Part shown: piece by piece, positions 1-64,000 of the stretch
Layout: every line of letters begins with the position of its first letter
Position numbering within the stretch: position 1 is the first letter of the stretch
Assembly: GCF_000737705.1 (NCBI RefSeq)
Contig: NZ_JPRH01000001.1
Location: forward strand, 620,001 to 684,000
Source of the DNA: Chryseobacterium soli
GTDB taxonomy: Bacteria; Bacteroidota; Bacteroidia; Flavobacteriales; Weeksellaceae
DNA: 64,000 bases
Direction: 5' to 3'
Notes under the pieces: model-generated
Seen by the model: only the letters and a program-made list of their open reading frames with translations
Database searches by the model: none
Told to the model about the DNA's origin: nothing
Made by a program: the position numbers and the translations under genes

Positions 1-1
1 A

Positions 2-2200
2 TTTCTCTCAGTACAGAAACTGGATTTATTTGTTGAAAATCTACAGATGGCGGAAGAATCTGTGAAAAATAAGCTTCCGGTTGTCTTTGACCGGTATGAG
101 ATCAAAGGGAAAAATTTATTTTTTCGCCCAAACAATATGTATGCGCTGACAATTAATACGATTAATACCTCCAATGGACAGGTATCCGTCGAAAATTTTA
201 AAGTCACTTCACTGCTTACATTCAATGAGTTTAAAAGATTTTACCCTAAAAAAAGGAAATTATTTGAGTTTGCTGCTCAGAAAATGAATTTTAAAGATAT
301 TGTATTGAAAAACAACATAATATCTCTTTCTGATGCAAATTTTCAAAATCCTGTTCTTACCATTTCCAATACTGGAGTGTTATCCAAAAAAGAAAAAAAG
401 GAACTCAATTTCGAGCTTAATTTAGAGAATGTAAAATTCACCAATGGAACGGTTGAAATCAATAAGCCTGATGGAAGCAAGTTGGTTTCTGGCAGGAATA
501 TCCATGCCAGTTTATCTCATCTGCAGCTGAGTAAAGAATCTTCAGAGCAGGTGATTCCTATTAATTATAAAGATTTTACCTTTTCCGGAAAAGATGTTTA
601 TTTTTCGGATGGGCAGAATGTGACAGCCGAAAGCATTGCACTGAATTCTAAAAGCGGCGAGATCAGAAATCTGTCAGTCAGTCCGGGATCTTCAATTACG
701 GCAACTACTGCTGTTACCCTAAAATCGAATCATATTGCCTTTAATATTAATAAATTTGGGTTTATTGACAGGAAGCTCAACCTGGATATTAAAGACGTCC
801 TTGTTGAAAATGCAAACGGAAATATTAAAACAGGAGAAAATAAACCTAATAAAAAGCCAGGATCAGGCGGTATACAATCAGTTATTGTAAGAAAATTAAG
901 CCTTAGAAACTCTAATGTTATCTATGATAAGGGAAGTCAGCCGCTTGCTTTTAATGATTTAAATGCAGTGGTCAATATGATTGAAATTGGTCCTAAAAAT
1001 AATAATCAGGGGCTTGATGTTAAGGTGAAAGATTATTTTCTGACGACAAAGAATTTTTCCTATAAAACAAAGTTCTACCTGATGAGTGTGGGGCTTTTAA
1101 AACTGAATAAAAATAAAATTCAGGTTAATAATTTTGCTATGAAACCTCTCGTTTCGAGAGCCCAGTTTATCAAAATGATTCCGGTGGAAAGAGATTTGTA
1201 TGACCTGAAGGCTGGCCAAATTACGGCTGAGGGCAATTGGGATCTGTTTTCCAATAATAAATCGATCAATGCTTCAAATGTGCTGATCCAATCTGCCGAT
1301 GCCAATATTTTCAGAAGTAAGATTCCCGAAGATGATCCTAAAATAAAGCCGTTATATTCCAAACTCTTGCGGTCGATAAAAATCCCGATGTATATCAATA
1401 ATCTTGATTTGAAGAATTCTATTTTGGTTTATGAAGAAGATACTCCTCAAAGTGCAGGACCCGGAAAGCTGACGTTTGGAAACTTCAATATGAATGTCAA
1501 AAATCTGAATTCTGCTAAAACAAAAGGAAAACCTACCCGTGTAGATATTAAAATTAACTGTTCGTTTATGAACCTGGCTCCGCTGTCTGTGAACTGGAAT
1601 TTTGACGTTGCCAATCAAAACGATGTCTTTACAATTGCGGGCAGGGCAGCAAATCTTCCTGCCAGTGGAATCAATCCTTTTATCAGGCCATACCTGCATG
1701 TTACAGCGACTTCCGGAACCATTCAGGAAATGCTTTTTAATTTTAAAGGAAATCCTGCGGGACTTAATGGGACTTTCAATTTAAAACATAAAGATTTGAA
1801 AATTGCAGTTTTAAATAAAAATAATCAGGAGAAAAAAGGGATTTTAACAGCTGTTGCGAATCTACTGCTGAAATCAGACTCAGGAAGTTTGCCGGAAGCC
1901 GTTGACGTAGAAGGCGTGGAAAGAGATCCTACCAAATCATTCTTTAATCTATTCTGGAAAGGAATAGAGCAAGGGTTAAAGAAAACCCTGATCGGCCGGA
2001 ATGTTGATAAAACCGAGAAAAAGGTAAAAAAGGCAGTTTCTTCCGTGAAAGAAATGAAGCAATCTGTAAAAGAAATAAAGCAGGAAATAAAAAAACCGAC
2101 AAACAATAAGGATAATACCACACCTCAGGAAGAGAAGAAAGAGAAAAAAGGTTTTTTAAAGAATATTTTTAAGAAAAAAGATAAACCCGAAACAGCATAG
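2..2200 (+). CDS. AsmA/DUF748-like large envelope protein, 5' end outside window
   Basis: The frame is open from base 2, and the first ATG (47) lies mid-sequence with 15 sense codons before it, so the gene very likely starts upstream and only its C-terminal ~730 residues are seen. The protein is made of short alternating beta-type segments ('NFKDIVLKNNIISLSD', 'LDIKDVLVENANGNIK', 'GTFNLKHKDLKIAVL') as in AsmA/DUF748-like proteins that bridge the envelope. The C-terminal ~80 residues are a highly charged Lys/Glu tail ending in 'KKKDKPETA'. No catalytic motif is visible. The family call rests on repeat style; a role in lipid or outer-membrane homeostasis is inference. Confidence 0.6.
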   Translation, partial: FLSVQKLDLFVENLQMAEESVKNKLPVVFDRYEIKGKNLFFRPNNMYALTINTINTSNGQVSVENFKVTSLLTFNEFKRFYPKKRKLFEFAAQKMNFKDIVLKNNIISLSDANFQNPVLTISNTGVLSKKEKKELNFELNLENVKFTNGTVEINKPDGSKLVSGRNIHASLSHLQLSKESSEQVIPINYKDFTFSGKDVYFSDGQNVTAESIALNSKSGEIRNLSVSPGSSITATTAVTLKSNHIAFNINKFGFIDRKLNLDIKDVLVENANGNIKTGENKPNKKPGSGGIQSVIVRKLSLRNSNVIYDKGSQPLAFNDLNAVVNMIEIGPKNNNQGLDVKVKDYFLTTKNFSYKTKFYLMSVGLLKLNKNKIQVNNFAMKPLVSRAQFIKMIPVERDLYDLKAGQITAEGNWDLFSNNKSINASNVLIQSADANIFRSKIPEDDPKIKPLYSKLLRSIKIPMYINNLDLKNSILVYEEDTPQSAGPGKLTFGNFNMNVKNLNSAKTKGKPTRVDIKINCSFMNLAPLSVNWNFDVANQNDVFTIAGRAANLPASGINPFIRPYLHVTATSGTIQEMLFNFKGNPAGLNGTFNLKHKDLKIAVLNKNNQEKKGILTAVANLLLKSDSGSLPEAVDVEGVERDPTKSFFNLFWKGIEQGLKKTLIGRNVDKTEKKVKKAVSSVKEMKQSVKEIKQEIKKPTNNKDNTTPQEEKKEKKGFLKNIFKKKDKPETA

Positions 2201-2225
2201 TTTCGGGTTTAATATTTCGTTTTTA
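2183..2225 (+). terminator. Rho-independent terminator overlapping the stop codon
   Basis: An 11-bp perfect stem, AAACCCGAAAC (2183-2193) and GTTTCGGGTTT (2200-2210), encloses the TAG stop and is followed by a T-rich stretch. It ends the AsmA-like gene and may serve the convergent gene at 2259. Confidence 0.75.
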
Positions 2226-2258
2226 AATGATATTTTTATGTCATTCAAAAAAGTTGGT

Positions 2259-2609
2259 TTAGAAATTAAATTCATCGCTTTCCAAAATCGGAATATCTCT
2301 TAAAAATTCGTCAAATTTTTCACCGGGATAGTTGCTGTCTGCACCATAAGAATCAATGATCATTCCCCGATTTCCTGCGTCATCTTTTAAAACGTATAAA
2401 ACTGCATTATCATCAGGGTTACTGTCTCCCTCAAAACGGTATGTTTTTAAAATGGTTAAATCGAAGGGGTTGTAATTTTGTTCAGAATTATCCAGCTTCA
2501 TATCTCCATTTTCATTCATCCTGAATTCTCTGTGTATTCCCCTTTGGGCCAGTGTATTCATGACTTGGCTTAAAGTTGTCATTTTATCGTCGTTTTCTTG
2601 GCTTTCCAT
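2259..2609 (-). CDS. Small conserved Bacteroidota protein, function unknown
   Basis: A 116-residue acidic soluble protein. The open frame extends upstream to a TTG at 2642, but ATG 2609 ('MESQENDDK') is preferred as the normal start. Segments such as 'LSQVMNTLAQRG', 'NPFDLTILKTYRFEGDSNPDDNAVLY' style and 'DSYGADSNYPG' match a ~100-aa Bacteroidota family that automatic pipelines often label phosphoribosylpyrophosphate synthetase. No PRPP-binding motif is present, so that label is not supported. No signal peptide or membrane segment is visible. It stands alone, convergent with the preceding gene. Confidence 0.75.
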   Translation of the reverse strand: MESQENDDKMTTLSQVMNTLAQRGIHREFRMNENGDMKLDNSEQNYNPFDLTILKTYRFEGDSNPDDNAVLYVLKDDAGNRGMIIDSYGADSNYPGEKFDEFLRDIPILESDEFNF

Positions 2610-2781
2610 AATAATATTTTCATTAGTTCTTACAATAATCAAACCATTTTTCGCCGAATTCGCTAAAAAGCAGTATTCTGTTTTTCGTGAAAATAAAGGC
2701 TAATGTTAACAAAATTTATAATTGACATGAATAAAATAGGTATGCTTTTTGCAATAGACAAACTATTAAATCGGACAGAAT

Positions 2782-2976
2782 ATGAAAAAAGAAGTTGGCG
2801 TTTTACTGGCTGGAGGTGTTGGTCTTTTGGCAGTATTAAGTTTTATAGGGATTAAAAAAATATTGACTAAAAAAGATAAAAAATATAGTGATAGTTACTC
2901 AGACTATCACAGACACTTTGATGATAAAAACCTTGATGACGAATATCATGGAGTAGAATTTTACGCCCTGAAATAA
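2782..2976 (+). CDS. Small single-span membrane protein
   Basis: A 64-residue protein with one N-terminal hydrophobic helix (about residues 5-25, 'VGVLLAGGVGLLAVLSFIGI'), a basic stretch 'KKILTKKDKK' and a tail rich in Asp, His and Tyr. This predicts a membrane anchor with a cytoplasmic polar tail. It is not recognised and no catalytic motif is visible. It has its own terminator immediately downstream, so it looks like a monocistronic unit. A real gene is likely because start, topology and terminator agree. Confidence 0.65.
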   Translation: MKKEVGVLLAGGVGLLAVLSFIGIKKILTKKDKKYSDSYSDYHRHFDDKNLDDEYHGVEFYALK

Positions 2977-3013
2977 AAGAAGTAGTAAAAGAATATATTT
3001 AATCATGTTTAAG

Positions 3014-3048
3014 ATCCAACACTTATTTTTAAGTGCTGGATTTTTTTT
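3014..3048 (+). terminator. Rho-independent terminator
   Basis: Stem ATCCAACACTT (3014-3024) with AAGTGCTGGAT (3031-3041), one G-T pair, 6-nt loop, followed by eight T. It lies after the small membrane protein gene. Confidence 0.85.
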
Positions 3049-3110
3049 GTGGAAAACTTAATGTTAAAATTCATTTTTTTATGAACATTCCCTTTTAATT
3101 TTACATCATA

Positions 3111-4157
3111 ATGCAGAACGAAAATATCATAAAAGGTCAGGGAGCGCAGCGAAATGTCATCAACCGTTTCGATAAGTATACTTTTGAGCCTGAGGATGAT
3201 GATTTCGAATTGGAGAAGACTTCTTTTACGGAAGTGTTCCCGAAAACGATTGTGAACCAGGTAAAGAGTGAAGATCTTCCGATGGAATATTCCATGAATC
3301 CTTATCAGGGCTGTGAACATGGCTGCACCTATTGTTTTGCCAGGCCCACTCATGAATATTGGGGATACAGTGCCGGGGTTGATTTCGAAAGAAAAATTAT
3401 GGTGAAGAAAAATGCTCCGGAATTATTGGAGAAGTTTTTTCAGAAGCGAGGGTATCAGCCTGCACCTATTTTGCTTTCAGGAAACACAGACTGCTATCAA
3501 CCTGCAGAAAGGAAGTTTGAAATTACCAGAAAACTTCTGCAAGTCTGTCTTGATTACAGACATCCTGTCAATGTTCTGACAAAAAATGCTTTGGTATTAA
3601 GGGATCTTGATATTTTAAAACCGCTGGCGGAACAGAATCTTGTTTCAGTTTCTCTAAGCATTCCAACGATGAATGAAGAGGTACGACATACCATGGAACC
3701 CAGAACCAGTACTGCCAGGAATAAGCTAAAAGCAATTGAGATTCTTTCCGAAAATAAAATTCCCGTTCATGTAATGGTAGCGCCAGTTATTCCCGGACTT
3801 ACCAGTGATGAATCTCTGAATATTTTAAAAGCAGTTTCCGATGCCGGAGCCTTAGGTTTCGGATATACATTAGTGCGGTTAAATGACACGGTAGAACCTG
3901 TCTTTGTCAACTGGATTGAAGCACATTTTCCAGACAGGGCTCAGAAAGTTTTAAATCTTATCCGATCCATGCGGGGCGGAAAGCTGGGTGAAAAGCGATA
4001 TTTTGAACGGTATAAAGGAGAGGGAAATATTGCAGAAATGATTCATACCACTTTTAAAATCGGGAGGAAGAAGTTTTTTGATGGTAAGGAATTTCCAAAA
4101 CTGACAACAGCTAACTTCACAGGAGCGAAAGATCAGCAATTAAGATTGTTTGATTGA
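3111..4157 (+). CDS. PA0069-type radical SAM protein (SPL-like)
   Basis: A 348-residue protein with the radical-SAM cluster motif CEHGCTYC (C68, C72, C75), a Cx3Cx2C site that binds the 4Fe-4S cluster and SAM. The context 'SMNPYQGCEHGCTYCFARP' is typical of the PA0069/spore photoproduct lyase-like radical SAM family. Further conserved blocks are 'SGNTDCYQPAE', 'VLTKNALVLRDLD', 'VMVAPVIPGLTS' and the C-terminal 'GEKRYFERYKGEG'. The family is widespread, and its physiological substrate is not established as far as I know. It is a single gene, and the terminator at 4271 follows it. Confidence 0.88.
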   Translation: MQNENIIKGQGAQRNVINRFDKYTFEPEDDDFELEKTSFTEVFPKTIVNQVKSEDLPMEYSMNPYQGCEHGCTYCFARPTHEYWGYSAGVDFERKIMVKKNAPELLEKFFQKRGYQPAPILLSGNTDCYQPAERKFEITRKLLQVCLDYRHPVNVLTKNALVLRDLDILKPLAEQNLVSVSLSIPTMNEEVRHTMEPRTSTARNKLKAIEILSENKIPVHVMVAPVIPGLTSDESLNILKAVSDAGALGFGYTLVRLNDTVEPVFVNWIEAHFPDRAQKVLNLIRSMRGGKLGEKRYFERYKGEGNIAEMIHTTFKIGRKKFFDGKEFPKLTTANFTGAKDQQLRLFD

Positions 4158-4268
4158 TCTTATTCCTTTATTGTAAACACCCATCATATGGATTTCATGA
4201 TCCAATTCAAATCTGTGGAAATTTGTGAAAATCTATGGTTAGATAACCAAAATATTTATCAAAAACAA

Positions 4269-4298
4269 AAAACCGCTCCCTGGGGAACGGTTTTATTA
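4269..4298. terminator. Bidirectional terminator between convergent genes
   Basis: Stem AACCGCTCCC (4271-4280) pairs with GGGAACGGTT (4283-4292). A-runs on the left and T-runs on the right let it work in both directions, ending the radical-SAM gene (+) and the small peptide gene at 4315 (-). Confidence 0.85.
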
Positions 4299-4314
4299 TA
4301 AGGTGCAGATATTT

Positions 4315-4476
4315 CTACATAGAATCATCCGGACATGTAAATTTATCGCTGCATGTAGCACAGATGATTACACCATTGCAGTAATAATTACAAAATTCAG
4401 GTTCCGGAAGTTTAATTCCTCCTGCTCCAGCAATACTTTTTAATTGGCTTTTGTTTAGTTTTTTTAAATTTTTCAT
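4315..4476 (-). CDS. Bacteriocin-like double-glycine leader peptide (53 aa)
   Basis: Read by eye on the minus strand: ATG at 4476, TAG at 4315. The peptide begins MKNLKKLNKSQLKSIAGAGG, a leader of the type used by the Flavobacteriia bacteriocin-like peptide family, with a double-glycine cleavage site at residues 19-20. The remaining 33 residues are short and rich in Cys (C29, C33, C39, C42, C48) and in acidic residues, ending 'CPDDSM'. A peptidase-containing ABC exporter would normally remove the leader; none lies nearby. A strong terminator (4269-4298) follows at once. Whether the mature peptide is antimicrobial or a signal is unknown. Confidence 0.78.
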   Translation of the reverse strand: MKNLKKLNKSQLKSIAGAGGIKLPEPEFCNYYCNGVIICATCSDKFTCPDDSM

Positions 4477-4548
4477 ACTAGTTTAATTAAAAATTTGATA
4501 CTAAAGTAAAGATAATTAAAAATATATATTGCGAAACAACTTTTTTGA

Positions 4549-5499
4549 TTATTTTTTTATTAAGCCTAATTCAATCAGTCTTTCATGCAAAAATTCTCCT
4601 GCTGTTGTATCTTCATACAATTTCGGGTTGTTTTCATCCACACAGTTGTCAAGAGTATTTAATGACATCTGGCTTACCGGGTGCATGAAGAAAGGAATTG
4701 AATATCTTGAAGTTCCCCACAATTCTCTTGGCGGATTCACCACTCTGTGGATGGTAGATTTCAATTTGTTGTTGGTGTGTCTTGAAAGCATATCCCCAAC
4801 ATTGATCATCAATTCGTCCGGTTCTGCAATCGCATCGATCCATTCTCCGTTGTGATTCTGAACCTGAAGTCCTTTCCCCTGAGATCCCATTAAAAGAGTA
4901 ATCAGGTTGATGTCTCCATGAGCGGCCGCTCTTACAGCGTCATCCGGTTCCTGGGTAATAGGCGGATAATGAATAGGTCTTAAAATAGAATTTCCTTCTG
5001 AGATCTTATCATCAAAATAAAATTCATCAAGTCCAAGATACAGAGCCAAGGCTCTTAGTACATACTGGCCTGTTTTTTCAAGCATCTGATAGGCTTCTTT
5101 ACCTACCGTGTTGAATTGTGGAAGTTCGTCTACGATTACATTGTCAGGATATTCTGTTTTGTATTTTGAATCATCAGACACGTACTGTCCGAAATGCCAA
5201 AATTCTTTCAGGTCTCCTTTTTTGAAGCCTTTTGCAGTCTCTTTACCGAATCCTACATACCCTCTTTGTCCTCCAATTCCGGGAATCTCATACTTCTGTT
5301 TCGTTTCCGTTGGAAGTTCAAAAAAGTTTTTCACTTCTCCATAAAGATCATCTACTAACTGATCGTTAAGAAAGTGACCTTTTAAGGCAACAAAACCAAT
5401 TTCTTCGTAAGCTTTTCCGATTTCATTTACAAATTTCTGTTTGCGTTCCGGTTCACCCGAAAGGAAATCACGCAGGTCTACACTAGGTATTTTATCCAT
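4549..5499 (-). CDS. Isopenicillin-N-synthase-like 2OG-Fe(II) dioxygenase
   Basis: The chosen start is ATG 5499 ('MDKIPSVDLRDFL'); the frame runs back to ATG 5523. The 316-residue protein has the DIOX_N-type N-terminus ('EIGKAYEEIGFVALKGH') and a C-terminal jelly-roll core. Visible metal ligands are His and Asp in 'AAHGDINLITLL' and the distal His in 'KSTIHRVVNPP', with the Arg-x-Ser 2-oxoglutarate motif in 'RYSIPFFMHP'. It therefore should oxidise a small substrate using O2, Fe(II) and 2-oxoglutarate. The substrate cannot be read from sequence. It is a single gene divergent from menD, separated by ~85 bp. Confidence 0.88.
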   Translation of the reverse strand: MDKIPSVDLRDFLSGEPERKQKFVNEIGKAYEEIGFVALKGHFLNDQLVDDLYGEVKNFFELPTETKQKYEIPGIGGQRGYVGFGKETAKGFKKGDLKEFWHFGQYVSDDSKYKTEYPDNVIVDELPQFNTVGKEAYQMLEKTGQYVLRALALYLGLDEFYFDDKISEGNSILRPIHYPPITQEPDDAVRAAAHGDINLITLLMGSQGKGLQVQNHNGEWIDAIAEPDELMINVGDMLSRHTNNKLKSTIHRVVNPPRELWGTSRYSIPFFMHPVSQMSLNTLDNCVDENNPKLYEDTTAGEFLHERLIELGLIKK

Positions 5500-5585
5500 T
5501 TTTAGAAATTTTACGTGATGCAAAATTACATCTTTTTTGGATTAAATGTTTTTACAATTAAGGATTTATAAGCTAAATTTGCTGT

Positions 5586-7262
5586 ATGAAAAAATATTCT
5601 TCCAAAAGAAGTATTCAGATACTAGCGCATCTACTTCAGCAGTACGGGATTTCAGATATTATCATTTCACCGGGATCCAGAAACGCCCCTCTTGCCATCC
5701 ATTTCTCGGAAACGGATGCTTTTAACTGTTTCAGTATTGTAGATGAAAGGAGCGCAGCTTTTGTGGGAATAGGAATGGCGATAAGCGAGAAAAAGCCCGT
5801 TGCAATCACTTGTACAAGCGGTTCTGCGGTAGCTAATTATTACCCTGCCGTTACCGAAGCTTTTTATCAAAATGTTCCTCTGTTGATCCTTACAGCCGAC
5901 AGGCCGACGGATTTTGTAGATATTTTTGATGGACAGACGATTCGTCAGAAAGATATTTTTCATCAGCATTCTTATGGCGATTTTCAGCTGTTGGAAGACA
6001 GTAAAGAAAATGCAGAAGATATTAATTTCGATATTATCAAAAAAGCGATCGAACTATGTTTTGAAAAACGGGGTCCGGTTCATATTAATATTCCCTTGGA
6101 AGAACCCTTGTATGATTTGGTTTCGGAGCTTCCTTCTTTTCCTGCCGTAGAAAAAACAATTAAGCATAAAGAATATGAAATTCCCTCCAATCTGGTAGCG
6201 GAATGGAATACTTCCCAAAGAATTATGTTTTTGGTAGGAACCAAGGATTACAGCCCGGAATTGGAAAACCAGCTTTCTCAGTTGGTGAAGAATCATTCTG
6301 TTGTGGTGTTAAGTGAAGTAAATTCTAATTTACATCATGAGAAGTTCTTTAAACATATTGACCGCTATATCTATAACTTCACAGAAGAAGATTATAAAAA
6401 ATACGCTCCGGATTTATTAATCACAATCGGGCAGAATGTGGTGTCTAAAAAAGTAAAGCAGTTTTTACGAAAAGCACGGCCAAAACAGCACTGGCACCTG
6501 GATGAAATATGGCAGCCTGATACATACTATTCCCTGACGGAAAAAATAGAAGTGAAGCCGGAAGTATTCTTTTCAAAGCTGTTGAAATTCGTCAATCTGG
6601 AGCCCAGACCTTATTTCAACCTATGGGATGTTTTACGGGATAAAAAAGATGCTAAACATGTTCAGTTCCTGAACAAAGTGGACTTTTCTGATTTTTATTT
6701 CTTTAATAAAGCCTCACAGACGATCCCGGAAAACTATAATATCCATTTCAGCAACAGTTCGGCGATTAGATACGCACAGCTTTTTGATTTTGGTAAAAAG
6801 AAGATCTACTGCAACAGAGGAACCAGTGGAATTGACGGATCGACTTCTACTGCTATGGGATTTGCGATTAAAAATGCCAATCCAACATTGCTTATTACAG
6901 GAGATTTAGGATTCTTTTATGATATTAACGGTCTTTGGAACCAATATATTCCACCGTTTGTAAGAATTATTATTTTTAATAACGGGGAGGGAAATATCTT
7001 TAAAATTATTCCGGGTCCGGGAAATGCCAACCCGAATACACTGGATGAATTTATCGCAACAAAGCACCGTAAGCATGCAGAACACCTGGCGAAGCATTTT
7101 GGTTTCGCATATATCAAGGTAGAGGATGAACCGACGCTGGACAGGGTACTGGAAAATTTCTTCAAACCGGATACACAACCAAAAATTTTGGAAGTGAATA
7201 CATACGGAAAGAACAGCGCCGATGTTTTAAAGGCCTATTTTGATTTCATGAAAGACAATTAA
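5586..7262 (+). CDS. menD: 2-succinyl-5-enolpyruvyl-6-hydroxy-3-cyclohexene-1-carboxylate synthase
   Basis: A 558-residue ThDP enzyme of menaquinone synthesis that joins isochorismate and 2-oxoglutarate. Family marks are 'ISPGSRNAPLA' (27-37), the ThDP-activating Glu region 'VDERSAAFVGIGMA', 'CTSGSAVANYYPAVTEA', and the C-terminal diphosphate/Mg site 'ITGDLGFFYDINGLWN' with 'IIIFNNGEGNIF'. The length is normal for MenD. The stop overlaps the stop of the convergent pabC-like gene by 4 bp (TTAA), so no room is left for a terminator. Menaquinone is the expected respiratory quinone in this group. Confidence 0.96.
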   Translation: MKKYSSKRSIQILAHLLQQYGISDIIISPGSRNAPLAIHFSETDAFNCFSIVDERSAAFVGIGMAISEKKPVAITCTSGSAVANYYPAVTEAFYQNVPLLILTADRPTDFVDIFDGQTIRQKDIFHQHSYGDFQLLEDSKENAEDINFDIIKKAIELCFEKRGPVHINIPLEEPLYDLVSELPSFPAVEKTIKHKEYEIPSNLVAEWNTSQRIMFLVGTKDYSPELENQLSQLVKNHSVVVLSEVNSNLHHEKFFKHIDRYIYNFTEEDYKKYAPDLLITIGQNVVSKKVKQFLRKARPKQHWHLDEIWQPDTYYSLTEKIEVKPEVFFSKLLKFVNLEPRPYFNLWDVLRDKKDAKHVQFLNKVDFSDFYFFNKASQTIPENYNIHFSNSSAIRYAQLFDFGKKKIYCNRGTSGIDGSTSTAMGFAIKNANPTLLITGDLGFFYDINGLWNQYIPPFVRIIIFNNGEGNIFKIIPGPGNANPNTLDEFIATKHRKHAEHLAKHFGFAYIKVEDEPTLDRVLENFFKPDTQPKILEVNTYGKNSADVLKAYFDFMKDN

Positions 7263-7885
7263 AGATCCAGATATTCTTCATTACCCGGTAGATTCATAAT
7301 TCTGTCTATTGGGTAAATGAACATATCATCGAAATCATTCATTGCATTAATTAACTGAAAATGTGAGAACTGCTTAATGTTCTGCATGGTGATTTCTGCT
7401 TCTTTTATTTTCTTTTGTTTTAAAAGCTGCTGCCTTTGAACTCCGTTAAGAAGGTAAGAGTTTGGAGTAAACCATTCTTTACCCTTCAAAAACAAAAGGT
7501 TTGAAAAAGAGGTATCTGTGATGTGGTTGTTTTTTACAATAATGATTTCTTCCGCTTTAGATTTCATTTTCATTTTCTCCAATTCTTTCCGGTCTTCAAA
7601 TTTGAAAGAATAATCGAAACTGTTGTTTTCAACCAGTTGAAAATCTGTTATTTCCGGAATTGCGTAAGGAATCATCTGAGTCCGGATTCTTTTGTCCAGA
7701 TCATAGGCAAGCCTAAGTTTAAAAAGACCATTTTCATCGTGCTGCAGATGCTTGAATATTTTAGCAAGATCGATCGAACCTTCTTTACCAAAATGGGCAA
7801 AAGTTTGATCAACACGTTTTTGGTGCAGTTCCAATAAGAAAATCTCCTGATCTTCTACTTTAATACTTTCAATGAATTGGGACAT
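7259..7885 (-). CDS. pabC: Aminotransferase class IV, probable aminodeoxychorismate lyase
   Basis: A 208-residue protein, shorter than typical fold-type-IV PLP enzymes (~270 aa). It has recognisable blocks 'ESIKVEDQEIFLLELHQKRVDQT', 'LRLAYDLDKRIRTQ', 'IIVKNNHITDTSFSNLLF' and 'WFTPNSYLLNGVQRQQLL', which match class IV aminotransferases. It overlaps the upstream pabB-like gene by 17 nt, so the two are translationally linked. The pair would make p-aminobenzoate for folate: PabB forms 4-amino-4-deoxychorismate and this lyase releases pyruvate. The catalytic Lys cannot be assigned with certainty by eye. Confidence 0.82.
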   Translation of the reverse strand: MSQFIESIKVEDQEIFLLELHQKRVDQTFAHFGKEGSIDLAKIFKHLQHDENGLFKLRLAYDLDKRIRTQMIPYAIPEITDFQLVENNSFDYSFKFEDRKELEKMKMKSKAEEIIIVKNNHITDTSFSNLLFLKGKEWFTPNSYLLNGVQRQQLLKQKKIKEAEITMQNIKQFSHFQLINAMNDFDDMFIYPIDRIMNLPGNEEYLDL

Positions 7886-8846
7886 AAATTTTATTTTTCA
7901 TTTCCTGATATTCGTCTTCTAATTTACTCATGTGTGTTATACCACCACCGCTTTTAAAATAAAGCTGATCGTGTTCTTTTTCAATAAAGCGTATCATAAC
8001 GCAGCTGTCCAGGTTTTCACCGTCAAACCAGCCGCAAACGCCTGTGTAATAGCCTCTGTCATATCCTTCTGCACTTAGGATTATTTCCAGCGTTTTGGGT
8101 TTTGGGGCTCCTAAAATAGATCCTGCAGGGAGTAGTTTTTTCATAATACTTCCTACTTTTCCTGCAAATTCAGGCTGTATATTTCCTGAGATTTCAGAGC
8201 TCATGGCATACAGATCTTTCTGCTGTGTCTTGATGAGATCGATATGCTGAAACTGATCCACTTTTACATCGCTTGCCACCATACTGAGATCGTTCCGTAA
8301 CAAATCAACCACCGTATAATGTTCAGCTTTCTCTTTTTTATCATTTTTAAGAACTTCTGCTGCATTTTCAACGGATGCATCAATAGTTCCCTTCATTGGA
8401 TAGGTGAAAATTTTACCTTTATTAATCTTGACAAAAGTTTCAGGAGAAAAAAATACAAAAAAATCTTTATAAAAAACTTTGTACTTCGCATTTGAGTGAT
8501 AAAAAATTTCTTTAAGCGTTAAATTCGTCTCTATTTTTGTCTTGCGGGTGTAATTTACTAAATATGAATTTCCAAGACGAATGTTTTTCTGCACGATATC
8601 AAATCCTGTTTTAAAACTTTCCAAGGTTTCCGGGAATGATTTCCATTCAATTTTTTTATTTAATTCATACTTCTTTTTTATGCTTGAATATTCTTGAAAA
8701 TCAATTAATAAGTCTGATTTTTCGATTTCATTTTCCCGGTAGATTTCAACATTGTCCGAAAGAAAATCGATCATGAAAAAGTAGGGGACTTTCCGGAGGG
8801 AAAGCTCATCCATTTCCATAAATTTTTGATGATTCACTGAAAACAT
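7869..8846 (-). CDS. pabB: Aminodeoxychorismate synthase component I
   Basis: A 325-residue chorismate-binding enzyme lacking the long N-terminal domain of TrpE/PabB, as in compact PabB forms. Chorismate-utilising signatures are present: 'GNSYLVNYTRKT', 'FSPETFVKI', 'TYPMKGTIDAS', 'EHYTVVDLLRNDLSMVA', 'LLPAGSILGAPKPKTLEII' and 'YYTGVCGWFDGENLDSCVMIR'. It is upstream of and overlaps the class IV aminotransferase gene. No glutamine amidotransferase (PabA) is in the window, so ammonia supply must come from an unlinked subunit. Confidence 0.9.
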   Translation of the reverse strand: MFSVNHQKFMEMDELSLRKVPYFFMIDFLSDNVEIYRENEIEKSDLLIDFQEYSSIKKKYELNKKIEWKSFPETLESFKTGFDIVQKNIRLGNSYLVNYTRKTKIETNLTLKEIFYHSNAKYKVFYKDFFVFFSPETFVKINKGKIFTYPMKGTIDASVENAAEVLKNDKKEKAEHYTVVDLLRNDLSMVASDVKVDQFQHIDLIKTQQKDLYAMSSEISGNIQPEFAGKVGSIMKKLLPAGSILGAPKPKTLEIILSAEGYDRGYYTGVCGWFDGENLDSCVMIRFIEKEHDQLYFKSGGGITHMSKLEDEYQEMKNKIYVPIH

Positions 8847-8893
8847 TCAGCAAAAGTAATTATTGATGTTTACTTTTGCACTAAATTTTTTTA

Positions 8894-9616
8894 ATGCAGA
8901 ACAAATATCCTCAAAAACCGGGAATAGATTTTATACTGAAGCAGGCGTTTTTCTATTGGAATAAGACCCTTATTTTCCAGCTTATTTTTTCAATAGTTTT
9001 CTTTGTGGTATTTTTTACATCCATGTTTCTATTTGGAACCAAATATGGAATCTGGGAACAGAGCCAGGAAATGGGAGAGGCTCTGAAACTTGGCACCAAA
9101 GCATATTTAGAAAAAGCTGCGGAAGTAAGTGCAACAGAAAACTATCAAATGTTTATGATTGCCATTTTCGGGACAACGGCATTTTTATATCCGCTGAATA
9201 TTGGATTCTTCCAGATCTTCAGAAAAATTGATCTTAACGAGAAAATAGAACTGGCGGATTTATTTGTAGGATACAATGGCCTTAATTTTTTTAAATATCT
9301 GGGATATTTTATTTTCTGGCTTATGATTTACCGATTAACCGTTCCCACTATTTTCCTTGCAGTATTATGGGTTATTGTAACCTTATTCGTTGCTCCTCTG
9401 ATGTTTTTTACTGATAAAAGAATTTTTGAAGCTATTTCCCTGAATTTTAAAGCCGTAAAACTCTATTTTGTAGAAATACTTGTGTGTGTTATTGTTGCCG
9501 TAATTTTTAAATATATTGGTTTTGCTTTATTTTTTATAGGTGGTCTTTTCACTTTTCCATTTTGGAATGCGATGATTTATTCGCTTTATAAAACAATTTT
9601 TTCTGAAAAAAGTTAA
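8894..9616 (+). CDS. Multi-span membrane protein, unknown function
   Basis: A 240-residue protein with about six hydrophobic segments (starting near residues 28, 82, 133, 150, 195 and 213), no signal peptide and no catalytic motif. The pattern 'KQAFFYWNKTLIFQLIFSIVFFVVFF' style, followed by 'DLFVGYNGLNFFKYLGYF', is shared with the next gene ('DLFIGYRQNFVNILIYAF'), so the two are paralogues. Proteins of this kind in Chryseobacterium are often mislabelled beta-carotene monooxygenase. The gene begins an operon-like run with 9688 and the AI-2E family gene. I infer an envelope role only. Confidence 0.75.
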   Translation: MQNKYPQKPGIDFILKQAFFYWNKTLIFQLIFSIVFFVVFFTSMFLFGTKYGIWEQSQEMGEALKLGTKAYLEKAAEVSATENYQMFMIAIFGTTAFLYPLNIGFFQIFRKIDLNEKIELADLFVGYNGLNFFKYLGYFIFWLMIYRLTVPTIFLAVLWVIVTLFVAPLMFFTDKRIFEAISLNFKAVKLYFVEILVCVIVAVIFKYIGFALFFIGGLFTFPFWNAMIYSLYKTIFSEKS

Positions 9617-9687
9617 ATTTAATGATGTTTAATGGGTTTTCTTACCAAAAAAAGTTAATTTTGGGAAAATCATTAAATATTTAAACT

Positions 9688-10428
9688 ATGTCTGAATTTA
9701 ACGAATTTGATCAGCAGGGATCGGTTCCCAACAGGGATACGGGATCCATTATTTCTCATGCTTTTGAAATGTATAAAGGGGTTTTCCTTTATGGAATTGT
9801 TGCAATGATAATTTATATTATCGGTGGATTTCTGATCCAAACCATTACCGGCTTTAATTCTACTGCAATGGTAGAAGAGATGAAAAGTTCTGGTGGTTAT
9901 TCGAATTTTAGTTATTGGAATGCTCCCGGATTTCCTATGTATGTCACATTTTCAGGGATTTTTGGGCTTTTGCTGGCACCTTTGTATGTAGGGTTGATCT
10001 ACATCGTTAATAAATTTAATACAAAAACTCCGATAGAGTTTTCCGATTTGTTTATTGGCTACCGTCAGAATTTCGTAAATATTTTAATTTACGCTTTCCT
10101 TTCATGGATTATCACCAGTATTTCGCTTGCGCTATGCGTATTGCCGTTTTTCTTTGTATATCCGCTTCTTTTATTAGGATACCCAATTTTACTGTTTGAA
10201 AATTCATCTGCTATAGACGCACTAACCAAATCTTTCAATATTGCGAAAGAAAATTACGGGACTATTTTACTGACGAGCTTTTTAGGAATGATCATATCAC
10301 TTGCGGGGGTTATTCTTTGTGGTATTGGGGTTATTTTAACAGCTCCTTTTATGATGGTAGTGATGTATTCTGCATATTGTGCTTTTTTAGGAAAGCCAAG
10401 ACAAATCATGTTTAAAGATAAACTGTGA
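9688..10428 (+). CDS. Multi-span membrane protein, paralogue of the preceding gene
   Basis: 246 residues with five or six membrane segments. It shares the central 'PLYVGLIYIVNKF ... EFSDLFIGYR' arrangement with the 240-aa protein upstream. The N-terminus is a short polar stretch ('MSEFNEFDQQGSVPNRDTGS') followed by 'ISHAFEMYKGVFLYGIVAMIIYIIG'. Its TGA stop overlaps the GTG start of the following AI-2E family transporter, indicating translational coupling. Function is unknown; DUF975-like membrane proteins have a similar look, but I cannot confirm membership. Confidence 0.75.
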   Translation: MSEFNEFDQQGSVPNRDTGSIISHAFEMYKGVFLYGIVAMIIYIIGGFLIQTITGFNSTAMVEEMKSSGGYSNFSYWNAPGFPMYVTFSGIFGLLLAPLYVGLIYIVNKFNTKTPIEFSDLFIGYRQNFVNILIYAFLSWIITSISLALCVLPFFFVYPLLLLGYPILLFENSSAIDALTKSFNIAKENYGTILLTSFLGMIISLAGVILCGIGVILTAPFMMVVMYSAYCAFLGKPRQIMFKDKL

Positions 10429-11507
10429 ATAAAGAAAAACAGATAAGCGGTGTTGCCATAAAACAGGTTGCCTTACTTGCCATCATTTTGGTATTGACGG
10501 GGTTAATCTGTTTTAATCTTGCCTTATTTATACCTTCGGTTTTAGGGGCTATTACTATTTATGTAGTCTGCCGTAAGTATAATTTCTATCTGCAGGAGGA
10601 AAAAAAATGGAAGCCCTGGCTTTCCTCACTGGTACTCATGCTGGCAAGTCTGATTATTCTTATTCTTCCCATTTATTTTATTGCAGATCTTTTAATTGAA
10701 AAATTAGGAAATGCACAGGTGTATATGGCCAAGTTCAATGTATTTTTAGACAAAATACATTCGTATGTTTATGAACAGGTTCATTTTGACATTCTCAGTA
10801 AAGAGAATATGGATAAATTGAAAAGCTCTGCCGGAAAAGTTTCTACTTCTGCTGTCAGCGGAACTTTCAATACCCTTACGGTCGTGATGTCTATGTACTT
10901 CATCCTGTATTTTATGCTGGATCAACCGAGACGTTTCGAAAGAATTCTTACTTCATCAGCTCCTTTAAAGAGATCGAATATTTCTTTAATCGGCGATAAG
11001 ATGAGAAAATTGATTATGGCTAACGCTATTGGAATTCCGGTTGTTGCGCTTGGACAAGGTCTTGTAGCATTAATTGGATATTTCATTTTTGGAGCTCCCA
11101 GCCCAGTGTTGCTTTTTGCATTAACTGCGGCAGCTTCAATGGTTCCGGTAGTAGGAGCAGCTATTGTTTATATTCCGGTCTGTATTTTTATGATCGCTGA
11201 AGGCAATACAGGACCCGGGCTCGGCCTTGCGGCATATTGTCTGATCGTCGTAGGTCTGACGGATAATCTGCTCCGTTTTACCCTTTTAAAGAAGTTAGAG
11301 GATATCCATCCGCTGAATACTGTTTTTGGGATTATCATGGGGATGAATCTGTTTGGATTTATGGGACTTATTTTTGGTCCTATTCTGATCTCTCTGACGC
11401 TTCTTTTGATTCAGGTGTACAGAAATGAGTTTTCAGAAAACGATATTCCTGAACTTGAGTTTCCGGATAAGAATAATGATGATAATAAAATTGACTTAAT
11501 TGTATAA
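10425..11507 (+). CDS. AI-2E family transporter (PerM/TqsA-like)
   Basis: A 360-residue membrane protein starting with GTG at 10425 that overlaps the previous stop (GTGA). It has about eight hydrophobic segments in the PerM/AI-2E layout: an N-terminal pair, a soluble stretch with 'YVYEQVHFDILSKENMDKLKSS', then C-terminal segments containing 'GQGLVALIGYFIFG', 'AAASMVPVVGAAIVYIPV' and 'LRFTLLKKLEDIHPLNTVFGIIMG'. Family members include autoinducer-2 exporters and Na+/H+ antiporters, so the substrate is open. The DUF3820 gene follows after 3 nt. Confidence 0.88.
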   Translation: MNKEKQISGVAIKQVALLAIILVLTGLICFNLALFIPSVLGAITIYVVCRKYNFYLQEEKKWKPWLSSLVLMLASLIILILPIYFIADLLIEKLGNAQVYMAKFNVFLDKIHSYVYEQVHFDILSKENMDKLKSSAGKVSTSAVSGTFNTLTVVMSMYFILYFMLDQPRRFERILTSSAPLKRSNISLIGDKMRKLIMANAIGIPVVALGQGLVALIGYFIFGAPSPVLLFALTAAASMVPVVGAAIVYIPVCIFMIAEGNTGPGLGLAAYCLIVVGLTDNLLRFTLLKKLEDIHPLNTVFGIIMGMNLFGFMGLIFGPILISLTLLLIQVYRNEFSENDIPELEFPDKNNDDNKIDLIV

Positions 11508-11510
11508 GCC

Positions 11511-11774
11511 GTGGAAGGAATAAATCCAGAAATATTACAGGAAATATGTGTCGTGACGATGCCTTTCGGTAAACACCAGGGGACGATTCTTGCTGATCTG
11601 CCGATAAGCTATTTGGAATGGTTCTCCCGAACAGGGATGCCTAAAGGAAAACTTGGAATGCAGCTTTCAACCATTTATGAAATAAAACTGAATGGACTGA
11701 TGGATCTTCTGGCTCCACTTCGGGGCGGAAAGATTGATTATAGTAAGATTAAGAAAACGACTTACAAATTCTAA
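11511..11774 (+). CDS. DUF3820 family protein
   Basis: An 87-residue protein with GTG start (11511), 3 nt after the transporter stop. It matches the DUF3820 pattern: 'MPFGKHQGTILADLP', 'YLEWFSRTGMPKGKLGM' and 'EIKLNGLMDLLAPLR'. The family has been called a quorum-sensing-regulated virulence factor in Pseudomonas, but the molecular function is unclear. It is the last gene of the 8.9-11.8 kb run and is followed by a strong terminator. Confidence 0.88.
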   Translation: MEGINPEILQEICVVTMPFGKHQGTILADLPISYLEWFSRTGMPKGKLGMQLSTIYEIKLNGLMDLLAPLRGGKIDYSKIKKTTYKF

Positions 11775-11777
11775 TAA

Positions 11778-11818
11778 GTTTCGGCGGCATCTTTGATGCC
11801 GCCGAAACTCTTTTTTAT
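11778..11818. terminator. Strong terminator between convergent genes
   Basis: Perfect 14-bp stem GTTTCGGCGGCATC (11778-11791) / GATGCCGCCGAAAC (11795-11808) with a TTT loop and a T-rich tail. It separates the AI-2E operon from uvrB, which ends at 11832 on the other strand. Confidence 0.92.
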
Positions 11819-11831
11819 CTTTCAACTAAAA

Positions 11832-13823
11832 TTATCCTTTCAATGCCAGGATTTCATCCCTCAGCTTGGCTGCTTTTATGAAATCAAGATTTTTGGCTGC
11901 AGCTTCCATTTCTTTTTGCTTTTGCTCTACCATTTTTTCAATATCTTCAGTGGCATAGCTGGCTTTTACTTCAGCTACTTTTTGCATAATTTCCTTTTGG
12001 GTATATTTTTCATCTGGGAAATCTTTGCTTCTTCCGACTAAGTTTTCGGATATTTTTTTATTCAGAGAGGTTGGTACCTGTCCATGTTCCTCGTTATAAA
12101 GTATCTGTTTGCCACGACGGTATTCTGTTTCATCCAGGGCAGCCTGCATCGATTTGGTGATCTTATCGGCGTACATAATAGCTCTTCCGTTGATGTTCCT
12201 TGCAGCACGTCCAACCGTCTGAATCATTGATCTTCTGCTTCTTAGCATTCCTTCCTTATCGGCATCAAGAATAGCTACCAGTGAAACTTCCGGTAAATCC
12301 AATCCTTCTCTTAGTAAATTAACTCCGATCAGAACATCAAAAAGACCCAAACGCAGATCCTGCATAATTTGGATACGCTCCAGTGTTTCAACATCAGAGT
12401 GAATGTATCTTGTTCTGATCCCGAATTTCGTGAAGTATTTTGTAAGCTCTTCGGCCATTTTCTTAGTCAGCGTAGTCACCAACACCCTTTCATCTATATC
12501 GGCTCTTTTACGGATCTCCTCCATTAAATCATCAATTTGATTCAGAGAAGGTCTAACTTCAATAATAGGATCTAAAAGTCCCGTCGGACGAATAATCTGT
12601 TCGATATAGGCTCCACCGGTTTTCTCTAATTCATAATCTGCCGGTGTGGCAGAAACATAGATCACCTGATTCTGAATAGCTTCATATTCTTCAAATTTCA
12701 ATGGTCTGTTGTCCATAGCAGCCGGAAGTCTGAATCCGTATTCTACTAGTGCTTCTTTTCGGCTTCTATCACCGCCGTACATGGCATGAACCTGAGGAAC
12801 GGTAACGTGACTCTCATCAATAACCATTAAATAATCTTTCGGAAAATAATCCAATAAACAGAAAGGTCTTGATCCCGGAAGTCTGCCGTCCAGATATCTT
12901 GAATAGTTTTCAATTCCCGAACAGTATCCCAATTCTTTGATCATCTCAAGATCGAGCTCAGTTCTTTCCTGAAGTCTTTTGGCTTCTAAAGGTTTTCCTA
13001 TTTCACTAAAGAAATCCACCTGTTTCACCATGTCATCCTGAATATTCTTAATAGCTCCGTTCAATGTTTCTTTTGAGGTTACAAAAAGGTTGGCAGGATA
13101 AATTTGAATCTGGTCAAAATTAGCAGTTACATTTCCTGAAACGGGATCGAAGCTCTGAATTTTTTCAATTTCATCTCCAAAAAACTGGATTCTTACTGCG
13201 TTATCTGCATAGGCTGGAAACACATCTATTACATCCCCTTTCACCCGGAACGTACCCCGTTGGAAGTCGCTTAACGTTCTTGAATATAGTGCGTTAACTA
13301 ACGAATGAAGAAATGCGGTTCTCGTTACTTTTTCTCCAATGGCAATGGATATTAATGATTTATGGAATTCTGCAGGATTTCCAACACCATAAATACAGGA
13401 AACGGACGCAACGATCAAAACATCACGCCTTCCGGAAAGTAAACTGGCAATGGCAGAAAGGCGGAGTTTTTCAACTTCTTCATTAATGCTCAGATCCTTT
13501 TCAATATAAGTCCCGGTAGTTGCAATATAAGCTTCCGGTTGATAGTAGTCATAGTAACTCACAAAATACTCAACAGCATTGTCTGGAAAGAATTCTTTAA
13601 ATTCCATAAAAAGCTGCGCTGCCAGGGTTTTGTTGTGTGCCATAACAATCGTTGGCTTCTGCACGTTCTGTACAACATTGGCCACTGTAAATGTTTTACC
13701 GGAACCTGTTACCCCAAGCAGTGTCTGATATTTCTCCCCGATTTCTATTCCTTCGGTAAGTTTCTCTATAGCTTGTGGCTGGTCGCCGGTGGGTTTATAT
13801 TCTGATTGAAGATTAAAATTCAT
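11832..13823 (-). CDS. uvrB: Excinuclease ABC subunit B
   Basis: 663 residues, normal for UvrB. Walker A is GVTGSGKT (37-44); the beta-hairpin region 'YYDYYQPEAYIATTGTYIEKD' follows; helicase motifs include 'MVIDESHVTVPQ' (DEAH-like box), 'VIYVSATPADYE', 'LVTTLTKKMAEELT', 'LLREGLDLPEVSLV' and 'QTVGRAARN'. The C-terminal UVR motif 'AAKNLDFIKAAKLRDEI' binds UvrC. The protein loads UvrC at damaged DNA in nucleotide excision repair. It is a single gene, convergent with the AI-2E run and divergent from the PQQ dehydrogenase gene. Confidence 0.97.
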   Translation of the reverse strand: MNFNLQSEYKPTGDQPQAIEKLTEGIEIGEKYQTLLGVTGSGKTFTVANVVQNVQKPTIVMAHNKTLAAQLFMEFKEFFPDNAVEYFVSYYDYYQPEAYIATTGTYIEKDLSINEEVEKLRLSAIASLLSGRRDVLIVASVSCIYGVGNPAEFHKSLISIAIGEKVTRTAFLHSLVNALYSRTLSDFQRGTFRVKGDVIDVFPAYADNAVRIQFFGDEIEKIQSFDPVSGNVTANFDQIQIYPANLFVTSKETLNGAIKNIQDDMVKQVDFFSEIGKPLEAKRLQERTELDLEMIKELGYCSGIENYSRYLDGRLPGSRPFCLLDYFPKDYLMVIDESHVTVPQVHAMYGGDRSRKEALVEYGFRLPAAMDNRPLKFEEYEAIQNQVIYVSATPADYELEKTGGAYIEQIIRPTGLLDPIIEVRPSLNQIDDLMEEIRKRADIDERVLVTTLTKKMAEELTKYFTKFGIRTRYIHSDVETLERIQIMQDLRLGLFDVLIGVNLLREGLDLPEVSLVAILDADKEGMLRSRRSMIQTVGRAARNINGRAIMYADKITKSMQAALDETEYRRGKQILYNEEHGQVPTSLNKKISENLVGRSKDFPDEKYTQKEIMQKVAEVKASYATEDIEKMVEQKQKEMEAAAKNLDFIKAAKLRDEILALKG

Positions 13824-14013
13824 AGAAACATAATGTATACAACAAAAATACGAAAGAAATTATTAGGCATCATAAAGTATTTGAAGGTGAAGGTATTGGT
13901 TGTAAATTTTTAACAGATTTATGAGATATTTGGGAAATTATTTTATTTTTTGAAATCAGTTGACTACTAAAATAATCACATGGTTATTCAGAACAGGTGT
14001 CAGATGAAGCTAC

Positions 14014-14036
14014 TTTAAATGAAATTTTCATTTAAA
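14014..14036. repeat. Inverted repeat in the uvrB / sugar dehydrogenase intergenic region
   Basis: TTTAAATGAA (14014-14023) and TTCATTTAAA (14027-14036) are perfect inverted arms with a 3-nt centre. It lies ~70 bp before the PQQ dehydrogenase gene in a 282-bp divergent region with no gene. It could be an operator or simply AT-rich symmetry. Confidence 0.35.
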
Positions 14037-14105
14037 ATAATAGAAATCTGCATTTTTTATGGCATTATTTTTCCATTCATTGAGTAACACCTTAATCGCA
14101 ACTTT

Positions 14106-15323
14106 ATGAAATTCAATCAATTTTACGTTCCGGCATTGAGCCTTTTCTTTATTTTATCTTCATGTCAGAAAAATAATGCCAATGCACAGCAAGCAGGATC
14201 TGATGGAAGTGTAGAAACGGAAAAACCGAATTCAGATTATAAACCGGCCTTCAAAGGACAAACCAGGATTAAAGCGGTAAAAACTGCAGTAGCATATCAA
14301 GTTGAAATAGTAAATAAAGATCTGGGAAGACCCTGGGGAATTATTAATCTGCCTGACGGTAGATTTCTTATCACAGATAAAAGAGGTTATATGAATGTGG
14401 TTTCAGCAGACGGTAAGCAGGTTTATAAAATTGAAGGATTCCCAAAAGTAGATTCCAAAGGGCAGGGAGGAATGCTGGATGTAGCACTTGATCCCGATTT
14501 CAAAACAAATAATCTTATTTATTTTAGTTTCTCAGAACCTTTTGGAGCAGGAAATTTAACTTCAGTAGCAAAGGGAAAGCTTTCACAGGATATGAAAACA
14601 ATACAGGAGGTGAAAGTTATTTTTAGGGCAGAGCCTTCTTATGACGGTGACAAGCATTATGGAAGCAGACTGGCATTTGATAAAGATGGAAATTTATTTG
14701 TAAGTACAGGGGAAAGATCTGATAAAGTAACCCGTGTTTACGCTCAGAAAACCGATAATTATTTAGGAAAAATATTAAGGATAACAAAAGAAGGAAAGCC
14801 GGCTCCCGGAAATCCTTTTATTGGAAAAAGTGGATATAAGCCCGAAATATATGCCTATGGCGTTAGAAATCCTCAAGGAATGGCCATTGATCCGAACGGA
14901 AATCTTTGGGATGTAGAAATGGGTCCCAGAGGTGGTGATGAGATTAATCTGATTCAGCCTGGGAAAAATTATGGCTGGGGAGATGTCACGTATGGAATTG
15001 AATATTCAGGAGAAAAAGTGGGGAAAGGAATTACCCAAAAGGAAGGAACGGAACAGCCTGTTTATTATTGGGATCCCGTGATTTCTCCAAGCGGAATTAC
15101 TTTCTATACCGGAAATATGGAAGAATGGAAAGGGAATTTATTTATAGGCTGCTTAAGCGGAGAACACATCAACAGAATTATTCTGAAAGATCATAAAGTA
15201 GTAGGTGAGGAGCGCCTTTTAGCAGATCAGAAAGAACGCTTCCGGGATGTTCTGAATGGGGCCGATGGTAATCTGTATGCCGTAACCGATAGCGGAAAGC
15301 TGTATAAAGTTTCAAAAAAGTAA
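14106..15323 (+). CDS. PQQ-dependent sugar dehydrogenase lipoprotein (aldose sugar dehydrogenase-like)
   Basis: 405 residues. The N-terminus 'ALSLFFILSSC' (Cys ~20) is a lipoprotein signal, followed by a polar linker 'QKNNANAQQAGSDGSVETEK'. The soluble glucose/sorbosone dehydrogenase fold is shown by 'LGRPWGIINLPDGRFLITDKRG', 'GQGGMLDVALDPDF', 'HYGSRLAFDKDGNLFVSTGER', 'YAYGVRNPQGMAIDP' and 'GPRGGDEINLIQPGKNYGWG'. These beta-propeller enzymes oxidise aldoses with PQQ and Ca2+. The protein should sit on the periplasmic or outer face. PQQ synthesis genes are not in the window, so the cofactor may be scavenged. It has its own terminator. Confidence 0.9.
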   Translation: MKFNQFYVPALSLFFILSSCQKNNANAQQAGSDGSVETEKPNSDYKPAFKGQTRIKAVKTAVAYQVEIVNKDLGRPWGIINLPDGRFLITDKRGYMNVVSADGKQVYKIEGFPKVDSKGQGGMLDVALDPDFKTNNLIYFSFSEPFGAGNLTSVAKGKLSQDMKTIQEVKVIFRAEPSYDGDKHYGSRLAFDKDGNLFVSTGERSDKVTRVYAQKTDNYLGKILRITKEGKPAPGNPFIGKSGYKPEIYAYGVRNPQGMAIDPNGNLWDVEMGPRGGDEINLIQPGKNYGWGDVTYGIEYSGEKVGKGITQKEGTEQPVYYWDPVISPSGITFYTGNMEEWKGNLFIGCLSGEHINRIILKDHKVVGEERLLADQKERFRDVLNGADGNLYAVTDSGKLYKVSKK

Positions 15324-15324
15324 C

Positions 15325-15354
15325 AAAAACTCCTGAATTTCAGGAGTTTTTTGT
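15325..15354. terminator. Terminator between convergent genes
   Basis: Stem ACTCCTGA (15329-15336) with TTCAGGAGT (15339-15347), flanked by A5 and T6, so it can work on both strands: for the sugar dehydrogenase gene and for the TonB receptor gene ending at 15367. Confidence 0.85.
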
Positions 15355-15366
15355 GAGAGTATAGTT

Positions 15367-17799
15367 TTAAAATTTAAAATTGAGTCTTGCAAAAGCCTGT
15401 CTTCCCGCAAATCCCATCTGTACAGGATCAAAAATCCCTCCGGATTCTGTATTTCCATCTGATACATGAGCCGTTTGTAACGTAGGATATCTGTTGAACA
15501 GATTTTTGCTTCCGATTGTTAACGTTAAGCTTTTAGAAAAATCACATCCGAAAGAAAGATCTGTGGTGACTCTTGGATTATAAATCTGATAGTCATCAGG
15601 TCCGCCGTAACCCACTAAGGTTACTTTGTCAAATCGTACAAGCTGGAGATTGGCATTGAATTTATTGATTTTATAATTTAAGTTTAAATTGACTTTTGTT
15701 TTTGGTGCAGAGGCGAGAATAAAGGCTTTTTCCCTCGCGCTCATATAAATATCTTCTTTTCCGGCTAGTTGTTGAGACGTATGAACTTTTGTAATTTCCA
15801 TTTCATTATAATTTCCTGCTAACGTGGCGGTTAGTTTTCCATTGCCTAGATTTTCATTATAACTTAAAATGACATCAACTCCTTTTGTTCGGGTATCAAT
15901 AGCATTGGAAAAGAATTGTGCCTGATCGATAAAGGGATTTGCATCTTGAATATTTTGAGGAAGATCCTCTCTTGCAAAATTACCGGTTAATACAATTCTG
16001 TCTTTTACTTTAATATAGTATCCATCGACTGTAGCAGTGAATTTTCCAGCATTATAAGTAAATCCGGCGCTCCCGTTAAGAGAAGTTTCCTGTTTTAGTT
16101 GTGGAACTAATGCTTTTGCCAAATCACTGTCATTGGATGCAAGTTGGATAGTTACTAATTTGCCACCCTGGAAATTAGTAAACTGCAAACTGTAATATTT
16201 CTGAGCCAGTGAAGGCGCTCTAAAACCGGTAGATACTGATCCTCTAAAAGCAAGCTTTGGAGTAATGGCATATCGTGTCGCAAATTTTCCGTTGATGGTG
16301 CTTCCGAAATCACTGTAGTTTTCAAATCTTCCCGCAACGCTTATCATCCATTTTTTTGTAATATCAAGTTCTGTATCTACGTAAGCAGCAAAATTATTTC
16401 TGTTTTTATCCACTTCCTGAGAATATCCCGGAAAGCCCTGTGATCCGCCTGGCCTTACATCACCGGTTAAAGGATTTGTAACTAATAATCCGGTTGGGGT
16501 ATTAGCGGTCACCAGATTTCCATTGATGTCATACATCGCATAAGAAGCTTCTTCTCCTTTGATGATATTGAATTTCTCATACCTGAATTCGGCTCCAAAA
16601 GCAATATTAAGTCCTTCCAGAACATTGAACGGCTTAGATGCGTTAAAACCTGTCGTATTTTGAAGCAATGAATGTCCGCCGGCATGGAAGTCTGTCGGTG
16701 ATTTTGCTCCTAAAGTAGCATTTACCGTGTTTTCAATAGTATAAGTGAATCTATTGCTTCCGAATGCATTATAAAAATCTACGTCCCAATTAGCGACTTT
16801 AAATTTTAAGCCATTATCGAACGTGAAATCAGAGATGCTTGTGTTTTCAATAGGGTTAAATCCGTTAGGGTAAATTTCCGGAATATTTCCGTCTGCATCT
16901 GCTGTTCTGGTCCAAGCATAAGCGTTAGTATTTCTGTTAGAGAAACCTTGGCGGGAATAGAATTTTAACCCATCAGATAAAGGAAGTTCTATGTTTCCGA
17001 AAAAATAAATATTCTGAGATTTGGCATCACCAAAACGCTGTCTCGGAGCATCATAAAATTCCGGATTCGCATTCCTGATCGAATGTTCTTTATTGATAAA
17101 TTCTACGGTGAAATTTCCGAAACCACCTTTGGATCCTATTTTAGTTCCTAAATTTCCACTGAAGTCAAAAGTAATTCCGTCAATTTTATGATCTGAGACT
17201 ACATCATTATTTCCGGGGCTCTTAAAAAGATTCATGCCATAAAAAGCATTGCCTTCGAAACCTTTATTCCGGTCATTCAGAATTACATTAATCACCCCGG
17301 CGATTGCGTCTGAGCCATATTGTGCAGAAGCACCGTCACGAAGCACTTCAATCCTTTTGATAGCACCAATCGGAATGGTGTTCATATCAGAACCCGTGTT
17401 TCCTCTTCCTTTAGTTCCGAACAGATTAATTAGTGAAGACTGGTGGTATCTTTTTCCATTCAGTAAAAGTAAGGTCTGGTCAGGTCCCAGACCTCTTAAT
17501 GTTGCGGGATCTACCGCATCTGCTCCGTCAGATCCTGATTGTTTGTTTGAATTAAAAGAAGGTGCTGCAAACTGTAAAAGCTGATTGACTTCTACCTGTC
17601 CTGTTGACTGGCTTACCTGCTTGATATCGATCACATCGATAGGAACGGGTGTATTGGTGACCGTTCTTTTTTTATTTCGGCTTCCGGTAATGGCCACTTC
17701 CTCTATTTTTCCTTCTTTAAAAATGGTGTCATTTGCTTTTTGAGCATAAAAGAGGGATGTTGTACCAAGAAACAAGGCACTTATATATTTTATTTTCAT
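15367..17799 (-). CDS. TonB-dependent outer-membrane receptor
   Basis: The chosen start is ATG 17799 ('MKIKYISALFLGTTSLFYAQ'), which gives a clear signal peptide ending AQ; the open frame runs 22 codons further upstream. 810 residues. The TonB-box area 'IEEVAITGSRNKKRTVTNTPVPIDVID' and plug domain 'ATLRGLGPDQTLLLLNGKRYHQS', 'IPIGAIKRIEVLRDGASAQYGSDAIAGVINVIL' style blocks precede a long beta-barrel ending in 'AFARLNFKF' with terminal Phe. There is no CarboxypepD_reg domain and no SusD partner, so this is a stand-alone siderophore- or small-molecule-type receptor rather than a SusCD glycan importer. The ligand is unknown. Confidence 0.93.
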   Translation of the reverse strand: MKIKYISALFLGTTSLFYAQKANDTIFKEGKIEEVAITGSRNKKRTVTNTPVPIDVIDIKQVSQSTGQVEVNQLLQFAAPSFNSNKQSGSDGADAVDPATLRGLGPDQTLLLLNGKRYHQSSLINLFGTKGRGNTGSDMNTIPIGAIKRIEVLRDGASAQYGSDAIAGVINVILNDRNKGFEGNAFYGMNLFKSPGNNDVVSDHKIDGITFDFSGNLGTKIGSKGGFGNFTVEFINKEHSIRNANPEFYDAPRQRFGDAKSQNIYFFGNIELPLSDGLKFYSRQGFSNRNTNAYAWTRTADADGNIPEIYPNGFNPIENTSISDFTFDNGLKFKVANWDVDFYNAFGSNRFTYTIENTVNATLGAKSPTDFHAGGHSLLQNTTGFNASKPFNVLEGLNIAFGAEFRYEKFNIIKGEEASYAMYDINGNLVTANTPTGLLVTNPLTGDVRPGGSQGFPGYSQEVDKNRNNFAAYVDTELDITKKWMISVAGRFENYSDFGSTINGKFATRYAITPKLAFRGSVSTGFRAPSLAQKYYSLQFTNFQGGKLVTIQLASNDSDLAKALVPQLKQETSLNGSAGFTYNAGKFTATVDGYYIKVKDRIVLTGNFAREDLPQNIQDANPFIDQAQFFSNAIDTRTKGVDVILSYNENLGNGKLTATLAGNYNEMEITKVHTSQQLAGKEDIYMSAREKAFILASAPKTKVNLNLNYKINKFNANLQLVRFDKVTLVGYGGPDDYQIYNPRVTTDLSFGCDFSKSLTLTIGSKNLFNRYPTLQTAHVSDGNTESGGIFDPVQMGFAGRQAFARLNFKF

Positions 17800-17966
17800 T
17801 GCTGTGTTGTTTTGTAAATTGATAAGTTGTATCAAAAATATCAAATTTACTTTGTAAATCAACAATTAAATGACATATTATTTAATAAATACTTAGGATT
17901 TATTTGTTTTAAGTGAATATTAGGAATATTTTTATTTAAAATAAATAAAAAGCGTTTTTTCTACTA

Positions 17967-19124
17967 TTAAAAACTTTTAATAATTCTGCTGAGACCTTCC
18001 TCTAAAATTTCCTGTGAAGTAGAAAAACATATTCTGATATGTCCTTCCGCTCCTTTTCCAAACCACCTTTCCGAACCTGGGACAACAGCTACTTTTCCGT
18101 ACTGTAAAACATGGCTGGTAAATTCTTCACTGGTAAGCCCATTTTTAATTTTTGGGAATAGCACAAAAGTAGCTTCAGGTAAATTGGGACTTAATATTTC
18201 TGAACGGGTTAAGATATTGAAAGCCAGATCTCTATTGCTTTGTAAATGACTTAAGAATTCATCATACCAGGGTTTTGCTTTTTCCAGTGCCACACTTCCT
18301 GCAATTTGAGATAATGTTGAAACTCCTTCTATGGTAGAGTTGAAATTTGATTTTTCGGTAAAATCGTCAAGAATCTCCTGATCATTACACAACACGGCAC
18401 CAATTCTTAATCCTGCCATTCCAAATGATTTGGAAAAACCATACACTGTAAAACTTTTATTCGCAGCTTCTGTGGAAACTGATGAATATGTATGAAAATC
18501 CCTGTGGTCATAAATAATATCGCTCCATATTTCATCACTCATTACCCATAGATCATGAGCGGATGCAATCTCTGAGATCTTTTTCAAAACATCTTTAGAA
18601 TATATTTTTCCTAAAGGATTATGTGGATTGCAGATGCTGATCAGCTTCGTTTTTGAGTTGATGAGCGAAACCAGTTTTTCAAGGTCAATTTCCGCTGTTT
18701 GTGGATCAACGGGGCACAGATTGACAACTCCGCCTACGGCTTCTACCGATTTTTTAAATAAAAAGTCTACCGGATCTAAAATAATGGCTTCATCTCCCGG
18801 CTTTAAAACATATTTTGCAATCAGAAACATGCCCTGTGCGGCACTGTTAACTGCAAGAACATTTTCAGGAACGAAATTTCCATTTTTTTCCTTATTGAAA
18901 TGGTCTGCCACACTTTTTTTAAACTCCGGAAGTCCTGAAAAAGGGCCGTAGCTTAAATAACCATCCTGAATATATTCAATGATTCCCTGCTGGATGGCTG
19001 GCGCGGTCCTGAAATCCGGATCTGCTGCCGTTAAAGGAATAATACCGTCTTCAAGGGTAGCCCATCTTCCGTTGTAGGCCTTTCTTTTTAAAGCTTCAAA
19101 ATTGATATCGTTATTGGTGAACAT
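17967..19124 (-). CDS. PLP-dependent class I/II aminotransferase
   Basis: 385 residues of fold-type I. Visible sites: substrate region 'LTAADPDFRTAPAI' and 'GYLSYGPFSGLPEFKKSVADH', cofactor-stacking 'NSAAQGMFLIAKYVLKPGDE', 'ICNPHNPLGKIYS', 'VMSDEIWSDIIYD', the Schiff-base Lys in 'YGFSKSFGMAGLRIG', and carboxylate-binding Arg in 'GHIRICFST'. It lies 4 nt after the FAD monooxygenase stop on the same strand, so the two are co-transcribed. The substrate is uncertain; proximity to tryptophanase hints at aromatic amino acids, which is inference. Confidence 0.88.
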   Translation of the reverse strand: MFTNNDINFEALKRKAYNGRWATLEDGIIPLTAADPDFRTAPAIQQGIIEYIQDGYLSYGPFSGLPEFKKSVADHFNKEKNGNFVPENVLAVNSAAQGMFLIAKYVLKPGDEAIILDPVDFLFKKSVEAVGGVVNLCPVDPQTAEIDLEKLVSLINSKTKLISICNPHNPLGKIYSKDVLKKISEIASAHDLWVMSDEIWSDIIYDHRDFHTYSSVSTEAANKSFTVYGFSKSFGMAGLRIGAVLCNDQEILDDFTEKSNFNSTIEGVSTLSQIAGSVALEKAKPWYDEFLSHLQSNRDLAFNILTRSEILSPNLPEATFVLFPKIKNGLTSEEFTSHVLQYGKVAVVPGSERWFGKGAEGHIRICFSTSQEILEEGLSRIIKSF

Positions 19125-19128
19125 TTTT

Positions 19129-20202
19129 TTATTTATAAGAGATTGGTACTATATTTTCTGTTTGCTGATGAAGAGGACACAAAAATTGATGGAGCAGGGT
19201 TCTTCCGTTCCTGATGTGAACCTCAATTTCAGGTTTCCTCTCTGTTTCATATTTTCTGAAAGCCTCAGTGGTGTTTTCTTCTTCGATCAGATACTGGGTT
19301 AAAGTGAAAGCATCTTTAAGTGCTGAGGTTACGCCCTGGCTTGTAAAAGGGATTAAAGGATGGGCTGCATCTCCTACAAAAACAATGTTGTCTTTATAGA
19401 ATGAATTAAGTTGTTCAAGCTCATAAACACGCCACAGATGAACATTTTCATAACTCGATTCTTTTATGATGGAAGAAACTAAAGGGTGCCAGTCTTCAAA
19501 AATTTCCGAAAGGTATTCTTTTAAGTTTTCTACAGAACATTCTTCATTGATGTTATATTTTTCATTATCAAACTGCGAATACCATAAAATTTTATCTTCA
19601 GAAAGTTTAAGGATACCAAATGCCAGACCGCCGTCTTCATGATGAAATTTCATGAAATTATCTTCAATACAGGCTGCTATTTCTTTATTTTCAATAATAT
19701 TTACGACTTCATTTTCCCGTACAGACCTCATGTTTTCGTCTTTGAAAACTTCTCTTCTGATCCTGCTTTTGGAGCCATCAGAAACTATGATGATATCAGA
19801 ATCTATGAAAGTACCATCGGAATAGGTAAGCTTTCCCTGAGGGCAGAGGCTGACAGGTTTTTCGTAAGATATTTTTTCAGAGGGAATATTGTGTGTTAAA
19901 ATATCAATCAGTGAACTTCTCGCAATGACAAAAACGTCGTTCAGCTCTTTTTCTGCAATGATGTTTCCTTTATGAGAATATTTAATGTATTTTTTTAAAA
20001 AATTACCCTGTTTAAAAAGTGTGGCTTTGTCGATAATTTGGGAGAGATACTCAATTCCTTCTTGGGGAATCAGAAATCCGTGGCCCGTGAGATCGGTTTT
20101 TGCTCTTCTTTCATAAATATGGTAGTCCATATCATGCTTTTCTAAGTAATTAGCTATGCTTAAGCCGGAAATTCCAGCACCCACGACAGCAATTGTATTC
20201 AT
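19129..20202 (-). CDS. FAD-dependent monooxygenase (PHBH-like)
   Basis: 357 residues. N-terminal Rossmann motif 'AVVGAGISGLSIANYLEKH' (GxGxxG) with the acidic residue of 'YHIYERRAKTD', a middle 'IIIVSDGSKSRIRREVF' (DG motif), and C-terminal GD motif 'FVGDAAHPLIPFTSQGVTSALKDAF', the classic order of flavoprotein aromatic hydroxylases. 'HGFLIPQEGIEYL' replaces the usual 'GxGIxLxPNA' variant. It heads a two-gene unit with the aminotransferase. A Bacteroidota -7 box (CAAATGTA at 20268-20275 on the plus strand) with a CAAA -33 element lies upstream. Substrate unknown. Confidence 0.85.
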   Translation of the reverse strand: MNTIAVVGAGISGLSIANYLEKHDMDYHIYERRAKTDLTGHGFLIPQEGIEYLSQIIDKATLFKQGNFLKKYIKYSHKGNIIAEKELNDVFVIARSSLIDILTHNIPSEKISYEKPVSLCPQGKLTYSDGTFIDSDIIIVSDGSKSRIRREVFKDENMRSVRENEVVNIIENKEIAACIEDNFMKFHHEDGGLAFGILKLSEDKILWYSQFDNEKYNINEECSVENLKEYLSEIFEDWHPLVSSIIKESSYENVHLWRVYELEQLNSFYKDNIVFVGDAAHPLIPFTSQGVTSALKDAFTLTQYLIEEENTTEAFRKYETERKPEIEVHIRNGRTLLHQFLCPLHQQTENIVPISYK

Positions 20203-20267
20203 TTTGGAGTAGTCAATTTTTTTTCAGGTTAGTGTTTCAATTTATTTTTTATTATCCTTGATGAATG

Positions 20268-20301
20268 CAAATGTATAGTAAATATATCCATTGATTTCAA
20301 A
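20268..20301 (-). promoter_or_regulatory. Bacteroidota-type promoter for the monooxygenase/aminotransferase unit
   Basis: On the minus strand TTTG (20301-20298) is followed after 22 nt by TACATTTG (20275-20268), matching the TAnnTTTG -7 consensus. It lies ~65 bp before the monooxygenase ATG. Confidence 0.6.
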
Positions 20302-20393
20302 ACAACATTAATTTTATTTAGGCTGTTATTCAATACTATGAAAATATAGCATATGCTTTTGTCATGATGCTTTTGAGTTAAAATAAGAAATAA

Positions 20394-20418
20394 AAAAACC
20401 GAGAACGAGTCTCGGTTT
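20394..20418 (-). terminator. Terminator of tryptophanase gene
   Basis: Inverted arms AAACCGAGA and TCTCGGTTT around a short CGAG loop; on the minus strand the stem is followed by a T-run (complement of the A-run at 20392-20398). It is placed just after the tnaA stop at 20424. Confidence 0.85.
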
Positions 20419-20423
20419 TGGTA

Positions 20424-21800
20424 TTATGCTTCTTCAAGCTGTACTGTGAAATGTCTCAGTAATTCTGGTTCCCAGGTGATTTTATATCCTTTAGCGATGT
20501 CATCACGTCGGTCATATACATTTTTGATGGCTGCCGCGATATAATCCATGTGGTTATTCGTATATGTTCTTCTAGGAATTGCTAAACGTACCAATTCCAG
20601 TTTAGGGTAACGGTTTTCTCTGGTTTCAGGATCTCTGTCTGCCAGTAAAGTCCCTATTTCTACCGTTCTGATCCCTGCTTCTTTATAAATTTCCAGGCCT
20701 AAAGTCTGAGCCGGATATTCTGCACGGGAAACGTTGGGTAAAAAGTTTAAAGAATCAATGAATACAGCATGTCCACCAATTGGTTTTTGTACAGGAATTC
20801 CGTATTCAATTAATTTGTGACCAAGATATTCAACCTGAGAAATTCTGCTTTCCAGATAAGCAAATTCTGTTGCTTCGTTAAGACCTACTGCCAGCGCTGC
20901 CATATCTCTTCCGGCCATCCCTCCATAGGTAATGAAACCTTCATAAATAATCGTGAAGCTTGATGCTTTTCTGAAAATTTCTTCACTGTTAAGCGCAATG
21001 AATCCTCCGATATTCACAAGTCCGTCTTTTTTAGAACTCATAGTCATACCATCTCCATAAGAGAAGATCTCTGTACAGATTTCTTTAATAGTTCTGTTTT
21101 CCTGACCTTTTTCTCTTTTTTTGATGAAATAGGCGTTTTCTGCGAATCGTGCCGAATCAAAGAAAACTGGAACTCCATATTTATTGGAAAGTTCTCTTAC
21201 CGCCTTCATGTTTTCCAGAGAAACAGGCTGTCCTCCGGAAGAGTTACAGGTAATGGTAATCAGGCAGAAAGGGATTTTTTCTTTTGGATGACTTTTATAA
21301 ACTTCTTCCAGTTTTTCAAGATTGATGTTTCCTTTAAAAGGATGCAGGTCATTAATATCAAAGGCCTCATCAATGGTACAGTCGATTGCGTGAGCTTTTC
21401 TGAACTCGATGTGCCCTTTTGTGGTATCAAAGTGAGAGTTTCCGGGAACAATATCGCCGTCTTTCACTAAAACTGAAAATAAAACATTTTCAGCAGCTCT
21501 TCCTTGGTGAGTTGGCAAAAGATATTTGAAACCTGTGATATTTTGTACAGTCTGATGTAATTGTTCAAATGAACGGGACCCTGCATAGCTTTCGTCTCCG
21601 GTCATCAGTGCACCCCATTGTCTGTCGGACATTGCTCCGGTTCCTGAGTCTGTTAATAGATCAATAAAAACCTGTGAAGATTTTAAGTTGAATAAGTTAT
21701 AATTGGCATCTTTAAGCCACTGTTCTCTTTCCTCTCTGGTTGATTGACGGATTTCCTCCACCATTTTGATGCGGAAAGGCTCCGCGTACGGTAAATTCAT
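20424..21800 (-). CDS. tnaA: Tryptophanase (tryptophan indole-lyase)
   Basis: 458 residues of the beta-eliminating lyase family: 'FIDLLTDSGTGAMSD', 'THQGRAAENVLFS', 'FFDSARFAENAYFIK', PLP-Lys in 'MSSKKDGLVNIGGF' (~K258), and 'GGHAVFIDS'. The close relative tyrosine phenol-lyase is excluded by two specificity positions: Asp125 in 'HFDTTKGH' (Thr in TPL) and Val380 in 'IRTVEIG' (Arg in TPL). The enzyme splits Trp to indole, pyruvate and ammonia. No TnaC-like leader peptide or Trp permease was seen beside it. It is monocistronic, with its own terminator. Confidence 0.93.
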   Translation of the reverse strand: MNLPYAEPFRIKMVEEIRQSTREEREQWLKDANYNLFNLKSSQVFIDLLTDSGTGAMSDRQWGALMTGDESYAGSRSFEQLHQTVQNITGFKYLLPTHQGRAAENVLFSVLVKDGDIVPGNSHFDTTKGHIEFRKAHAIDCTIDEAFDINDLHPFKGNINLEKLEEVYKSHPKEKIPFCLITITCNSSGGQPVSLENMKAVRELSNKYGVPVFFDSARFAENAYFIKKREKGQENRTIKEICTEIFSYGDGMTMSSKKDGLVNIGGFIALNSEEIFRKASSFTIIYEGFITYGGMAGRDMAALAVGLNEATEFAYLESRISQVEYLGHKLIEYGIPVQKPIGGHAVFIDSLNFLPNVSRAEYPAQTLGLEIYKEAGIRTVEIGTLLADRDPETRENRYPKLELVRLAIPRRTYTNNHMDYIAAAIKNVYDRRDDIAKGYKITWEPELLRHFTVQLEEA

Positions 21801-21891
21801 GGGTAAATATTTTTTATTATTGTTTTAAAGAAATTTTTTTTGAAAAATAAATTTTCAAATTCATCAAGTATATTTAAAGTGAGCTGCAGAA

Positions 21892-22509
21892 TTACTCAGG
21901 AGCTTTAAATATATTTTCATCAGAATGAAAGCCGGCTACACCGCCACTTACAGCGAACTTCATGGCAGAAGCCGCAGTCATTCCCACTACAGGTTTGATG
22001 TTTTTTTCTTCAGTAACAATTACCCATCCTGATATTGCATAGGAGTGGGGAAGATATACCGCGACGTAATTATGTTTATCTACGTCAGCCATTTCTTTTT
22101 GGGTTAAAAAACCGATTCTCCAGATTTCAGGATTTTCATTGGTCTTTACCCATACAGGATCGTTGAATTTTTTCTTATCACCTACAAATGAAGACATGAC
22201 ATCTTTTGTAGGAGTATAAATATGCTTTACCCCAGGAGTTTTCTCCAGTAAGCTGTCCATGGTGTCGAAAAAGAATCTGCCGACAACAAATTTATTTCCC
22301 AGATACCCTAACAAAGCCGTGACCAATATTGTTGATACAAATACTAACCCCGGAATCTCTTTTGCAATGGATGGAATAATATTGTCAATTGCGCTGATGA
22401 TATACCATATCACAAAAATGGTCAGGCCGATCGGGCCAATAATGACCAATCCCTGAAAGAAATTTTTCAGGAAAAAATTGGTGATATTCTCAAAGGTCAG
22501 TTTTTTCAA
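21892..22509 (-). CDS. DUF502 family membrane protein
   Basis: 205 residues with two N-terminal membrane helices (~18-40 and ~50-70) and a C-terminal soluble domain. Family blocks: 'FFQGLVIIGPIGLTIFVIWY', 'LLEKTPGVKHIYTPTKDVMSSF' and 'VAVYLPHSYAISGWVIV'. DUF502 proteins are widespread in bacteria and related to plant LCV/COV proteins; their role is unclear. It is 23 nt after the miaE stop on the same strand and is probably co-transcribed. Confidence 0.9.
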   Translation of the reverse strand: MKKLTFENITNFFLKNFFQGLVIIGPIGLTIFVIWYIISAIDNIIPSIAKEIPGLVFVSTILVTALLGYLGNKFVVGRFFFDTMDSLLEKTPGVKHIYTPTKDVMSSFVGDKKKFNDPVWVKTNENPEIWRIGFLTQKEMADVDKHNYVAVYLPHSYAISGWVIVTEEKNIKPVVGMTAASAMKFAVSGGVAGFHSDENIFKAPE

Positions 22510-22532
22510 CGTGTAGGAGCTGTATTTTGGGA

Positions 22533-23111
22533 TTAACCGTGTATTGTTTCTTTGTTTCCGTAGGATTTGATGATGCTGGCTTCATATTCAAGCCATTCTT
22601 CCCAACGTTTATTTACTTTTTCAATATCGCCCAGCTGTCTTGCAAAGCCGATAAATGTAGTATAATGGTTTGCTTCTGAGATCATAAGCTCTTTATAAAA
22701 TACTTTAAGCTCTTCATCTTTGATATTTTCGGTCAAAACTTTAAATCTTTCACAGCTTCTGGCCTCAATCATTGCTGCAAAAAGCATTTTATCTACAATC
22801 AGATCTTCTCGGCTTCCCTGAACCACAAATTTAGCGAGTTCATTCACATAATTGTCTTTGCGTGCTTTCCCGAAAGTATAGCCTCTTTTTTTGATAAGCT
22901 CATGTACCTGATTGAAATGATCTAATTCTTCCTGCGCAATCGCGAGAAGTTCTGTTACAATTTCTGCACGTTCCGGAAGCATCATGATCAGAGAGATGGC
23001 ATTGGTAGCCGCTTTCTGCTCACACCATGCATGATCCGTTAAAATTTCTCCTATGTTTCCTTCTGCAATATTTGCCCACCTTGGATCGGTAGGAAGTTTC
23101 AACTTAAACAT
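22533..23111 (-). CDS. miaE: tRNA-(ms2io6A)-hydroxylase
   Basis: 192 residues from ATG 23111 ('MFKLKLPTDPRWANIAEGN'); the open frame runs back to 23297 but would overlap the neighbouring acyltransferase gene. Di-iron ligands are visible in the four-helix bundle: 'EQKAA', 'EELDHFNQVHEL' (ExxH, ~61-65), 'EARSCERF' and 'SEANHYTTF' (ExxH, ~146-149). The enzyme hydroxylates the isopentenyl group of ms2i6A37 in tRNA. It is followed closely by the DUF502 gene. Confidence 0.93.
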   Translation of the reverse strand: MFKLKLPTDPRWANIAEGNIGEILTDHAWCEQKAATNAISLIMMLPERAEIVTELLAIAQEELDHFNQVHELIKKRGYTFGKARKDNYVNELAKFVVQGSREDLIVDKMLFAAMIEARSCERFKVLTENIKDEELKVFYKELMISEANHYTTFIGFARQLGDIEKVNKRWEEWLEYEASIIKSYGNKETIHG

Positions 23112-23164
23112 GATATAAATTTTTTGTAAATTTAAAACAAATTGACATAAAAAGCTTCTTTTAT

Positions 23165-24253
23165 TTAAGAAGCTGTCTTTCTTCGTAAAAATTCCAGAAC
23201 ATTCCAGCCTAATTGATCGACTTTCTTCAGTCCGTTTGCGATAATGAGTGCCAATATGATATTGATGATATAAATAATGAACATTAGAATCCACCACGGC
23301 ATTGTTTCTTTGAGTGGGACTACAAGGAAATACACCAATGAAGAGCTTATTCCCTGTGCGAAATAGAAAAAAATCGCATTTTTTCCAATGAAGGTAATAA
23401 AATTGTCCTTTGTGATCTTTAATCTGTTATATAAAACAAACAGAGTAACCAGTGAAAAGGAACTCCATATAATATAAGGGAGTTTTGGAGGGAATTTATT
23501 TTTATTGATTTTATAGAAAATTTCACTTCCATAATACCAAAACATCCATATTAGTGCGGCAGCCACTAAACCATATAAAACGGGAATTATTTTGGTGGGA
23601 ATTTTTTTATTCCGCATCCTGTTGGCAATCAGGAATATGGCGAGATAGAATGCAACGTATCCTACCTGGCCGTCCGGATAATACCACGGACAGATCGTAA
23701 ATATCAGCGTTAAGGCTATACAAATGCCGATGAACCAATTGATATGCTTCGGAAAGAATCTTAAAATCAAAACACCGAAAACAGTCAGTATAAAATAAAC
23801 TTTCAGGTACCAGAAACTTCCCATAACTACCGGAAAAGTATCTGCATTGGTATATTGATGAAGGTACCAGTTCCCCAGATTCTGCCATTGTGGATCAGCG
23901 GAGATATTGGTGGTTGCATATTTGGACCCAAATGTAGAATAGAACTGCTGAAGCCATTCCATAGAAAAAAAGCTTAACCCAAAAACTTTAAAGAAATAAT
24001 CCAGGAAAAAAAGGAAGGTCACAAAAATCATGTAGGTGATCTGAAGTTTCAACAGTCTGTAGAAAGTCTTTTCGATATTGGATCCGGAAGTGATTCCGCT
24101 TAAAGCATAAAATAGGGCTACATCGAAAACCAAGGAAAAGACCCGAATTTCTGTTGGAATATAAAACTGCCCGGACCAGAAAGCAGTGTGAATAAAAATA
24201 ATGGAAAGTGTTGCCAGTCCTTTTGCAAAATCAATGTAAAGGTCTCTATTCAT
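23165..24253 (-). CDS. Acyltransferase 3 family membrane protein
   Basis: 362 residues from ATG 24253 ('MNRDLYIDFAKGLATLSIIFIHT'). The acyltransferase-3 hallmark is the first helix 'YIDFAKGLATLSIIFIHTAFWS', with the catalytic-type His. About ten membrane helices follow, including 'FWYLKVYFILTVFGVLIL' and 'FIGKNAIFFYFAQGISSSLVYF'. Such proteins O-acetylate extracellular polysaccharides or envelope glycolipids. No glycan gene cluster surrounds it, so the acceptor is unknown. It lies 54 bp before miaE on the same strand. Confidence 0.88.
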   Translation of the reverse strand: MNRDLYIDFAKGLATLSIIFIHTAFWSGQFYIPTEIRVFSLVFDVALFYALSGITSGSNIEKTFYRLLKLQITYMIFVTFLFFLDYFFKVFGLSFFSMEWLQQFYSTFGSKYATTNISADPQWQNLGNWYLHQYTNADTFPVVMGSFWYLKVYFILTVFGVLILRFFPKHINWFIGICIALTLIFTICPWYYPDGQVGYVAFYLAIFLIANRMRNKKIPTKIIPVLYGLVAAALIWMFWYYGSEIFYKINKNKFPPKLPYIIWSSFSLVTLFVLYNRLKITKDNFITFIGKNAIFFYFAQGISSSLVYFLVVPLKETMPWWILMFIIYIINIILALIIANGLKKVDQLGWNVLEFLRRKTAS

Positions 24254-24311
24254 TGTAAGAAGATATGAGGTCAAAAATAGCTAAACTTTAGGATATGTTT
24301 CAAATAAATAA

Positions 24312-24340
24312 AAGAGGCAGAACATGCGCTCTGCCTCCTT
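24312..24340 (-). terminator. Terminator of metallopeptidase gene
   Basis: Stem GAGGCAGA / TCTGCCTC (24314-24337) with an 8-nt loop; the minus-strand side continues into a T-rich run. It lies 26 bp after the peptidase stop. Confidence 0.8.
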
Positions 24341-24365
24341 TCTTAAATATGCTAAAAATGAATGT

Positions 24366-25253
24366 TTACTTAAGGTTTTTAAATTCTTCTGCAGAAATTT
24401 CTCCGGATTGGATTTTTCTCAACTCATCCATATACTGGCTCATATAAGCGTCAATTTCAGGATTTTTTGAGTTTTTACCCATTTTATAGGTTCCGTTAAG
24501 TACCCCCTGATAATAATAGAAGAAGTTATAATCGAAATCGGTTGCAGAAAGATCATACTGTCCCAGAAGGAATCCTAAACGTACCGCTGATCTTCTCTGA
24601 GGAGGAGTTCCGTGGTGTCCTGCGCTGGTGGTCTGGTAATCTCCGATGCTTTGTGCGAATTCGTAAGCTGTTGCAATTTCTGTAAAGTTGGTCTTGTTAT
24701 AACCGTTTGGTTTTCTCAGATAATATCCTGCGAAACCGTCTGCTTCCAGTTCGTTCGGTCTTGCGGTTGACTCATTTACTGAAGGTAAATTATAACGGTA
24801 CTGCAGCTGGTGGCCATATTCGTGAGCCAAAATCATGGCATTGACAATATCTCCACCTTTTGCTTTTGCATCATAATAGATAGCGTATCCGTAATAGATC
24901 TTTCCATTGGAATAGGAAATGGCATTGTACGTTGAATTGGCGTTTGAAGGATCGTCTACAAATCTAAATGTAAGGCTGGTACCGCCCCAAAGACTAATGA
25001 TTTTAGCCATTTGGGCATTCATAAAGTTCGTGTCTGTGGTGGTTTTAAGGGCTGTTTTCAAAACAGCTGTTGAGCTCCAGTTTTGATCTACATAAGAACA
25101 GATTTTTTCCTTTTCGCCCGGCTGCTGGATTTTTGCGCTTTCGTTTTGGGGCTGTGGCAAGACGTTGTCTTCCATTTTTTCATCAGTACAAGCTGTTAGT
25201 GATAAAACAGCAAAAGCTCCTGCTAAAAAGCAGAAATTAAGACTCTTTTTCAT
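24366..25253 (-). CDS. Putative neutral zinc metallopeptidase lipoprotein
   Basis: 295 residues from ATG 25253. A lipobox (Cys22 in 'LSLTACTDEK') predicts a lipid-anchored protein. The zinc site is gluzincin-like: HEYGH at 144-148 plus a downstream 'NELEADGFAGYY' (~167-178) giving the third ligand, as in the YpfJ/neutral zinc metallopeptidase group. The rest is 'MILAHEYGHQLQYRYNLP' and a helical C-terminus ending 'SGEISAEEFKNLK'. Its substrate is unknown. Monocistronic with its own terminator. Confidence 0.87.
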   Translation of the reverse strand: MKKSLNFCFLAGAFAVLSLTACTDEKMEDNVLPQPQNESAKIQQPGEKEKICSYVDQNWSSTAVLKTALKTTTDTNFMNAQMAKIISLWGGTSLTFRFVDDPSNANSTYNAISYSNGKIYYGYAIYYDAKAKGGDIVNAMILAHEYGHQLQYRYNLPSVNESTARPNELEADGFAGYYLRKPNGYNKTNFTEIATAYEFAQSIGDYQTTSAGHHGTPPQRRSAVRLGFLLGQYDLSATDFDYNFFYYYQGVLNGTYKMGKNSKNPEIDAYMSQYMDELRKIQSGEISAEEFKNLK

Positions 25254-25398
25254 ATACATATTATTTTGGTGAAAACGAAGGTATAAAATTATCCGTTATG
25301 TACGAACACTTTACATGTTAAAATTATTCAAAGCATAGTGAATTGATTCTTTGTGAAAAAACATTGATTTGATTGTAAGCTATTTAGAAAATTATTCT

Positions 25399-25406
25399 TA
25401 TATTTG
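25399..25406 (+). promoter_or_regulatory. -7 promoter box upstream of rplU
   Basis: TATATTTG at 25399-25406, exactly matching TAnnTTTG, followed by the common initiation context GCACC and a ~30-nt leader to the rplU ATG. No clear -33 TTG at ideal spacing was found. Confidence 0.6.
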
Positions 25407-25436
25407 CACCTCGAAATAACTAAAAATTTATAAACA

Positions 25437-26012
25437 ATGTTTGCAATTGTAGAAATAGCAGGGCTTCAATATAAAGTTGAGCAAGACCAGAAGTTGTTTG
25501 TACACCGTTTAAAAGGAGAGAAGGGAGATAAGGTATCTTTCGACAAAATTCTTCTTACTGTAAACGGTTCAATAACTGTTGGCGCCCCAGCTGTAAGCGG
25601 TATCGTAGTAGATGCTGAAATCTTAGATCATGTAAAAGCTGATAAAGTAATCGTTTTCAAGAAGAAAAGAAGAAAAGGTTACAAAGTGAAAAATGGTCAC
25701 AGACAATCTTTAACTCAAATTCAAATTACTGGTATTACTGGTTTTGAAGCTGGAGCAAAGAAAGCTGATAAAAAAGAAACTGTGAAAGCTGAAGTTCTTT
25801 CAGACAACGCAACTGTTAACTTTGGTGAAGATCACGAACTGAACTATCACTTAAAGAAAAACAACTTGTCTCAGTCTAAAGAAAACAGAGAAGTTTTGAT
25901 CACTTTAGGAAAAGAAGTGAAAGCAGAATTAGGAAAAAATGTTCTTACTCACGAAGATGTTGATACAGCTATCGTTAAGAATATTGATCAATTTAAAGCT
26001 CTTAATAAATAA
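25437..26012 (+). CDS. rplU: Ribosomal protein bL21 with C-terminal extension
   Basis: 191 residues; the first ~103 are canonical L21 ('MFAIVEIAGLQYKVEQDQKLFVHRL', 'FKKKRRKGYKVKNGHRQSLTQIQI'). Residues ~104-191 are an extra Lys/Glu-rich tail ending in a helical domain ('REVLITLGKEVKAELGKNVLTHEDVDTAI' style). Bacteroidota L21 proteins are often extended, so this is probably lineage-typical. It is first of a two-gene operon with rpmA, 15 bp downstream. Confidence 0.97.
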   Translation: MFAIVEIAGLQYKVEQDQKLFVHRLKGEKGDKVSFDKILLTVNGSITVGAPAVSGIVVDAEILDHVKADKVIVFKKKRRKGYKVKNGHRQSLTQIQITGITGFEAGAKKADKKETVKAEVLSDNATVNFGEDHELNYHLKKNNLSQSKENREVLITLGKEVKAELGKNVLTHEDVDTAIVKNIDQFKALNK

Positions 26013-26027
26013 TAATCTACATACAAA

Positions 26028-26285
26028 ATGGCACACAAGAAAGGAGTCGGTAGTTCCAAGAACGGTAGAGAATCTCATTCTAAAAGATTAGGTGTGAAGA
26101 TTTTCGGAGGACAAGAAGCTATTGCCGGAAATATTATTATCAGACAAAGAGGTACGCAACACCACCCGGGTAACAACGTGGGAATGGGTAAAGACCATAC
26201 TTTGTTTGCTTTAGTAGACGGTAAAGTAGTTTTCAGAAAGAAAGCAAACAACAGATCTTTCGTATCTGTAGAACCAAACGCATAA
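26028..26285 (+). CDS. rpmA: Ribosomal protein bL27
   Basis: 85 residues, full family length: '[24 protein letters not shown]', '[22 protein letters not shown]' and '[10 protein letters not shown]' blocks. L27 sits near the peptidyl-transferase centre; its N-terminus reaches the P-site. This protein starts MAHKKG directly, without the cleaved N-terminal extension of Firmicutes. It follows rplU and precedes a strong terminator. Confidence 0.98.
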
Positions 26286-26308
26286 TTTTAGCGTTATAAA
26301 AAATTAAA

Positions 26309-26336
26309 AGCCTTGGCATTCGCCAAGGCTTTTTTT
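26309..26336 (+). terminator. Terminator of rplU-rpmA operon
   Basis: Stem AGCCTTGGC (26309-26317) / GCCAAGGCT (26322-26330), 4-nt loop ATTC, followed by seven T. Confidence 0.93.
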
Positions 26337-26398
26337 ATGCTCTTATCTCAAAAATGATAAATTATTTTGCGAATATTCTATTTATTGTGAAATATTTT

Positions 26399-26406
26399 TA
26401 TATTTG
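26399..26406 (+). promoter_or_regulatory. -7 promoter box upstream of the 55-aa peptide gene
   Basis: TATATTTG, an exact TAnnTTTG match, ~79 bp before the peptide ATG. The leader contains a small hairpin ATTTGC/GCAAAT. No -33 box at standard spacing. Confidence 0.5.
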
Positions 26407-26484
26407 TAAACAATCAAATAACAAATCATTTGCGGAAGCCGAAAAGCAAATAGAGTAGGCAGTACATTAAACCAAATTATTACT

Positions 26485-26652
26485 ATGAAAAATCTTAGAA
26501 AAATTTCCAAAAAGCAACTGAAATCGATCGAAGGTGGAGCTGCGGCTTGTCCTCCTCCTGCAACGACATGCGGGGAATGGTGCTCATGGACAGCTCAACA
26601 GAGGCTGCGTTGTCCTAATATGGTGATGGATCCGGATCCTTGCGGATGTTAA
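26485..26652 (+). CDS. Bacteriocin-like double-glycine leader peptide (55 aa)
   Basis: ATG 26485 to TAA 26652. The N-terminus MKNLRKISKKQLKSIEGG is the same leader type as the peptide at 4315-4476, with the Gly-Gly site at 17-18. The mature part is Cys/Pro-rich: 'ACPPPATTCGEWCSWTAQQ' then 'RLRCPNMV' and a final 'DPDPCGC' (six Cys in 37 residues). It has its own -7 box and a strong terminator, so it is an independent transcript. No export or maturation gene is adjacent. Function is unknown. Confidence 0.8.
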   Translation: MKNLRKISKKQLKSIEGGAAACPPPATTCGEWCSWTAQQRLRCPNMVMDPDPCGC

Positions 26653-26675
26653 TGTAATGATCGTATTGAAAATAA

Positions 26676-26712
26676 AATTCCCCGGCTTCAAAGAAGCCGG
26701 GGAATTGTTTTA
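26676..26712. terminator. Bidirectional terminator
   Basis: Perfect 14-bp stem AATTCCCCGGCTTC (26676-26689) / GAAGCCGGGGAATT (26693-26706), loop AAA. It separates the peptide gene (+) from the DUF5686 gene (-), whose stop is at 26728. Confidence 0.92.
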
Positions 26713-26727
26713 TATGATGGATTGGAA

Positions 26728-29253
26728 TTAGAATCCTACCTGGAATCCAGCTTTTATCCCAAATTTAGAAATATCAGGTCTTTCAAGATAATTTCCTCTC
26801 CAGTTAAAATCTACTCTGAAAATTCTCAGATTTCCAAAACCGATGTTTTCAATTCCGAAACCGTATTCAAAATAGACTTGTTGGTTGGGAGCAGAATATT
26901 TGAAGCCTTCCACATTGATATCTTTAGAAGCGTCGCTTAAAGTTCCGTAAGCCCCTCTGATAAATGCAATTTCCCTTAATTTTAATTTTTTGATCAACGG
27001 GATGAAAGATAATATTTTCCCGTTAAAATGGTGTTCTAAGTGAAGCGTTGTGTAAGTGTCCGCCACAAACTCATAGTAATTAAGCTGAGAGAACGTATTA
27101 GGAACCAAACTGTATGACTGGTTTCCCGGAATGATGTTCTGTAAAGCCAAAGGAACCGTGTTGAAATTTTTCCCGGCCTCAAAATTAATTAATGTTTTAC
27201 CCCAGCTCCCGATTAAAACCGGTTTATAGAACATAAACTGAAGTTTATTATAATTGAAATCTGCATTGAAAAGCCCTTCAATACCTCTTGTATATTTCAA
27301 AACAATAGTAGGTGCTAAAGTTCCATGTTCGTAACGGTCTACCCCTGTCTGTGAGAATTTTGTACCAGGTCTTGCAATTAAGCTGATGGTAACGTGTGAG
27401 TCATTAACTGTTTTTCTTAAATCCCCATTCCTGTAATACATCAAACTGAATTCGGACGGATTAGCAGATTTAATACTCTGCATGGTACCGTCTATTCTGA
27501 TCTGGAAGTTTTTCCATGGCTCAATAGAAGTAAATATATTCGTTTGGTTGACAGAACTTAAAGAAGCATTCTCCCCTCTGGCGAAAATAGTGGATGAAGC
27601 AAATGAACGTGACAGGATCGCATCATCATTAGTCAGCTGAACTCCCAGCTGCATGACATCTCGTTTTGTTCCCGCTCCAATCATGAAACGATTGACTCTG
27701 TTAAACATGTATCGGGCTTCAACACCGTATTTAAGCTGCTTATCTTTAAAACCATAAGCATTATAAAACTGAACTCTCCAGGGATCATTCTGTCCAAAAT
27801 AGGTTCTTGCACCTAATCTGATTCGGTCTCCTTCTACTACGTTTTTCCCGTAAATTGAGAAAATAGGGCCTATATCGATTCCTTTGAATGCATTATAATA
27901 TCCTGAAGCAAGGGTTTCGTAAATCTTTACAATTCGATTGAATTTTGGCGTTTGCTGAAGCTTATCAAGCATTTCATAGACCCCTTGTTCTCTTTTGGAT
28001 AATGAATCAGGACGTGCCTTTAGCCAATAAGCGTCATCTTTATCCACGAATTTATCATCATATTCCTCTTCTTTTCGGGTAAATAATTTAGCATCAAGCG
28101 GTTTATTGAATTCGTAGTTGGAATAGTCGACTGACCTTTTAGCAATAATGCTTTTTGAGGTTTTCTTTTTCGCAAAAGGAGTTAATTCAATTTCCGTAAC
28201 CACTTTCTTTGGCAGGAATGTCTGATCGTCAGGATTGTCATATTCCAATTCTGTAGATATACTGTTGATGAAATTGACATTAATTTTTTGTGTAGACTTT
28301 AACGTTGCGCTTAGTACAGCGTAGGTGTCTGTATCGATATAAAGATAGCCTTGGAATGCCAAAACATCCTTTCTTTTAGGTTGATATCTTATTTTGTAGG
28401 CATTTTCCCCATTGATGGCAATTGTATCCGTCAAATTGTAATCATACGTGCTGAATCCATCTGCTCCAACAGGACTTTGGAATCCTATATCAAAGTAATT
28501 TAATATGTTGTCGTAAATATTTATATCGCGGTATAAGTTTTTCGCCGTCACTGTAATAACCTGATTGTCCTGAAATCCTGAGGTCTTCTGGGCAACCAGC
28601 ATTCTCTTCACCTTGTTACTGGGTTTATTTTCCCCGTAAGTTTCGTAAACCGATTCATTCAGGAAAATAGGAAGGGCCATCTTTCCCGTTGCCGTGGAAT
28701 CTGCATATTCAAAGATGAAATTAAGCTTATTGAACATTTTCTTGTTCATGAAAGTGCTGTCCAGGTTATTGGCATCAAACTCAATCTTTTCGTATTCCCT
28801 ATAAGTATAGGTATCGAATTTGGCTAAACCGTTATTTCTTTTTCGTTTCCAGACTTCCTGCATGATGGCATAAGCCGGATTTTCTTTTTTGTTTTTATAT
28901 TTAGGCTTTTCGTTATGAATAACAATTTCTCCAATGGAGCTTACTTTTTCCTGAGAAAGATTAACTAGCAGGTTGCCCGCATTTTCAGTGGTAACATCTA
29001 CGGTTTCTAAAGCATAGCTTTTTTTAGAGAACTTTAGCCGGTAAATAATGGTGTCAGACTGCACGCTGAAACTTCCACTGGTGGTATTTAAGTTGGGTGT
29101 TTTATTATCGTTGATAAAAATATCTACTCCTGAAATTTCCTTATTTGTTTTTGCATCAAGAATCTTACCGCTGGCTGTGTTTTGGGCACAGGCAAGCCCT
29201 GAGAGAAAGAGAAGGAAAAAGAGGTGATAGTATTTGGAATTATTAATTGACAT
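26728..29253 (-). CDS. DUF5686 outer-membrane protein with CarboxypepD_reg-like domain
   Basis: 841 residues from ATG 29253 ('MSINNSKYYHLFFLLFLSGLACAQ', a signal peptide). Domain order: N-terminal carboxypeptidase-regulatory-like beta-sandwich ('ASGKILDAKTNKEISGVDIFIND', ~25-105), then the DUF5686 region, ending in a predicted outer-membrane barrel ('GIENIGFGNLRIFRVDFNWRGNY ... IKAGFQVGF' with terminal Phe). Such proteins are common in Bacteroidota and occur near TonB/SusC-type systems; their role is unknown. It is a single gene, next to the attachment site of the integrated element. Confidence 0.9.
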   Translation of the reverse strand: MSINNSKYYHLFFLLFLSGLACAQNTASGKILDAKTNKEISGVDIFINDNKTPNLNTTSGSFSVQSDTIIYRLKFSKKSYALETVDVTTENAGNLLVNLSQEKVSSIGEIVIHNEKPKYKNKKENPAYAIMQEVWKRKRNNGLAKFDTYTYREYEKIEFDANNLDSTFMNKKMFNKLNFIFEYADSTATGKMALPIFLNESVYETYGENKPSNKVKRMLVAQKTSGFQDNQVITVTAKNLYRDINIYDNILNYFDIGFQSPVGADGFSTYDYNLTDTIAINGENAYKIRYQPKRKDVLAFQGYLYIDTDTYAVLSATLKSTQKINVNFINSISTELEYDNPDDQTFLPKKVVTEIELTPFAKKKTSKSIIAKRSVDYSNYEFNKPLDAKLFTRKEEEYDDKFVDKDDAYWLKARPDSLSKREQGVYEMLDKLQQTPKFNRIVKIYETLASGYYNAFKGIDIGPIFSIYGKNVVEGDRIRLGARTYFGQNDPWRVQFYNAYGFKDKQLKYGVEARYMFNRVNRFMIGAGTKRDVMQLGVQLTNDDAILSRSFASSTIFARGENASLSSVNQTNIFTSIEPWKNFQIRIDGTMQSIKSANPSEFSLMYYRNGDLRKTVNDSHVTISLIARPGTKFSQTGVDRYEHGTLAPTIVLKYTRGIEGLFNADFNYNKLQFMFYKPVLIGSWGKTLINFEAGKNFNTVPLALQNIIPGNQSYSLVPNTFSQLNYYEFVADTYTTLHLEHHFNGKILSFIPLIKKLKLREIAFIRGAYGTLSDASKDINVEGFKYSAPNQQVYFEYGFGIENIGFGNLRIFRVDFNWRGNYLERPDISKFGIKAGFQVGF

Positions 29254-29621
29254 TTGTTGTTTTTTCAAGCATTTAGCATAAACAAAAAGCATGCTGTTTA
29301 TGTAAAAAGATTAGATTTTTTAAAGTTTTTTGCGGTTAGGTACAAAATTGCAAAGTTAACAAAAATTAGATCATCAAAATGATAGCATTATAGTTATTAA
29401 TTTGTTAAAATGATAATGAGTGACATAATATATCCTTCGTATTAAGCAAAAATGAAGTAAAGCTTCAAATCTAGGGTTATTTTTATTGTATGTAAAAGTA
29501 AAATAGAGTGTTTATTACTCAGTCTTAAAAGAAGTATAGAAATATTGATTTAATGGATAGAATAGGGATAAATTAATATGAGTATAAACTAAACAAAACA
29601 TGAAATAAAGGCAAAATACAA

Positions 29622-29651
29622 AAAATCCATTAGATAATTCTAATGGATTTT
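29622..29651 (-). terminator. Orphaned tRNA-Asn terminator at attL
   Basis: Perfect 13-bp stem AAAATCCATTAGA (29622-29634) / TCTAATGGATTTT (29639-29651), loop TAAT, abutting the tRNA 3' fragment. On the minus strand a T-run follows. It was presumably the terminator of the tRNA before integration moved it 11 kb away. Confidence 0.8.
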
Positions 29652-29652
29652 G

Positions 29653-29694
29653 CTCCTCCTGCTGGGCTCGAACCAGCGACCCTCTGATTAACAG
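29653..29694 (-). other. attL: displaced 3' part of tRNA-Asn
   Basis: These 42 nt equal positions 33-74 of the tRNA-Asn at 45604 (anticodon loop to discriminator) and then diverge (AAAGAGG instead of TCAGATG). The 17-bp core GACCCTCTGATTAACAG (29678-29694) recurs at 40774-40790. There is no 5' half, so it is not a functional tRNA. Confidence 0.92.
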
Positions 29695-29796
29695 AAAGAG
29701 GTCTTATCTATTTCTATGTTTTTATTTATATTACTAAAAGATTGAAAAACAAAGATATAAAATAATATTTTGTTTTCTGGTATTACTTTATTTTAC

Positions 29797-29831
29797 TATT
29801 TTTGTACTATAACATTGACCTATACCTTGAC
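29797..29831 (+). promoter_or_regulatory. Integrase promoter with paired ACCTTGAC-type repeats
   Basis: TATTTTTG (29797-29804) matches TAnnTTTG. Immediately downstream, ACATTGAC (29812-29819) and ACCTTGAC (29824-29831) start exactly 12 bp apart, overlapping the expected transcript start. The same arrangement recurs near attR, so these may be integrase arm sites that also repress the promoter. Confidence 0.6.
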
Positions 29832-29846
29832 ATTTATAATTTCATT

Positions 29847-31046
29847 ATGGCAACTTACAAACGAATTTTAAAGAATAAACCTAATGCAAATGGAACTTTA
29901 CCGATTATCTTTAGGGTTTACAAAGATGATTTGAACTCAGAGTTCTCTACACCCTTTAGGATTCAAAAATCTCAATGGGATGTTAATAATTTACTGGTTA
30001 AAAGTAATTATCAGGGTTATAAGGGGATTAATGATACTTTAAATCAAATCTCTGATAAGTTAGCAGTTGTGATAAACAGACTTGAATCGGAAGGGAATTT
30101 CTTTACAGCAAAGGACATTGTTGATGAGTTGAAGAAAGGTTTTATTGACAGGAAGAGTAAGAAAATTACTAATTTCATTGAGATTTTGGGAGAGTTGAAG
30201 AAGACTAAGAAGGCTAATAGTGCTAACATAGTTAGAGATACTATTAACAAGCTTAAGCAGTTTAGAGGTGATGATATACCTGTTTCAACAATAAATTTTG
30301 AATTTGTAAAGGGGTATGATGGCTTTTTGGCATTGACACATGATGTAGGAGGTTTGGGAGTTAGAATGAGGGATTTAAGAGCAAGGTACAATGAAGCTGT
30401 CAAACTGGGGCTTGTTGATGATTTACAGCCTTTCAAACACTATTCTATAAAAGTAAATAAGAATAAAAGGAGGATAGCAATCACAAAGGAGGAGATTGAT
30501 AAGTTCTTTGCTTTTAATTACGATGAATACCCAAGGTATAAACTATCTTATTTAACATTTGTATTTTCGTACTATTCAGCAGGGATGAACTTTACGGATG
30601 TTTGTAAATTGAAAAAAGGACAGATAGGGGATGAGCTTAGTTACAAGAGAAGTAAAACATCAAAGCCAATCAAAGTGCCACTTTACGAAAGAACAAAAGA
30701 AATTTTAAAGGAGCTTTTAACAGTCCCAAAAGAAAGTAACGGTTATGTTTTCCCTTATCTTACTGACTTCCACCAGAGTGATTCACAGATTAATAATAGG
30801 ATAAAGAAGACCAGAACACAGTACAATAAGGATATTAAGTTTATAGCTGGAAAAGTTGGAATTACTGCAAATCTTACTTCGTATGTGGTAAGGCATTCAT
30901 TTGCTACAATTCTTTATCACAGTGGAAATGTGCCTATTGAGCTGATAAAAGAGTTATTGGGGCATGATAATGTAGCAATTACGGAGGCTTATTTGAAAGA
31001 GTTTAGTACGGATGCAATGAAACAGTTAACAGAACAGTATTTGTAA
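29847..31046 (+). CDS. Tyrosine recombinase / phage integrase family
   Basis: 399 residues from ATG 29847 ('MATYKRILKNKPNANGTLPI'), preferred over ATG 29802 because the N-terminal arm-binding domain of Bacteroidota integrases begins this way. Order: arm-binding domain (~1-90), SAM-like core-binding domain (~100-190), catalytic domain with 'VRHSFATILYHSG' and 'LLGHDNVAITEAYL' (nucleophile Tyr in the last motif). The HxxR His is replaced by the 'TSYVVRHSFAT' variant common in this phylum. It should catalyse insertion at and excision from tRNA-Asn. The next gene starts at TAATG overlapping the stop. Confidence 0.93.
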   Translation: MATYKRILKNKPNANGTLPIIFRVYKDDLNSEFSTPFRIQKSQWDVNNLLVKSNYQGYKGINDTLNQISDKLAVVINRLESEGNFFTAKDIVDELKKGFIDRKSKKITNFIEILGELKKTKKANSANIVRDTINKLKQFRGDDIPVSTINFEFVKGYDGFLALTHDVGGLGVRMRDLRARYNEAVKLGLVDDLQPFKHYSIKVNKNKRRIAITKEEIDKFFAFNYDEYPRYKLSYLTFVFSYYSAGMNFTDVCKLKKGQIGDELSYKRSKTSKPIKVPLYERTKEILKELLTVPKESNGYVFPYLTDFHQSDSQINNRIKKTRTQYNKDIKFIAGKVGITANLTSYVVRHSFATILYHSGNVPIELIKELLGHDNVAITEAYLKEFSTDAMKQLTEQYL

Positions 31047-32068
31047 TGAGTGATTTTATATTTATAGACAATCCTTTCAAGGATTTGGATTTCAACAGGC
31101 TTAGAACAGGGTTGAAGCCACATAAGAGCTTTGAGGATAGTGTAGGGCTTGTAAATCCGTACAATGATTTGCTTGAAGTGTTAAAGTCCGAAAGTCTTAT
31201 TGAGGAGCTTTGGAAAAGGTTTTGTAATTCTCTGCCCTTAAAAAAGGAAGGGTTCGATATGTATGAGAAGTATAAGGCTTTTGATGTAAAAACCGATGTT
31301 GTCAACAAAAGTGTTTCTTATAGTATAAATGTTGGTTACGAAGTTGTTAGGTATACGAAACACTTTCTTTACTTCGTGAATAAGTTTCTTGGAGCAAATT
31401 TTAGAGATATTGAAACGGATTTTTTATTGTTTTTGTCTCTTCAAAACAATGAAGAGGTTAGGTTGCTTGTAAATCAATTGGTAGTTGATTTGTGTGAGGT
31501 GTTGGGTAAATTAAATAATCAACCAGTCAAGGTGCAAACGGATAAAGTAACATTGAACTTGATAAATCTTTATGTTGAAAATGATTTAAAAAGAATTTCT
31601 AATGCCTACTTTGATTTAATCACTCCAGTAAATCAGAAAAGAGTAAAAACGATATTCCCAAATTTAGTTGACTTGCTGGAGTATAAACAAAAGTTCCTGA
31701 GTTTTAAAATCCATTCTAAACAGCAAAGACCAACTAAGGTTATTGAATCTCTCTTTAAAAGCTTGAAAGGAAATGGTTTGATTAATTCAAACACACAGTT
31801 GCATTTTTTTAATGAAATCTTTGAGAGTAAGCAGAATTCCGTTAAGATTGATTGGGTTGAGAACAAAGCAACATTGTTCTATTTTATTAACCAGTTGGTA
31901 GAAAATGAAATTATCGAAAAAGATTATAATGTTTGGAGGAAGGTTTCCTATTGTATTACAGTGAATAGTAGAGAGATAGGAAGTTTGAAGAATAGTAGAG
32001 CTACTGAAAGTCAGGATAAAAAAGATAAGGTTGACAGGGTGATTTCAAGAGTATTACAATTGAGATAA
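31046..32068 (+). CDS. RteC-like element protein, unknown function
   Basis: 340 residues overlapping the integrase stop (TAATG), hence co-translated. No signal peptide or enzyme motif. The C-terminal ~110 residues ('KIDWVENKATLFYFINQLVENEI', 'YNVWRKVSYCITVN', 'KDKVDRVISRVLQL') resemble the C-terminal domain of RteC-type proteins of Bacteroidota mobile elements, which control excision; the similarity is by pattern only. The N-terminal half is Leu/Lys/Asn-rich and not recognised. A regulatory or excision-linked role is inferred from position. Confidence 0.6.
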   Translation: MSDFIFIDNPFKDLDFNRLRTGLKPHKSFEDSVGLVNPYNDLLEVLKSESLIEELWKRFCNSLPLKKEGFDMYEKYKAFDVKTDVVNKSVSYSINVGYEVVRYTKHFLYFVNKFLGANFRDIETDFLLFLSLQNNEEVRLLVNQLVVDLCEVLGKLNNQPVKVQTDKVTLNLINLYVENDLKRISNAYFDLITPVNQKRVKTIFPNLVDLLEYKQKFLSFKIHSKQQRPTKVIESLFKSLKGNGLINSNTQLHFFNEIFESKQNSVKIDWVENKATLFYFINQLVENEIIEKDYNVWRKVSYCITVNSREIGSLKNSRATESQDKKDKVDRVISRVLQLR

Positions 32069-32115
32069 AATGATTTTAATAAATACCTGTTTTATGGTGT
32101 TTAACAGGATTTAAG

Positions 32116-32142
32116 AGTCTAACATTAATGTTAGACTTTTTC
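32116..32142 (+). terminator. Perfect palindrome with T-run
   Basis: AGTCTAACATT/AATGTTAGACT (32116-32137) is a perfect 22-bp palindrome followed by T5, after the integrase/RteC-like pair. A smaller hairpin CCTGTT/AACAGG precedes it. It is most likely a terminator but could double as an operator for the HTH gene at 32175. Confidence 0.7.
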
Positions 32143-32174
32143 ATTTTGGTTGAGAATTTTCCGATTATTGCACT

Positions 32175-32453
32175 ATGAAAACACAACAAAACCAGCAATT
32201 TAGTGAAGAATTAGTAACTATTGCTACAGAAAATGAATTCCTGACAATCGAACAGGCTTCAAAGTTTTTAGGTTATAAAATCAAAACTCTATACAAGAAG
32301 AATAGTCAAGGTGAAATCCCGTACTATAACCCAACAGGTGGCAAAGTCCTTTATTTAAAGAGAGAATTGGAAGAGTGGATTAAAAACGGAAGGCAAAAAT
32401 CGGGTCAAGGTATGGAGCAGTTTATTAACTATTTAACTAAAAAAGCAGCTTAA
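32175..32453 (+). CDS. Helix-turn-helix protein, excisionase (Xis) family type
   Basis: 92 residues. A MerR-like winged HTH of the excisionase kind: 'NEFLTIEQASKFLGYKIKTLYKKNSQGEIPYYNP' followed by the wing 'GGKVLYLKRELEEWIKNGRQ'. Bacteroidota elements place such proteins beside the integrase to direct excision or control transcription. The rep-like gene starts 2 bp after its stop, so it probably also controls or is co-expressed with replication. Confidence 0.85.
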   Translation: MKTQQNQQFSEELVTIATENEFLTIEQASKFLGYKIKTLYKKNSQGEIPYYNPTGGKVLYLKRELEEWIKNGRQKSGQGMEQFINYLTKKAA

Positions 32454-32454
32454 A

Positions 32455-33381
32455 ATGATAGATAACTTTACAATTAAATTCTACTCACAGGAATTGTCCG
32501 AAAAATATTTGAAATCAACTGGCAACTACACTCAATCTTCATGGGTTTGGAAAGGTGAAAATGATAAAGAAAAGGAAACAAAATACCCTCTAAGAAAGAA
32601 AGTTAATAACATAGAGTTGAGGGTAACTGAACAGAATTCAGTATTAGGTAACTCCATTCATAAGTATTTCAACATCAATATGTACGGGGAGGAAAAAGGA
32701 AATCATAACCATAATGATTTTAGTTATTGTGGTATACTGGAAGCATTGGAGCAACTAAAGCAGGATTTCAAGGGGTTAAATCTAAATGAGGGCTATTTGC
32801 AAAGTCTGGAATTTGGGTTTAACTTACTGGTAGACAAAGAGCCAAAGTATTATTTAAACCATAATTTCCTTTTGTTTGAGCACAAAGCACCTGCAATCAA
32901 TAAGGCAACAAATGCAATGAATTATAGGAAGTTTGAGCATAACAACATAGCTTGGAAAGTTTACGATAAGAAAACTCAATACGGGCTCGAAAACAACCTT
33001 TTGAGGGTTGAGATTGTTCTTGGGTCAAGGGAGTTGAAAAGGCTTGGAATTCAGACCTTAAATGACCTTAAAAACAGGGAAAATATATTGTTGCTCTTTT
33101 CAAGGTTTATGGAGTTCTTTAAAGGTTTTACTATTGTGGATAATAGATTTAACAGGAAAGATTTAAGTCCAGAATTTGTAAGTGATTTAGGTAACAGATT
33201 GGAGCCATCATACTGGAAGAACAAAAGAGGTAAATCCAACCTTGTCAGGGATAAGATGAAGCTAAAGGAAATGATAAAACAAAGCAACCTCAACACAACG
33301 GAAATCTATTTCACCGAGCTGATTAGAGATAAATTCAATGAGTTGTTTTACGATTGTGATGTTGTTAGGCAGGTTGCTTGA
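32455..33381 (+). CDS. Probable replication initiator resembling filamentous-phage gpII/CRI
   Basis: 308 residues. It begins 'MIDNFTIKFYSQELSEKYL' and has a central 'MNYRKFEHNNIAWKVYDK', then 'NNLLRVEIVLGSRELKRLGI' and 'TLNDLKNRENILLLFSRF'. The order 'Y/K - LxRxE - xxxLKxxGxxLxDL' parallels gene II (rolling-circle initiator) of filamentous phages and related plasmid Reps. No HUH motif can be assigned with confidence, so this is pattern-level inference. A 478-bp non-coding region with a large hairpin follows directly, as expected for an origin. Confidence 0.5.
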   Translation: MIDNFTIKFYSQELSEKYLKSTGNYTQSSWVWKGENDKEKETKYPLRKKVNNIELRVTEQNSVLGNSIHKYFNINMYGEEKGNHNHNDFSYCGILEALEQLKQDFKGLNLNEGYLQSLEFGFNLLVDKEPKYYLNHNFLLFEHKAPAINKATNAMNYRKFEHNNIAWKVYDKKTQYGLENNLLRVEIVLGSRELKRLGIQTLNDLKNRENILLLFSRFMEFFKGFTIVDNRFNRKDLSPEFVSDLGNRLEPSYWKNKRGKSNLVRDKMKLKEMIKQSNLNTTEIYFTELIRDKFNELFYDCDVVRQVA

Positions 33382-33578
33382 TTGGTTTTCAGGGATTGTA
33401 TATGATAAAATACCAATCATTTTGAAGTTTTCTTTATTCTTTTTGATGCTTTCCAAATAGCATTTTAGTTTCTTTCGTTTCTCAAGTATATTTTTTTTGT
33501 TTCAGTATTAGTTAATCTCATTTTTGAAAGTGAGACAGTGGTAAGTTTTTGAGTAAGTAAGAGTTTTACGAGAAATAG

Positions 33579-33610
33579 TATTGAAAAGTTCGTTTGAATT
33601 AATATCTTTG
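33579..33610 (+). promoter_or_regulatory. Promoter reading into the large hairpin
   Basis: TTG near 33581-33583, 19 nt, then TATCTTTG (33603-33610), matching both Bacteroidota promoter boxes. The transcript would start ~33617, run through the 119-nt hairpin and reach the lipoprotein gene at 33860 after a ~240-nt leader. Confidence 0.6.
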
Positions 33611-33653
33611 TAATTCAAATTTTATCGAAAACAAAGCATTAGCTATTATTCTG

Positions 33654-33772
33654 TCAGTTGGAATCTGGTAAATTCATTTGAAGTACAGAGTAAGTAAGTT
33701 GAATGCTCATGTCCTATATTGGGCATGAGATTCCCTTGCTTATACTTCAAAGTTTACCAGAACTTCAACTGA
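33654..33772 (+). repeat. 119-nt imperfect inverted repeat (hairpin)
   Basis: Outer arms pair in three perfect blocks: TCAGTTG/CAACTGA (33654-33660 with 33766-33772), TCTGGTAAA/TTTACCAGA (33664-33672 with 33753-33761), TTGAAGTA/TACTTCAA (33678-33685 with 33743-33750). Inner blocks TAAGTAAG/CTTGCTTA (33691-33698 with 33735-33742) and CTCATGTCC/GGGCATGAG (33706-33714 with 33721-33729) close on a 6-nt loop TATATT. Confidence 0.9.
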
Positions 33773-33859
33773 TAAGTAAGAACTACGGACTCATGCCCTC
33801 TTTATTTTAAATAAAATAATTTCTACTTAGAGTTCGGGTGGATTAACAAAATTCATCTT

Positions 33860-34144
33860 ATGAAACATTTATTTCTTGCAGTTACAACTGCATTCGTTAT
33901 CACTTCATGTGGTGCAATTTCCAGAGGAACAACAGGAACAACAGAGAGTAAACTAATTAAAATCGTATCGGTTGAACAGGGCTGTCCCGTTGAAAACATT
34001 AAAATTATTGACAAAGTTAAAGGTATGGGAAGTGGCTCTTATGCCTTAGAGGTTTGTGGTAAACGAATGGTTTACAAGCAGGCTGGGACAACCTTTATGG
34101 AGTCTTCAAAAATGCAAACGATAATGCAAAGTTCAGGTAACTAA
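33860..34144 (+). CDS. Small lipoprotein, element-encoded
   Basis: 94 residues. 'MKHLFLAVTTAFVITSCGAISRG' is a lipoprotein signal with Cys17. The mature part holds two further Cys in 'VEQGCPVENIKII' and 'YALEVCGKRMVYKQAGTTF', a pattern I recall from short Bacteroidota lipoproteins of unknown role. It is first of four same-strand genes (33860, 34157, 34589, 35142) with gaps of 12-21 bp or overlap, so it leads an operon driven from the promoter at ~33600. Confidence 0.7.
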   Translation: MKHLFLAVTTAFVITSCGAISRGTTGTTESKLIKIVSVEQGCPVENIKIIDKVKGMGSGSYALEVCGKRMVYKQAGTTFMESSKMQTIMQSSGN

Positions 34145-34156
34145 AATCAAAACAAG

Positions 34157-34567
34157 ATGAAAAAGATTTTATTTACACTTTTTATTGGAATGTCTTTCAT
34201 TGGTTGTTCCAATAGTGATGATGATGCAACAAATCAGCAAAACAATCCTGTAACAACTCAATACTTTCACCCTCCTACATGGATTCAGGGCAGTTGGAAA
34301 ATTTCAGGAAGTGCAAATCCTTATTTCAAATTTTCTTCGGATGATTTCATTTTAGTAACTCCTTATACAAGCTGGAAAAGTGTATTACAGCAAACAGCCA
34401 CCACGGGGCAATTAGCCAAGGTAAATGAGGATATTTCAGACCTTTATTATGAGTTTACAATCATTGCTGGGAATTCTGGGGGAATGTACAAATTCAAACG
34501 AATCAGCCCTACTCGTATTCAATGGATAAACAACACACCTATTGAGGTGTTTTTGGATAAGGAATAA
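34157..34567 (+). CDS. Lipoprotein, element-encoded
   Basis: 136 residues. Lipobox 'IGMSFIGCSNSDDDA' (Cys17) followed by an acidic linker typical of Bacteroidota surface lipoproteins (SDDD). The mature domain starts 'FHPPTWIQGSWKISG' and continues with beta-type strands, reminiscent of small lipocalin-like lipoproteins. The function is unknown. Its position in the four-gene unit after the hairpin region is the only clue. Confidence 0.7.
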   Translation: MKKILFTLFIGMSFIGCSNSDDDATNQQNNPVTTQYFHPPTWIQGSWKISGSANPYFKFSSDDFILVTPYTSWKSVLQQTATTGQLAKVNEDISDLYYEFTIIAGNSGGMYKFKRISPTRIQWINNTPIEVFLDKE

Positions 34568-34588
34568 ACAATTTTAAGATTAAATAAT

Positions 34589-35155
34589 ATGAAAAAGTTG
34601 TTATTACCCTTAGTTTTATTTGTAGTCCTCACCAAAGCCCAAACACAACAAGATTATTATAATGCTTCTCCTTCTGGAATAGACCCAGTAATTGGAATGA
34701 AAGAAACCCAAAGTGAAAGTGTGAGGGCTGTTGATGAGATTTTGAAAAATAATAAACCGAGTAAAATTGGGCAAAAGTTAGAAAAGTCTCAGGAAATGGT
34801 TGAAAATCTTGAAGTAGCAAAATTTGAAGATGTTTACCAACCTGCAGCACCTTCTGAAAATAGAACATACAACCAATCTGGTAACATACAGCCAAACAAT
34901 CAAAATAGTGAAGTTGACCCGTTTAGTTCTCCAGATGACAATAGACCTTCTTTTAAGGGTGAAAGAATTGAGGTAGACCAGTATTACAACCAGCAAAAAG
35001 ATGGGTCATACATCAGAAAAGATTTAGACACATCAAAGAAAGACAATGATAATACAGTTTTGATTGTGGTTATCTTAATTGTTGGGGCTGGAATAATCGG
35101 GGCATTAGTTACCAATAGCCAGAAAAACAGAAGCAACAGCCATGACAGGGAGTAG
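34589..35155 (+). CDS. Secreted protein with C-terminal membrane anchor, element-encoded
   Basis: 188 residues: signal peptide 'MKKLLLPLVLFVVLTKAQ', a long low-complexity Asn/Gln/Ser/Pro-rich ectodomain (~19-152), one membrane helix 'TVLIVVILIVGAGIIGALV' near residues 155-173, and a short basic tail 'SQKNRSNSHDRE'. This signal-ectodomain-helix-basic tail topology resembles filamentous-phage coat or minor-coat proteins, but it is also found in ordinary membrane proteins. The last 14 bases overlap the next gene. No homologue recognised. Confidence 0.68.
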   Translation: MKKLLLPLVLFVVLTKAQTQQDYYNASPSGIDPVIGMKETQSESVRAVDEILKNNKPSKIGQKLEKSQEMVENLEVAKFEDVYQPAAPSENRTYNQSGNIQPNNQNSEVDPFSSPDDNRPSFKGERIEVDQYYNQQKDGSYIRKDLDTSKKDNDNTVLIVVILIVGAGIIGALVTNSQKNRSNSHDRE

Positions 35156-35966
35156 ATTTTATGATAAACTTCACGGTTGGTTGTTTCCAATAGATGAATA
35201 CGAAAGAGATATTGTACCCGTTTCTTCATACCATTATTATAGTCCTTCACCTTTTCAAAAGGTGATGTTAGATTATTTGGCTTGGAACGGAGTTGATAAA
35301 AAGGGAAACGTGACCAATAAAAAGGTTTATCCAACCCTTGCTGAAATTCAGAAAAACCGAACAGCACTTAGAGAATGTGGTTTTGCAAACGGTGAGTATA
35401 TCGAGAAACTTATTGTTTTTCAGTTTCTGGAAATGAAAGTAAATATTCCTGATTTGAATCCAGTAATGTTTGCTAATTTTTATGAAGGGCAGTATCATAA
35501 TATTAAACTAGCCAGATTTGTCACTTTAGAGGCTCAAAAATCAAATAAAATCACAAAGGAATACTACGACACCACAAGAGGTTTTTTAATTGAAATTCAA
35601 GGCTTTTTAGGGGTTGTTGATTTAAGAACCCGAATTGAGTGTAAATTTACTGAATGTGAAAATTGGAATAACTTTTCCAGAGTTGAGGAATTCGTAACTC
35701 CTTTTGCAAAGATAGCTTTAAATTGTGATACGTTAGGCAGGTTTAGCTTCAATTATTTTATAAACCCTCATCTCAAAGAACTTGTAGGGGAATCTTTGGG
35801 TGATGCAGTTGAAAAATATTTTGATGAGTTGGCTAATGAAATGAAAGACTTTGTAAAAATGATTCCTTTGGAGAGGAGGTATGACAGATACTTTGAGGAG
35901 TTGTTGAGATTTACAAAGATATACCCACATTATAAAGCTGTTGTTACAGAGAAAAATTCTTTATAA
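35142..35966 (+). CDS. Cytosolic protein of unknown function, element-encoded
   Basis: 274 residues, overlapping the preceding gene by 14 nt. No signal peptide, membrane helix or P-loop, so it is not a Zot-type assembly ATPase. It is rich in aromatic residues ('MTGSRFYDKLHGWLFPIDEYERD', 'YHYYSPSPFQKVMLDYLAW') and ends with 'FVKMIPLERRYDRYFEELLRFTKIYPHYK'. Not recognised. A terminator (36011-36037) ends this unit. Confidence 0.6.
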   Translation: MTGSRFYDKLHGWLFPIDEYERDIVPVSSYHYYSPSPFQKVMLDYLAWNGVDKKGNVTNKKVYPTLAEIQKNRTALRECGFANGEYIEKLIVFQFLEMKVNIPDLNPVMFANFYEGQYHNIKLARFVTLEAQKSNKITKEYYDTTRGFLIEIQGFLGVVDLRTRIECKFTECENWNNFSRVEEFVTPFAKIALNCDTLGRFSFNYFINPHLKELVGESLGDAVEKYFDELANEMKDFVKMIPLERRYDRYFEELLRFTKIYPHYKAVVTEKNSL

Positions 35967-36266
35967 ATCAAACAACAAGCATAGACCTTATACGAGGTTT
36001 TAGAGCAAGTAATTCCCTCTAAATTTCAGAGGGAATTTTCGTGCCTATACATAGTGTAAACACTTACGTGCCATATTTTATATATTAAAATATTGATTAT
36101 CAGTAATTTACTGAAAACAAATGGCAGGTTGAATTTTGAGGGTTAAAAACTCTAAAAAATCATTTGGAAAATTGAGCTTTTAATTGCTTCAATTTTCTTT
36201 GTGTCAAGCTTCATTTTTTCAACCTTTTCAATCTCATAAATGATTTCATACTTCCCATTTTCATTA
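35967..36266. other. 300-bp region with terminator and gene remnant
   Basis: It contains the terminator at 36011-36037 and, on the minus strand, a start-less 46-codon reading frame (36152-36292) that looks like the C-terminal end of a lost gene. Nothing else was seen. Confidence 0.6.
36011..36041 (+). terminator. Terminator of the lipoprotein/anchor operon
   Basis: Stem AATTCCCTCT (36011-36020) / AGAGGGAATT (36028-36037), 7-nt loop, then TTTTC. Confidence 0.82.
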
Positions 36267-36292
36267 TTATAGAATTGAGAAAAAGTGTTCTT
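36152..36292 (-). pseudogene. Start-less gene remnant behind the immunity gene
   Basis: In a second minus-strand frame, 46 codons (ending TAG at 36152) encode a hydrophilic Lys/Glu-rich sequence including 'FYNNENGKYEIIYEIEKVEK' and ending 'SIFQMIF'. Stops lie immediately upstream and no usable start exists. RHS and other polymorphic-toxin loci often keep pieces of older immunity genes in this place, so it may be a relic; too short to prove. Confidence 0.35.
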
Positions 36293-36872
36293 TTAAATTG
36301 ACTATTGAATTTTTACTGTTCTTATATTTATCTTCAAAATCATTTACTATCTCAACATTTTTTATAAAATTATAACTTATCTCATCTCCTAAAATATTTT
36401 CTAAAACAATGTCAATAAGAGTGTGTTTATCATCATCTTTTAGATTGGTTATATTGAGGCATCGAACAATAATGTCAAAAGTATTATCTGGAAATTTTAA
36501 CAATACATACTCCCAACTTGAAACACTAATACTATCTCCAAAGCCTAAAGTATCTTTGATTGATAGGGTGAAGTCCCAAATTTTTGCAGGTTTGTAATGG
36601 CTAAATTCCCAACTTGTAATGTTTGGAGCTAAGCTAACAATGTGCTTTGCTAATTGAAATAATTCTCTGTTTCCACCAGCAGATACAATTAGCATGTTTT
36701 CTTTAATTAAACCTTCTCTGATTTCCCAGTTAAAATCTCCAAGAGCTAAAATTTTACTGTCTAACTGTTCAATTAAATCATTGTTTATCTTATCTGAAAC
36801 TAATAGTTCGTTGTTTGAGTTAAACCAATTCCAAAAATCATCTATATTATCGGTGTTGTGTATCTTTTCCAT
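36267..36872 (-). CDS. Probable immunity protein for the RHS toxin (DUF695-like)
   Basis: 201 residues, no signal peptide, acidic overall. Its 5' end overlaps the toxin gene's 3' end by 26 nt, the normal order for toxin then immunity. The block 'MLIVSAGGNRELFQLAKHIVSLAPNI' and 'WEFSHYKPAK' resembles DUF695-type proteins, a group found among immunity families. It would bind and silence the GIY-YIG-like toxin tip in the producer cell. Family assignment is by eye; the immunity role rests on position and overlap. Confidence 0.65.
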   Translation of the reverse strand: MEKIHNTDNIDDFWNWFNSNNELLVSDKINNDLIEQLDSKILALGDFNWEIREGLIKENMLIVSAGGNRELFQLAKHIVSLAPNITSWEFSHYKPAKIWDFTLSIKDTLGFGDSISVSSWEYVLLKFPDNTFDIIVRCLNITNLKDDDKHTLIDIVLENILGDEISYNFIKNVEIVNDFEDKYKNSKNSIVNLKEHFFSIL

Positions 36873-39800
36873 ATTTTTGTTCTAAATCTTTCATTCTCTC
36901 TGGTCTTACCTCGTTTCTCTTATTGTCCAGATTCTCAATACCCCCTTCTTTATCTATTGCTTTTTGTTCTTTGTAAGCACCTTCTCCAGCTTTTTTAGGG
37001 TTGTATGTATCAATTATTTCTGCTCCACTTCTATCTCTTCCATCTTTTGCTCCTGCTCCTCTTTTTTCTGGGCTTGATTGTCTTGTTCTTCCAACATAGG
37101 GCTTGCCACTTTCAGTTTTTTCACTTGGAACCCTATAAATCTTCCCTGTGTTTTCCGTAGAGCTTTCAGCTAATTCTGGTTTCACCTGCTCTATTGTCTT
37201 GTCCATTGATTTTGGAGCAGTAGTTTCAGGTTTTCCTCCCTCGACTATGGATTCAAACCAGTTTCCTATTTTTTCCCAAAATCCAGGAGGTGTTGGAGGT
37301 GGAGTAGCTCTGCCAGTTAGCATGATAGGCTCAATTGACTGTTCTCTAATCATGGCTTCAGCAATCGGAGTGGTTGGTCTTACTGCTGAATTAGACATCA
37401 TTAAAAATTCAAATGGTACTAACTCTAATCCTTCTAATTCTTTTCCCCGACCAATCTTATTTTCCTGAAATGCAAAAGGTGAGTTGTACGTGTACTTTTC
37501 AGCCAAAGGGTCAACATTGAAAAATCTTCCCAATTCTGGAATATTATTTCTCCATTTAAAAGAACCCCATCCTGTTTCCTTTTGTCTTTCCTGACCTTGA
37601 AAACCGTAAGTATAACTTTGTAATTGGGTAAAAGTCCCATTATAACCTTGATATTCCAGCCCAAAAGGATAATAGTTTGTTTCTCTATCAATCGTGGCTG
37701 TATTGTTTGAGTTATAGTAAGCTAATCTTACATTTCCCCAAATATCGGAATAATTGTAAACATATCTTTTCTTTTGATAATCATAATAGCCCTCACTTGT
37801 TGGGAAAAACTGCAAATTGTTAAAACTTCCTTGTCCAAAATACTGGAAACCATCGAGATAATCCGTATCCTCAGTGAGCATTAAACCACTTTTTGAAGCA
37901 TAGTAAGTGTAAGCTTTCTTTAGTTTTGTCCCATCTGCCCTGTAAAAGAGTTTAATGTTATTGTTATTCTGAGAGAAATTAACAATTGTTGGCAGGTTCA
38001 GGTGATTGTAAGAAATGTTTGTTATCTCTTTGTCAACATGATTTATCATGTTTCCGTTAAGGTCATAGGCAATTGTATTGCCACCGTTTGGATAGCCTAA
38101 ATTATTACTGCTGTTATCAGTGACATTAAGAAGCTGATTTCCTTTGTAAGAGCTGTAAACCAAATCATCAATCAACATTGCAGTATTGTTGTACGATTGG
38201 TATCGTTTCAGAGTTTGGATATTCCCATTCTCATCATAAGTCAAAAATTCTCCGTAGCCATTGGTTACTGGAACAGTTGCCAAAGGTTCAAGATATGAAG
38301 CATCTGTAAGCCTGTCTAACTTGTCATACTTGTAACCGTATCTTCTCAAAGTATTTCCGTTGGCTGTTTTCCAGTCAAACTCTGATATACTGCCATTGTA
38401 TTTTGCTGGTGCAACGGATGATGAAACGGGATTATCATATTTTAATTCAAATCCAAACAACTTGTTATTAAAGCTGGTTTGGTTGTTAGGATTGTTAACC
38501 GAAGTTAGCCAACCTCTTATGTTGTAAGTATAATCAATAGACTGTAATGGTGTTCCTGTAGTGTTTCCAGTCTTTTTATTTATTTGTTGCCCAATCTCAT
38601 TGTAAGTATTTTCTGCCAGTAACTCTTCTTGTAAATTATCAACTTGATGAAATTGTTTTAAAAGTCTGTTTTGGTTATCATAAACAAACCTTTCCTTTAC
38701 CTTAACCTCAGCATCATTGGCTGTCTTTTTGTGATATGTGTAACTTTCCTCAACCAATCCTGTAAAATCAAGTTTAAACTCTTTGTTTGTGTAACCTCCT
38801 AAATGATTGATTGTTTTTAAAGCTACTGGTTTTCCCGTACTTTCGTAGTAAGTGTAAGTTTTAGTCCAGTTGTCATCATCAATGTTCTTTACATAACTGG
38901 CTACTTGAACACCGTTTGTTGAAGCATCATTATTTGCATCTAATGTGTCTGGTAAAATGTACTGACCTAAAACCGTTGCTGGGATTGCTGGGGCTTCTAC
39001 TGGGTAAGTATCATAATAATTTAATGTTAAAACGGTCATACTTCCAGTTGGAAAAGCCTGTTTGTCATAGTAAATGTTTATACCTTGTAAACTGAAAGGA
39101 ACTCTGCTTCTCCTTTCGTTGTTTCCAGCATTGGCAGACATATTATTCAATGCACTTTGCATTGCCTGTCTTGTAGCTGTGTTAGCAAAGAATCCTGTAT
39201 AAACTACTCTGCCAAACTCATCGTATTTGGTGAAAAGCCAACCCTTAGTATTGAAATTATTATTTGCAGTTCTTAAAACTGCATCCTGTGCTAAAACTGG
39301 TCTATCCTGTTTGTCATAAACTATATATTGCCATCCTTTGCCAGGTATTTTCTTTTCAACTTCTCTATTTCTCCCATCATATCGGTATTGATAGCATAAA
39401 TCATCTAAAATAGCCTGTGTTACAACATTTCCGTTGCTTTTAATCTGCTTTACAGCTTTGGGTGGGATTACAAATGCTTTATGGTTGTATTCATTGTAGA
39501 CATAATAGGTGTCAATATCCTGTGTACCATCGGTATTACGAATCAGTAATATTTGACCTCTACCATTTTTAAACTGAATTACTGGGTTTCCATCCTCATC
39601 GGTTACAGTTGTTTTATAAAGAGTTGCAGGTTTAAAATACCCATTGTTTTCTGCTGTAACGGTTAATGTGGAAACAGTGTTTGTAACATTGCTAACTGTG
39701 TTTATGGTTGTATTTGTTACGAATCCTAACACCTCATTTGCATTGTTAGCCTCGTACTTAATTTTTTCAGTATGACCTGAGCTCATTTTCCATGAATCAC

Positions 39801-40206
39801 CAGCCTGTGCAAGTTGCAAAACTCGGTCTAAGGGTGAGTTTTCAAGTTCCTTTTCTGCAAAAGCATTTGATACACCATAGTAAGAATTTGCTGGATTTTC
39901 ATTTGTCACACCTGAATGTATGGCAGAATTTAATGTGCTTATCGGAGTTGGTAAGATTTCTTTTGTCCTTCTTCCAAATCCATCATAAGTGATTGGAGTA
40001 ACTAAATCCCTTCCTGTTGGAGTTGCTTTAACATTTACAATCTGTTTCGGTCTTCCTAAACCATCAAAATAAGTAACTGCTTCTGACTTTTTTGTACAAT
40101 CTTCATTCAAGCAAGTGATAGATTGAATGTAATTCTCAGTGGGTGACAATTGCCCCGATAACTGGCTGTAAAGAGCCAGTATAAAGAGAAATAAAAATTT
40201 CTTCAT
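36847..40206 (-). CDS. RHS-repeat polymorphic toxin with GIY-YIG-like C-terminal domain
   Basis: 1119 residues. Signal peptide 'MKKFLFLFILALYSQLSGQ', then a DUF6443-like N-terminal region ('VTYFDGLGRPKQIVNVKATP', 'TPITYDGFGRRTKEILP'), many YD/RHS repeats, and the RHS core near 870-935 ('YPFGLEYQGY', 'GRFFNVDPLAEKYTYNSPFAF'). After a linker, the last ~99 residues (from ~1021) form a separate domain with 'IYRV' (GIY-like), 'PYVGRTR' (YIG plus Arg), 'AYKEQ' (Glu) and 'LDNKRNE' (Asn), the layout of GIY-YIG nucleases. The tip is probably a DNA-cutting toxin; the shell encloses and delivers it. It is carried as cargo of the integrated element. Confidence 0.85.
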   Translation of the reverse strand: MKKFLFLFILALYSQLSGQLSPTENYIQSITCLNEDCTKKSEAVTYFDGLGRPKQIVNVKATPTGRDLVTPITYDGFGRRTKEILPTPISTLNSAIHSGVTNENPANSYYGVSNAFAEKELENSPLDRVLQLAQAGDSWKMSSGHTEKIKYEANNANEVLGFVTNTTINTVSNVTNTVSTLTVTAENNGYFKPATLYKTTVTDEDGNPVIQFKNGRGQILLIRNTDGTQDIDTYYVYNEYNHKAFVIPPKAVKQIKSNGNVVTQAILDDLCYQYRYDGRNREVEKKIPGKGWQYIVYDKQDRPVLAQDAVLRTANNNFNTKGWLFTKYDEFGRVVYTGFFANTATRQAMQSALNNMSANAGNNERRSRVPFSLQGINIYYDKQAFPTGSMTVLTLNYYDTYPVEAPAIPATVLGQYILPDTLDANNDASTNGVQVASYVKNIDDDNWTKTYTYYESTGKPVALKTINHLGGYTNKEFKLDFTGLVEESYTYHKKTANDAEVKVKERFVYDNQNRLLKQFHQVDNLQEELLAENTYNEIGQQINKKTGNTTGTPLQSIDYTYNIRGWLTSVNNPNNQTSFNNKLFGFELKYDNPVSSSVAPAKYNGSISEFDWKTANGNTLRRYGYKYDKLDRLTDASYLEPLATVPVTNGYGEFLTYDENGNIQTLKRYQSYNNTAMLIDDLVYSSYKGNQLLNVTDNSSNNLGYPNGGNTIAYDLNGNMINHVDKEITNISYNHLNLPTIVNFSQNNNNIKLFYRADGTKLKKAYTYYASKSGLMLTEDTDYLDGFQYFGQGSFNNLQFFPTSEGYYDYQKKRYVYNYSDIWGNVRLAYYNSNNTATIDRETNYYPFGLEYQGYNGTFTQLQSYTYGFQGQERQKETGWGSFKWRNNIPELGRFFNVDPLAEKYTYNSPFAFQENKIGRGKELEGLELVPFEFLMMSNSAVRPTTPIAEAMIREQSIEPIMLTGRATPPPTPPGFWEKIGNWFESIVEGGKPETTAPKSMDKTIEQVKPELAESSTENTGKIYRVPSEKTESGKPYVGRTRQSSPEKRGAGAKDGRDRSGAEIIDTYNPKKAGEGAYKEQKAIDKEGGIENLDNKRNEVRPERMKDLEQKYGKDTQHR

Positions 40207-40630
40207 AATAATTTTGTGTTAAATTCAATTCAAAGGGCAAGTATAATAATTTTTTTTAATTCTACCTATGGGGAAAACCACATATTTGAATGGGGATTTT
40301 TACTATCTTGCTTTATGAGTCAAAGATATATAAGGGTAACGACAAAACGTGTCACATTAAAATTTGATTTAAAGTTATTATGAAAATTATATGTTGAGAA
40401 CTCTGGCTTATCCAGAATGTGAAAACCTCTTTTTATGTATCGTGTAAGTACCCATATAGAAAACAACCCCTCCCTCGATTTGACATTTTTATGTACTCCC
40501 CTTAAATCCCCAGATTTTAATCCTGTAACATGATTTTTGAAAGGTTTATGAAAAAACAATCCTAAGATTTTATTTTAAGATTTTTAAAAAAGTGATAATT
40601 TTTGTTAGAAATGACAATGAATTTTTGTCC

Positions 40631-40700
40631 ACCTTGACCGAAACCTTGACTTCATTTTACTATTTTTAGATTTAAGCCTTGACTTAAACCTTGACCTTGA
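40631..40700 (+). repeat. Paired ACCTTGAC repeats near attR (integrase arm-site candidates)
   Basis: ACCTTGAC at 40631-40638 and 40643-40650, then GCCTTGAC 40676-40683 and ACCTTGAC 40688-40695, a partial copy to 40700. Each pair is spaced 12 bp start to start, the two pairs 45 bp apart. TTTTACTATTTTT precedes the second pair, as it does the pair next to the integrase (29791-29831). Confidence 0.75.
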
Positions 40701-40736
40701 TAAAATAAAAAAGCACCTACATTACTGTAAGTGCTT
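40701..40736 (-). terminator. Element-supplied terminator of tRNA-Asn
   Basis: Stem AAGCACCTAC (40711-40720) / GTAAGTGCTT (40727-40736), one G-T pair, loop ATTACT. On the minus strand, T-rich sequence (complement of 40701-40710) follows. It replaces the original terminator left at 29622-29651. Confidence 0.8.
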
Positions 40737-40748
40737 GATTTTCAACTG

Positions 40749-40822
40749 CTCCTCCTCTTGGGCTCGAACCAAGGACCCTCTGATTAACAGTCAGATGCTC
40801 TAACCAACTGAGCTAAGGAGGA
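40749..40822 (-). tRNA. tRNA-Asn (GTT), 3' half supplied by the element (attR)
   Basis: A 74-nt cloverleaf: acceptor TCCTCCT/AGGAGGA, D-arm GCTC/GAGC, anticodon arm TCTGA-CTGTTAA-TCAGA (anticodon GTT), T-arm CTTGG-TTCGAGC-CCAAG, discriminator G, CCA not encoded. It is identical to the tRNA at 45604 except in the T-stem and adjacent bases, which come from the integrated element; the core repeat is 40774-40790. Confidence 0.96.
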
Positions 40823-40845
40823 ATGTTCCTCTGTTTGGAGTGGTG

Positions 40846-40876
40846 CAAATATAATATGAATATTTGTACAAAGCAA
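40846..40876 (-). promoter_or_regulatory. Promoter of tRNA-Asn
   Basis: On the minus strand TTG (40876-40874), 20 nt, TATATTTG (40853-40846) then GCACCAC. The other tRNA-Asn has a homologous promoter. Confidence 0.7.
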
Positions 40877-41090
40877 GTGTTTGAAGCAAATTCTATCGAA
40901 AAAATTGAATTTTTTGAAGGAATTTTTATTTTGTTTGAAGTTGAAAAAAGCTTCCTTTTTTTATCTGTCTATTTTTCAGTATTTTGAGGGGATGATAAAA
41001 ATTTCATAGCTAAAAGCTGAAAAGTATAAATCTGAAGAATTTAGATTAAGAAAAACAGGGAAAAATTTGAAATATGCTGTGATTTCACTT

Positions 41091-41642
41091 CTAAACTGGA
41101 AAAACAACTAACTGAAATGTTTCATTCTTGCAGGTAAAAGGCCTTAATGCCGTCATTCCTAATCCCTGAATATGGACTGCGAGAGAATGTGTGTTTTTAT
41201 CGTTGATAAAAGCAGCACCAAGGTCATACTGGTTTTCAGTAAAATTTTTGACTGCATAAAATAATTTTTTTGCAATTCCCTGTCCTCTCCATTTTTGGTT
41301 AATCAGAATCGGGCCGTACAAAAATACCCGATATTCTGTTAAAGGTTTATGATTAAAAGTTTGTTGTTGGAAACTATTATACATCGCTTTTACAACCGGA
41401 TGTTCAGGAATAGGATCTGTGGTAGTCAGGCATACGAAACCTGCTAAATTTCCTTCTTCCAAGGCTACCAACACCCCTAAGTTTTTATTAATAGCATCCA
41501 GTGTATGTTCCGTCATGCTTGAAACAATAAACCCCTGTTTCTTTTCTTCTTCACTCAATTGGTCGGGAGTGTTAACATTTTGTAATTCTATAATCGCAGG
41601 ATAGTCTCTGGCTTCGGCTTTTCTGATAGTGATTGGGCTCAT
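41091..41642 (-). CDS. GNAT family N-acetyltransferase
   Basis: 183 residues from ATG 41642 ('MSPITIRKAEARDYPAIIELQ'); the frame is open further upstream but would run into the SPASM gene. It has GNAT motifs: beta1-alpha1 'ITIRKAEARDYPAIIELQN', beta4 'RVFLYGPILINQKWRGQGIAKKLFYAV' (acetyl-CoA P-loop Q/R-x-x-G-x-G/A as 'WRGQGIAKKL'). The substrate is unknown. It lies 81 bp behind the SPASM maturase on the same strand and could modify the peptide product or simply neighbour it. Confidence 0.85.
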   Translation of the reverse strand: MSPITIRKAEARDYPAIIELQNVNTPDQLSEEEKKQGFIVSSMTEHTLDAINKNLGVLVALEEGNLAGFVCLTTTDPIPEHPVVKAMYNSFQQQTFNHKPLTEYRVFLYGPILINQKWRGQGIAKKLFYAVKNFTENQYDLGAAFINDKNTHSLAVHIQGLGMTALRPFTCKNETFQLVVFPV

Positions 41643-41722
41643 AATGCTTTTCTGTGTTTTAAATATAACAGTTTTATGCTTTAAAGCTAACGAAAGAGCC
41701 GCTAATTTTCCTTGATAAAATG

Positions 41723-42796
41723 TTACATTCCATAATGATGCATTGCCTTCTCTTTTAATGGGTGCGTACTCCAATCTTCCCATTCTCCTGTATAGGGGCT
41801 ATAGCCACACTTTAAAGGTTTGGAAATGTCCAGTCCTTCATTATTGGTGTGGGAGCATTCAGTATAAGCCCGGCAATCTGTACAGATATATCTGAACTCA
41901 CAATCTTTACATATTTCAATATGATCTTTGGTCAGATTCCAGTATTGTTTAAAACCTTTTTTGTTGAATGCTTCTTCTAAATTTATTTCGTTTATATTTC
42001 CAAAACTTTGAGGCATGGATGGGCAATTTTTAATATTACCTTCAAAATCAATGGCTATTTTCTTATAAAGACAAGAGTTATGATGGTGTGCCTCTAAATA
42101 AAAACTATGGTTAAGATTAACATTTTTTAAATCAATGAGTCCGCAACTTAAAGGAATTTTAATTTCGTTTTTGATGATGGTCAGGTAGGTGGAACCCAAT
42201 GTCTGAAAATCTTCTGTAGGTTGTGAGTGTAGCGTTACATTAAGGAACTTATTTGAAATAGTATCATGAGTTTCTTTAATAAATGAAACCAATTGAGGGG
42301 TGTACTTGGCTATAATTGAAATTTCATGGATATTAGAGTTATTAAACGAATCTAATTTAGTAATAACTTTGATGATTTCGTGAAAATTTAATGTTTCTGA
42401 AAATCTGATTTGAAGATATTTAATCTTTAAAATACAAATATGTTGTATCAAAGTATCATTTAAAGTTTCAGAATTATTAATATCTAAAATTAAGTATTCA
42501 ACATTCGAGGGTGTTTCATTAAAGTGAGAGGAGGTCTTAAAGTTTAATAATTCTTTTTTGGTTTTTACTATATATCCTAAATTGTTGTCCAAAATAAAAT
42601 TAAGATATTCCTCTAACGTTTCCAAGCTATCCTGATCTAATTGTTTTTTCAATACTGAATAATTCTCTTGCTCATTGGAGAGTAAGTCGTAAAAAGCATT
42701 TGGAATTATGTGTAGGAACCCTGTATTAGTATCAAAAATAATAGATTTTTGGGCGCCTTTAGTAATTTTTACGGAATTAAATAATTTTAAAAACAT
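41723..42796 (-). CDS. gwsS: Grasp-with-spasm system SPASM-domain maturase
   Basis: 357 residues. The C-terminal SPASM domain has many Cys: 'SCGLIDL', 'NSCLYKKIAIDFEGNIKNCPSMP', 'ICKDCEFRYICTDCRAYTECS', 'KCGYSPYTGEW', which would bind auxiliary Fe-S clusters. No CxxxCxxC motif is found in the N-terminal half, so a normal radical-SAM cluster is absent, as reported for the SPASM partner of grasp-with-spasm systems. It should act with the ATP-grasp ligase on the precursor peptide. It starts 2 nt after the stop of the 54-aa gene, in a tight operon. Confidence 0.85.
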   Translation of the reverse strand: MFLKLFNSVKITKGAQKSIIFDTNTGFLHIIPNAFYDLLSNEQENYSVLKKQLDQDSLETLEEYLNFILDNNLGYIVKTKKELLNFKTSSHFNETPSNVEYLILDINNSETLNDTLIQHICILKIKYLQIRFSETLNFHEIIKVITKLDSFNNSNIHEISIIAKYTPQLVSFIKETHDTISNKFLNVTLHSQPTEDFQTLGSTYLTIIKNEIKIPLSCGLIDLKNVNLNHSFYLEAHHHNSCLYKKIAIDFEGNIKNCPSMPQSFGNINEINLEEAFNKKGFKQYWNLTKDHIEICKDCEFRYICTDCRAYTECSHTNNEGLDISKPLKCGYSPYTGEWEDWSTHPLKEKAMHHYGM

Positions 42797-42798
42797 CT

Positions 42799-42963
42799 TT
42801 AATATAAAAGTGAATAATGTTTTGTTGAACGTGAAATCTTAGTTCTATTGCTTTTTTTGTCTTTATTTTCAGAATATTTAACCTGAGAGAGGTTGTTGCT
42901 TTTTTTCCATTCCTGTAATGAAAATTCAAGTCCTTTTAAATGTAATGCTTCCTGGTTTTTCAT
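42799..42963 (-). CDS. 54-aa basic protein between gwsG and gwsS, unrecognised
   Basis: ATG 42963 overlaps the gwsG TGA as ATGA, and the TAA (42799) is 2 nt before the gwsS ATG, so this frame is embedded in the operon. The protein starts 'MKNQEALHLKGLEFSLQEWK', followed by a Lys/Ser/Asn-rich stretch ending 'STKHYSLLY'. The first 20 residues resemble an amphipathic helix. There is no leader Gly-Gly site, no Cys. It may be a second precursor, a leader-binding partner or a folding aid; I do not recognise it. Confidence 0.6.
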   Translation of the reverse strand: MKNQEALHLKGLEFSLQEWKKSNNLSQVKYSENKDKKSNRTKISRSTKHYSLLY

Positions 42964-43886
42964 AATAAATCTGCAATATATTTTTCTATCTGGTAGTTTC
43001 CGTAATAGCTAACCTGGTGAAATTGTCCTAAGGGATTTATCTCTAAAAAATAATAATCATCATCAGATTGTATTAAATCTATAGTGCCACACCTTAAATT
43101 CAATGTTTTTGCCATTTTGTGGATTTTTCTTTGTATCTCAATGGGAAGCTTACAGGAAAGATATTTTTTATCCCTGTCTTTTAAGTTTCTAATATCAATA
43201 TTATCTGAAAAATCAAATGTGGCAATTGCCCAAATCCGTTTTTCAAAGAAAAACACTCTTATTTCGTATGCCTTATTGATTTTATTCTGAATAAGTGAAG
43301 GGATAATGTTTTCTTTTTTTGACTGAAGCTGATTGAAATCTATTTCACGGGTGTAATTTAAGTACAACTCATTTTCAATAAAGATGGGCTTCATTTCGGA
43401 GACGGACTTGGTGATATAGTTCTGGGAACAATCAATCTTTGTAAGATCTTTTAATTGGGATACAATATAAGTTTCGGGTATTTTTAAGCCTAAAGATTTT
43501 GCTAAAAATAAAACTTCCAGTTTATTGACTTCTTTGGTGAAAAGGTTTCCAAATATATTCGCATCATTTATTTTTAGATAATAACAAATAAATTCTGTTA
43601 CTGATTTAATTTCTGAATTATAGAATTCAATAAGATTGCTATCAATTTCTTGGTTCGCTATGTTGTAATAGATTCCGCCATTTCTATAAAAGACTGATTT
43701 AAAATCATTCAGATTGTATTCAATATTATTGATGGAAATTTTATACATATTCTTACTGAAGTCAAAAAATACCTTAGTAATATGTTGATTTTCATTAAGT
43801 CTGACAAAACTTTTATTTTGATAGGATAACCATGTGCAGATCTCATCAGTCATAGTGTCGTTATCAACACTAATGAGGAGTATCAT
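42960..43886 (-). CDS. gwsG: Grasp-with-spasm system ATP-grasp peptide ligase
   Basis: 308 residues of the ATP-grasp ligase fold. The N-terminal Rossmann-like part begins 'MILLISVDNDTMTDEICTWLS'; ATP and Mg sites lie in the C-terminal half: 'NYITKSVSEMKPIF', 'PSLIQNKINKAYEIRVFFF', 'CGTIDLIQSDDDYYFLEINPLGQF'. The glutamate/asparagine pair of 'FLEINP' binds Mg-ATP. Such enzymes make side-chain ester or amide links in graspetides. It overlaps the upstream 347-aa gene by 17 nt and the downstream 54-aa gene by ATGA. Confidence 0.88.
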   Translation of the reverse strand: MILLISVDNDTMTDEICTWLSYQNKSFVRLNENQHITKVFFDFSKNMYKISINNIEYNLNDFKSVFYRNGGIYYNIANQEIDSNLIEFYNSEIKSVTEFICYYLKINDANIFGNLFTKEVNKLEVLFLAKSLGLKIPETYIVSQLKDLTKIDCSQNYITKSVSEMKPIFIENELYLNYTREIDFNQLQSKKENIIPSLIQNKINKAYEIRVFFFEKRIWAIATFDFSDNIDIRNLKDRDKKYLSCKLPIEIQRKIHKMAKTLNLRCGTIDLIQSDDDYYFLEINPLGQFHQVSYYGNYQIEKYIADLL

Positions 43887-44913
43887 CTAGCTTAATTAAG
43901 TTGACTTTATATCTTTCGATCTCATTTTCATCTACAAAATTCAAGCCTTCTGTCGTTCTGCTTAAAAAAATATAATCTTTATTTTTTAATAAGAATATGT
44001 TTTTATTTAATTCATCTTCTGAAGATGGGAGTCCAATTTTTTTTCTTTTTTCATTTACATAATCAACCATCTTTTTTATTTTATCCGTTCTTTTTTCAGG
44101 TGTAAAAAAACTTGAGATATAGCAGCAATCACTTTCTCCATTATTTTTTATAAATTGATAAATAGTAAAAAATGAATAATCTTTTGTACCATTATTTAAA
44201 TCCAATAAAAAGCCTGCGATATCGGGTCTAATTTTCCCATCGTTTAAAGCTTTTACTATTTCCTTAGAAAAGTTGACCCTTTGAGGACTATACCTATTCG
44301 TGGCTAGCTGATGCCAAATAATAAAATAAAAATCGTGAAAAAAAACTTTGCTCTTAGATTCTAAACCGATATTATATTCATTAGGAAATCCTTTTTTTTG
44401 TATAAGTTTAAGTAACTTCGTTGAAGTAATACTATCATTTTTAGTAAGTTCATTTTGGTATTTTGTGTAATTCCCTCCAGATAATTTTCTATAATACTGG
44501 TCAAGAATAAATAAAGAATCTAAACTTTTTTTATAGCTATAATCCAATTTATTTTTACATTTTATTTCACCATATTTCTTATTGTTTGGAAAGTTTTCTG
44601 ACTGAAAGTTATCTTTGAATTTATAGTCTAAGCATTTTAAAGAAGAATATTGTTGATATGCATTGTCCGAATCTTTTACTTTTAAAGAAACCACCATACT
44701 GTTATATAAATCTTTAGCGTGAGGTTTTTTAAATTTTTTAAATGCTTTTGCATATAAGGCATTAGCATCTAGTAATTTATTTTCTAGAATATCCTTTTCT
44801 GCATTATTAACAAATTCATAATAAGCAATAAGTTTTTCATTTTTTAATTCAATTGTTTGAGCATTGGAGTGGAAGCTAAAAATTAAAGCTAGGCCTATTA
44901 AAATTTGTTTCAT
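43870..44913 (-). CDS. Secreted protein of the grasp-with-spasm operon, unknown function
   Basis: 347 residues with a signal peptide 'MKQILIGLALIFSFHSNAQ'. The mature part starts with a helical, TPR-like segment ('YYEFVNNAEKDILENKLLDANALYAKAFKKF', written here only in part as pattern) and has a Cys pair in 'ESDCCYISSFF'. It lies between the precursor gene and gwsG and overlaps gwsG by 17 nt. A role as an envelope partner or processing factor of the peptide is inferred from position only. Confidence 0.7.
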   Translation of the reverse strand: MKQILIGLALIFSFHSNAQTIELKNEKLIAYYEFVNNAEKDILENKLLDANALYAKAFKKFKKPHAKDLYNSMVVSLKVKDSDNAYQQYSSLKCLDYKFKDNFQSENFPNNKKYGEIKCKNKLDYSYKKSLDSLFILDQYYRKLSGGNYTKYQNELTKNDSITSTKLLKLIQKKGFPNEYNIGLESKSKVFFHDFYFIIWHQLATNRYSPQRVNFSKEIVKALNDGKIRPDIAGFLLDLNNGTKDYSFFTIYQFIKNNGESDCCYISSFFTPEKRTDKIKKMVDYVNEKRKKIGLPSSEDELNKNIFLLKNKDYIFLSRTTEGLNFVDENEIERYKVNLIKLDDTPH

Positions 44914-44928
44914 ATGATAAAGTTTATA

Positions 44929-44956
44929 AAGAGAGAAATTGAAAAATTTCTCTCTT
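44929..44956 (-). promoter_or_regulatory. Intercistronic hairpin after the precursor gene
   Basis: Perfect 12-bp stem AAGAGAGAAATT (44929-44940) / AATTTCTCTCTT (44945-44956), loop GAAA, 8 nt beyond the precursor stop. There is no T-run on the minus side, so it may attenuate or protect the precursor mRNA rather than end transcription. Confidence 0.65.
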
Positions 44957-44963
44957 GTAAAAA

Positions 44964-45218
44964 TTAATTGTTTACAGGCTTATCTACTACTGTAACGCCA
45001 TTGTAACCCATTCCGCCATTGCCGAAATCAAGGTCACTAGTAAATGCGTGACATTCGTATCCTTTTGGGCCTAAGAATTCATATTCCCCACCTCCTGTAG
45101 TAACAGGATCAATAGCTAGGAAAGATTTTACAGGTGCACCCTGTCCTCCTAAAATAACATCTAACTTCTTATTTTGAAGCTGGAAATTTTCTAATTTTTC
45201 TAATGTTTTTGTTTTCAT
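44964..45218 (-). CDS. gwsA: Grasp-with-spasm precursor peptide
   Basis: 84 residues from ATG 45218 ('MKTKTLEKLENFQLQNKKLD'), the usual leader of natural-product precursors in this phylum, with a double-glycine site in 'DVILGGQGAPV' (~24-25). The core is rich in Gly and in Asp/Glu/Thr/Ser/Lys, the residue types that an ATP-grasp ligase links: 'AIDPVTTGGGEYEFLGPKGY' then one Cys in 'ECHAFTS', then 'DLDFGNGGMGYNGV'. It is first in the operon; the promoter is just upstream. The upstream in-frame start at 45260 is less likely. Confidence 0.88.
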   Translation of the reverse strand: MKTKTLEKLENFQLQNKKLDVILGGQGAPVKSFLAIDPVTTGGGEYEFLGPKGYECHAFTSDLDFGNGGMGYNGVTVVDKPVNN

Positions 45219-45249
45219 CAAATTGTATTTTAAAATGTTAATAAATTTT

Positions 45250-45290
45250 AAACAATTCACCGTGAATTGTTTTATTGTTTATCAAATATA
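45250..45290 (-). promoter_or_regulatory. Promoter and palindrome of the grasp-with-spasm operon
   Basis: -7 box TATATTTG on the minus strand (45290-45283). Directly downstream, AAACAATTCAC (45250-45260) and GTGAATTGTTT (45262-45272) form a perfect inverted repeat with a 1-nt centre, placed at the start of the mRNA. It may be an operator or a 5' hairpin. Confidence 0.6.
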
Positions 45291-45565
45291 AAACAAAAAA
45301 TTAAAATTGATTATTTTTCATTAATTTTTTATGCCTTTTGTTATTGATTGTATTTGTGTGTTTTTAATATTAATGCATAATATTGTTTACTCTTTTACAT
45401 AAAAATGAAAAATGGCAAAATCATCAACTGTTTTTTAGTCGGTTGCATTGAAATAATTAATATTTGAAAAGGTGATTATTTTAAAATAGTGAAGGTTTGA
45501 GCGGTATATAAATCTTAAGAAGAGAATCTATATTGTAAGAAAAAGCTAAATAGTAAACAAAAAAA

Positions 45566-45593
45566 AAGAGTTACAAAATATTTTGTAACTCTT
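45566..45593 (-). terminator. Terminator of tRNA-Asn at 45604
   Basis: Perfect 13-bp stem AAGAGTTACAAAA (45566-45578) / TTTTGTAACTCTT (45581-45593); on the minus strand a long T-run follows. Confidence 0.9.
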
Positions 45594-45603
45594 GAAGCTT
45601 TCG

Positions 45604-45677
45604 CTCCTCCTGCTGGGCTCGAACCAGCGACCCTCTGATTAACAGTCAGATGCTCTAACCAACTGAGCTAAGGAGGA
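45604..45677 (-). tRNA. tRNA-Asn (GTT)
   Basis: A 74-nt cloverleaf with acceptor TCCTCCT/AGGAGGA, anticodon loop CTGTTAA, T-arm GCTGG-TTCGAGC-CCAGC, discriminator G and no encoded CCA. Its 3' half matches the 42-nt fragment left at attL (29653-29694), so it represents the unaltered host sequence. Confidence 0.97.
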
Positions 45678-45699
45678 ATGTCCTTATTTTTAAGTGGTG

Positions 45700-45731
45700 C
45701 AAATATAGGACGAATATTTATACCAGACAAA
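45700..45731 (-). promoter_or_regulatory. Promoter of tRNA-Asn
   Basis: Minus strand TTTG (45731-45728), 20 nt, TATATTTG (45707-45700), then GCACCAC. Homologous to the promoter of the tRNA at 40749. Confidence 0.75.
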
Positions 45732-45756
45732 TTTTTTAGAAAAAAATCTTAAAATT

Positions 45757-47250
45757 TTATAGTTTTCCAGTGAATACTTTAAAGATATCACTTCCAAAGA
45801 TCAGCAGCATAAGGCCTAACAGGAAGATAACTCCAATCATCTGAGCGTTTTCCAGCACCTTTTGAGGAACCGGTTTTCCAACAATAATCTCATATAAAGT
45901 GAATAAAACATGACCTCCATCAAGTCCCGGAATAGGAATTAAGTTCAGAAATGCTAACCAAATAGAGAACATTGCGGTAAAACTCCAGAATGCCGGCCAG
46001 TTAATAGCTACATCTCCGTTGGCATTTCTATCTACAGGCATATTTTTTACGATGGCGATAGGGCCTCCTACACTTTTATAACCCTGTATTTTAGAGTTAA
46101 ACATGATTTTAAACTGCTTTACCTGCATGGTTAAAGCTTCAATCGTTCTTGTAAATCCTCTTGGAATAGCTTCTCCGAAAGAATATTTTTTATTGGTAAC
46201 AATAGATTGAGCGATACCTTTAGTGTCAATCTGTACCCCTAATTTTCCATTTTTATCAACAGGAACGGAAGGAAGTGCTACTATTCCAGCTCCTTTTCTT
46301 TCAACATCTACCGCTACCGTTTTTCCTTTGTTTTGGTTTAAAACAGGGCTTAGTTCATCAAAGTAAACTACTTTTTGTCCGTTAATGCTTACAATTTTGT
46401 CGCCGGAAGCTAATCCGGAAGTTTTAGCACTTGGAGTCGCTAAAGAATCGATAACCATAGGAACTCTCGGGCTAATGTATAATTTAGCTTCTTTTTGTTT
46501 AAGAACATCTGCTACCCCGTCAGAATTGATTGGGAAGGTAACTTCTTTACCGTTTCTTAATACGGTTACATGATCGCCTAAAAGAATGTTTATTGATGCA
46601 TTTTCAAGTCTTTCTGTCGGTTTTCCATCAATGCTGATCAGATGATCTCCATTTTGGAAACCCATTTTCTTTCCTGCTTCAGTAACTTCTACACCGTTTT
46701 CGAATTTTTTAATGTCTGTATACGTTTCTCCATTGAAGAAAGAAAGGCTGCTGTAGATCAGCCAGGCTAAGAAAAAGTTTACGGTAACCCCTCCAAGCAT
46801 AATGATTAATCGCTGCCACGCTGGTTTTGATCTGAATTCCCAAGGCTGTGCAGGTTGTTTAAGCTGTTCAGTGTCCATGCTTTCATCCACCATTCCGGCA
46901 ATTTTCACATAACCACCGAACGGAAGCCATCCGATACCGTATTTAGTTTGTTCCGGATGTTTTCTCCAGTCACTGTCCGGTAATTTTGATATGTCGATAG
47001 CAACCTCTTGTTTTTTTCCGTTGACTTCGATAACTTCAGTATCCGGAAGGTTTTGAGACAAAAATTTGTACTTCCATTTACCGTTGATTTTTTTCATCGA
47101 AAAGATGGAGAAATACGGATCGAAGAACAGGAAGAATTTTTCGGCTCTGGTTTTAAACCATATGGCGGGTAAAAAGTGTCCAAGCTCATGAAGAATAACG
47201 AGTATCGAAATACTTAATATGAACTGGAAAATCTTGATTGCTAATTCCAT
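45757..47250 (-). CDS. rseP: RIP metalloprotease RseP (site-2 protease)
   Basis: 497 residues. Zinc motif HELGH (21-25) in the first membrane helix and the second site 'IPIPGLDGGHVLFTLYE' near the C-terminus give the S2P active centre. Two PDZ regions lie between ('GKKMGFQNGDHLISIDGKP', 'SGLASGDKIVSINGQKV'), as in RseP. 'FGGYVKIAGMVDE' is the conserved GFG/GGYVK-type loop. It cleaves anti-sigma factors or signal-peptide remnants in the membrane. Monocistronic here, between the tRNA and a beta-barrel gene. Confidence 0.96.
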   Translation of the reverse strand: MELAIKIFQFILSISILVILHELGHFLPAIWFKTRAEKFFLFFDPYFSIFSMKKINGKWKYKFLSQNLPDTEVIEVNGKKQEVAIDISKLPDSDWRKHPEQTKYGIGWLPFGGYVKIAGMVDESMDTEQLKQPAQPWEFRSKPAWQRLIIMLGGVTVNFFLAWLIYSSLSFFNGETYTDIKKFENGVEVTEAGKKMGFQNGDHLISIDGKPTERLENASINILLGDHVTVLRNGKEVTFPINSDGVADVLKQKEAKLYISPRVPMVIDSLATPSAKTSGLASGDKIVSINGQKVVYFDELSPVLNQNKGKTVAVDVERKGAGIVALPSVPVDKNGKLGVQIDTKGIAQSIVTNKKYSFGEAIPRGFTRTIEALTMQVKQFKIMFNSKIQGYKSVGGPIAIVKNMPVDRNANGDVAINWPAFWSFTAMFSIWLAFLNLIPIPGLDGGHVLFTLYEIIVGKPVPQKVLENAQMIGVIFLLGLMLLIFGSDIFKVFTGKL

Positions 47251-47355
47251 TAATATATTTTAGGTTTTAATTTGCAAAGGTAACAATTATCAAAACTATG
47301 CCAAACAAAAAAGCCCCTCGAAATGAGAAGCTTTGTCATATATTAGGCTGTTTTT

Positions 47356-47796
47356 CTATAAATTGAATGAAACTCCGATACTGCCATTGTTTCCTACTTC
47401 TGCAAAAACACCCACTTTCTCTGTGAAGAAGTAACGTGCTCCAATATGAGCACCGATTCCGAAATCCCTTCCGAGAACACCAAGATCAACCCCAGGGTAG
47501 ATGTCCCACTTTTCAGGAAGGTCCAAAGCTTCCTTCAGGTGAAAATTAAGTCTTCCAAAAACGAAAACCCGGTTGTCTTTGTCATTGTTTTTATATCCGC
47601 TGAAATAAGCGTTCACCCCTGCACCGACTGATAACAGCTTGTTTAAGCCATAATCATAGGTTCCGGTAACTCCCGTTCCGTATCCCCATGCATTAAGTCC
47701 CAGCTGGACCTTTTGATCTCCTTTTCCTGTCCAGGCTTGGGCATTTGCAGTGGCTCCCCAAAAAATAACCATTAACATAAAAACCAATTTCTTCAT
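47356..47796 (-). CDS. Small outer-membrane beta-barrel protein (DUF6646-like)
   Basis: 146 residues with a signal peptide 'MKKLVFMLMVIFWGATANAQ'. The remainder alternates strands ('KVQLGLNAWGYGTGVTGTYDYGLNKLLSVGAGV' style) and ends with 'VGFNNGSIGVSFNL'-like terminal hydrophobics ('GSIGVSFNL'), giving an 8-strand barrel. The DUF6646 label is from memory of Chryseobacterium annotation. Function unknown. It is next to rseP on the same strand. Confidence 0.75.
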   Translation of the reverse strand: MKKLVFMLMVIFWGATANAQAWTGKGDQKVQLGLNAWGYGTGVTGTYDYGLNKLLSVGAGVNAYFSGYKNNDKDNRVFVFGRLNFHLKEALDLPEKWDIYPGVDLGVLGRDFGIGAHIGARYFFTEKVGVFAEVGNNGSIGVSFNL

Positions 47797-47900
47797 AAAT
47801 TTTAAATTTTTGATGGTACATCATAAAAATTATCACCATCAAAAATGAAACCGAAATCAATTAAAAACTGTAATTTTATAGAAGTTATTGAACAAGATTT

Positions 47901-48653
47901 ATGAAGATTACAGGTTTAAATTTAGATATCATCTGGAAAAATAAAAAAGGAAACTTTCAGTTAATTGAAGAGCAGCTTGCTCATGAAGAAGCAGATGTTT
48001 TCCTCCTGCCGGAAATGTTCTCCACAGGATTTTGCATGGATGCTTCTGAAGTTTCAGACAGAAATGAAGAGTCTTTAGAATTTTTAAAAAAAATCTCAAA
48101 AGAGAAAAATGCAGCATTTTGCGGAAGTGCTCCGATAGAACATGACGGAAAGTATTACAACAGAATGTTTTTTGTTCAGCCGGATTCCACTGTTTCTTTC
48201 TATGATAAACGGCATTTGTTTTCATTTTCAGGGGAAGACAAAGTCTATACTCCCGGCCGTGACAGGGTGATTATAAATTATAAAGGAATTCGTATTTTAC
48301 TGCAGGTATGCTACGATCTTCGGTTCCCCGTTTTTGCAAGAAATAATGATGACTATGATGCGATATTGTATGTTGCGAATTGGCCGGAAAAGAGAGTAGG
48401 AGCGTGGGAGCATCTTTTAAAAGCCAGAGCGATTGAAAATCTGTCTTATGTTTTTGGGCTTAACAGAATTGGAATGGATGGCAATAACCTGTTGTATCAG
48501 GAAAGTTCACATTGCTTTTTTGCTGACGGAACAGAGATTGCAACGAAAAACGGGAATATCGTTTCAGCAGTATTGGATATGGATGAACTAAAGGATTTCA
48601 GAAATCATTTTCAATTTTTGAATGACCGCGATCAGTTTTCTATTCAGTATTAA
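47901..48653 (+). CDS. Nitrilase-superfamily amidohydrolase (omega-amidase-like)
   Basis: 250 residues with the Glu-Lys-Cys triad: E38 in 'FLLPEMFSTGF', Lys ~103 in 'FYDKRHLFSF', Cys ~137 in 'LLQVCYDLRFPVF'. The context fits the YafV/Nit2 omega-amidase group, which hydrolyses 2-oxoglutaramate and 2-oxosuccinamate. A second Glu in 'GAWEHLLKARAIENLSYV' is also conserved. Single gene, divergent from the small barrel gene. Confidence 0.88.
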   Translation: MKITGLNLDIIWKNKKGNFQLIEEQLAHEEADVFLLPEMFSTGFCMDASEVSDRNEESLEFLKKISKEKNAAFCGSAPIEHDGKYYNRMFFVQPDSTVSFYDKRHLFSFSGEDKVYTPGRDRVIINYKGIRILLQVCYDLRFPVFARNNDDYDAILYVANWPEKRVGAWEHLLKARAIENLSYVFGLNRIGMDGNNLLYQESSHCFFADGTEIATKNGNIVSAVLDMDELKDFRNHFQFLNDRDQFSIQY

Positions 48654-48744
48654 TCTGTTTGAAATCATTTAACACTTCCGCAGACTTCACTCTAAAATGA
48701 ATATCTGCGGAATATAAATAAAAAAACTGTGAGGATATCACAGT

Positions 48745-49044
48745 TTATTGGTATTGTTTTAAAAGTTGTGTTAATGTATTCACATCATGGACTCCGCTTT
48801 CCTTCCAAAGAAGTTCTCCGTTTTTGAAGACAGCTAACGTAGGAACGCCTCGTACTCCATATTCTGCAGCAATGACGGGATACTGATCCACGTCTATTTT
48901 TATGATTCTTGCTCCTTCGCCTACATTTTCTTTTACCGTGTTCAATACAGAAGACTGTACTTTACAGGGCTGGCACCAGGTTGCAAAAAAGTCGATTAAG
49001 ACAGGCCTTTCTGAATTAATGACCTCTTGAAATTTTTGTGACAT
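48745..49044 (-). CDS. Thioredoxin
   Basis: 99 residues with the active site WCQPCK (C24, C27) in 'VLIDFFATWCQPCKVQSSVL' and the cis-Pro loop 'YGVRGVPTLAVFKNGE'. No signal peptide, so cytosolic. The active-site dipeptide is QP rather than GP. It is third in the 50.9-48.7 kb run after the MBL/rhodanese fusion and rhodanese genes, which suggests it reduces persulfides there. Confidence 0.92.
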   Translation of the reverse strand: MSQKFQEVINSERPVLIDFFATWCQPCKVQSSVLNTVKENVGEGARIIKIDVDQYPVIAAEYGVRGVPTLAVFKNGELLWKESGVHDVNTLTQLLKQYQ

Positions 49045-49092
49045 ATGTTTTGGTATTTAGTTTTAAAAAGTAAGCCTTAATTTAAAGTTGTA

Positions 49093-49467
49093 TTATTGAG
49101 CCTTCGGCTTCTCATCCTGAATTGCTTTCACATTTTTCCAGGTGGTTCCATCATAAGCCTCTATACCATTTTTCTTTAAAATTTCCATGGCCTGGTCGGC
49201 CTGAATTCCTTTATTGCAAAATACCACTACTTTTTTGCCTTTAAGAGCTTCCATATTATTTTGAAGGTCTGCTAAAGGAATATTAACTGCATTTTTTGCG
49301 GTTCCTTCCGAATACTGTTCGGGAATTCTTACATCTACTAAAGTGACATCAGAACTGTTCACCACTTCATGGATATTGGCTTTTGGGTATTCTGCAGTTG
49401 CGGTTTTGCAAGAACTTATGATAAATGCTGAAACTAAAAGGAATCCAAAAATTATACTTTTCATCAT
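49093..49467 (-). CDS. Rhodanese-like lipoprotein
   Basis: 124 residues from ATG 49467 (ATG 49464 is equally possible). Lipobox 'LLVSAFIISSCKTATAE' (Cys ~19) predicts a lipid anchor. Single rhodanese domain with active Cys in 'VVFCNKGIQADQAMEIL' and substrate-site 'LVDVRIPEQYSEGTAKNAVNIPLADL'. It transfers sulfane sulfur at the envelope. Its start lies 5 nt after the stop of the MBL-rhodanese gene, and the thioredoxin follows. Confidence 0.88.
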   Translation of the reverse strand: MMKSIIFGFLLVSAFIISSCKTATAEYPKANIHEVVNSSDVTLVDVRIPEQYSEGTAKNAVNIPLADLQNNMEALKGKKVVVFCNKGIQADQAMEILKKNGIEAYDGTTWKNVKAIQDEKPKAQ

Positions 49468-49471
49468 TATG

Positions 49472-50881
49472 TTACAGTGTTTTGGATTGGCAGACAAAAT
49501 CTGAGATTGGAAACTTTTCAGTTTTTTTGATTCCGTTGTATCCGCCTTCTATTTCAGTAAAGTTTCTGATTCCATGTGAGTTAAGGATGCTTGCAGCAAT
49601 CATGCTTCTGTATCCGCCGGCACAGTGAAGAAAGAAATGTTCAGAATCATCAATAGACTGTACCCATTCACTGATCGTGTCTAGAGGCTTATTGTAGGCA
49701 TTATCAATATGTTCCGCAGAGTACTCACCCAGTTTTCTTACATCAATAACTTTAGAGTTTTCATTAAACTGCTCTGAAAATTCAGCAGGTGAAATTCTTT
49801 TCACTTCATCGATTTCCTTATCGGTATTTTTCCATGCATCAAAACCTCCTTTCAGATATCCTAACACATTATCGAAGCCAACTCTGCTTAGTCTTGTAAT
49901 CACTTCTTCTTCCGTTCCCTCGTCGGAAACCAGCAATAATGGATGCTTTACATCTACGATTAAAGTACCTACCCAAGGGGCAAAATCACCTTTCAGTCCT
50001 ATATTGATCGAGTTGGGGATAAATCCTTTTTGGAAATCAGCAGGTCCTCTCGTATCTAAGATCAATGCTCCCGTTTCTTCTGCAAAACTTTCAAAATCAT
50101 CCACAGAAACCGGATTTAATCCTTTGTCCATTACGCTGTCAAGACTTTCGTATCCCCCTTTGTTTAAGGCTACATTCATTCCGAAATATTTCGGAGGAGC
50201 GGTTAATCCATCTAACACTTCTCTGATGAAGGACTCTTTATCCGGCTGATTTAATGCGTAATTGGTTCTTTTTTGATTTCCCAGAATGTCAACTGTTTCC
50301 TTCTGCATATTTTTACCGCACGCAGAACCCGCTCCATGAGCTGGGTAAACAGTAATACTGTCATCCAGAGGCATGATTTTGCTGTGAAGACTTTCATATA
50401 AAATTCCTGCCAGGTCTTCCTGGGTAAGGTTGGTTGCTTTCTGGGCAAGATCGGGTCTTCCTACATCTCCTAAAAACAGGGTGTCTCCTGTAAATATTGC
50501 TGTTTCAACACCATTTTCATTAATTAAAAGATAAGTGGTGCTTTCCATGGTGTGGCCGGGAGTATGCAACACCTTTATTTTTACTTTTCCGATTTCAAAA
50601 ATCTGATTATCTTCTGCAATAATTGCTTCAAAATCAGGATTTGCAGTGGGTCCGTAAACAATCGGAGCTCCGGTTTTTTTGCTTAAATCCAGATGTCCTG
50701 AAACAAAATCTGCATGGAAATGAGTCTCAAAAATATATTTTAAAGTTACATTACCTTTTTCCAGGCGATCCAAGTAAGGTTTAACTTCTCTTAATGGATC
50801 TATAATTACAGCTTCATTTTCTGATACTATATAATATGCCCCTTGTGCCAGGCAGCCTGTATATATTTGTTCAACTTTCAT
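49472..50881 (-). CDS. Persulfide dioxygenase-rhodanese fusion (CstB-like)
   Basis: 469 residues. N-terminal metallo-beta-lactamase fold with iron site 'THFHADFVSGH' (53-63), 'HTPGHTMESTTYLL' and 'FTGDTLFLGDVGRPDLA'. Two rhodanese domains follow: the first (~255-350) lacks a catalytic Cys ('LLLVSDEGTEEE' in its place), the second has 'FFLHCAGGYRSMIAAS' (Cys ~419). This MBL / pseudo-rhodanese / rhodanese order matches CstB of sulfide-detoxifying operons: it oxidises persulfide and forms thiosulfate. It heads the operon with the rhodanese lipoprotein and thioredoxin. The C-terminal 'FVCQSKTL' carries an extra Cys. Confidence 0.9.
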   Translation of the reverse strand: MKVEQIYTGCLAQGAYYIVSENEAVIIDPLREVKPYLDRLEKGNVTLKYIFETHFHADFVSGHLDLSKKTGAPIVYGPTANPDFEAIIAEDNQIFEIGKVKIKVLHTPGHTMESTTYLLINENGVETAIFTGDTLFLGDVGRPDLAQKATNLTQEDLAGILYESLHSKIMPLDDSITVYPAHGAGSACGKNMQKETVDILGNQKRTNYALNQPDKESFIREVLDGLTAPPKYFGMNVALNKGGYESLDSVMDKGLNPVSVDDFESFAEETGALILDTRGPADFQKGFIPNSINIGLKGDFAPWVGTLIVDVKHPLLLVSDEGTEEEVITRLSRVGFDNVLGYLKGGFDAWKNTDKEIDEVKRISPAEFSEQFNENSKVIDVRKLGEYSAEHIDNAYNKPLDTISEWVQSIDDSEHFFLHCAGGYRSMIAASILNSHGIRNFTEIEGGYNGIKKTEKFPISDFVCQSKTL

Positions 50882-51158
50882 TTTATTCTTTTAACAATTT
50901 TGTTGTTATTATTTAGTCTACAAAAATCGTATTTTATTTTTTAAAACACGATAAAATAAAAAATCGATATCAATAGAATAAATCTATAAGGTTTTATTTA
51001 TTCTAATTTATATAATATCTTTTAGGGTATTGCATTTCCTATACCAAATTAAGCAAATAAATAGACATTTAAAACTGAACTTAATCATGAATATTTTTTA
51101 GATGGCTGAATATTTTATAAAAAATTTTATATTTATCAGTTAAAATAAAAAATTTCAG

Positions 51159-52682
51159 ATGGCAGATAAAACACAATTTATTGAAGAATTAAATTCGAAA
51201 TACACCTCAAAAGGAGATTATATTATACTTGGAAAAGGAATGCTGGACGGCGAAGTCGTTTCAGAAGTGAATGTAACAATTCCTTTAAAAACGATTAACC
51301 GCCATGGTCTTATTGCCGGTGCTACCGGAACCGGTAAAACAAAAACACTGCAGGTTTTTGCAGAACAGCTTTCCCATGCAGGTATTCCATCATTAGTATT
51401 GGATATTAAAGGAGATTTTTCAGGGATTGCAGAAGCGGGACAAATGAATGCCGTGATTGAAGAAAGATATGCAAAAACGCAGCTTCCTTATAATCCGCAG
51501 GCTTTTCCAGTAGAACTGATGAGTATTTCCGGCGGAGAAGGAGTAAAACTCAGAGCAACTGTTACAGAATTCGGTCCTGTACTGTTAAGTAAAATTTTAG
51601 AACTTAATGATACCCAGCAAAGCATTATGTCTATTGTTTTTAAATATTGTGATGATAAAGGACTTCCTTTGGTCGATCTCAATGATTTAAAGAAAGTTTT
51701 GCAGTATGTAACGGATAACCCGCAGGGAAAAGCTGAGCTTGCAGCCAATTATGGATCAATTACAGGAGCTTCTTTAGGCGCTATTTTAAGATCGATTGTC
51801 GCTTTAGAACAGCAGGGGGCAGCTGGGTTTTTTGGAGAATTAAGTTTTGATGTTCAGGATTTACTTCGGACAAAAGACGGAAAAGGAGTAGTGAATATTT
51901 TAAGGGTTGCTGATATTCAGAACAAGCCACAGTTGTTTTCAACCTTTATGCTGTCTCTTTTTGCAGAAATTTATATGACTTTCCCTGAAGAAGGTGATAG
52001 TGGACGACCTAAACTGGTTTTATTTATTGACGAAGCGCATTTAATCTTCGATGAATCTTCAAAAACCTTGCTTTCGCAGATCGAAACTATGGTAAAACTG
52101 ATCCGTTCTAAAGGAGTTGGTATTTATTTCATCACACAGATTCCGGGAGATGTTCCTGAAAGTATACTTTCTCAACTAGGATTAAAAGTTCAGCATGCGC
52201 TGAGAGGATTTACGGCAAAAGATAAAAAAGAAATTTCAAAAGCTGTTGAGAATTATCCGACAACGGAGTATTACGATGCTTCCAACTTAATTCAAAATCT
52301 GGGAATCGGAGAGGCGTTTATCACGGCTTTGGATGAAAAAGGAATTCCTACACCACTGGTTCAGACTTATTTAATTTCCCCGGAATCAAGAATGGATGTT
52401 CTGAGTACTGCCGAAATCTCTCTGCTCACCAGCCAGTCAGCGTTAGTCGCTAAATATGAGGAAGCTATAGATCGTGAATCAGCGTATGAAATGCTGACCA
52501 CTAGAATGGAACAGGCTGTACAAAATGCACCTGCCCAGAAATCAAAACCTGTAAAAGAAGAACCCGGTATGTTTGAACAGGTATTACAGAGCAAAGCCGG
52601 AAGAACCTTTACCAGTACACTCATGCGTGAAGGAGCAAAAGCTCTTCTCGGAATGTTTGGGCTGGGAGGCAGAAAAAGATAA
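51159..52682 (+). CDS. HerA-like / DUF853 ATPase
   Basis: 507 residues. Walker A GATGTGKT (54-61), Walker B 'LVLFIDEAHLIF' and 'IYFITQIPGDVPESILSQLGLKVQHALRGFT' (written only as blocks), typical of the YjgR/DUF853 group of HerA-like ATPases. 'LDIKGDFSGIAEAG' and 'VVNILRVADIQNKPQLF' are further family blocks. Unlike HerA-NurA systems there is no nuclease beside it. The role is uncertain; a DNA-dependent motor is inferred. Confidence 0.88.
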   Translation: MADKTQFIEELNSKYTSKGDYIILGKGMLDGEVVSEVNVTIPLKTINRHGLIAGATGTGKTKTLQVFAEQLSHAGIPSLVLDIKGDFSGIAEAGQMNAVIEERYAKTQLPYNPQAFPVELMSISGGEGVKLRATVTEFGPVLLSKILELNDTQQSIMSIVFKYCDDKGLPLVDLNDLKKVLQYVTDNPQGKAELAANYGSITGASLGAILRSIVALEQQGAAGFFGELSFDVQDLLRTKDGKGVVNILRVADIQNKPQLFSTFMLSLFAEIYMTFPEEGDSGRPKLVLFIDEAHLIFDESSKTLLSQIETMVKLIRSKGVGIYFITQIPGDVPESILSQLGLKVQHALRGFTAKDKKEISKAVENYPTTEYYDASNLIQNLGIGEAFITALDEKGIPTPLVQTYLISPESRMDVLSTAEISLLTSQSALVAKYEEAIDRESAYEMLTTRMEQAVQNAPAQKSKPVKEEPGMFEQVLQSKAGRTFTSTLMREGAKALLGMFGLGGRKR

Positions 52683-52709
52683 AAACTAAAAAAACTAAAA
52701 CTAATAACC

Positions 52710-55700
52710 ATGAAAAAATGTCTATTGACGTTTTTAACTGTGTTTTTCCTATTTTCAAATGGACAGACATGGTCAAAACTTGCCGGAGGCGAAGGCTACC
52801 AGGGATACATCAATTCCTATGGTGCCGGAGGCTTGGGATACAGTGAAGTACTGAATCAGTTTTCACCTAAAAATTTACCGGATTTTTATCCTTTTGATAC
52901 CTCATATTCGTATCAGAGCGATTGCGCGAGATGGAATGTAAACGATGAGTTTATTTACCTTTACGAAAACAGATCCGGAAATGTAAACTTCTGGATGTTT
53001 GATACGTCTATCAAACAGTGGAAAAAGCTAAACGACACGAGTACTGCTAATTACGGCGTGCAGGGAGTGGCAAGTGCAACCAATTTTCCCGGGGACAGAG
53101 TGGGTGCAGTGACCTGGGTGGATAACAACGGTGATCTTTGGATGTACGGAAATGCCTATTTTCCCAAGCAAACCGATATGTGGAAGTATGACCGTTCTGC
53201 CAATATGTGGATCTGGATAAGCGGAACGGAGGCAGACACAAGCAGCCTTCCCGCACAACAGGGAGTTGCCAGTGCTACGGCTCTTCCCAAAACCTATAAC
53301 GATTCCTATTCCTGGGTGGATAGCCAGAATAACCTTTGGTTTTTTGGAGGATCATCGGTGATCACATTGAATAACAGTTCCAATCAGGTTTGGAAATATA
53401 ATACGACTACCAACCAATGGACGTGGATGAAAGGTTCTAATGATTCTGATTACCAATATGCCGCGAATGTTTTAGGAACGGAGAACGTTGAAAGTGCAGC
53501 CAATTCTCCGGGAGAAAAATACATGTACAAAGGTGCTTACTGGCAGGATAATAATTATATTTATCTTCTTCCGGGAGACGGACAGCCAATCATGTGGCGG
53601 TACAATATGCTTACAAACAATTGGAGCCATGTGAAGAAAACAGCAACTGCCTCCACTTTTTATAATTATGGAACATTAGGAGTAGAAAATAGCACCAATT
53701 TTCCACCCACTGTTTTAAATCCGTCTTACTGGAAAGATAATGCCGGAAATTTCTGGATGTTCGGAGGAGAAGTTAAAGATTCTGAATATTATCTGTCCGG
53801 AAATGTAGATTACAGAGCCTGGGTGAATACGCTTTGGAAGTATAATCCGACCACCAACAACTGGACCTGGATGAGAGGAAAAAATCCCCTTTCCTATACA
53901 TTGAATGTCAACAGTACGAACAGTGTCCCTTTTCATCCCGGATATTATGGAATTAAAGACGTAACGTCGGACAAAAACATGCCTTCGAGCCGAAACAGAT
54001 CTATTTTCTGGAAACAAAACAATGAATTGTTTTTTGCCAACGGAGAAGGATATCTGAGTGGAAATCCTTTAAGATACACCGACGTCTGGAAATATGATAT
54101 TGCCAGTAATAATTTCACGTGGATTGGCGGAAGAACAGCTTCCAGCAATAACTTAGAATATATTGAAGATGCGGTCAATCCGTCAGTTTATAATATTCCG
54201 ATTGTAAAGAACTACTTTTTTGATGGGGTAAAAACGGTGTATGCCTTCAGACAGTCAAAATTAAATGAAATCTGGGCCTTTGATATGGTTGATAATACAT
54301 GGCAGTGTATTAAACCCGGCCAAACCAGTAATTATGGAACGATAGGAGTAGAAGCGCCAACCAATGCCCCTTATCGTACGAAAAACATATGGCTGAAGGA
54401 CGGGAATCTCTATATGCTGGGAGCAGAAGCCGGATCGAATACACCAAGCTCACTTTGGAAGTTTGATATAGCCACAAAAAATTACACGTGCCTTAAAAAA
54501 TCATCTTACAGTCCAGGAACGATTAATCAGCCTAACGTTAATAATTTCCCAATGGCAACCTACGAAGCGGCTAACTGGGTAAACGATAATAAACTGTATA
54601 CATTAGGCGGTGGGGATTCAGATAATTCTTACAGTGATTTCTGGGAATATGATTTTACGACCAATATCTGGACAAGAAAAAATGGTCTTCCAACAAGACT
54701 TCATTCAATGTCTTATGCTAAAGATTCCGGGAATAACGTCTGGATTTTTGGGGGAACCTATGGAACAGATGGTTCATCACAGGTTTCAAAGAAAAACAAC
54801 AATGTCTGGAAATTTGATTATGCAACAAAAGTATGGCAGCAGCTTCAGGGAGGCCCTGAAAATGCATTAGGAAATTATGGAACCCAGAATATTTCCACCA
54901 ATACCACCAGGCCGGGGGGAAGGGCTTCACTTGCCTATTGGATGGATCAATATGACAGACTTTGGATTTATTGCGGTCATGGATATTCTGAAACTCCAAG
55001 CGCAGATTATTACAGTAGATTTTTGAATGATCTCTGGTTTTATGACACCCATCAGAACAAGTGGTTTTGGGTTTCGGGAAGTAAAAATAATATTGTGATG
55101 AATGAATTTTCAAACGGATATTATGATAATTCAAGGTTTATCAGCTCAGAAGCCAGAACAGAAAATACATTTTATCCATTTATGTATAATAATAAGCACT
55201 ATCTCTTTGCAGCAAGTTCTTTTTATGGAAATAAGATCAATGGGTTATGGAAATTGGATGTAGATACTATTCCAAGCTACAATTTTGTGGGAGGAAATGC
55301 CACACTCGATGCGGATAATAACTCTTGTTCCGCAACAGATCCAAAATACAAATCATTAAAAGTGACCGCTCAGAATGGAAGTAATTCCGCTGTTGCTTAT
55401 ACAGATGATTTGGGGAATTATAGTATAGTACTTAATCAGCTGAACACGGCAACCATTACGCCAATGCCGGAAATTCCCGCTTATTTTAATGTAAGCCCTT
55501 CTTCTGCAAATATCAACTTCACTTCAGGGAATAATATGGTTACCCAGAATTTCTGTGTAACGCCCAATGGGACTCATAATGATCTTGAAATCAAGATTAT
55601 TCCGATGAGCCAGTCAAGACCCGGATTTGAAACAAAATATAAAATTGTGTATTTCAATAAGGGAACGACAACACTTTCCGGATCTGCAACATTCAAATAC

Positions 55701-56624
55701 CCGCAGAATTTTGTGATGTATGCCAATTATACGGTAACACCAAATTCTAATACAAATGGAGTAATGACCTGGAACTTTAATAATTTGGCACCTTTCCAGC
55801 AAAAAGAAATTATTGTGGGACTTACTATTAATACACCTACTCATCCTACATATCCTGTAAATGCAGGTCAGGTACTTTCCTATACAGCAACGGTAAATCC
55901 GGTATCGGGAGATAGCACTCCGGCAGATAATACGTTCTCATTCAATGATACGGTGGTGAATTCATTTGACCCTAATGACAAAGCTTGTTTGGAAGGCAGT
56001 ACGATCAGCCCTTCTATGGTAGGAGGCTACTTACATTATCTGATACGATTTGAAAATACAGGTACGGCCAATGCGATCAATGTAGTGTTAAAAGATGTTT
56101 TGGATGCTTCTAAGCTTGATGTTTCATCATTGCAGCCTATTAGCGCATCACATCCATATCGTGTTTCAGTGACCGATGGAAATAAACTGGAGGTTAACTT
56201 TGACGGTATTCAACTTTCTTATCCTCCGTATCTGAACAGAAGCGGATATTTCCTTTTCAAGATAAAAACAAAATCAACAGTCGCGGTAGGGGAAGTGATT
56301 AAAAATAAAGCAGATATTTATTTTGACTACAACAGCCCAATTCTTACTAATGAATACCAGACGGTTATTACACAGGTTTTAGGAACGCAGGAAATCACCA
56401 GGGAAAGTCTGGGAATCTATCCGAATCCTGCAGCAGATGTGTTAAACATAAAAACGAAAGAAAATATAAAGAGCATCAATATCTATGATGCATCCGGAAG
56501 ACAGGTGAAAACCCTAATCAATCCGGGAAGTAAAATTGATGTAAAAGAATTAAATTCAGGGAATTATATTATAAAAATCACCACTGATACCTCTTCTTAT
56601 CAAAGTAAGTTTATTAAAAAGTAA
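52710..56624 (+). CDS. Kelch-like repeat protein with T9SS sorting domain
   Basis: 1304 residues with signal peptide 'MKKCLLTFLTVFFLFSNGQ'. The first ~850 residues are repeated blades marked by 'MWKYD', 'NQWTWM', 'NNLWFFGG' (kelch-like propellers), then an Ig/DUF11-type region ('NSFDPNDKACLEGSTI', 'LIRFENTGTANAINVVLKDVLD'), and a C-terminal type A sorting domain 'LGIYPNPAADVLNIKTKENI' ending 'SKFIKK'. The protein should be exported by the type IX system and attached to or released from the surface. No peptidase or glycosidase domain was seen; a structural or binding role is likely. Confidence 0.9.
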   Translation: MKKCLLTFLTVFFLFSNGQTWSKLAGGEGYQGYINSYGAGGLGYSEVLNQFSPKNLPDFYPFDTSYSYQSDCARWNVNDEFIYLYENRSGNVNFWMFDTSIKQWKKLNDTSTANYGVQGVASATNFPGDRVGAVTWVDNNGDLWMYGNAYFPKQTDMWKYDRSANMWIWISGTEADTSSLPAQQGVASATALPKTYNDSYSWVDSQNNLWFFGGSSVITLNNSSNQVWKYNTTTNQWTWMKGSNDSDYQYAANVLGTENVESAANSPGEKYMYKGAYWQDNNYIYLLPGDGQPIMWRYNMLTNNWSHVKKTATASTFYNYGTLGVENSTNFPPTVLNPSYWKDNAGNFWMFGGEVKDSEYYLSGNVDYRAWVNTLWKYNPTTNNWTWMRGKNPLSYTLNVNSTNSVPFHPGYYGIKDVTSDKNMPSSRNRSIFWKQNNELFFANGEGYLSGNPLRYTDVWKYDIASNNFTWIGGRTASSNNLEYIEDAVNPSVYNIPIVKNYFFDGVKTVYAFRQSKLNEIWAFDMVDNTWQCIKPGQTSNYGTIGVEAPTNAPYRTKNIWLKDGNLYMLGAEAGSNTPSSLWKFDIATKNYTCLKKSSYSPGTINQPNVNNFPMATYEAANWVNDNKLYTLGGGDSDNSYSDFWEYDFTTNIWTRKNGLPTRLHSMSYAKDSGNNVWIFGGTYGTDGSSQVSKKNNNVWKFDYATKVWQQLQGGPENALGNYGTQNISTNTTRPGGRASLAYWMDQYDRLWIYCGHGYSETPSADYYSRFLNDLWFYDTHQNKWFWVSGSKNNIVMNEFSNGYYDNSRFISSEARTENTFYPFMYNNKHYLFAASSFYGNKINGLWKLDVDTIPSYNFVGGNATLDADNNSCSATDPKYKSLKVTAQNGSNSAVAYTDDLGNYSIVLNQLNTATITPMPEIPAYFNVSPSSANINFTSGNNMVTQNFCVTPNGTHNDLEIKIIPMSQSRPGFETKYKIVYFNKGTTTLSGSATFKYPQNFVMYANYTVTPNSNTNGVMTWNFNNLAPFQQKEIIVGLTINTPTHPTYPVNAGQVLSYTATVNPVSGDSTPADNTFSFNDTVVNSFDPNDKACLEGSTISPSMVGGYLHYLIRFENTGTANAINVVLKDVLDASKLDVSSLQPISASHPYRVSVTDGNKLEVNFDGIQLSYPPYLNRSGYFLFKIKTKSTVAVGEVIKNKADIYFDYNSPILTNEYQTVITQVLGTQEITRESLGIYPNPAADVLNIKTKENIKSINIYDASGRQVKTLINPGSKIDVKELNSGNYIIKITTDTSSYQSKFIKK

Positions 56625-56643
56625 TTGATTTTTATTTCTTTAT

Positions 56644-56697
56644 AATGGCTGTTCGAACTTCATAACTGATAGTTTGAACAGCCATTGTATCTTTTTT
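56644..56697 (+). terminator. Terminator of the kelch-like gene
   Basis: Stem AATGGCTGTTCGAAC (56644-56658) / GTTTGAACAGCCATT (56672-56686), one G-T pair, then T6 at 56692-56697. Confidence 0.85.
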
Positions 56698-56906
56698 GAT
56701 ATAATTTTTGTTATTTTAGCAGGATTGCCCCTACTGGTATTGAACGATTTTATACATTGTTGTAAATGCAGATCTCATACATCAGTAACAGGCACCCTGA
56801 CGTATGGCATAGGTTATGTACTGATTGTACTGCCTGATGCTTCACTAAAGTAAACGGGATTATTGTAATATTAACAGAAAAATAGTTGTATAACAGCAAG
56901 TTGTAG

Positions 56907-58130
56907 ATGTATTCAATTATAGATATAGAAAGTAATGGTGCAGGTTACAGAAACGAATGCATTATAGATATTGCCATTTATAAATATGATGGCCAGAAAA
57001 TCGTTGACCAGTTCATCTCTCTCGTGAATCCCGAGAGCGATATTACCCCTTTTGTGCAAAAATTGACCAATATCACTCCGAATATGGTGAAAACGGCTCC
57101 GAAATTTCATGAGCTGGCCAAAAGAGTGATTGAAATTACTGAGAATACAACGCTGGTAGGTCATAATATTGATTTCGACTACAGAATGCTGCGTCAGTCT
57201 TTCAGCAGACTCGGGTATGACTTTAAAATCAATACCTTAGACACCATTCCATTAGCTAAAAAACTGATTCCCGATGAGGTAAGCTATTCCTTAGGGAAAT
57301 TGGTAAGATCTTTGGGGATTCCTTTAACCAATGCTCACAGAGCCGAAGGAGATGCCAGGGCTACGCTTGAACTTTTCAGACTTTTGGTTTCAAAGGATAC
57401 TGAGAATGAAATCATCCAGAAACAGCACGATGAAACAAATGCGAAAACGTACATCAATAAAATAAAAACCCTGACACAGGATCTCCCGAATGAAAAAGGA
57501 TTTATTTATTTCCAGAATAATGACGGGAAGATTATTTTCTCAGACTGTGTTCCAGATATCAACAGATTTGCGAAGAAAATGTTCAATTCCAAATCTAAAA
57601 AATGGGAAGACATTCAAAGGGATGTTGAACAGATTAATTTTGAACTTACCGGAACGGAAATTATTTCCAAACTCATCCTCAATTCTAAAAACATAAAGAA
57701 AAGAGAAGTATTTGCTTTTGGTCTTTACCATAGAAATAACAAATATGTTGTTGAAAAGAACAAGCTGAACAAAACTGAGCGTCCGTTGCTGAAATTCAGA
57801 TCCTTTACCCAAGGAGCTAAAGCGGTTCAGTTTATCACTGCTCTGGAAGAATATAACGACATTGCTGCTTTCAAAAAGAAAATAGAGTTCAAAAAAAGAA
57901 ATGAACTCTGGCTGGGAACAGGAAGAAAATTAGGAGAGAAACTGTTTTTAATCATTGAAAACGGCAGAGTGGTTTCCTATGGATTTTATGAGCTGTTTAC
58001 CCAGATCCAGACGCTAAGCAAGCTTTCTAAGCTTAAAATTGACCTTCCTTTATCTTCCACCGATTTGAATAATGAACTGCAGCTCGCATTGCTTCGTGGT
58101 GATTTTGAGACCTTACCATTGCCGAAATAA
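56907..58130 (+). CDS. DnaQ-type exonuclease fused to degenerate GIY-YIG (UvrC-like) domain
   Basis: 407 residues. DEDDh exonuclease at 1-165: 'IIDIESNG' (D6, E8), 'LVGHNIDFDYRMLRQ', 'AHRAEGDARATLEL' (His and Asp of Exo III). A UvrC N-domain-like region follows at ~195-290 ('LPNEKGFIYFQNNDGKIIFSD', 'NFELTGTEIISKLIL'), but GIY is replaced by FIY and YVG by IFS, so its nuclease centre is lost. Such fusions are common in Bacteroidota. The exonuclease may act in repair; the second domain may only bind DNA. Confidence 0.85.
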   Translation: MYSIIDIESNGAGYRNECIIDIAIYKYDGQKIVDQFISLVNPESDITPFVQKLTNITPNMVKTAPKFHELAKRVIEITENTTLVGHNIDFDYRMLRQSFSRLGYDFKINTLDTIPLAKKLIPDEVSYSLGKLVRSLGIPLTNAHRAEGDARATLELFRLLVSKDTENEIIQKQHDETNAKTYINKIKTLTQDLPNEKGFIYFQNNDGKIIFSDCVPDINRFAKKMFNSKSKKWEDIQRDVEQINFELTGTEIISKLILNSKNIKKREVFAFGLYHRNNKYVVEKNKLNKTERPLLKFRSFTQGAKAVQFITALEEYNDIAAFKKKIEFKKRNELWLGTGRKLGEKLFLIIENGRVVSYGFYELFTQIQTLSKLSKLKIDLPLSSTDLNNELQLALLRGDFETLPLPK

Positions 58131-58150
58131 TTCACGATTCACTACATTTG
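58119..58150 (+). promoter_or_regulatory. Promoter of lysA
   Basis: TTG (58119-58121), 21 nt, TACATTTG (58143-58150), matching the phylum consensus, ~40 bp before the lysA ATG. Confidence 0.65.
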
Positions 58151-58190
58151 TACTTTCTTACTAACAAAAAAGAAGTTTTACTTATTAATT

Positions 58191-59390
58191 ATGAATTCAA
58201 AAGATTTGCTAAAAGTTGCCAATGAATATGGCACGCCGGTGTATGTGTATGATGCTGAATCTATCAAAACTCAATACGAAAAACTTACATCTTCTTTTTT
58301 AAAACACACAAGGTTCTTTTATGCTGCTAAGGCATTGACAAACATTAATATTTTAAAATATGTCAAGAACTTGGGTGCTTCTTTGGATTGTGTATCGATT
58401 AATGAAGTGAAACTTGGGCTAAAGGCAGGATTTCCTAAAGAAAAAATATTATTTACTCCCAATTGTGTTGATCTTGCTGAGATTGAAGAGGCCATGACGC
58501 ACGGAGTTCATATTAATATTGATAATATCTCTATTCTTGAGCAGTTCGGGAATAAATACGGAAATACGTATCCCATTCTTGTGAGAATCAATCCGCATAT
58601 TTTTGCGGGTGGTAACTATAAAATTTCAACAGGCCATATCGATAGTAAATTTGGGATTTCTATTCACCAGGTTCGACACATCGAAAGAGTGATGAAGAGC
58701 ACCAACCTGAATGTTGAAGGTCTTCACATGCATACAGGAAGCGAAATCAAAGATCCTGACGTTTTCCTTCAGGCATTGGATATTATGCTCGAACTTTCTG
58801 AGCATTTTCCTAATCTGAAATACCTGGATATGGGAAGCGGTTTCAAAATTCCTTATCAGGATGGTGAAGAAGAAACCGATGTGAAAACATTAGGAAAAAA
58901 AGTAGAGAAAGTAATCGCCGAGTTTTCTAAATCTACAGGTAAAAAGTTTGAATTGTGGTTTGAACCCGGAAAATTCCTTGTAGGAGGAAGCGGATATCTT
59001 TTGGTGAAAGCCAATGTGATCAAACAAACGACAGCAACTGTTTTCGTGGGCGTGAATTCCGGATTCAATCATTTAATCCGTCCCATGTTCTACGATTCTT
59101 ACCACGTCATCGAAAACCTTTCTAATCCTAAAGGTGCTGAGAGAATCTATACTGTAGTGGGAAATATCTGTGAGACAGATACTTTTGCATGGGATAGAAA
59201 ATTAAACGAAGTAAGAGAAGGAGATATTCTGGTTTTCCGTAATGCAGGAGCGTACGGATTTGAAATGAGTTCCAACTTCAACTCCAGATTAAAGCCGGCA
59301 GAAGTATTATTCCTGGACGGAAAAGCACATCTGATCCGTAAGAGAGACGAATTTGAAGATCTGTTGAGAAATCAGATTGAAGTTTTGTAA
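58191..59390 (+). CDS. lysA: Diaminopimelate decarboxylase
   Basis: 399 residues of fold-type III. PLP Lys in 'RFFYAAKALTNINIL' (~K47), 'SLDCVSINEVKLGLKAGF', His in 'GLHMHTGSEI', Gly loop 'YLDMGSGFKIPY', 'FEPGKFLVGGSGYLL' and catalytic Cys in 'VVGNICETDTFAWDR'. It converts meso-diaminopimelate to lysine, the last step of lysine synthesis. A single gene with its own promoter. Confidence 0.95.
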   Translation: MNSKDLLKVANEYGTPVYVYDAESIKTQYEKLTSSFLKHTRFFYAAKALTNINILKYVKNLGASLDCVSINEVKLGLKAGFPKEKILFTPNCVDLAEIEEAMTHGVHINIDNISILEQFGNKYGNTYPILVRINPHIFAGGNYKISTGHIDSKFGISIHQVRHIERVMKSTNLNVEGLHMHTGSEIKDPDVFLQALDIMLELSEHFPNLKYLDMGSGFKIPYQDGEEETDVKTLGKKVEKVIAEFSKSTGKKFELWFEPGKFLVGGSGYLLVKANVIKQTTATVFVGVNSGFNHLIRPMFYDSYHVIENLSNPKGAERIYTVVGNICETDTFAWDRKLNEVREGDILVFRNAGAYGFEMSSNFNSRLKPAEVLFLDGKAHLIRKRDEFEDLLRNQIEVL

Positions 59391-59437
59391 TACCAGACAA
59401 AACCAGTAACTTTATTACATCCAAAAAAATAAAAGTT

Positions 59438-59860
59438 ATGAAAAAAATAGGCTTGGTATTGGCAATAACTATTTCTGCATTTTCATTTTCACAAACCTAT
59501 GTAAAAGTTACTTCTGATAAAACTCAGGTAGAAGATACTTATAAAGGCGGTCAGGAAAAATTTGATTCCGATTTGGCAAATAATCTGCAGGTTACAGGAG
59601 GAATGTTCCAGGTAACAGGAGATTTCAAATTGAATTTCAATGTAGATGAAGGCGGGAAGATTTCTGACATACAACTTCTCCCGGAACTTTTTGATACATC
59701 TTTTGAAAGAGAGGTGAAAAGAGATGTTTTAAGAATGAAAAAACATTTTGCCAGTAATGAAAAGCAAAAGGTGTCAGTAGATCTCAGTTTTTCAAGAAAC
59801 ATACCCGATCAGTCTACGCGAGCAGCAATGACGTATCAAACGGGAAACAGTTCAAGATAA
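59438..59860 (+). CDS. Small secreted protein (TonB-CTD-like pattern)
   Basis: 140 residues with signal peptide 'MKKIGLVLAITISAFSFSQ'. A central 'GDFKLNFNVDEGGKISDIQLLPELFDTSFEREVKRDVLRMK' type block resembles the C-terminal fold of energy-transducer/TonB-like proteins and recurs in the genes at 63197 and 63683. No membrane anchor. Function unknown. It is followed by a terminator and stands alone after lysA. Confidence 0.65.
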   Translation: MKKIGLVLAITISAFSFSQTYVKVTSDKTQVEDTYKGGQEKFDSDLANNLQVTGGMFQVTGDFKLNFNVDEGGKISDIQLLPELFDTSFEREVKRDVLRMKKHFASNEKQKVSVDLSFSRNIPDQSTRAAMTYQTGNSSR

Positions 59861-59876
59861 TTTTGAATAAAAATAT

Positions 59877-59910
59877 AAAACTCTGCATGTATGCAGAGTT
59901 TTTTTTATGA
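59877..59910 (+). terminator. Terminator
   Basis: Stem AAAACTCTGCAT (59877-59888) / ATGCAGAGTTTT (59891-59902), 2-nt centre, followed by T-run. Confidence 0.85.
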
Positions 59911-60076
59911 TTAATTAATACAGATTTATGAAAAAATAAGCTAAAAAATAGGTCAGAATCTTTAATTATTGGCTAAATTTGATAGGACGATTGATTTTTT
60001 TAAATGTAAAATTAATCATCATTAATCCGTATTGTTTCTTCATTTTCATTAAAAAATAATCACAAAAATAGTAATT

Positions 60077-61810
60077 ATGGCTAAAAACATAGCAGAGCAA
60101 ATTGTTGAGATGCTCGAGAACGCAAATGTGAAAAGAATTTATGCAGTAACCGGCGACAGCCTTAATCACCTGAATATTGCAGTGAAGAAAAGCAGCATTG
60201 AATGGATTCATGTGAGGCATGAGGAAGTAGGAGCCTATGCTGCTGCTGCCGAAGCGGAGCTTGATGGTTTTGCAGTTTGCGCAGGAAGCTGTGGTCCCGG
60301 CCATGTTCACCTGATCAATGGTGTTTACGAAGCTCACCGGTCTCATGTCCCCATGCTGGTTATTGCCTCTACCATCCCCAGCGACGAAATGGGAATGGAT
60401 TATTTCCAGGAAACCAATACCATAAAATTATTCGACGACTGCAGTTATTATAATCAAATGATTACAAGACCGGAGCAGGTACAAAGAACGGTGCAGACTG
60501 CTATTCAGCATGCAATTTCTAAAAAAGGAGTGGCTGTAATAGGGCTTCCCGGAGACGTTTCCGAGCTGGATGCTGAAGAGGCGACTACATCCGCGCAGAT
60601 ATTTAAAACCAATCCTATTATCCGTCCTTCAGACGAGGAAATGGCCCGATTGGCAGCCCTTATCAATGAAAGCGAAAAAGTAACCCTTTACTGTGGCATC
60701 GGAGCCGGAAAATCTAGCGCTGAGGTCATAGAATTATCAAAGCTTTTAAAAGCTCCGGTAGGCTATTCTTTCAGAGGTAAAATGGCCATTCAGCCTAACA
60801 ATCCCAATGAAGTAGGCTTAACGGGGCTTCTTGGGTTTCCGTCCGCGTACCATGCAATGCATGAAGCCGACCTGGTGATTCTTTTGGGAACCGATTTTCC
60901 TTACCAGAAATTTATGCCTGTAAAAAATAAAATTGTCCAGATTGATGAAAGCCCGGAAAGACTGGGGCGCAGAGCCAAACTGGAATTAGGTCTTACAGGA
61001 GATGTTAAAGAAACCATTAAAGCATTACTTCCTTTATTAAAAGAAAAAACAGATAATCATTTCCTTAACCAGCAGCTGGAATTTTATGAAAAAGTAAAAG
61101 AAAACCAGTTGGAATATGTAAAAGATTTTGGAAAAGAAAATGCCATCCAGCCTGAATATGTTGCCCATACCTTAGATCAGATGGCTAAAAAAGATGCAAT
61201 TTTTACCGTAGATACAGGAATGTGTTGTGTTTGGGGGGCAAGATTCATTACAGGAACAGGCGAACGGAAAATGCTGGGATCCTTTAACCACGGATCTATG
61301 GCCAATGCAATGCCAATGGCTATCGGTGCCTCATTAGCCCATCCGGGAAAACAGGTTATTGCCATGTGCGGAGACGGAGGATTATCCATGCTGCTTGGAG
61401 ATATGGCGACGATTTTTCAATATAAGCTTCCTGTAAAACTCATTGTTTTTAATAACAGAACATTGGGAATGGTAAAACTTGAAATGGAAGTTGGAGGCAT
61501 GCCTGATATTGAAACCGATATGGTCAACCCAGACTTTGCTATGATTGCCCAGGCAATGGGCTACCCAGGTAAAAATGTTCATAAACCGGAAGAAGTAGCA
61601 GATGCCATCAAGCAATGTCTTGAATATGACGGTCCTTACCTTTTAAATATTTTCACCAATCCAAATGCGCTGGCACTTCCTCCGAAAATTGAGTTCGATC
61701 AGGTGCTGGGGATGACAAAATCCATGGCACAGCTGATGTTAGGTGGTAAAATGGAAGAAGTATTGGATACGGTAAAAAGCAACTATAAACATATTAAAGG
61801 ACTACTGTAA
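60077..61810 (+). CDS. poxB: ThDP-dependent pyruvate oxidase / quinone-dependent pyruvate dehydrogenase type
   Basis: 577 residues. ThDP activating Glu in 'VRHEEVGAYAAAAEAEL', 'GSCGPGHVHLINGVYEAHRS', FAD/alpha middle domain, and the C-terminal diphosphate site 'AMCGDGGLSMLLGDMATIFQYKLPVKLIVFNN' (blocks GDGG...NN). Length and the short C-terminal helical tail ('MTKSMAQLMLGGKMEEVLD', 'SNYKHIKGLL') match E. coli PoxB, whose tail binds the membrane. It would oxidise pyruvate to acetate and CO2 and pass electrons to quinone. The MFS gene starts on its stop (TAATG), so they are co-expressed. Confidence 0.88.
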   Translation: MAKNIAEQIVEMLENANVKRIYAVTGDSLNHLNIAVKKSSIEWIHVRHEEVGAYAAAAEAELDGFAVCAGSCGPGHVHLINGVYEAHRSHVPMLVIASTIPSDEMGMDYFQETNTIKLFDDCSYYNQMITRPEQVQRTVQTAIQHAISKKGVAVIGLPGDVSELDAEEATTSAQIFKTNPIIRPSDEEMARLAALINESEKVTLYCGIGAGKSSAEVIELSKLLKAPVGYSFRGKMAIQPNNPNEVGLTGLLGFPSAYHAMHEADLVILLGTDFPYQKFMPVKNKIVQIDESPERLGRRAKLELGLTGDVKETIKALLPLLKEKTDNHFLNQQLEFYEKVKENQLEYVKDFGKENAIQPEYVAHTLDQMAKKDAIFTVDTGMCCVWGARFITGTGERKMLGSFNHGSMANAMPMAIGASLAHPGKQVIAMCGDGGLSMLLGDMATIFQYKLPVKLIVFNNRTLGMVKLEMEVGGMPDIETDMVNPDFAMIAQAMGYPGKNVHKPEEVADAIKQCLEYDGPYLLNIFTNPNALALPPKIEFDQVLGMTKSMAQLMLGGKMEEVLDTVKSNYKHIKGLL

Positions 61811-63060
61811 TGAATAGCTCGCTGAAGAAATTCTATGTTATTGCCTGGGCATTCGGGCTTATTTTTTACTTTTTGGATTACGTGATCCGTTCCGCGCCAG
61901 CAGTAATGATTCCGGAGCTCGTTACCAATTTCAATACCACAGAGCTGAAACTGATCAGTATGGTGGGAACCTATTATTACACCTATTCCACATGCAGTTT
62001 GATTGCCGGAATCGCTTTGGATAAATTCGGGGGCAAGAAATCCCTGTTTGCCGGAACACTAATACTGGGAATCGGATGTCTGTTGTTTTTGATTTCCACT
62101 CAAGCCGGCGGAATTGCAGGAAGGTTGTTGCAGGGTGCCGGCTGTGCGTTTGCTTTTCCTGGCTGTGTTTATCTTGCAAGTAAAGGATTCTCCTCAAAAT
62201 CTCTGGCAACAGCGATCGGAGTTACCCAGTGTATAGGAATGCTCGGTGGTACCGCCGGACAGTTTGTAGTAGGTCCATGGGTAGAACAGGGAGTTAATAT
62301 TCATACGTTCTGGCTTTGGTCCGGAATTATCACCATCATTACAGCATGTTGTCTGTTTTTTGTTATTCCCAGTGAACAGAAAGAAAAAGAAAAGGATTCA
62401 AAAGATAATAAGTCTGCCTCTTTAAGCTATTTAGATCCCTATAAAATTGTTTTTAAAAACCCTCAATCCTGGCTATGCGGTATTATTTCAGGGCTATTGT
62501 TTGCTCCTACCACGATATTTGCCATGACCTGGGCCGTTTCATTTTTTGAAAAAGATAAAGGTTTTGTTTTTCATGATGCGGCGATTACCAGTGCAATGGT
62601 TGCCTTCGGCTGGGTGTTCGGATGTCCTCTCTTAGGCTTCATTACAGACAAAATAGGAAGAAGAAAGCCAGTTCTGGCTGCCGGAGCTCTATTGATGATT
62701 CTGAGTTTATTACAGTTGATTTATCTTCCGGATCTGTATCCGGCAAAAATCAGTATGTTTATCTTCGGAGTCGGTTCCGGAGCAGCAATGATCCCTTATT
62801 CCGTAATTAAAGAAGCGAATCCTGACTATGTAAAAGGAAGTGCTACAGGAGCTATTAATTTTATCACCTTTGGTGTAACCACATTACTGAGTCCTGTTTT
62901 CAGCAGGTGGTTTGGAAAAAGTCTCGGCACGGCTGCAGGTGAAATTCATTTTCAGCATTCTGTGCTTTTTTGGGTTGCAGGAATCATTTTAGCCATTCTT
63001 ATTTCCCTGATGTTAAAAGAAACGGGAAGTAAAGTGCAGACTCAGCCTTCAAACGCATAA
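61810..63060 (+). CDS. Major facilitator superfamily transporter
   Basis: 416 residues with twelve membrane helices in two halves, joined by a Lys/Ser-rich cytosolic loop ('KEKEKDSKDNKSASLS'). MFS marks: 'GIALDKFGGKKSLFAG' between helices 2 and 3 and 'LGFITDKIGRRKPVLAAG' in the second half. 'RLLQGAGCAFAFPGCVYLASK' is helix 4. The start overlaps the poxB stop, which suggests transport of a related acid, such as pyruvate uptake or acetate export; that is inference. Confidence 0.88.
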   Translation: MNSSLKKFYVIAWAFGLIFYFLDYVIRSAPAVMIPELVTNFNTTELKLISMVGTYYYTYSTCSLIAGIALDKFGGKKSLFAGTLILGIGCLLFLISTQAGGIAGRLLQGAGCAFAFPGCVYLASKGFSSKSLATAIGVTQCIGMLGGTAGQFVVGPWVEQGVNIHTFWLWSGIITIITACCLFFVIPSEQKEKEKDSKDNKSASLSYLDPYKIVFKNPQSWLCGIISGLLFAPTTIFAMTWAVSFFEKDKGFVFHDAAITSAMVAFGWVFGCPLLGFITDKIGRRKPVLAAGALLMILSLLQLIYLPDLYPAKISMFIFGVGSGAAMIPYSVIKEANPDYVKGSATGAINFITFGVTTLLSPVFSRWFGKSLGTAAGEIHFQHSVLFWVAGIILAILISLMLKETGSKVQTQPSNA

Positions 63061-63095
63061 AATAATCAGAATTCAGATTTTTTTGATAGATAAAT

Positions 63096-63130
63096 AAAAA
63101 CTTCATGCTTTTGTGTGAAGTTTTTATTTT
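63096..63130 (+). terminator. Terminator of poxB-MFS operon
   Basis: Stem AAAAACTTCA (63096-63105) / TGAAGTTTTT (63116-63125), followed by ATTTTTTG. Confidence 0.8.
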
Positions 63131-63196
63131 TTGTAAAGGATGTAAATATTTACCTTTGTTTAAGTAATTTTAATATATAACGAATACCATACGGCT

Positions 63197-63679
63197 ATGA
63201 AAACTTTAGCACTATTTCTGGCTCTTTTTGCCGCTCATTTCTCATTTGCACAAGATCTTGAAGAAAGAGATGACTCTTTTATTTCGGAAAGTAATAAAAA
63301 CCTGCTGAAAATAGATATTAAAGAACCTTTCCTGCAGATTGCAGTTAAGAATTGTAATGATTTCAAGCCTGCCGCTTTTGATGGCGGAGCAGCAGCGTAC
63401 AAAGAGATTCTCAGAAAATATATGTACATGTATCTGAATTCTGACTTTTATACGTTGACAGGAGATTTTACATTCACCCTAACGATTGATGCAATGGGAA
63501 AAGTGATTGATGTGGAAGGTTCTCCCAACGTTTTAAACAGTAAAGTATTCTTTGATGATATGCAGTATGTGGTTAGAAGAATTAAAAAAACATGGACTCC
63601 GGCTATGTGTAACGGACAGCCCGTGAGGTCCGAAATGAAACTTAAAATGAGCTTCTCATCATTCTCAGCGGATATGTAA
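63197..63679 (+). CDS. Small secreted protein (TonB-CTD-like pattern)
   Basis: 160 residues with signal peptide 'MKTLALFLALFAAHFSFAQ'. It shares 'GDFTFTLTIDAMGKVIDVEG' and 'VVRRIKKTWTPAMCNGQPV' with energy-transducer-like proteins and is related in pattern to 59438 and 63683. Cys in 'VKNCNDFKPAAF' and 'PAMCNGQ' may pair. It is 3 nt before the next gene, so they form an operon. Function unknown. Confidence 0.7.
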   Translation: MKTLALFLALFAAHFSFAQDLEERDDSFISESNKNLLKIDIKEPFLQIAVKNCNDFKPAAFDGGAAAYKEILRKYMYMYLNSDFYTLTGDFTFTLTIDAMGKVIDVEGSPNVLNSKVFFDDMQYVVRRIKKTWTPAMCNGQPVRSEMKLKMSFSSFSADM

Positions 63680-63682
63680 CGT

Positions 63683-64000
63683 ATGAAAAAATTGATATTT
63701 TTTTTATTTTTTATCTTATTTCAAATGTCTTATGCGCAATTAGAAGTATTGGCGGGCCACCCTCGTGGGCAGAGTTTCTATGTAGGAGGAATAAATGCGT
63801 TGCAAAAGGATATGATTCAAATAGTGAAAAACAAGGAGCTGCTGCCATGTGCAAGGACAGATGAGAAATACCATGTAAAGATTTTAATCAATGCAGATGC
63901 AACGATTAAATATGTTAAAGACTTTGATACGGTAAACATTAATAAGAATAAATGTGCATTTGATTACAGTCGTAAAATTATACCTGCTTTAAAAAGATGG
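63683..64000 (+). CDS. Small secreted protein, 3' end outside window
   Basis: ATG 63683, open to the window end (106 codons visible). Signal peptide 'MKKLIFFLFFILFQMSYAQ', then 'LEVLAGHPRGQSFYVGG' and 'YHVKILINADATIKYVKDF', a pattern like the preceding two small secreted proteins; 'LLPCARTDEKY' holds a Cys. It belongs to the same unit as 63197. Function unknown. Confidence 0.7.
   Translation, partial: MKKLIFFLFFILFQMSYAQLEVLAGHPRGQSFYVGGINALQKDMIQIVKNKELLPCARTDEKYHVKILINADATIKYVKDFDTVNINKNKCAFDYSRKIIPALKRW

Follow-up and report, generated by a model that had tools for sequence, protein, structure and literature searches.

The 54-codon frame lying between gwsG and gwsS in Chryseobacterium soli is a true protein-coding gene, conserved and under purifying selection, and its product very probably has an accessory role in the grasp-with-spasm (graspetide) maturation machinery. 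Taken as a whole, the observations are best explained, on a modest balance of probability, by an accessory of the ligase GwsG that is basic and probably disordered. The window, meaning here the whole 64,000-nt stretch that was analysed (NZ_JPRH01000001.1, 620,001-684,000, forward strand), contains the following parts of the cluster, numbered from its first nucleotide.

41723-42796, minus strand: gwsS, SPASM-domain peptide maturase (TIGR04193, 295 bits, cut-off 175)
42799-42963, minus strand: the 54-aa small gene in the gwsG-gwsS slot (homologues and purifying selection)
42960-43886, minus strand: gwsG, ATP-grasp peptide ligase (TIGR04192, 222.1 bits)
43870-44913, minus strand: 347-aa protein whose N-terminus looks by eye like a signal sequence; 17-nt overlap with gwsG
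44964-45218, minus strand: gwsA-type precursor peptide, a leader ending in Gly-Gly followed by a core with Thr, Ser, Asp and Glu

The small gene starts within the stop of gwsG (ATGA, a 4-nt overlap at 42960-42963), and 2 nt separate its stop from the ATG of gwsS at 42796, both as described in the original prediction; on the plus strand, 42799-42963 has stops throughout. The length of the ORF alone is no proof of a gene, since 46 frames of at least 40 aa are found in the 11 kb around the locus. Using tblastn against 40 loci, homologues were identified in seven (L001-L007), all from close Chryseobacterium relatives and with 54-76% identity; each of them sits between gwsG and gwsS, and the 4-nt overlap with gwsG is kept in all seven. 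Of 173 genomes of the genus, 16 have the gene, at 17 places in total, and some of these strains are those of L001-L007; GwsS adjoins in all 17 and GwsG in 16. Between the copies at L006 and L048 there are 11 nucleotide differences, 10 of them at third positions, with no amino-acid change (dN 0, dS 0.55), and the median dN/dS for the family is 0.30 (58 usable of 105 pairs). This codon pattern, with its third-position bias, indicates purifying selection, and the claim that the frame is maintained as a gene of the operon is borne out by it together with the homologues in the close loci and across the genus. The small size of the frame and its AT-rich setting, where chance frames abound, might suggest a chance frame or a translational spacer, but such a reading is already contradicted by the conserved protein sequence, the third-position bias and the presence of homologues in every close locus, and we give it virtually no chance of being right.

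Two of these loci show damage. At the one genus locus where GwsG does not adjoin (L052, and the longer stretch L177, both genome G114), the truncated small gene encodes no more than residues 19-54, gwsS is full length with 70% identity, and no gwsG was found in either stretch; this appears to be a decayed cluster that has retained its SPASM protein, and the losses there may be one deletion. In Chryseobacterium soldanellicola DSM 17072 (L004/L043), gwsG has a frameshift near residue 270, reflecting either an assembly error or decay, with the small gene and gwsS intact.

The 14 aligned members of the 54-aa family are 51-54 aa long, with both the N- and the C-terminal ends conserved. Their median net charge of +8 agrees with the earlier description of the product as basic, and the absence of a Gly-Gly leader site, reported for the window copy, extends to all 14. 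The description as Cys-free fits the window copy and fails for the family, 10 of the 14 distinct members having one or two Cys. The 54-aa protein matched no family in NCBIfam, Pfam or PHROGs, and its gene matched nothing in plasmid records.

The neighbouring genes point to a grasp-with-spasm cluster. The gwsG match to TIGR04192 (E 1.1e-65) lies just below the curated cut-off of 230 bits; at 210+ bits there is little doubt of the kinship suggested by the sequence, even under the cut-off. The solved structures nearest to gwsG by sequence are CdnC 7mgv (E 5e-13), 7m4s, 5ig9 and 5ig8. The 347-aa protein is probably exported; it matched no Pfam or NCBIfam family above cut-off and is conserved beside gwsG in L001-L007, where tblastn also finds counterparts of the gwsA-type precursor. 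By tblastn the 347-aa protein is also matched weakly at L010, L027 and L038, a handful of further gws loci, which may, as a guess, reflect kinship with 'cluster 23' of PMC8939145, whose proteins are uncharacterised. The whole cluster is flanked by two tRNA-Asn genes (40748-40822 and 45603-45677, both minus strand) that lie in an 89-nt repeat (91%). Three of 19 other loci scanned also have tRNAs, none of them Asn (L003 Ser, Pro and Arg; L199 two Phe; L201 Ser), and none was found within the few kb scanned at the other 16; movement of the cluster from one tRNA site to another is a possibility.

The slot was surveyed through searches at genus, class, order and phylum level, a locus search and fetched stretches. 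The resulting 218 sequences, the window among them, contain 172 distinct GwsG rows, in 171 of which GwsS follows. Seven rows were dropped. Six have a GwsG fragment, among them L004, whose 54-aa gene is present; the seventh, L098, shows a disrupted LPL-type frame. An equivalent frame in related clusters, which the original prediction had proposed looking for, is present in all 165 usable slots, giving 160 distinct proteins of 43-87 aa; since the 172 rows include split parts of a single broken gene and loci fetched twice, 165 is the number of slots examined, not of independent events. The ORFs were chosen automatically, and the wrong frame was taken in at least one locus, L181, where a fitting frame with LPP and FYKS is visible. 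That the product is probably an accessory of the maturation enzymes finds good support in this count, in the seven close loci, in the genus genomes and in the purifying selection. Two further GwsG-GwsS pairs are seen in the source genome (L178, at G000:C6:16001-36000, with L088 and L089), both with a slot protein of another family.

The spacing within the slot is uneven. In 133 of the 165 slots the small gene and gwsG overlap, by 4 nt in 71; in 150 the end of the small gene lies no more than 90 nt from the gwsS match. In the other 15, which represent 13 places (L058/L020 and L108/L016 being the same loci fetched twice), gwsS lies > 90 nt downstream, and > 500 nt in nine; in all 15 the small gene overlaps gwsG or stays within 30 nt of it, and in the loci inspected (L016, L020 and L039) another frame starts between the small gene and gwsS. 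Two of the 165 have the opposite arrangement, with > 90 nt between gwsG and the small gene (107 and 132 nt). A scan of the rows for long extensions revealed no natural fusion of the small protein to either enzyme.

A family of proteins from this slot has already been described in print: LPL, with 116 members between ligase and SPASM gene in graspetide 'branch 5' loci (Biol Direct 2022; PMC8939145). Loci without an identified LPL are said there to carry 'unrelated small proteins' at the same position. The slot proteins were here grouped by BLAST linkage, and leave-one-family-out profiles were scored against 3234 decoy ORFs. Recovery was at AUC 0.999 for families 0, 2, 3, 4 and 5, 0.99 for family 7 and 0.93 for family 6; the 29 proteins of small families and singletons gave 0.91, with 18 of them above the 99th decoy percentile. 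Most non-LPL slot proteins thus match each other and LPL by profile, and 'unrelated' is too strong a word for most of them, because profiles built without a family recover it over decoys. NCBIfam and Pfam gave nothing above cut-off for the four other slot proteins searched. By eye, the C-terminal end of slot proteins reads K-x-[I/Y]-S-x-hydrophobic; regular expressions find the strict C-terminal motif in 46 of the 160 proteins and h-P-h near the N-terminus in 107, so that the two-ended picture is partly one drawn by eye.

The 54-aa family is among the weakest in this comparison, with a leave-one-family-out HMM AUC of 0.93 against decoys and 0.795 against its own shuffles, 2 of its 14 members above the 99th decoy percentile, and a best E of 0.03. 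Aligned by hhalign with all other slot proteins it gives P 0.0027 and a probability of 11%, over 53 columns from end to end; that score was reached by none of 100 column shuffles and none of 41 decoy families, and the reversed family scored 11.6 versus 16.5. When the comparison is narrowed to the LPL-bearing family, 2 of 100 shuffles do equally well. Common descent with the other slot proteins is likely, though the profile match is weak. The Leu-Pro-Leu signature motif is absent from all 14 aligned members, and for that reason the family was not filed under LPL. It resembles LPL in its slot between the ATP-grasp ligase and the TIGR04193 SPASM protein, in similar size and in having no GG (PMC8939145), and differs in the missing motif and the weak profile relationship. 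The 54-aa family is a divergent lineage of a slot already described in print, of the sort of the non-LPL small proteins there, and may itself be listed in the supplement (PMC8939145). New here are the wider family relation among slot proteins and the evidence on their partner, on neither of which other publications were found in the literature searched by titles and abstract openings. In a quick ligase tree (140 rows, midpoint-rooted), the 15 ligases of the 54-aa family form one clade with support 100 and a long stem, placed among ligases with other slot families, though long branches meet at this clade.

As to the partner, distances between small proteins follow those of the ligase more closely than those of the SPASM protein: partial correlations are 0.53 for GwsG versus 0.27 for GwsS over 35 LPL loci, and 0.63 versus 0.14 over 14 loci of the 54-aa family. 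The bootstrap 5% bounds of the difference, 0.015 and 0.031 respectively, are barely above zero, and distance correlations are confounded by linkage. Gene order and these correlations lean to the ligase side, and we slightly favour GwsG as the partner. Proximity to gwsS (2 nt in the window, no more than 90 nt in most slots) fits a GwsS partner equally well, and the state of L177, with the small gene truncated, gwsS persisting and no gwsG found, was counted against the ligase-partner reading. In AlphaFold models, the small part of a read-through fusion to the L006 GwsS has pLDDT < 50, and an LPL relative fused to GwsG (L016) has pLDDT of about 33-53 with a weak hairpin. Confident docking was seen on neither enzyme, given the low pLDDT of the small part in both fusions, a test limited by short linkers, few rows and a reading by confidence scores rather than contacts. 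The accessory linking ligase and SPASM protein that the original prediction put forward may exist, but these models lend it no backing.

GwsS itself, in the read-through model of L006, has pLDDT mostly > 90. Its modelled residues 1-79 resemble the RRE TbiB1 with bound leader (5v1v; rmsd 3.0, 79 of 88 aligned) at Z 7.9, where the fold-search tool treats Z under 8 as a possibly common arrangement; the next fold matches are the RRE parts of TruD and MccB, also RRE-bearing enzymes. The N-terminal domain of GwsS thus appears RRE-like in the model. The remainder resembles the radical-SAM/SPASM fold of PqqE (6c8v; Z 10.8, rmsd 5.4, 196 aligned). Because CX3CX2C is absent from the window GwsS and from all 122 full-length homologues, GwsS probably does not function as a radical SAM enzyme. 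By sequence it has no clear relative among solved structures, the best match being an unrelated-looking protein at E 0.017.

PqqD is a folded RRE and the peptide chaperone of PqqA and PqqE, and like it the small protein is encoded adjoining a SPASM maturase. A PqqD-like chaperone of the precursor, acting for the SPASM protein, was the published suggestion for LPL, with contact to the ligase left possible (PMC8939145). For the 54-aa protein we find this role rather unlikely. It would suit the 2 nt between the window gene and gwsS and the statement that LPL genes are always directly upstream of the SPASM gene (PMC8939145), but the latter fails in the 15 slots with a distant gwsS. Unlike PqqD, the small protein has no confident fold, and since the modelled GwsS bears its own RRE-like domain, PqqD's part seems already to be filled within GwsS. 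For the same two reasons the leader-binding partner proposed in the original prediction is not borne out. An RRE fold in the small protein was indicated neither by a family match nor by its model, which at pLDDT < 50 is of a confidence that excludes nothing.

The small protein might instead be a detached leader, bearing the ligase-activating motif that in other graspetides sits in the leader of the precursor, and priming GwsG in trans, a role that we judge unlikely. The pattern P-h-xxx-aromatic-h-acid, picked after seeing LPL, occurs in 28% of the 160 slot proteins versus 1% of decoy ORFs, and, with LPL proper and the 54-aa family set aside, in 10% of the remaining 104, but in none of the 14 members of the 54-aa family. 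A profile of 28 chryseoviridin-type leaders showed no preference over shuffles for either family 0 (AUC 0.42) or the 54-aa family (AUC 0.46), and the GwsG-LPL fusion gave no confident docking. Activation in trans by a leader-like motif may be attractive for LPL proteins; it finds no support here for the 54-aa family. Mimicry of chryseoviridin leaders was rejected on this negative profile test, and mimicry of the cluster's own leaders likewise, with profiles of 10, 90 and 100 leaders scoring the small protein scarcely higher than shuffles of itself.

We do not regard the 54-aa protein as itself a precursor. A second or decayed precursor, modified by GwsG and GwsS, would be small and lie within the cluster, as this gene does; by eye its N-terminus is like the cluster leaders (F-x-L-[EQ]..K), and leader profiles place the family above decoy ORFs (AUC 0.74-0.85). 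The same profiles are barely above the family's own shuffles (AUC 0.54-0.62), so that composition accounts for most of that ranking; there is no GG site, both protein ends are conserved, unlike a variable core, and the cluster has a separate GG precursor. This role is very improbable.

In the preferred reading, that of an accessory of GwsG, the RRE-like domain of GwsS would serve to hold the precursor by its GG-leader. The small protein, its translation coupled to that of gwsG, would bind GwsG and activate it or keep it beside GwsS. The precursor core would thereby be open to cross-linking. The activation or tether step is a tentative part of this scheme, and we would sooner expect it to be revised than to hold. 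A parallel may be found in MirC, the co-encoded partner of the rosaritide synthetase MirB, which gives no product in co-expression without it (PMC13097080, ACS Chem Biol 2026). Both are co-encoded with a graspetide synthetase; by its description MirC is set apart by its > 300 residues, SurA-like C-domain and N-domain weakly like an RRE (PMC13097080). By analogy, the small protein is perhaps needed for ligase activity, as MirC is for MirB.

A bolder reading, to which we assign a low probability, is that the slot proteins form one superfamily of tiny, disordered, two-ended proteins, with an N-terminal motif, a variable middle and the C-terminal end noted above, each being an obligate subunit of the grasp-with-spasm ligase and a substitute in trans for the activating leader motif. 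Leader recognition (by the RRE of GwsS) and ligase activation (by the small protein) would then be split over two proteins, and a single ligase could serve very diverse precursors.

Ligases of the TIGR04192 kind are common in Chryseobacterium, with matches in 132 of 148 genomes of the genus, 92 of them above cut-off; the weaker matches are probably other graspetide ligases. No reconstitution of a grasp-with-spasm cluster was apparent in the literature searched by titles and abstract openings. If the ligase needs the small protein, attempts at heterologous expression that omit it would fail, and a clone limited to annotated genes might leave the small gene out. The published guess for LPL (PMC8939145) becomes directly testable.
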